Shown one piece after another: positions 1 through 29,563 of a DNA stretch of 29,563 nucleotides. The stretch is from Ectocarpus siliculosus. Lineage: Eukaryota > Sar > Phaeophyceae > Ectocarpales > Ectocarpaceae. The stretch is from NCBI GenBank assembly GCA_000310025.1, contig FN648850.1, positions 1 through 29,563 on the forward strand. Reading direction: 5' to 3'. Position 1 is the stretch's first letter; each line of letters opens with the position of its first letter. A program made the translations under genes and the position numbers. The notes below the pieces were generated by a model, which saw only the letters and a list, made by a program, of their open reading frames with translations, did no database searches and was not told the DNA's origin.

Positions 1-597
1 TTCCTCCTCCTCCGATGACACGTTGAACCCCGAGGATTCAGGAAAGTCTGGCGCCCCTGCCACCACCGCTTCCAGCACAGCAACACCACTAGAGGCTAGA
101 GCTAGGTGCTGGACCGCCGCCATCAAAGCTGCAAGCATCATCTTAGCCAATGCCGCCACACCAGCGTATGTTCGGGCAACGATTCCCTTCGACGACCGAT
201 GTGCAGATCGTGCAGAGCGGCACCCCAGAAAGAACGTGAGAAGCAGGAGCAGAAGGGGCGGCAGCAAGACGGGGTCGCACGGCTGGGTGGCTGCTTCTCC
301 GGACCATCCGTCATCTGGATGAGGATGCGAGCGTACTGCACCTTGCTGCTTCTTACTCTAGCGGAACTGCTGTTCTCGCTTGGCGTCCTGCACACCAACA
401 CCGCCAACAACGCAACCACCACCTCCGCCGCCACCACCTCCGCCGCCACCGCCCTTGGAGCCGTCGTGTCAGCCGCCACCGTGTCACTTTCCGGCTTGCA
501 CACCAGCGGTATGTCGATCTCGAACGGCCTGTCGTTCCTTGCATGCAAGAACCCGCTTGTCGTAGTCCTCCTTACCACTCGCGTCGTCGGCTGCTCT
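1..597 (-). pseudogene. Same-frame continuation of the OTU-like gene, interrupted by stops
   Basis: Reading on in the frame of the OTU-like ORF past TAG 598-600, the sequence gives a charged stretch (Lys-Glu-Asp-Tyr-Asp-Lys and so on), then TGA at 484-486, TGA at 469-471, a Gly-rich tract, TAG at 358-360, and about 119 open codons to the window edge, ending in an acidic run. The Gly-rich, acidic and hydrophobic segments look like low-complexity coding DNA. Equally, an open antisense frame of this length can arise by chance in GC-rich DNA. No domain is recognised. It is either the decayed C-terminal part of the OTU-like protein or non-coding DNA. Confidence 0.3.
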
Positions 598-1413
598 CTA
601 CCGGGGAGCAATCGAATGTATGGGGCACAGCAGTGTGGTGCCATCCTTCACCACAACGGCCGCAAAATGGTCGGTCGTATCGTCGATGTTTGGAGTGTCA
701 TACTGCACCTCCCCCACAGCTTGCAGTTGCTCTTCGGTGGGGTTGTCCAGGGCCGGGGAACTTTTCACCATGATGATGTTCACTTCTTCACGAGCCTTTC
801 CTCCGGCGTCAGGCAGAAGCCACAAGTGGGTCGTCTGTGGGCGATGGGAGTAACTCCATTGATTTCCCTCCCCATCCACCTCCTGCCCCGCGCCATCTAG
901 GACAAGCTTCAAGTCCATCCTCTTCCTCGCCCTAATGTCCATGGGGTGAATCACGTTCACCGGAACGCCCAATGCCTCGGAAACCGCAACCCATGCTACG
1001 GCACCCGCAAAAGCCCCGGGTTTGCACAGTCTTGCGATCGAAGCCATGACCATCTTGTCTCTGCAAATGTTGGCTTGTACGAATTTCATGCTTCCGTCGC
1101 CGTGCACCACGTAGGCATCTTGCGAGTGCTCAACAAATATGTCGTGGTCTATCTTGCCTTCAGGGACGAGCAGAGAGATCTGGTCTACGTTTGCAGCCGC
1201 ATGGGTCAGCGAAACAAGCTTCAGCTGCAGCCAAAAGCAATCGCTGCCGAAGAAGCTCAACGACAAATACCTCCACCAGCAGTTGCCATCCGGCTCAACG
1301 TGGCGAGCCTCAAAAGACGTGCGTAACACCTTTGATAGCACCATAGTGGCAAGTTCGTCGATGCGGCGTCCGCCCTCCATAGTATGGAACAGGTTTAAGA
1401 ACGAACAAAGCAA
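598..1413 (-). CDS. OTU-like cysteine protease domain protein (vertnin/transposon type), probably decayed
   Basis: This 271-residue minus-strand ORF carries the hallmarks of an OTU-fold cysteine protease. Asp42-Gly-Asn-Cys45 followed by Trp-Trp-Arg matches the OTU nucleophile motif (usually DGNC plus a hydrophobic residue, an aromatic one and Arg). A central Trp141 followed by an LGVPVNVI strand matches the family's W...LG.PI.V segment. The Asp248-His249-Phe pair fits the catalytic His strand near the end. OTU domains normally cleave ubiquitin chains; stand-alone versions like this are common in eukaryotic transposons and in vertnin-like proteins, so the natural substrate is unknown. The true start may be Met12 or an upstream exon, because a pyrimidine-rich tract precedes it. 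The ORF ends at TAG 598-600, but the same frame continues in coding-like style beyond it, suggesting a truncated original. The family call is fairly sure; activity is not. Confidence 0.6.
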   Translation of the reverse strand: MLCSFLNLFHTMEGGRRIDELATMVLSKVLRTSFEARHVEPDGNCWWRYLSLSFFGSDCFWLQLKLVSLTHAAANVDQISLLVPEGKIDHDIFVEHSQDAYVVHGDGSMKFVQANICRDKMVMASIARLCKPGAFAGAVAWVAVSEALGVPVNVIHPMDIRARKRMDLKLVLDGAGQEVDGEGNQWSYSHRPQTTHLWLLPDAGGKAREEVNIIMVKSSPALDNPTEEQLQAVGEVQYDTPNIDDTTDHFAAVVVKDGTTLLCPIHSIAPR

Positions 1414-2249
1414 ACAAGAGGAGGTGATATGCTGTTATGACGTGCTATTGAGGCAACAATATCGACTTGAGATCACCGAAATGTCGGCCTCCACCATTAT
1501 TAGAGCAATATCTTGTGTAAATTACTCCATTTGTTTTTTGGGATATTGCAAGGATGCCCAAAAAATGAGACTTGTCTTCGATACCAGTGTACCCAAGTTC
1601 TGCTTTGGGATGTTTTGGGCGGTAGGAGGGGGAACCGGTTGACTATTTGTCCGGGTACCCCATGCGCGAGCTGTACAGATCTCTCTTGCGAACCGCAAGG
1701 CCATGATCACACGAAACGGGTGCGTACATCAAGAGAGCCTCCAACCCGCCAGCTCCAACCCGCTCTAAGTATGAGTGAAACGTCAACCCTAACCCTAGCG
1801 CACGATGAGTCCCCCACAACAAGCTTGGCGTGGAGTGTGCTCTAACTCCTTGGCCCCACAATAGGAAAAAACGATAATTTTGTTCGACCCTCCCGGGGTA
1901 CCTACGTGGGCGGGATGGCTTGTGTGCACCCTTGGATATTGGATCCAATGCCCTTCGCGGAACTTGAATGCCCGTCTAGAGAGTTACCGCACTATGTAAT
2001 GAAACAACATTTTTGTGGTCGTGCAAAGCTGTAGAATGTGCTACAAAGGACTTCAAATTCGAGAAGCCAAAAGCCCCGTGGTGTTTGAGTGTATGAGTGC
2101 GGCCTGCAGCAGTATGCTGATTGCTCGACATCAGACGATACCTAAACATCCAACACGGGTGCAATGCACTCAACATACCTTCTTTGGCTGCGCCGGAAGC
2201 ACGCACCCCGGCTTGACGCCAAGCACGAGGTGCAATGTGCATTCTTCAG
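1414..2249. other. Gene-free stretch upstream of the OTU-like ORF
   Basis: No convincing coding sequence was found on either strand. It holds one short telomere-like motif (AACCCTAACCCTA, 1785-1797). If the exon at 2250-2417 belongs to the OTU-like gene, this stretch would be its intron. Confidence 0.4.
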
Positions 2250-2417
2250 TCAACGCCACGAGTTCAGCCTGAGCATTTTGGCGCGACCTTCACCAGCTGC
2301 CCGCCGTTGCATCAAAATGTCGCGCAATACACGGCGAAGTTGAGACAGCATCTCCAACGCCTTTCCGTCGGCCATAACCTCCGGGGTCTCGAACGCAGTG
2401 GCATGGTTATCATCAAC
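2250..2417 (-). CDS. Possible exon with coiled-coil-like sequence
   Basis: On the minus strand a strong acceptor (a pyrimidine tract ending in CTCAG, just above 2417) opens a 55-codon frame to TGA at 2250. The peptide is charged and helical in character, with a Leu/Met/Arg pattern such as ALEMLSQLRRVLRDILMQRR. A +1 shift near the end gives a further helical stretch, so the original frame may have run on and suffered an indel. It lies upstream of the OTU-like ORF on the same strand and could be its 5' exon, or a fragment of another mobile-element protein. No family is recognised. Confidence 0.3.
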   Translation of the reverse strand, partial: VDDNHATAFETPEVMADGKALEMLSQLRRVLRDILMQRRAAGEGRAKMLRLNSWR

Positions 2418-2559
2418 CTGAGCATTGAGAAAAGAGAATTTTAAACTGGTTGGTATTGGTAAATCTGTCGATGGGAAAGGGTCCGTTTCGTGTTCCTGCA
2501 ACACAGCTGTACAAGGGTTGGCATGCTGCCATGTTTCTGCTACACAGCAGTCGTGCAAC

Positions 2560-3250
2560 GCTCGTTCGTGATTGCGTCCTCAAAAAAGACAATAGTCACT
2601 CGTTTCTTGGCAGGCTAGCGGTTTACTGAATGGCAAGTCGACCGGGAGAAAAAGCGAATCGCACCGTCTCTGCCGTCGTTGGCTTCCTCCGGCCGCGTGG
2701 TAGTACGAGCTGCCACCCGCCTCCGTTCATCCTAACAGCAGTTGTGTGCAAAAAAATAACGAAATAAGCAAAATGTTTTCACGCAAACGAAAAGATAAAG
2801 ATGCATGGGACTCTTATTGTTATACGGCTTACAGTTGTAGTTGTGAAGCATTTAAAGGCTACCAACCGACGACCACCAGCAGGTGCAGCAGGTTGCGGTC
2901 GTGCCGTCGGAAAGAGGAATGCTCTCATTCTTTTTGCCTACTATTATAACATTTTACCGTATATGACACAAGATAACACCCTCCCTGGACCGATTTTCTA
3001 AGCTCGATTACTCCACGAAGAGGACGCATAGACGAAAGGGTACGTCTTCAGAGAGCTCTCAACCGGACAGCTTCAACGCCGCCGTTTTCGGCCATGCGAC
3101 TGCTGTTGCTGCTTTTGAAAAATCGAGCTTTGACATTTGGTCCAGGGGGTGTGTTATCTTGAGTCATGTGCGGTATGTACATGAGCAGTTGCAGCGTCAG
3201 CCACGCGAGGTACATAGAGGTACCAACACACCGGCGATCTGTTGGGGAGG
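2560..3250. other. Non-coding stretch
   Basis: No supported gene. The 'ACACAAGATAACACC' neighbourhood near 2968 reappears in inverted form near 3150 (a loose inverted match around GTGTTATCTTG), which may reflect a decayed short element. Nothing else stands out. Confidence 0.3.
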
Positions 3251-3261
3251 GAGGGGAGCTG

Positions 3262-3281
3262 AGCGAGACAGGGAGAGAGAG

Positions 3282-3321
<40 letters not shown>

Positions 3322-3353
3322 CAGGCAGACGAAGAGAGGTAGACAGATACTGA

Positions 3354-3409
<56 letters not shown>

Positions 3410-3422
3410 GACAGAGAGAGTA
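3262..3422. repeat. Purine (AG)n microsatellite, imperfect
   Basis: Two long AG runs (about 3285-3315 and 3350-3408) are separated by short AGAC/AGGC interruptions. The plus strand is almost pure purine over about 160 bases. Apparent Ser/Leu-rich ORFs on the minus strand here are products of the repeat and are not listed as genes. Confidence 0.95.
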
Positions 3423-3424
3423 CA

Positions 3425-4090
3425 TCAGCCGCCGCTACATCTAACAATCATCAGCGGTTATCTGCTCGGCTGGCACGTGTTGTTACAGCAGGAGCACTCA
3501 GCTCGTTAGCATTGCATACATGACATGAGCTGCTCAGAACACCGCTAGGCCGCTACGGCAGTAGGTGCTCTTCTTGTTTGACCATTGGTGGTTTTCATCA
3601 ACAACACAACGCCTACAGCAGGATATGTACACGCATTGGATACCTCACCTCGGTCAGCACAACTATCCTGAGCTGGTGCTGATTATCCTTCGGCTGGCAC
3701 CTGTGCGGAACTACCTGTGCGAGGCCTCCTTCAACGAGACCGCCCGCCGTTGTACTCCGTACCACTGCCAGACCACATATGCACAAGTAAAACTCCGCAT
3801 GAAGGTGACTGCCAGACCTAAAGAAGCAGAACCATCTCGAGAGAGAGAGCGCTGGAGAGAACTGTGAACCGTGCCCGAGCTGCCGTCCCCCCACCAGAAG
3901 GCTCGGCCAATCAGCGGCCGAAACTGCGTACAGATCTACTATCAATGTGTAAACACTACTCCATTGCACGCCCACATCCCTGTTCCAACAACACGAGTGA
4001 GTTCGAAAGTTAGCGTTAACATTCAAACTCGCTATTCATGCATCGTATTCGGGTATTCTCTATCTTGCATGTAAATTAGCTGATAAATAT
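3425..4090. other. Non-coding stretch
   Basis: No ORF here shows a recognisable motif, and no splice-consistent exon set was found. A short AG run occurs at 3838-3860. Confidence 0.3.
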
Positions 4091-4104
4091 ATCAAATTAT
4101 TATA

Positions 4105-4402
4105 AACGCCTGTGGGACAGCAGTGGGACACCGTAGGGGAGACCGGGTGGGACGTCCCACGCCTGTTTTCGAGCGCCGCGTGGGACGTCCCTAGCGTGGT
4201 GCCATGGGGCGTCCCACGCGTCCCACGTTCTAGATTTGGTGTCCCATGGGACGTCCCACGTGTCCCACGGGACGTCCCACGTATCCCGTGCGTCCGTATG
4301 GGCCGTCCCACGGGACAGGTGGGATGTCCCACCTGTCCCATGGGATGGCCCGCGTGTCCCATGGGCCGGCCCACGTGTCCCATGGGACGTCCCACGTGGG
4401 AT
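4105..4402. repeat. Cluster of short GC-rich palindromes (GGGACGTCCC / CCCATGGG / CCCACGTGGG)
   Basis: About 300 bases are built almost wholly from overlapping 8-10-bp palindromes. Their ends are GGG/CCC and their centres alternate between ACGT, CATG and related self-complementary tetramers. The unit is repeated every 10-20 bases with variable joins. Both strands are open in several frames because of this composition, giving long but meaningless Gly/Thr/His- or Val/Pro-rich ORFs. Confidence 0.9.
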
Positions 4403-4670
4403 CCCAATAGTGTCAGTACCTGGTTGGGTTCCGGGTTGTGGAAGCAAACCTGCCTGCAGCAGAGAAGGCGGTGTTCTATTTCCTACGGTATCCCGCTCGA
4501 CTTTTTTTTTTTTGCGACGTGTGGTTGCATATTTCTTTGCCACTGCCGAAATAGACAGCTGGATTTTTACGGAATATCCATCTTTCGCATTTATCATTTT
4601 ACACGACGCAGGACGGGTCGACCTTCATCATTGTTGTGTTCCCGGACACTCACCACCATCCTTCCTGGAT

Positions 4671-4707
4671 GTTGGCCCCCGGCCCCATTGGGGGGCGGGG
4701 GGCCAAT
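4671..4707. repeat. G/C-rich inverted repeat
   Basis: An arm starting TTGGCCCCC meets GGGGGGCCAA across a short ATT-containing centre. The pairing is imperfect but long (about 15 bp per arm), and the G runs could also form a G-quadruplex. Confidence 0.6.
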
Positions 4708-4935
4708 TCTTAACCGTAGTATACATACACTCGCAAATACAGCAGTTGTTCCGCATCGAGGCGGGAGAAAAAAAATAACTGTGGGTTTTGTGGCGTTACG
4801 TTCACGATGTTGAACGTGGTTTCAATAACGGCTCCGCATCTAACGAGTGTGTGGTGGCCACAGCCAAGCAAGACAATACCCACAAACTATTATTGTTTGG
4901 TGTCGATACGCGATGGAAGTACATACACGAATGCT

Positions 4936-5083
4936 GGATCACATGGTGCGCTGTAGACGAGTGTATCATATGGACTAATCTGGCCTCAGATTTGGGTTGC
5001 AGTCGTTTTGAATCACATGGTGTCCTGTACACGAGTGTGTATCACAGGGATATTCTGGATTCAGATTTACGCTGCAGTCGATA
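4936..5083 (+). repeat. Diverged tandem duplication, period about 74 bp
   Basis: Two adjacent copies share ATCACATGGTG, a CTGTA(G/C)ACGAGTGT block, CAGATTT and GCTGCAGTCG-like ends, with scattered differences. The duplication lies just outside the large satellite and is not related to its monomer. Confidence 0.75.
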
Positions 5084-5319
5084 AAAGCCAGAGATTGTGC
5101 AATTGCCAGCGAAGTATGTGGACACTACTTACAAAGTTACAATAACTTGTTGGAGACTTGCCGTGAGAATCGAGGCCCGATTCGACGGAATCCGTTGAAG
5201 TCCTCCCAGAGTACATACAATTGTACTGAGAAAGTTGCTGGACAGCACCAAGCATACCTTGACGCCAGCACGTTGTTGATTTAATAGCGATCAGTCGATC
5301 GTGGTATGATCATGAGTGT

Positions 5320-8165
5320 GCATACAACAAGTATTAAATGCCGGAACCACACACATCAATAGTGTGTGGCGGCCGTGGTGGTGGGCTTGTTTTCGCAACA
5401 GCGCTACCCACCACGGTTGTTGCCTGTGAGGCGATTCACGCATGAATAGAGAAAGTGTAAATGCCGGAACCACACACATAAATAGTGTGTGGCGGCCATG
5501 GTTGGTGGGCTTGTTTTCGCAACAGCGCTACTTACCAGGGTTGTTGCCTGTGTGGCGATTCACGCATGAATACAGAGATATGAATGCCGGAACCACACAC
5601 ATCAGTAGTGTGTGGCGGCCGTGGTTGGTGGGCTTGTTTTCGCAACAGCGCTACTTACCACGGGTGTTGCCTGTGGGCGATTCACGCATGAATACAGAGA
5701 GTACGAATGCCGGAACCACACACATCAATAGTGTGTGGCGGCCGTGCTTGGTGGGCTTGTTTTCGCAACAGCGCTACTTACCAGGGGTGTTGCCTGTGTG
5801 GCAATTCTCGCATGAATACAGATAGTACGAATGCCGGAACCACACACATCAATAGTGTGTGGCGGCCATGGTGGTGGGCTTGTTTTCGCGACAGCGCTAC
5901 TTACCAGGGTTGTTGCCTGTGTGGCGATTCACGCATGAATACAGAGAATTCGAATGCCGGAACCACACACATCAGTAGTGTGTGGCGGCCGTGGTTGGTG
6001 GGCTTGTTTTCGCAACAGCGCTACTTACCACGGTTGTTGCCTGTGGGCGATTCACGCACGAATACAGAGAGTACGAATGCCGGAACCACACACATCAATA
6101 GTGTGTGGCGGCCGTGGTTGGTGGGCTTGTTTTCGCAACAGCGCTACTTACCAGGGTTGTTGCCTGTGTGGCGATTCTCGCATGAATACAGATAGTACGA
6201 ATGCCGGAACCACACACATCAATAGTGTGTGGCGGCCATGGTGGTGGGCTTGTTTTCGCGACAGCGCTACTTACCAGGGTTGTTGCCTGTGTGGCGATTC
6301 ACGCATGAATACAGAGAATTCGAATGCCGGAACCACACACACCAATAGTGTATGGCGGCCGTGGTTGGTGGGCTTGTTTTCGCAACAGCGCTACTTACCA
6401 GGGTTGTTGCCTGTGTGGCGATTCACGCACGAATACAGAGAGTATGAATGCCGGAACCACACACATCAATAGTGTGTGGCGGCCGTGGTTGGTGGGCTTG
6501 TTTTCGCAACAGCGCTACTTGCCAGGGTTGTTGCCTGTGGGCGATTCACGCACGAATACAAAGAGTAGGAATGCCGGAACCACACACATCAATAGAGTGT
6601 GGCGGCCGTGGTTGGTGGGCTTGTTTTCGCAACAGCGCTACTTGCCAGGGTTGTTGCCCGTGTGGCGATTCACGCATGAATACAGAGGGTATGAATGCCG
6701 GCACCACACACATGAATAGTGTGTGGCGGCCGTGGTTGGTGGGCTTGTGTTCGCAAGAGCGCTACCTACTAACGTTGTTTCCTGTGAGTGATTCCCGCAT
6801 AAATACCAAGAAAGTGTAAATACCGAAACCATACACAGGAAAAGTGTGTGGCGGCCTTGGTCGGTGGGCTTGTTTGTCAACAGCGCTACTTACCGGGGTT
6901 GTTGCCTGTGGGGCAATTCACGCATAAATACAGAAAGTGTAAATGCGGGAACCACACACATACATAGTGCGTGGCGGCCGTGGTCGGTGGGCTACTTACC
7001 AGGGTTGTTGCCTGTGGGGCAATTCACGCATGAATACAGAGAGCTTGAATGCCGGAACCACAAACATGAAAAGTGTGCGGCGGCCGTCGTTGGTGGGCTG
7101 GTTTGTCAACAGCGCTACTTACCAGGGTTGTTGCCTGTGGGCAATTAACGCATGAATACAGAAGTGTGTGGATCCCGGAACCACACGCATGAGAAGTGTG
7201 TGGCGGCCGTGGTTGGTGGGCTTGTTTGTCAACAGCGCTACCTATTAGGGTTGTCGCCGGTGGGCGATTCACACATGAATATAGAGAGTGTAAATGCCGA
7301 CACCATACACATGAATAGCGCGTGGCGGCCGGAGTTGGTGGACTTGTTCTGTTTTTCAACAAGCGCTACCTACGAGAGTTGCCGCCGGGGGTGATTCACG
7401 CATGAATACAGAGAATGTAACTGCCGAAACCCACGCATGAGTAGGGGTGGCGGTCGGAGTCAGTGGATTTATTTGTTTTCAACGAGTGCTACCTACGAGA
7501 GTTGTTGCCTGTGGGGCGATTCACGCACAGGTACAGAGAGTACTGCCAGAACCATACACATGAACAGTGTGTGGCGGCCGTGATTGGTGTACTTGTTTTG
7601 TTTTCATCAAGCGCTAACTACGAGAGTTGTCGCCGGGGGCGATTCACGCACAGACATAGAGAGCGTAACAGCCGGAACCACACGCATGAGTAGAGAGTGG
7701 CGGCCGGAGTTGATGGACTTGTTTTCGCAACAGCGCTACATACCTCCTCGAGTTGTCGCCTTGGGCGATTCACGCAGTCTATTTATGCCAGAACCAAGCA
7801 CACCAATCGTGTTTGGTGGCCGTGGTTGGTGAGCTTGTCATTTCTGAACATGGCTATCTACCAGGGTTGTCGCGTGGGGCGATTCGCGCAGATCAGTTTC
7901 GCCGGAATGTAACACATCAATCGTGTTTGGCGGCCGTGGTGGTGAGCTTTACGTTTGAGCGCTACTTAACCCCGGTTGTCGCATGGAGCGATTCACGCAG
8001 ATTAGGTTATGCCGGGACCAAACACATCAATCGTGTTTGGCGGCCGTGGCTGGTGAGCTTCGTTTTGAACAGTCCCACCTGCCAGGGTTGTCGCATGGGG
8101 CGATTCACGCAGATTTGTTTTTTTATGCTGGTACCGATCGTGTGTGACGGCCGTGGTTGGTGAGT
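5320..8165 (+). repeat. Satellite array, about 123-bp monomers (left block)
   Basis: The anchor ATGCCGGAACC begins at 5338, 5461, 5584, 5707, 5831, 5954, 6077, 6201, 6324, 6448, 6571, and a variant at 6695, so the period is 123-124 bp. Each monomer has the conserved blocks GTGTGTGGCGGCC, GGGCTTGTTTTCGCAACAGC, TTGTTGCCTGTG and GGCGATTCACGCATGAATAC. Monomers up to about 6700 are nearly identical; those from 6800 to 8165 carry indels and substitutions. Because 123 is divisible by 3, long ORFs of a 41-residue repeating peptide appear. They break wherever the period is 124 and are not considered genes. Confidence 0.97.
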
Positions 8166-8847
8166 TTCTGCTACCTACCACACCACGAAATAGACCGTGT
8201 ACCAGGTAGGCTTCTATTTCGGCTGCTACATAGACGAGTATATTGCCGTCGGTAAGGGTGATCGGTCGCTGGATTTCTCGCACTATTGCCAAAGACCGAG
8301 CCTATTGACAGATGACTTGTGCAATCTATTGCAAATTGAAATGCCTGTCGAATGTCACGATAGACATCGTTGGCAACAACAGACTTCGAAGGCTTCCTTC
8401 CGATAGACATTGCGGGCAGTATTAGAAGAAGCCTTCGAACATGTTCTCGTGCAAGTGGATATCCTTTACGACCTTGAGGACAGATTGCTCGAGATAACGA
8501 CTATCGATGTTGCGTTTCGATATATATCGGTAGCCCGCTCAAGAATCTACTGCAGTAAACGATGTATATCGATGCCATGTCATGAACCCAGTGGCAATGG
8601 CTTCGGAGAAAACCGTTGAACGTCTGTTGCTATGCACAATTCATATCAATAGGCACCATCGAAATCTGTTACGATTGACAACAGATATCGACAGAACCTT
8701 TTGAATAATTTGTTGTCCTTGACAAGGGAGGTTGAAAGGAACTTTCAAAATCCACTGTTTTGGACAATGGATATCGGGACAAACCTCTCAAAATCTATGG
8801 TCCCCGACAAGGGATGTCGATATTTGATGTTGTCACTCGTGGTCCAT
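8166..8847. other. Non-satellite segment interrupting the array
   Basis: Monomer structure stops after about 8165 and resumes at about 8848 (CTACCAGGGTTGTCGCATG). The segment is richer in A/T, has many TATCGAT-like words, and contains a perfect 12-bp inverted repeat, TTCGAAGGCTTC (8385-8396) against GAAGCCTTCGAA (8428-8439). No coding sequence is recognised. Confidence 0.6.
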
Positions 8848-10680
8848 TATAGCAACCTACCAGGGTTGTCGCATGAGGCGGTTCTTCCGATCAGTTTATG
8901 CCGGAACCAAACACATCAATCGTGTTTGGCGGCCGTAGCTGGTGAGCTTCACTTTGTACAGTGTTTCCTACCAAGGTTGTGGCATGGGGAGATTTTGCCA
9001 GGGTTGCCGCATGGGGCGATTCTCGCCGGTTTGTGTATGCCGGGACCAAACACACCAATCGTATTTGGCGGCGGTGGCTGGTGAACTTCATTTTGGAACA
9101 GTGCTACTTGTCAGGATTGTCGCATCGGGCGATTCAGACACATTTGTTCATGCCGGAACCAAGCACATAAATCGTGTTTGACGACCGTGGTTGGTAGCTT
9201 CTTGTTTCTGAACATGGATATCTACCAGGGTCGTTGCATTGGTCGATTCATGCAGATCAGTTTATGCCGGGACCAAACACATGACTCGTGTCTAGGGGCC
9301 GTGGTCGGTGAGCTTGACCGGAACAGTGCTACGTACGAGAATTGTCGCAGATTGACGCAGACTTGTGTATGCCGGCACCGGACGCATCAATCGTGTTTGA
9401 CGGTCCAGGTCGGTGCTTCGTATTGACCAGTGCTAACTAGCAGGGGTTCCGCAGTGGGCGACTCAAGCAGAAAATTTCTGCCGGGATCGTGATTGGCGAC
9501 CGTGGTTGGTAGGCTTGTTGTTTTCGCAGCAGTACATACCAGAGTGTCGCATCGTGCGGTCTACGCAGCCCATTCTTTTGCGGGGACCACAAATACCACT
9601 TGTGCTTGGCGGTCATGAAGTTTGCGGCATATCACAGATGTCGCTTTGCACGGTTCACGCAGCCATGAATGCATCACGAGGAATAAAATCTAAGTAGGCG
9701 ACGGAACTAAACACGTCTACAATGTTTTGCAGATGGGGTGGGAGCGTTAGGTTTTCGAAGCGATGCCAACTGCGATGGTCGCGCTTTGACGATTCACGCA
9801 GTCTTACCATCCATTCATATTGTGCTCGGTCAGTGTCTACCGGAACAAGACACATCAATGGTGGCTGGCGGTGGTGCGGTAGTTGTTGCAACGATGTTGC
9901 CTACCGAGGCCGTCGCATTCGTGTGATTCCTGCAGACATGTCGATCAGAACTTGGTTGCCAGTATCTGCTTAGACCACCCAATCTAACGTGTCCCAGTCA
10001 TATCATGGTGATTTCTGCGAGTGGTGATGGAGCTCCGGTTGCAACACGCTGTCTAATGCGGCCAGCGCATTCGCAAAACATCCGGCAATCATGGCAATCA
10101 CAATATGTTTTCAACATTGCCACTGCGAATCACATGAATTTGTGATTGGCGACCATGATTTGTAGGCTTGGTTTCGAACAGTGCTGACAGGGTTTTCGCA
10201 GTGGGCGATTCACGCGGATATATTATACCGACAACCAAACACATGAGTCGTGAATGGCGGCCGTGGGTGTGGGCGTGTTCCTAGCAACAACTTTCCTTCC
10301 CGCGGTTGTCGCATTCGAGCGATTCTCACTATCCAGTAGAATCATGAACATGGTGTGGATTTGTCAATATCCGCCAGGACAAAACAACCAACATTCGTTG
10401 TTGGTTCTGTGGTAGGGCCGCCTGTTTCATACAGTAGTGCCGTTCCTGCGGCCGCCGAGTTTGTGCGGTTACGCGGTTGGTCATGTATATCGTGCAGATG
10501 ATGTGCAATCGGTATGTGCCGGGGCGAAACACATCAATCGTGTTTTGGTGGCCTGGTTTAGGGGGGCTTATTTCAACAGCACTACCCACATTTACACAGT
10601 CGGCATTCGTGCGATGTACGCACGAAATATTTAAATGCCAATTTTTCCGCTATTCGCGTGGACGAAACGCATCAACTCGG
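8848..10680 (+). repeat. Satellite array, diverged right block
   Basis: This block consists of degenerate relatives of the 123-bp monomer. Blocks such as ACCAAACACATCAATCGTGTTTGGCG (8 + 7 + 8 hairpin), GGTTGGTGAGCTT, CAGGGTTGTCGC and GCGATTCACGCAG recur at irregular spacing of roughly 100-130 bp. Similarity fades to the right; the last recognisable pieces are near 10520-10560 and perhaps 10655-10680. Confidence 0.85.
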
Positions 10681-10689
10681 TTTCGTTTT

Positions 10690-11780
10690 GCTCTGTTGCT
10701 TGTTGTGAAAGGGAGCGCTTGCACACTCGCAGATGGCGATTGAATCGAGGTCACGCCTGGGCAGGGCGGCAGGACGCGGGCGGACCGGTGCGTGGGGATC
10801 GTGGCCGGCAACGCCAGGTGTTTACTTTCAGAAGCCATGACGGCGGATATGTCCGCCGGGTGCCCCACGCCGCGACCACGCCGCGACCGTCTTCATGGGA
10901 GCCAGGGCTTACGCCCGCTCGGGGAGCCGCAAGGCGCCCGTGCCGTGCACGGTCTTCTCCGCGGACCGCAGACCGCGGCCCAGGGGCGGCGGTGGAATCA
11001 AAAGGATGTTATTGAAGGGGTCGCCGAGAGCTGAGTGAATTAAAACACACGGCCGAATGAGGGCGGCCCGACGGCATGGCAACAAGGGCTGCAGCGAGAT
11101 TTAAGGCACAAGCGAACTCAGACCTGATGGACGACCTCATCGGGTCCTCAATCGCGGAGCGGGGCAGCTGGTCGATGCGGCGGCGGTGTGTAGGAAGCCA
11201 CCCGTATCACCGCCGGGTGCCGATTATTCCTGCCGTCGTCACGCCGGAGTGGTCGGGGTTCTCCTAGTGCATCGCATCAGGCGATCCAAGAATCGGGATG
11301 AGGTTAACGACCCATGATAGGGATATAGAGCAGACGGCGGAGCAGTTGCTCTGGTGGTGGCGTCGTTGTCATGTTGTGCAACGTTGCCCGATGACGCGCC
11401 GTTAACATCCTGTCTTAGTTAAAGGTTGTGCAGTGTAAGTTATGAAGTATGCCCAAGCCCGCGGAGCTTAGAGGCAAATAGTTACGAAATAGGGGTGAAT
11501 CTCAGAAACTAACGCGCGCTGCACAATTTAGCTAAGGATTTGGGAATTTGCTGTATATGGCTGTTGGGGGCAACACATTGGAACGAGTATCCCGAAGGGC
11601 GGGAAGATGAAGTCAGAGGAATGTGTAGGAGCCGCCCACAGTAGAGGACTCGCAAGGGGTGTCCCGTTCGGTACGACAAAGCGAGTCGGGAGGCAATCGG
11701 GGGAAAGCACTGTGTGCGGTAGGTAGGCAGTAACAGGAGCTAATCCCACTGCACGAGCAGTGTCATGATGACCTCGATGG
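10690..11780. other. Gene-free stretch with a GC-rich island
   Basis: From about 10740 to 11270 the sequence is distinctly GC-rich, with several self-complementary words (for example GGCGGATATGTCCGCC). ORFs on the plus strand (about 80-126 codons) have no motif I can identify. The rest of the stretch to 11780 holds nothing recognisable. Confidence 0.4.
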
Positions 11781-11781
11781 T

Positions 11782-12055
11782 GGCGAAGAAAATGGTAGGG
11801 TACCATTTTAGGGACTTGGTCATCTGAGACTACTGTGTGCAGTAAGGTTGGTTCCCTCCACCGCAGGAGAGGGCACCCTCAGTTGCTGTTTGGAGGGAAG
11901 GGAGATACAGTCTTTATTGGGAGAGAGGCAGAGGCACGATAGAAAGGCCGCAGAAACGTGTCTGCGGGAAATGTGCTCTCTGCCAGTTTGGTATCTCTCT
12001 CTTCCCTCGGGCGGTAGAAAATATTAATAAATGCAATTCGAAAGAAAACAATAAA
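11782..12055. repeat. 274-bp direct repeat, copy 1 (LTR-like)
   Basis: It is identical to 12439-12712 except for four substitutions and no indels (I count 4 in 274). Near one end is a perfect 9-bp inverted repeat, AAAATGGTA-GGG-TACCATTTT (11789-11809). On the minus strand it contains an AATAAA followed by GACTG, like a poly(A) signal in an LTR R region. It has no clear TG..CA ends and no target-site duplication. Confidence 0.9.
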
Positions 12056-12438
12056 GGGCAGGTTTGTTTAAGGCGTAGACAAAGGCGTAGACAAAACAAA
12101 CCGAGGTTTATTGAAACAACTCGAATTGCCATACTGTTTATATTGGGGTACCCGGAACGCATTGCGTACTGCGGGGCCCCCTCGGTCGAGAGGAGGAGTC
12201 GCATAGGTTACCATTCTGTTCAAGCCTTGTGTCCGCAGAGTCTTAGCGTGCCAGAGAGAGAGTATCGCAGAGACAACTAGCGAGGTGGTCACATAGAAGG
12301 CTTCTAGCGGTGTGCCAGCCTCTGGAGCTGACAGGAAGTGGAGTCTTTTCCCACCCACCCACCCCTTTTCTTTCGAAGGTGGGGGAAAGGAGAGGACGGA
12401 TTAAGTATCCGGTAGAACTTATAGCTGTATGTATGTGA
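12056..12438. other. Internal segment between the two 274-bp repeats
   Basis: This is 383 bp with no coding sequence. It has a small tandem repeat of GGCGTAGACAAA near 12072-12097 and a purine-rich stretch (GGTGGGGGAAAGGAGAGG) near 12378-12396. Together with its flanking repeats it could be a 931-bp non-autonomous terminal-repeat retrotransposon in miniature (TRIM). Confidence 0.4.
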
Positions 12439-12712
12439 GGCGAAGAAAATGGTAGGGTACCATTTTAGGGACTTGGTCATCTGAGACTACTGTGTGCAGT
12501 AAGATTGGTTCCCTCCACCGCAGGAGAGGGCACCCTCAGTTGCTGTTTGGAGGGAAGGGAGAGACAGTCTTTATTGGGAGAGAGGCAGAGGCACGATAGA
12601 AAGGCCGCAGAAACGTGTCTGCGGCAAATGTGCTCTCTGCCAGTTTGGTATCTCTCTCTTCCCTCGGGCGGTAGAAAATATTAATAAATGCAATTCGAAA
12701 GAAAAAAATAAA
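12439..12712. repeat. 274-bp direct repeat, copy 2 (LTR-like)
   Basis: Second copy of the repeat at 11782-12055, in the same orientation at an exact offset of 657 bases. The four differences fall in GGTT/GATT, GATA/GAGA, CGGG/CGGC and AAAAC/AAAAA contexts. Near-identity with no indels implies a recent event or gene conversion. Confidence 0.9.
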
Positions 12713-13462
12713 CAGCCCTTCGTGCCATGGTTTGTGGAATGGAATATTATCCAACATACTCACATGAACGACCTACGTATGCAGCAGCATGAACATTCTT
12801 CACGGTCTTCAACTCATGTGCTCACCACATCGTCCTGTTGTCCTTCTGCGGCTCCAACTCACGTCAGCGGACTTTATGACATACATTTTGGTCACTCATG
12901 CGCTTTCACGCGCCTAACCCGAATTCTGTGGTAAGAAGTTTTTCATTCCAATACGCGTCGATGCCCGAATACAACACAAGGCCGTCGTAGAGGCGTCATT
13001 CGACATCAGTTATACTAAATTGATTGGGATTGACCAATGATCGTGCTTTGCTCATTCTGATACGGAGTTGTTTTGACATTACTCGATGCACGCACGAAAT
13101 ATGTTGCGCCGCATTCCGAGCGCAAATTCCACCCCTACTCTCTATCACCTCGCTACGCACTGTCCCCCCCACGGCCAAGCAGTAGTTCGCTCTGCCACAC
13201 AAAGCACAGCATAGCTATCCGCATCACGCTGTGTTACCCTCAACTTCCTCGCGTGTTGAAACTTGCTTCACGGCAAGCTTTTAGTAAGCAGGCGCCCGTC
13301 ATCGTGGTTGAGAACGGCCTGAGCATCAAAATATTTCTGAAGCTAAAACTCACAGGAGTATCATGAATGCCGTCTCACTCTCTCTCTCCAATGCTCTTAC
13401 CTTTGGCAGCTGACTTTTCGCTCCGTCCCTTCCTGTTTCTACTGTCTGATACGCTCCGTTAA
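12713..13462. other. Gene-free stretch upstream of the KDZ relic
   Basis: No ORF with a recognisable motif was found. 5' exons or the end of the KDZ element may lie here, but I could not identify terminal inverted repeats. Confidence 0.3.
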
Positions 13463-16400
13463 GGCCCCTTCCTCTGGTTTTCGCCGAACAACTACCCCAT
13501 AGTCGCGAACTCTGCTTGCGAGGTCGGGGTATTGGACATGACAGGAAACCTCAGTGGATTGAACCATTGGCCGGGGCTCCGCCTGGAGATGGACGAGCTC
13601 GCGTCTACGTTTTGGCAAGACCGCCCGTGGAGTGGACATTTGTGTGATGACTGCTGGAAAGAAGTAGAGGTCGACGACGAAGCGCACATCATACAGTGCG
13701 TGGTGGTCGATGGCATAACAGGTAGGAGAATGAGGAAGTGTGCTATGTTCGGATGCCAGCTCGACCTACCGGGGATGGGCGAGTCCAGGTATGTCGGCAT
13801 ACAATAATGGCGTCAAACATTTCAGGTTAACGAGGCTGTGTACTGTATTACAGACACGACAAGAAGGTCCTCCGTCACATTGTATATCATCCATAGTATG
13901 TAGTTCAGTACCGCCCGCAGTCAAGAAATGCGGCCTCGAAGTACCCAAATCTACGAAATTGGCACGAAAACACATGCTGAGTTGAGTTCCGACTTGGTAG
14001 AAGAACAAGAACCCGGCTTGGAGGGGTGACAATGGGCATCTCACCAAGAGAAAACCCCAAGAAACCGCAGACAAGAGCATCGATGGCGTTGCCTAAGGCT
14101 AACTACGGGGTGAACGGCGACCTCACCTGGGTTCAAAGATCCGCGTCGAGGAGAGGGCTCCCTCTACGAAACACTGCTGGTTCGGAGGAATATACTGTAG
14201 GTGCCTACATTGTGTTGTACTACAGAGTGTCTATGTGCATGTGCGGACTGACGAAGAGACTGAAAAACATCCCTGTCATTGCGATATTCGGCGCTGCCAC
14301 CCTTCGCCTAACATTTTCACTGGTGCGTGGGCCTACCTGACTAACGATCCCCGTCCATCACCGGCCGGGTACAAATTGTTTTTCATCAAGAGGATCCCGT
14401 CCATCGCCGGCAGGGTAAAGTAGTTTTCTACCAAGAGGAACTTCAATTGTACGTGTCACTTGTGTTCGTGTACCAAGCGACCGCGGGGGCAGGCGCAACC
14501 GGATGTCGACACATCGTTTTGTTTCTATATTGCGCATGCGCGATAATACCTCCTGAACTCTTGTACAACCGTGGAGGTATGACTATCCGATGACAACAAT
14601 CGTCATATCGTACGCTGTTGCCTTACGTTTTTGGTCGAGCAGGTGGTGCGACGTTCACGAGGGAACCCACGGCCATCTGTGCCATGTCACTGTACCGCAA
14701 CAGTGCCAGCAGCCACACGAAGAGGGAACGCTAACATGCGAGGATCACTCCCAGTTGGAAGCTTCCTGGCGACACTACACCTCGCTTGGGGGATACCACG
14801 CTGCGCAACGCGCGCGCGCTGCAGGCGAGCAGTATGAGGTATGTTATCGCGGTTGTAAATCGGGGTTGGGAGTAGTGCGAGGTGAGTGTGAAAGCAAACT
14901 GACCGGTGCTTGCGGCCCTGTGTCGTAGAACCACGTCTTCTTGACCATATTCAACTTCATGTCAATCATTTTATCCACGTTATCTCAGCCTCGAGCAATC
15001 GATTCACATTCAAACAGACCCACCTGGTTGCTTGTTAGCCTGTAGAGGGGCGTCGATCATGGAGGTGACGCATTCTTTAGGGGACTGTTTCAAGGCTCTT
15101 CTTCTTTGGGCACCAGGCGTCACCATGTTCAGCTCGCTTGTATAGGGGAGCCAACAACAACAGCAAGGGACGCAAGAATAACGGTTGGCGTTTCGCTTGT
15201 TTTGCACCATTCCGAATGAGAGTAGGTTTGTCCAATCCTTTATATTACGAAAGATGTGAATGCCCACGCCGCCAGATGCTGAAACCGAAATACATGCTCT
15301 ATTTTGTGTAGCAGGTGAAACGCCACAGCAACGAAGAACAATAGCATGTGCCCCCCAGAGTGAAAACGACGCTTGGATTGCTAAAGTTTATACCCAGTGC
15401 GGAATTTCACCTACTCTTGGAATGTGGCGTACTTGTCCAACCCTAAGACAAACTCGATCCGTATTCCCAACGCTTCACGTGCAGACGGCCGAAATGAGGA
15501 CACTGAGAAGCATGGTTGACAAGAAGTACATCTGGGGACACCTAGTTTGCTCGGCGTCGTGTGGCTGTATTCTCGGGGCTGCGCCCCTGTGGGAGTCGGA
15601 GGGCATGGAGGAAGTACACCGTGCTCTGACAGAGATATTCCCAGATCCAGCCCTTCGACCCCAGCTCCTCATCTACGACTTGGCGTGCAGGCGCCGTACG
15701 TTCCTCGAGAACCATCCTGATGCGTGGGCAGGGACGCAACTGGTGGTAGACAGGTAGGTGTGTCGCGTCGCCTACGTATCATTTTTCATATCGCCTCTCG
15801 CGTACGAACGTGTGGGGTACCACTGCATACGTATACATCGGCCTATGACATGGTTTCCGATTGCGCACCCAGCCGTAGGACACGGAGTGGTGGGGGTACA
15901 TGCATAGGGTCATTTCCCTGGCTGCGTGTCCCGCGGTGAGGAATTCCATGTACTGCAGCTTTCGTCGTCCCAGACTGGCTCTCCTGTTCATCAACATAGT
16001 CTAGACCTTGCACGTCCGCGGGGTTTGGGCGTTGTTGCCAAAGCCCATTATCGTGGATGTCTAGGGTTGACCGTCGCTGTCGATTCCTAGAACGCTAGAT
16101 GCCCCGGTAGCGTCCGGTGACTCCGATGTGTTCCTCTGCAGACTCAGTTGGTTCGTTCGCTATTGTAATGTTCAACCGAAGCAAGAAACGCTAGCAATGC
16201 CTGTGGTTGCGACTCTGACATCGGCCACCCACGTCAGGTTCCATTTCACTACACACACCGAGGGACACACGCTGGGAGTTCTGTAATCCAGAGAGACGAG
16301 ACAACCCCCTTCTGTGGGGAGTCGACGACGCTGGACAAGAGCGGTTCATGTGGAACTCCCCTATTGCGGAAAGTAACAACGGCTTTCTTTCCGGACTGGG

Positions 16401-16521
16401 GCCTGTCGTGAAGAAAATGCCCCACGTGCTCGGTACATTCTGCTTGTTCACGAACATGGTCGTGCACAACGAATTGCTGTTGACCGAGAAGCTCCAGGGG
16501 AAGCACCCACTGTTCCGTTGA
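13463..16521 (+). pseudogene. KDZ-family (Kyakuja-Dileera-Zisupton) transposase, split by introns and frameshifted
   Basis: KDZ proteins are cut-and-paste DDE-type DNA transposases with Cys-rich N-terminal domains. Segments I can place: 13463-13788 with a CxC-type zinc motif (CDDCW, then KCAMFGC); after a 65-bp intron (13789-13853), a His-x3-His continuation; an exon ending at 14838 with a second Cys/His cluster (CHVTV, QQCQQPH, CEDH); 15359-15753 with the KDZ core, including SASCGCILGAAPLWESEG, the IYDLAC Asp motif and VVDR; and 16238-16521, where RFHFTTHTEGHT completes the VVDRFH..H block and NSPIAESNNGFLSG matches the C-terminal N..AE..N helix. Introns 14839-15358 and 15754-16237 keep frame. 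The copy is damaged: TAG at 13894-13896 lies in frame (or at a cryptic donor), and one extra base near 16272 shifts the frame before TRWEFCNPER. The exon path between 13895 and about 14630 is unresolved. Confidence 0.8.
15754..16237 (+). other. Intron in the KDZ transposase
   Basis: The donor AG|GTAGGT follows the VVDR codon split after its second base. The acceptor GTCAG|G restores it, so the family-conserved VDRFH motif is formed exactly across the junction. This is the best internal proof that the gene is spliced. Confidence 0.8.
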
Positions 16522-17028
16522 AAACACGTTACGTTCAAAACACGAACTGTGCCGACGATCTCACTCCCGATGTGTACGAAACCACCGTTCGTTGGAAACC
16601 CCTAAAATGCGCCAGGGTGACTTTTTTTTATTTTATGTTCAATAACGTTTCGTTGGATTCACCGGTCGGTACGCGTAGACAACGTACGGCACGGACTATG
16701 TCAGTAGTGTGCGAAAATGGACTACGGGATTATAATGGGTTTGTGTCGTACTATTTTCCCATTTCTGCGTCGCATGCTTACTGCCTGTGTGGTTTGTGAT
16801 ACATGGATCCTTATCTTCCCGAGGGTTCAAAAGTACGATAGTGTCTATCGGTTTGCTTTGCTTCCAACGGTCACGCATGCTCCCTTCACGTTTTGCCAAA
16901 AGGCCTATTATACATTAGGGGGGCGCACAGCCACCCTGCACCCTCCGATGCATTGTTCAAATTTCCGACAGGCATTCCCGTCAGTGGGCGCAGTGGGGTA
17001 ACCTACACTATTGTACAAATGGACTGAG
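16522..17028. other. Gene-free stretch downstream of the KDZ relic
   Basis: No coding sequence is recognised. It should contain the 3' end of the KDZ element, but no terminal repeat could be matched by eye. Confidence 0.3.
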
Positions 17029-17785
17029 CTTCCATGGAAGCCAACCAGCTTCCATGGAAGTCAATTTGACTTCCATGGAACCTGCTGGTCCGGATCGGGC
17101 AGCCAGCTTCCATGACGCTTCCCTCGTCGAGCTTCCATGGAAGTGAATCTGCTTCCATGGAAGTAGCCACGATTTGCTTCCATGGAAGCAGGATTTCGGA
17201 CTTCCATGGAAGCGCGACGAGCTTCCGTGGAAGTGACACTTCCATGGAAGCTCGTCGCTCGACAGAGTCGCTACAACTTCCATGGAAGCACGACAACTTC
17301 CATGGAAGCAACCTCCATGGAAGTAGGTGGCAGCGGTCGAAATCAACTTTCATGGAAGCACCGAAGCTTCCATGGAAGCAACTTCCATGGAAGTAGGTGG
17401 CAGCGGTCGAAATAAACTTTCATGGAAGCACCGAAACTTCCATGGAAGCTACTTCCATGGAAGGGTCTGGACATGCGTTCACCCCGGCTTCCATGGAAGC
17501 ATTCCAGCTTCCATGGAAGCTGTCGACGAAGGCTTCCATGGAAGCTGCGGGAATAAGCTTCCATGGAAGTGGTCCCCAACACCAAAGCTTCCATGGAAGT
17601 ACACGCTAGGGACTTCCATGAAATCTATAACATACAGCTTCCATGGAAGTATATCCTGTCCTCCGAGCTTCCATGGAAGTCTCCCTCAACCCTTTGAAGG
17701 ACTTCCATGAAAGCTTGTTCGTGCCGTTTCCACGGAACATGTCGAGTTCATGTCGAGTTTTCCAGCTCCCTCCATCCATGGAAGG
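17029..17785. repeat. Array of about 30 dispersed 12-bp palindromes, CTTCCATGGAAG
   Basis: The perfect palindrome CTTCCATGGAAG, usually flanked by G/C or A/T as a 14-mer, recurs about 30 times in 760 bases. The intervals between copies are unrelated sequence of 2-25 bases. A few copies are mutated (TTTCATGG, CCGTGG, CATGAAA). One 72-bp block (GTAGGTGGCAGCGGTCGAAAT with its palindromes) is tandemly duplicated at about 17311-17455. Multiple Ser/Met/Glu-rich or Phe-His-Gly-Ser-rich ORFs on both strands are by-products. Confidence 0.97.
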
Positions 17786-17802
17786 AAGCATTGAGTGTCA
17801 CG

Positions 17803-17852
17803 GATATCTACGTGTCCATGTGTGATGTCTACGTGTCCATGTGTGTGTGTGT
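17803..17852 (+). repeat. Small tandem repeat and (GT)n run
   Basis: Two copies of a TCTACGTGTCCATGTGTG-like unit are followed by a (GT)n run of about 12 bases. Confidence 0.7.
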
Positions 17853-17859
17853 GTACAGT

Positions 17860-18624
17860 AGCGAAGATCTATCACGACGGAAGCGCTGCAGCCAACTTTA
17901 TTTAGTAGTCCCCTAGTTACGACATGAAGATTGTGTGTGCACAGTACAAGGTATCAGCATCCACCTAGCTAGCAGACGCTTGGAGTTGTATGTAGGGCAG
18001 ACACAACACGCCGTATGACGCTCCCGTACAGGGCTGTCAGCGAACGGTCAGAATAGTCATCGGTGAAACCCCAAGGTAGGCGGTCGACCATCTGGGGTCT
18101 CCAACAGTAGGAATTGTGTTCGAGAGCTGGTCCAGGCGCCTCTCTCCCTCTCATATTCTACCATCAATCTCTGACCGTTGTGTCAGACGTTAACAACGAC
18201 ATGAACCACGGCTCCCACGGGCGGCATCGTAATAATCGTAATAGTGGACTTCCAATCCTAAGTCAAAGAAAGGAAGATCGTCACATGACCTTGTTCACTT
18301 CCCTGGAGTAAGCGTTTCGTTATATTACAGCCTTCGTTCGTGAAAAAATCATCTACAACGAGGGGCAGGTTTTCCGTGGATGAAGTGTTCCGCATTATTA
18401 TCTCTAGCATAAACGCATGCTTTTTTGTATATTCCGTGGAATAAAATGATCTCACTTGGGACCCTGCGTGTGTATAGTATGGGTGTGTTGTTATTATTAG
18501 CATCGACCGCTCTCACCGGCTGATCAATGAGAAGACGTCAGTTTTGGTGCGTCTTAAAACACAAAACACTTCAGAAGGCCATTTACTGCGACCCCGTAGG
18601 GGGGAGGCTAAACTATCCTTCGTA
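17860..18624. other. Gene-free stretch between the palindrome array and the DUF7869 gene
   Basis: No coding segment is supported. It probably contains the 3' untranslated region of the minus-strand DUF7869 gene. An 81-codon minus-strand ORF (18258-18503) lacks any motif. Confidence 0.3.
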
Positions 18625-21600
18625 TCAAAGACAGAAACGGTAGCAACAGAATATACTGCACGCTTCTATCAAGGCTATTACCTTGAACTCGAGGGCGTTT
18701 AGGAGTACTTTCACCTTAGGGTTATAAGCCTCCTTGTCTTCTCTACCATCATTCCGATCATCATGTTGAGAACAATATCTTGACAGTTCTTCCCTAGCCC
18801 TAAGTGTTTTGTTCTGGGGAAGGTCATGTGGCTCAAACCCCCTGCTCTCTTCCACTCCTCCATGTTTTCCTCGTACATCGTCGTCTTCGTCCTCCTTTCT
18901 GCCCCGTGTGTGTGTAGATCAGCAATAGAGCTTCATCGGTGTGGAGGTGATCATGTCCTACCAGTTGGACGTGGACGAAGGATACACGAAGAAGAGGACC
19001 CCCGGCAGTCCGCTGCATCTCCGCGGCCTCACCGTGATGGGTGAAGTAGACTGGGCCGCGGTTTCGTTCGCATGAGGGTAGGCTGGTTAAAGGGCGAGCG
19101 ACTGAGAGACCGTCGGTAGCAGATGACGAATTACGCCCTCTCGTAGGGTAGGATACTCTCGTTGAACGATATTGCGAAAAAAACGAAAACGTACCGCCGA
19201 CGTGGGCGACTGGTAGCTTCTGCCACGAGGCTTGTTGGCGCAGCTCTACCCGGTGAATTATTTCATCCTGGACCAGTTTGAGCTCGTAGGGCGGGGTTGC
19301 CTCCAAGTGCACTGCATGTGCGTGCATCAGGCGCCAAGGGCTGAATCCGTCCCCACTCCCCACCGTCTTCCCATCTTCGCTGAAGCCTAACCAGTCCTCG
19401 TGGTGCATCTTCATCTTTACCGTCACCACCATCGAGGGCCCCTCCTTGTAGATTTTGAAAGCTTGGAAGTTGGTGATATTTGGGATGCGTCGTGTTACGG
19501 GAGCCACCAGGTCCTTGAAGTTGGCGAGGTTTTCTAGGGTCCGGCATTTTACTTGTACCTTTTTGTAGCCGCGTCTGAAGGCGTCCCCCAGCTCCTCTCG
19601 CGTGAAGATGTCGACCCCTTTCACCGCTTTGGCGAAGCTTCGCATCAAAATGGCGCAAATACGACGTGGGCAAAAGGGGGGGGCACGAGACGAACAAGAA
19701 AGGTTGGGGTGTCTTTTGTAAATGGTTGACGTCGGGATCTATTTGTCGGCAAGATGAAGATGTGGATATACGCCTTAGATCAACCGCACCCCGAGGACAA
19801 AGGTTCGATCACGAGGGATATCCATTAATTTCATCAACAAATAGTAGGCGCTGCAAGACGAAAAATGTAACGTCCCTCGAACGCACAGTGGATACATACT
19901 ATACGTCGACCATCCTGTGCATTATTCTTATGTGTTTCTTCCGCGACGACTACTCACCAGGAGAAAATCTGGTCGATCTGGATGTGGGTGTGGCCAACCA
20001 TCATGAAGCAGAGCGTGACCGTCCTCATGATTCCCCGACCAACCATCGCTGCCAAAATGCCCATGAGGTAGTTGTTCTTGTTCTCGGCGACAGTGTTGTC
20101 CACCTGCACGGTCACGTCTCCCAGGGCATGTTCCCAGGAGAGGGTCAGTTCCATGAACTGGTAGTACAGCGCCGTTGCGACGAGATTTGTACCTGCGACG
20201 GAAAAACGTGTCACGCCCCCATAGCACGAGAACATACATGATGAGAATAAAACGTACATACATGACGATGTCCGCAAATTCATTGGGTTTATGATACCTA
20301 GCTGTCTTTTTATCTCGCGCCACGTAGAACTAGACTTGTGCCGCGGCCCAAGCCAAACGGCGATACGCGTTGAAAGGACAAGATCAATGCAACTGAGCTC
20401 AAAACCATTGAAGACGGCGGTCGCCAATCAACGTAAATATAACGCGACTGCCAAGCGTACTTCCCTGCGTTAGAGGTGTGAGCATGGCAGTCGGGCATAC
20501 TGCCTGTGCGCGGCAATGCACCCTAACACCAACCGACGCAAGCCTCATCAGCAAGCGGCGAACATTTCGATCATGAACGAACATGCAATGAAAGAGTTTT
20601 ATCTTGCTACCGTCCGTGAATAGCTTGCTCCCTTCTACGTTCTCAGATGTAAAGTCTCCTACCCTGCTCGAACATGCCTCAAACGTGAGTCATCATGCGC
20701 ACTCACCCGTGCCGAGAATCTGGGGGGCGAAGAACACGTTCATGACCATCCCGGCGACGAGCACACCGTATACCTTCGCGCGTTCGCCATACCCCCTGGA
20801 AAACAGGAATTAGACAGGGGGCGGTGCGAGCGCGCGATGGGGTGTGGGGTTGCGATTCCTCGTGGTGGATGAAGGGGCCGACGGGCCTGTTACTACCACC
20901 TCTTTCTTCTTTTCCTCACGACCGGTGACCTGTCCACGTTCGCTGATACCACGCTGATTTAAGTTAACGTAACCAATTACATTAAAGTATGTGTTTTCCG
21001 CGTAGCCTACTCGACAAATTGATACTACGTTACTAAAGCAACGGGTTCCCTTACTTGTCGTCGATCCCGTGAGCCTTGTCCTTGGACAGAGGGACAACGA
21101 AGTTGCTCTGGTTGGCGCCGTCCATCATGCAGTAGGGCTGGTCCCACGGCACCCCGTTCATCTTGGCATTCGCTGCAGCCGTCTTAAGTTTTGAGATTGC
21201 CTTCCGGTCGTTGCTCACGTCCGGTCGACACGAACACGAAGGCACAGATTAGCTGCTCCGTGTTCAAGGGTAAGCGCGACAATCATGTCAGCAGCCGGTG
21301 TGCCCACCCCTGGAACCTCTTCTTGGGGAGGTAGGTGCGGTAGACAGGGTGTCTAATATATACTGTGCATCCCCGGGTTTGTGCTGTGGCGTCTGTTCAA
21401 AAAACATGTTGGGTTGTGATGTCGTCGTATGACGCTGTAAACCACGCAAATAGCAAATACATACATACGCACCTCCATGTGGTTGTCGTACTCCTTTCTC
21501 TTCAGGTCTTTTTCCGCCTCGTCCTGGATGCCTCTGGAGCAGGACTGCGTTCCGAAGATCGTAGACTTGAGGAGCGTGCAGATCTTGCAAAGCATGAAGT

Positions 21601-23368
21601 CTCCGGTTGGTTTCAACTTGAGATGGGGGAACTCTTGGGCCCATATCCTGTTGAAGTACTCGCGCGTGCAGAGGGCTGCGTCCAGTCCCACTAGCTCCCC
21701 GTGGAGCTCCTTCCGGGTTTTGCTCTCGTACTCGTCAAACAACTCCTGCGAAGATGACAATACATGTAGTCGAAAAGAGAGGCGTGCATGGATAGTGGAT
21801 GGATGCGGCTGCCAGTAGCAGTATTTACGTACTCCAGCTGTTGCTGTGGCAATGGCGACTCGTCGATAGGTAGTGGTAGATAGAAGAGTACAGCAGCAGT
21901 AGGCTTGTATTACCAATCATAAAAAGGCTAACAATTGGATAGACCACTCGGTTAGCACGAACTGGTCAACAAATAAATGATATAATATTATCAAGTTACT
22001 GCGGATCGACCTTTTTTGTACCTGCGCAATGCTCCACACGCACACCCACGACCACCACCACCACCATGGAACAAGAGTACACCACATACAGAAGACTAAA
22101 CTTGTTGGCGTCTTTGGGCTATCCTTCCTTCCACAAACTGAGGAGGGAGGGTAATGTTCCCTCCCGTCACAACCCAAATACATACGCGCAGTACATAGTC
22201 TACATACATACAAACATTCAAACATATGAAGTGCGTACACATACATACATTTTTGTTCTTTAGGTAGAGGTACTTGTCGTCGGAATTCGGCATGTGCTGC
22301 GCTAACGTGTCCTGGTAGTGCTGAAGGAAGCCGATGGCCCTGTCCCTCTTGGGTGAATCTCTGGTCTTTTGCACAGGACATCTTTACACAGACCCATCAA
22401 CACACAATTATGAACGATACAGGAGTGACAACATGCACGAACGGGAAAGACGTCGTCAGCCAAAGGCCAAAGGACAAGTACAAGTGAGCTGCCCGCTCAT
22501 CGAATGTACGTATTTATGTATGTTTAATTAAGTAGACAGCTATCTACTACTTACTGCTGCTGCAATCTCTACAAACATACTTAATCTTACATAGTCTATG
22601 TCTATCTTGAGAGCAGCATGCCTGTAATAGTACTGCTTATTGACAGTAAGTGGTAGTATTTACCAAACGAGGCCCAACACGCTAGCAGCCCACAAACCAA
22701 CACACACACACACACACCTTGTCGCTGATCTAGACGCCGGAGCCTTTTCCGTCCCTTTGCATGAACATATGAGGCTGTCGGAAACCCTGAAGAACTCCCT
22801 GAAGGCTCGATTGCAGACAGGGGTGCCCGCCGCGATCATGCTTCCCTGACTTAGCTTCGCGAGGGGGACGTGCTCCGTGACGAACCGCTTGCGGTCTTCC
22901 TCTCGCGTGAACCCTTTGAAAATGGCCTGCTCCCGTTCCAAGAAATCCCCGTCGTGACAAAAGCTGTTGTTGTTGTTGTCGTTGCTGCTGTTGCTGCTGT
23001 GGTTACTGTTGCTGGCGCCGCCCTCGTCATCATCCCTACCCCCCCCGCCGTTGGCAAACAGCTCGATGCAATTCAACCTGCAGCACCGCAGCTGCTGCTG
23101 CTGCTGCTGCTGCTGTTCGTTGCTTGTTGCCTTCATGCGCTCCCAACACTCCTGCGCGGATTGTGGTTCCCCCCACTTACTTGCGCTTGGAACGCTCCTG
23201 TTTCTGTGGAGCCCCGAGGGTGTCTCCCGAGTCATCCTGTCTCCTGAAAAGGGGAGTCGTTCGTGCCCTCTTCTGGCGCCTCTCTTCCTCCTCGCGCTGC
23301 CGGCGCGCTTTGTCCGCTGGGGTATCTGCTTTCCCGAAGAGCCATGCCGCAGAATCCGCCACGGGCAT
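18625..23368 (-). CDS. DUF7869-domain protein, ten exons
   Basis: Exons on the minus strand, read 5' to 3': 23368-23181, 23122-22718, 22360-22249, 21745-21473, 21200-21055, 20795-20707, 20192-19958, 19637-19195, 19050-18962, 18894-18625. Phases match at every join and give 749 residues. The first join (58-bp intron), the acceptor of exon 5 and the last exon are least certain. The N-terminal part has a Lys/Arg-rich coil, a Gln tract and an Asn/Ser tract, then a Cys cluster (LRCCRLNC) and PVCNRAFREFF. The middle has LCKICTLLK and MMDGANQSNF. The diagnostic region is VQVDNTVAENKNN followed about 30 residues later by GHTHIQIDQIFSC, which defines DUF7869. Such proteins are widespread in mobile-element-rich eukaryotes and their biochemical function is unknown. 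The conserved Asp residues in MDG, VDNT and HIQID hint at an RNase H-like fold, which is my inference. Confidence 0.8.
22700..22717 (-). repeat. (GT)9 microsatellite forming a splice donor
   Basis: On the minus strand the second DUF7869 exon ends ACAAG at 22718 and the intron begins directly with GTGTGTGTGTGTGTGTGT. Any GT of the repeat near the border could serve as donor. Only the first keeps the frame with the next exon (AG|A, Arg). Confidence 0.7.
22985..23112 (-). repeat. Coding trinucleotide tracts in the DUF7869 gene
   Basis: On the minus strand a CAG run encodes eight Gln (about 23087-23112), and AAC/AGC runs encode an Asn/Ser-rich segment (about 22965-23015). Both sit in exon 2 and keep the frame. 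They are likely length-polymorphic, flexible linkers. Confidence 0.8.
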
Positions 23369-24128
23369 CGCTTCGTTGGACGCTTACTACGTGTGCCCTT
23401 GGTTCCTCGGTTGGTTGCTGTGGTGTGTGTGCGTGTGTGTGTGGGTTTCTTGAAGTAGAGCTCCCTGTATCGTACCTCTCGCGTCTCGACCCGGAAAGAG
23501 AGAGTGGTAGAGCAGTCGATAATCGATGTGTCATCAACAAGCGGACATCTTTATTACAGGGCTCAGGGCAGCGCTTTGTAATCAAAATGACCAGTGAGAG
23601 AGGCCAGACGATTTTTTTTATCTTTTTGGAGACCAGAGATGCCAATTCGATTACATCGGAATCTATCGTGGTGTGAACCGACACGCGGACGTTTCCGCGC
23701 AGATCTAAAGAAAAAACGCTCGTTCTACGAACGATATGATAAGTTTGTAATCGAATCGAACGGAAAAATCGTCGCAAAGAAGAATATAATCCCAGCGGCA
23801 CAAATTTTGGTCGTTACGATTCCAAAGTTCATCCCTGCGCTCCTTAATCTAAGACACCCCATTTCTCGAACTGTGAGATTAGGGAGTCCAGAGGAGACGT
23901 AGGGCAACGCTACTCGTTATGTTCCCGATAATCAAGCGGGGTACCTCGAATGCGTACTTAGCATTAGACCCGCAGGAGGCCCGCTGATGCCCGTGGCCGC
24001 GTGGCGTGCCGACACCCATCAACCAAACAATCAATCGTACGTCCCCCTCTGGCCTCCGTTTGTTTGTTGTCACCTTCCTCCTCTCTGTCCTGCCACGCGG
24101 GTTCAAGGCTCCTCCGACCGACCTTGTC
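23369..24128. promoter_or_regulatory. Shared upstream region of two divergent genes
   Basis: This 760-bp segment separates the DUF7869 start (minus) from the ParB-fusion start (plus), so it should hold both promoters. It is locally A/T-rich (23600-23850) and contains short dyads such as CGTTC-TAC-GAACG near 23720. An open plus-strand frame (23594-23902) shows no motif and is not called a gene. No TATA box or other core element could be assigned with confidence. Confidence 0.4.
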
Positions 24129-27100
24129 ATGGCCAACGGGCAGCGAGGACGAGGCCGTCGTGCTGTTGGTGGCGGTGGTGGTGCTTCGTCTTCTGCGGGT
24201 GACCACGGTGATGATCCGACAAGCGCAACAAACATCGGCGAGGTCTTGGCTTCGCACTGCGTGAAGGAGTGGGACGTGCCACTAAAGCACATCACGTTGG
24301 CGGAGAACAGCAGGCAAACCAGCCCGACCGCGGTGCAGGACGTCGTCGAGAGCATCCAAGCTCATGGATGGGTGGATAGCTTTCCGCGAGTGATGTTCTC
24401 GGATCTGACAGAAGGGCAAGAGATGACTGCCGAGCTCGCCGCTAGGCTACATGCCGTCGTCATCGATGGAAATCATCGCTTGGCTGCCTGCAAGGAGGTG
24501 TACGGAGAAGATCGGCTCATCAGGTGCACGTGCTACCGGTTCATCGCGGATAGCTTCGCCAGGCAAATCGCCTCTGACGGTGAGATGGAAGAGTGTACTC
24601 TCGACAGTGGATGAAGCAAACACGGTCTTGTTGGGAAGACGTCTGTTTCTTACGCTTACTTACGAGCACTCCTCCTGCTGCTCTCAAACACATCTATCGC
24701 CTCTCAAGCTTGTCATAGAAATTGCGTCGGATTTTTGTACTTTGTTTGGAGGGTATGTATGTTGCATATGGTACATACTTACTTGTATGTTAGGGTGTGT
24801 GTAGCAGTCGAGGTGTCAGACGATAATGTTACAAAGGCGCAGCAAGCAGCAGCAGCCGCAGCCGCAGCAGCAACGAAGAGATGATGAGCACGTCGCTGCT
24901 CGCGCGCCTCTTCACGTGCGGAATTGACCGAATTAATTATCGATACCACGAAAAACACAGCAACACCGCAAGAACAAGACTAGCATACGATGTACCCTTT
25001 TGAGGTACTCCAATGAATAACACCATTATTAGTTGGTGTACTGCGGTACAGCAGTTCCTGACACAACGACACGGTAGTGGCGGTAGTGACTCCTCAACAA
25101 CGCACCCACACATTTCCGATGGATCGGTGACTCGTCTCCTGGGCCACCGCTGCCGCTGCTGTACACCCCAGTGTGCAACGTCACGACGGCCACGTTCCAA
25201 GCGCGGACAATCTACGATCAGCTCTATTTCTACAGTAGGATGATGACGTCGCTGATGAGCCAGGATAAAGAGGCATCATCAGGTCGCCGGCGGTCTTCTA
25301 ATGGTCGTTCGAAACCGTCTGTCACCGCGGCTAAGCTAGCGTCATGCTGGAAGGGGGTGAGTGCGACTGACGCATTCTTTTGGTGCTGATACTCTCCATA
25401 TTTCTGGTGGGTGTTTATTCCTGTAGCCTGTCGCCGACATCAGGCCATGTTACTACTGTACTGTTACTACTGTACAAGCACCAGTATTTTCGTATTATAG
25501 CATTGTTTTCTGTGCTTTTTGCTGCAATATTCAGGCTGGTAGCCAGGCACCGGCAGCCAACACCCTTCGCCAGTGGATTTCTATCGTCAACGACACGAGC
25601 CAGGAAGCACTGATCGCGCTTCGTGCTCTGACGGATCAACGCGTTCCAGGGTACCAAAGCATCACCAAGGCCTTCCTCGCCGACCCTCGCGTGCGGGACT
25701 TGAAAGAAGAGCAGCCGCAAACCCAGGCCCTCATGTTCGACATTTACGTGAGGTATGCAATATGGGAGGCAACGAGTAAGACCATCCAAGTGTGATACAA
25801 GCGTGATATATTAACATGCTTCGTTCGTCGTTGACATCCTCTGCAACTGTATTGCTGTTGGCGGTAGTGTTTGTGTCAAAGGTTCTACGCTGCCATGTTG
25901 ATCACTCGTGTATACCAATATAAGCGGACGATCAGCGTCGGAACGCATGCATCCATGCAGACCATCCTCGATTAGAACCCCACCGTGTGGTTTGGGTACT
26001 TCTGCAGGATGCCGAAGACGTCCAAAAAAGGAGACCGCGAGGGGTTGGACGAGATAGGCTGGGCGTTGGCTCGGGCGAAGATGACGGCGTCTTGGGTCGA
26101 GGGTATTGAGCACGTAGTGCCCAGAGACCAATGGTCAGACAAGCTGAAGGGGTGAGTGCAGCGACAACGTAGATTGGGGCGTGGCACTCGGCAATATTGT
26201 TCTTGCGGTGGTTGTCCGTGATTGGTAGGGGCAACCCTAGAAAGAAGACGACGAACATTCACTAACCTCGACCGCATTCAATATCTTCCCGGGGTTCCCA
26301 TGGCCCACATCAACAGCACCGTCCGCGACTTCGCGTTCGTGAAGACCGGCCACTACGCTAACTACGTCAAGCCACACCAACTTGAGAGAGAGGCGGAGGT
26401 ACGCGAGCTCCGCGAGTCGCTTCCTCCGCACATCAAGGAGCTCGACGAAGATGTAGTGTTGGCCATTCGCTCGAAGCTACATCCCACCATCAGGAAGGTG
26501 AATCCCGTACAATTTAGTACTGATTTGTTCGCCTAAGCGTGTTTGTAGCATTTTTCCTTGCGGTTCGAGTGCTGTACAGGGTATTGTGGATGGGCGCAGC
26601 CAACCCAGCACAAGTTATTATGTGTTTGTTTTGCTGTTTTGCATATGCACACACCCTTCTTTCCCCCCTGCCCGTTATTGGGACGGGTTTCACTAGCACA
26701 TCTGCAATCACTCGGATAGGGGCGAGCGAGGAGGGTTGGTCGCGTTTCTCCGCGCAAATTATTACAGGCGGGACATAGTCGCGGGTGGAAGGCCAAAGTT
26801 TTGTTGCTTTCTGTTGGTTCGTCGTATGGCAGGTCATGCGCGAAGACCTCAACTTTCGCCCGATGCTCGTCGAGCACGAGGAACTGTACGAAAGCGCTTT
26901 GAACAAGGTCAGAAGCTTGAAGCTGCAAGTCACTCAGCCAGTGCAACCACGTCCACGAGAACCCGTCGGCAACCCCAACAGCGAGGGTCTTGCCTGCACC
27001 GTCTGCAAAGCACCAACCTCTTCGAGGTGAGGACCAGGGAGGTACAGGATGAATGATCACGCCTGTTGGGAACACGCCTATATTTCATATGCGGCCTGTC

Positions 27101-29563
27101 CGCTCGCGTGGCCGACCGTCGCAATCTCACCGCGAGTTTACGCCGCTCGCATCCCATGCCCGGTGTGACCCTTCTTGTCGACTTTAACACCGGTTCGTGT
27201 CCATCTTACCATTAATTGTATATTTTCGCGCGGCCTCCATGTATCACGCCATGTACAAAGTAGGAGTTACTTCTTTTACGACACGACAGTGTTTAAATAT
27301 CGCCGCCCTCTTCACCCTTGTTGTCTCTCGTCCCCATTACTCTTCGCTCCCCTCGCCTTAGCTATTCGTGTTCCGTCTGCAAAATTCGCCACACTGGTGG
27401 TTGCGCGAACACCGACTTTTCGGAGGACAGCGAAACGTCGAAAGTCAGAGACTGCAAGGACTGCCACCTCAGCAAGCAGCCACAGCAGCAGCCAGAGGAG
27501 CCAGCGGAACCGGAGGGTCCTGAGGAGGGGGAACAAAGCCAGCAGGATGCCAGCAAGCGCCCCGCCCCAGGACGTTCGGGAGACGGGGAGGACGGTGGTC
27601 CGTCTTCCCCCTCCGGACGAACCGGCGCGCGGGATAAGGGGAAAAGGCCCAGGAGGGACCCAACCCCCTCGTCACCGGCACCGACCTTGCCCACTCTCCC
27701 GTCCTCGCCTGGCGGCACGGGTGACGACCTCAAGACCCTACGCAGGTACTGTGACAATGAGTGATGAAGGCGCGATGTACACTACTAGTACCATTTCCCC
27801 AAGATTCGCTCTAGAGCTTGTTGGTCGACGCTAGGCCCGAAGCAGCAAGAAATAAATAAACAAACGAATAACCCTAACCCTGACATTATTTTGCTTTTTG
27901 TTCCCGTGGTTTCCATGCCGCATGCCCCACCACCCACTGCTTGCCGTCGACATACAGGGCTGAGTGCATCCGCATCAACGACGCTATGCCGCTTAGTCGT
28001 GATTTCCGCGTGGAAGGACCCGACTCTCCTATCGAGGTCGACGGTGACAAGGCCATGCTCTTGTTCGTCGATCCCGGTGTGAACGACGATCTGCTCAGGG
28101 AAACTGAAACCTGGAAAGACCGCCTGAGCAAGATCATCTACCGCGTGTGCGACTTCTTGCACGAGGAAGGCACCATGATCGTCCACGTTCCTCACTCCTA
28201 TCTTCACCATGGTCGGCGCATCGAGGGTCAGTGTTGTCTATTTATTGCTTTTTCTCTCTTGTACGAGCTTTCACGTCAGCATGGTCGTCGTCGTCTTGCT
28301 TTCGATTTTGTTTTAGCGGGGAATGACGTGGAGTTTGGAGGGACTATCTGGGCGCGAAGAAGAAGACGCTCCCGATGCCCTTTGTCCCCTCCGTCACGTA
28401 CGGACTAACAGGCGCCGTCCTTGTTCGATTGTGTCGTGTTGCTTCTTGTTTGCTCCTTTTTCACCGTGTAGACGCCCTCAAGCGGCCCGATTTGGGACTG
28501 GTTGTAGAAGACAATCCGCTGGTGGTTGTGTACGGAAAGAGGGGAGGTGGAATCACAGCTACATCCAAGGCAAACCATCTTTCAGGGGGCGTCGACATCT
28601 TTCTTATCGCTCATCCCGATGGCGCTAGCTTCCGATGCAACAAGGACGTGCTGCCGCAGAACGTTCCGGATAAGGTTTGGGCAAATGGCGAGCGGATTCC
28701 TGTCAACAATGGCCACGAGTGCGTCATGAACGACGTTCCCTACCTTGGGGCTTCTCGATGCTTCCACAACAACGTCGCCTCCTGGAGGATTCAACGGTGA
28801 GCCCCTGAGTCTTGAACGAGCCGCTTTACTCCGCGACATGAGAGGCTCGTACGTGAAAATAAAATACTTCATCCTCGTCACCCATGAAATGCCCACATGG
28901 CGTGTGGGGTTTGGATATATCTCCATTCATATAGTTTGTTTTATTTCTTGTTCCCAACTTCCGGGGGGGATCTCACCCCTCACCCATCTAAGTAGCACAT
29001 TTGCGTAGATGGCGGTGGGCCGTGAGTGGGTAGAGTGGGGGTTACTCTCCTCGCGTGGTAGACCATTAACCACGCGTCCTTGACAGGACGGACCACGCGG
29101 TAGATGGGGGTGGGGTGTGTCTTCATGGGGTACGAGGGGGGGGGGGTGTACTCATAGTCGTGCATGCCGTAGTCGTTAGACCATTGACCTCGCATCCCTA
29201 CAAAGCCGGGACGGAGCACGCCGGGTTCTCACCGGACCAGGTACGAGGGGGGGGGGCGTATCGACAGGATGGGAAGAACTATTTGTTGTTGTGCGGGTGG
29301 TGTACGGGGGATAGTCGTCTTCACTCAATCAAATAATAACATACCTGGACGCCCTAACCCTCGTTCGATGAGTGCCAAGTACCAGAATTCCACATGCCGC
29401 ACAAGCCCTACCGTAACCCTCATACCTCACAGTTCTGTATACTCTGTCGTTTTATGCATCCCCAAGTTTCACGAAGCAAGGGGACACCGTCATGACGCTT
29501 ACCGCCGACAAGGACGGTGTCCTCGAGACAGCACTGAATTACGGGCGGAATGTGGGCTTGTTC
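24129..29563 (+). CDS. ParB-like domain / Cys-rich / DNA-methyltransferase-like fusion protein, eleven exons, continues past the edge
   Basis: Exons: 24129-24579, 25172-25356, 25535-25752, 26008-26151, 26248-26497, 26833-27026, 27362-27745, 27958-28226, 28317-28397, 28472-28796, 29467-29563+. The phases add up to 866 open codons. Residues 45-140 form a ParB-like N-terminal domain: an N60-S-R62 box, SIQAHGW (75-81) and VIDGNHRLAA (111-120). Residues 213-450 are helical. A Cys cluster follows (C471-x2-C474, C484-x2-C487, C495, C512-x2-C515-H), then a Pro/Gln/Glu-rich disordered stretch (about 520-605). From 610 on it resembles permuted (beta-type) DNA amino-methyltransferases: AMLLFVDPG (641-649) sits where DPPY is expected, with GTMIVHVP after it; GDTVMTLTADKDGVLE then aligns with the GD.VLDPFAGSGT block and is followed by ALNYGRNVGLF. 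Both catalytic motifs are altered, so methyl transfer is doubtful. ParB-methylase fusions are known from phages and bacterial elements. The acceptors of exons 5 and 9 are the weakest. Confidence 0.72.
24580..25171 (+). other. First intron of the ParB-fusion gene
   Basis: The donor G|GTGAGA at 24580 and the acceptor ACCCCAG|TG at 25171 join in phase 1 (GAC-GTG-TGC). The intron carries a GCAGCA/GCCGCA-rich purine-pyrimidine tract at about 24838-24873 and TACATA/TATGTA words at about 24750-24790. Confidence 0.7.
27870..27881 (+). repeat. Telomere-like motif in an intron
   Basis: AACCCTAACCCT lies in the intron between exons 7 and 8 of the ParB-fusion gene. A similar motif is at 1785-1797, and single CCCTAACCCT or GTAACCCT words are near 29351 and 29412. 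They match TTAGGG-type telomere repeats but are only two units long. Confidence 0.5.
28797..29466 (+). other. Last visible intron of the ParB-fusion gene
   Basis: The donor CG|GTGAGC joins the acceptor CCCCAAG|T in phase 2, giving Arg-Phe-Thr-Lys. The intron holds a diverged tandem duplication (about 29058-29145 and 29177-29255) in which GGTACGAGG is followed by long G runs, and AGACCATT(A/G)ACC marks each unit. Confidence 0.65.

Follow-up and report, generated by a model that had tools for sequence, protein, structure and literature searches.

A spliced ParB–methylase-like gene of a giant Ectocarpus siliculosus DNA transposon, apparently without methylase catalytic motifs and recurrently paired with a DUF7869 gene

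Introduction

The closest described system is Sola1-1_Ec32, a 21.5-kb giant DNA transposon of Ectocarpus which encodes, on the strand opposite its transposase, a 1104-residue protein with ParB-like and DNA-methyltransferase parts (PMC12477816). The accessible part of that paper predicts N4-methylcytosine or N6-methyladenine as the product, cites similar proteins of green- and red-algal transposons (Iyer 2011; Petroll 2025) and gives Figshare as the place where the consensus is deposited. Fusions of a ParB-CTPase-type domain to an N6/N4 methylase are also found in phages, including PHROG 498, a phage DNA methyltransferase family, and the proteins of PMC12704722. According to the available sections of the latter, N6_N4 methylase fusions are commoner in phages than in bacteria, 17 of 28 purified ParB-fold proteins did not bind nucleotide, and changing the GxxR arginine abolished nucleotide binding in those that did. 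PMC12695648, in its accessible part, mentions neither ParB nor Ectocarpus.

Here we describe a related gene of Ectocarpus siliculosus in a stretch of 29,563 nucleotides, hereafter the window, which is the entire contig FN648850.1 (C296 in our numbering) and carries 10 exons in full together with the first part of an eleventh. The transposon to which the gene belongs resembles Sola1-1_Ec32 in size (21.4 kb here) and in that its gene for a ParB-like and DNA-methyltransferase protein lies on the other strand from the presumed transposase, whereas its product, at 1131 residues, is 27 longer than printed, and the motifs are missing for the methylation that the printed account predicts. Because length, layout and domains agree, we take the two to be one kind of element and, very likely, members of one family; the element and its ParB–methylase fusion are already described in print, and finding them is not new. 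The gene shares with the phage proteins the fusion of a ParB-CTPase-type domain to an N6/N4 methylase-like one, and differs from them in being eukaryotic and spliced, in its Cys cluster, in an additional conserved region at the C terminus and in its lack of the catalytic motifs. The green- and red-algal proteins, as cited in PMC12477816, are transposon-borne proteins of the same sort.

Results

Gene structure

An earlier note on this DNA had proposed a spliced eukaryotic gene with a ParB-like N terminus, a cluster of Cys residues and a methylase-like order of motifs, all of which the present analysis bears out. Exons 1–10 lie on the plus strand of the window, are separated by GT..AG introns and join in phase from the ATG at 24129; the contig end cuts exon 11, and exons 11–13 were taken from the copy on C206, which completes a model of 13 exons. 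Exon 1 (24129–24579) carries the ATG, a Gly-rich start and the ParB-like domain, and exon 2 (25172–25356) has a counterpart in a diverged relative. A helical-looking region in exon 3 (25535–25752) is followed by exon 4 (26008–26151) and exon 5 (26317–26497). The Cys cluster, which starts at residue 447 after the ParB-like part, begins in exon 6 (26833–27026) and ends in exon 7 (27362–27745), giving way there to a charged Pro/Gly-rich linker; by eye, similar clusters occur in the diverged relatives on C106 and C460. The methylase-like domain begins in exon 8 (27958–28226), continues through exon 9 (28317–28397), has its middle in exon 10 (28472–28796) and reaches the truncated exon 11 (29467–29563). 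Both this domain and the region that follows it are common to the relatives on C106, C460, C33 and C206, and the C-terminal region has no Pfam match.

The least certain parts of the model are exons 5 and 9, and exon 9 is the least certain exon of all. The ends of exon 5 were set by splice phase and by the diverged relative, from which its acceptor was picked, and those of exon 9 by splice phase and an IIW.K pattern that we take to be methylase-like and used in choosing the frame. An earlier acceptor for exon 5 and an intronless frame-0 reading across exons 9 and 10 were weighed and not chosen. A diverged relative whose exon 1 is 42% identical keeps this order of exons, and the splice phases of the two, compared by eye, agree away from exon 9.

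Seven further copies support the model. All 13 exons are free of gaps and stops in five of them (C206, C50, C106, C378 and C246), the C94 copy lacks 4 exon bases, has 1 inserted and carries a TAG in exon 1, and the C245 copy is without exon 1. Where splice sites can be read in these copies, 164 of 167 are GT or AG; C94 departs from this at one donor, and the twin copies on C106 and C378 at one acceptor.

The ParB-like N terminus

The N terminus shows, in the order usual for ParB proteins, a Box I-like SI..HG stretch followed by DGNHR (Box II, GxxR; 24465–24479). Support from profile searches is weak and consistent: PHROG ParB models match with a best E of 2.7e-4, no single ParB-type PHROG matches more than three of the five families, and the Box II GxxR is kept in all five families with a readable exon 1. 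Exon 1 also weakly matches positions 38–99 of the 633 of PHROG 498, a stretch inferred to be the ParB part of that family. The Pfam ParB model matches none of the five families, nor does it find anything in a genome-wide search, and PDB profile searches with the ParB-like and methylase-like domains gave nothing credible. A single-sequence structure model of exon 1 (pLDDT 46) was too poor to use. No relatives of exon 1 were found in phages, and scans that find close relatives only, run with the ParB exon and with the C-terminal region against viral contigs and with exon 10 against genome contigs outside its own genome, returned none.

The methylase-like domain

The methylase assignment finds support in one part of the domain. 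The motif order fits and the C-terminal part has a profile match, whereas the N-terminal half has no significant one; Pfam and PDB give no methylase match to the methylase part, and PHROGs give a single methyltransferase match (E 0.44) in one of six families. The reference set comprised 13 methylases, YhdJ and 12 from phages; 11 of them entered the alignment, two being set aside for their large inserts. In profile–profile comparison with these 11 N6/N4 methylases the whole domain scored 41.3 (73% probability), with the best of 12 controls at 32.0. A C-terminal stretch, chosen after that first run had pointed there, scored 44.1 (91% probability), with the best of 100 column shuffles at 22.1, and the match brings the motif I region and the GR after it into line; the N-terminal half scored 12.8 vs 19.0 for the best of 30 shuffles. 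Methylase kinship is thus supported, from sequence comparison, only for the C-terminal part. In a Rhodobacter phage methylase (L032:558-2288), a LAGLIDADG domain is inserted in the N6_N4 methylase domain.

Both catalytic signatures appear to be missing. Motif IV, [DNS]PP[YFW], is absent from all five families with a readable exon 8, which read DPGV (28070–28081 in the window, where DPPY is expected), PLGL, NPGA, NLAA and DLTR; because the N-terminal half has no significant profile match, this place was set by position and look only, and the missing DPPY rests on the same. Among the references, 11 of 13 have the pattern. The glycines of the SAM loop (motif I, FxGxG) are absent from all six families: the columns aligned to the reference loop GSG (GSF in YhdJ) read DKD, ESD, DED, DRD, ERN and ETT, the first glycine being replaced by an acidic residue in every family. 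The window has TADKDG (29501–29518) at this place, and the C33 family has a G-I-G a few residues before the loop columns, out of that place. By pattern, FxG[SNT] is found in 8 of the 11 aligned references. A missing pattern is by itself no proof of inactivity, since two of the 13, the annotated methylases of phi13:2 and Phi91127, have neither the plain DPPY pattern nor FxG[SNT], and YhdJ has GSF. Pfam N6_N4_Mtase matches nothing in the gene, and nothing in the genome in an exon-by-exon search, which can miss members and whose controls were positive in 12 of 14 genomes. On these grounds catalysis by the domain is unlikely, and it seems to have lost residues needed for DNA methylation.

Copies and ends of the transposon

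In the 189-Mb genome (492 contigs), exon 1 has 11 matches, eight at 97–100% identity, the window's own included, and three diverged ones at 29–42%. A complete copy at C94:48036-69449 is a DNA transposon of 21,414 bp with inverted ends, the first and last 68 bp being identical as inverted repeats and some 280 bp about 90% alike. Sola-type DNA transposons have terminal inverted repeats and make 4-bp target duplications; the C94 copy has both, its flanks each carrying CAGA, a duplication seen in this one copy only. The copies on C206, C50 and C106 all stop at the same right end. Those on C106 and C378 may be one locus assembled twice, because they are identical to one another even left of the point where matching to other copies ends. 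The window copy is incomplete: on its right is the contig end, and on its left (19149–19151) it gives way to a different repeat, one that also occurs at other places in the genome.

A box, GACTTCGCGTT, is found twice in tandem, at a spacing of 19 bp, at either end of the C94 element and also at L003:3198-3230; a further single box lies within the element, at exon 5. We considered the terminal box as a candidate binding site.

Several other features were seen around these copies. The repeat that abuts the shortened window copy (18300–19151) is 80–95% alike at several other places. A second, diverged ParB–methylase-like gene (C206:29000-37181; L019 and L003) directly adjoins the right end of the C206 copy. 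Elsewhere in the window, repeated translated blocks at 5430–7700 (MPEPHTSIVCGGRGWWACFRNSATYQGCC and alike) suggest a long tandem array, and a minus-strand open frame at 598–1434 contains PDGNCWWRYLS, which is reminiscent of the start of an OTU-type protease.

The DUF7869 partner gene

Head-to-head with the ParB–methylase-like gene, open frames of a DUF7869 gene run leftwards on the minus strand from about 23550 (19149–23550), the best match lying in 19957–20427 (E 1.4e-20); a second exon matches DUF7869 below the Pfam cut-off, and the 3' side of the gene is cut in the window copy. We presume this gene to be the transposase; an open-literature search found no link between DUF7869 and Sola.

Genome-wide, DUF7869 is found at 12 places. 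It stands head-to-head beside three diverged relatives, at distances of about 4.5 kb on C106, 16 kb on C460 and 12 kb on C33, the last being taken from the ParB-gene exons located there, among which a search did not find exon 1. Counting the window's own family, four of the six thus have the pair. The remaining two, the relatives on C95 and at the second C206 locus, have no DUF7869 match listed nearby; just upstream of the C95 relative there is a 73% DNA match to the partner-gene region of the window. Genome searches gave no ParB-gene match at the DUF7869 places on C23, C2 and C125.

Selection

Among the near-identical copies compared, dN/dS runs from 0.17 to 1.54 and falls at 0.70–0.95, close to neutral, in 21 of 27 comparisons, a signal that is uninformative. 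When the copies are set against the one on C206 (C106 and C378 counted once), exons show less difference than introns in five of six cases, C50 being the exception. Across families, all 15 family-by-domain comparisons that span 20 codons or more, those of the methylase-like domain among them, show lower likeness at codon position 3 than at positions 1 and 2, in segments picked by protein similarity, which favours that result.

Discussion

The overall results are, in our judgement, probably best explained by a transposon-encoded DNA-binding protein in which a ParB-type switch is joined to an inactive methylase-like domain, the gene being an accessory of a giant Sola1-type element. The product would be a DNA-associated protein of about 1131 residues, whose ParB part would bind nucleotide and grip DNA and whose methylase-like part would serve as a non-catalytic module contacting DNA or bases; together they might gather or mark the element ends for the transposase, or shield the element. 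Any mechanism that goes further than a DNA-binding partner of the transposase is a guess.

The alternative that survives best, in our view an unlikely one, is the active N4-cytosine or N6-adenine methyltransferase that the 2025 paper predicts (PMC12477816, accessible part), which would bind and mark its own transposon. That prediction is in keeping with the C-terminal profile match to N6/N4 methylases, with codon-level conservation of the domain and with the two annotated methylases in 13 that depart from the plain patterns; against it, none of five related families has the catalytic motif and none of six the SAM-loop glycines, and Pfam N6_N4_Mtase is matched neither in the gene nor, exon by exon, in the genome. 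The suggestion of the earlier note that the protein could place DNA marks is not supported, both signatures being missing from the family members read.

It is improbable that the gene is decaying cargo with no present role, as might be read from dN/dS near 1 between many copies, the exon-1 stop and exon gap in C94 and the loss of exon 1 in C245. Five of the seven further copies nevertheless keep every exon free of gaps and stops, families only 22–46% identical retain the same domains and codon-level constraint, and DUF7869 accompanies the gene in four of six families.

Slightly less probable again is that the C-terminal domain is not methylase-derived and owes its likeness to a short Rossmann-like stretch. 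Such a reading would account for the want of methylase matches in Pfam and PDB, for PHROG matches no better than E 0.44 and for the non-significant N-terminal half, but the C-terminal stretch scores twice the maximum of 100 shuffles, with the motif I region and GR falling in line.

The gene is spliced, long and open, as a host gene would be, yet domestication, one of two origins proposed in the earlier note, is very improbable, because the gene lies in a large transposon that exists in multiple copies and shows both terminal repeats and target-site duplication; the other origin, a eukaryotic mobile-element component, is what the copies show.

The DNA-binding reading can be put more broadly, and then only tentatively, at a little short of an even chance: contrary to the printed prediction that the element is methylated, six or more diverged transposon lineages of brown algae may carry a methylase fold that no longer catalyses and now serves the transposition machinery by binding DNA, the fold being preceded in five of these lineages by a ParB-type nucleotide switch. 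Our analysis adds the missing motifs across families and the recurrent pairing with DUF7869, neither of which is mentioned in the accessible part of PMC12477816. The former are a reason to doubt the printed methylation function, and the latter, maintained over deep divergence, suggests that the gene is likely a working part of the transposon and not passing cargo.
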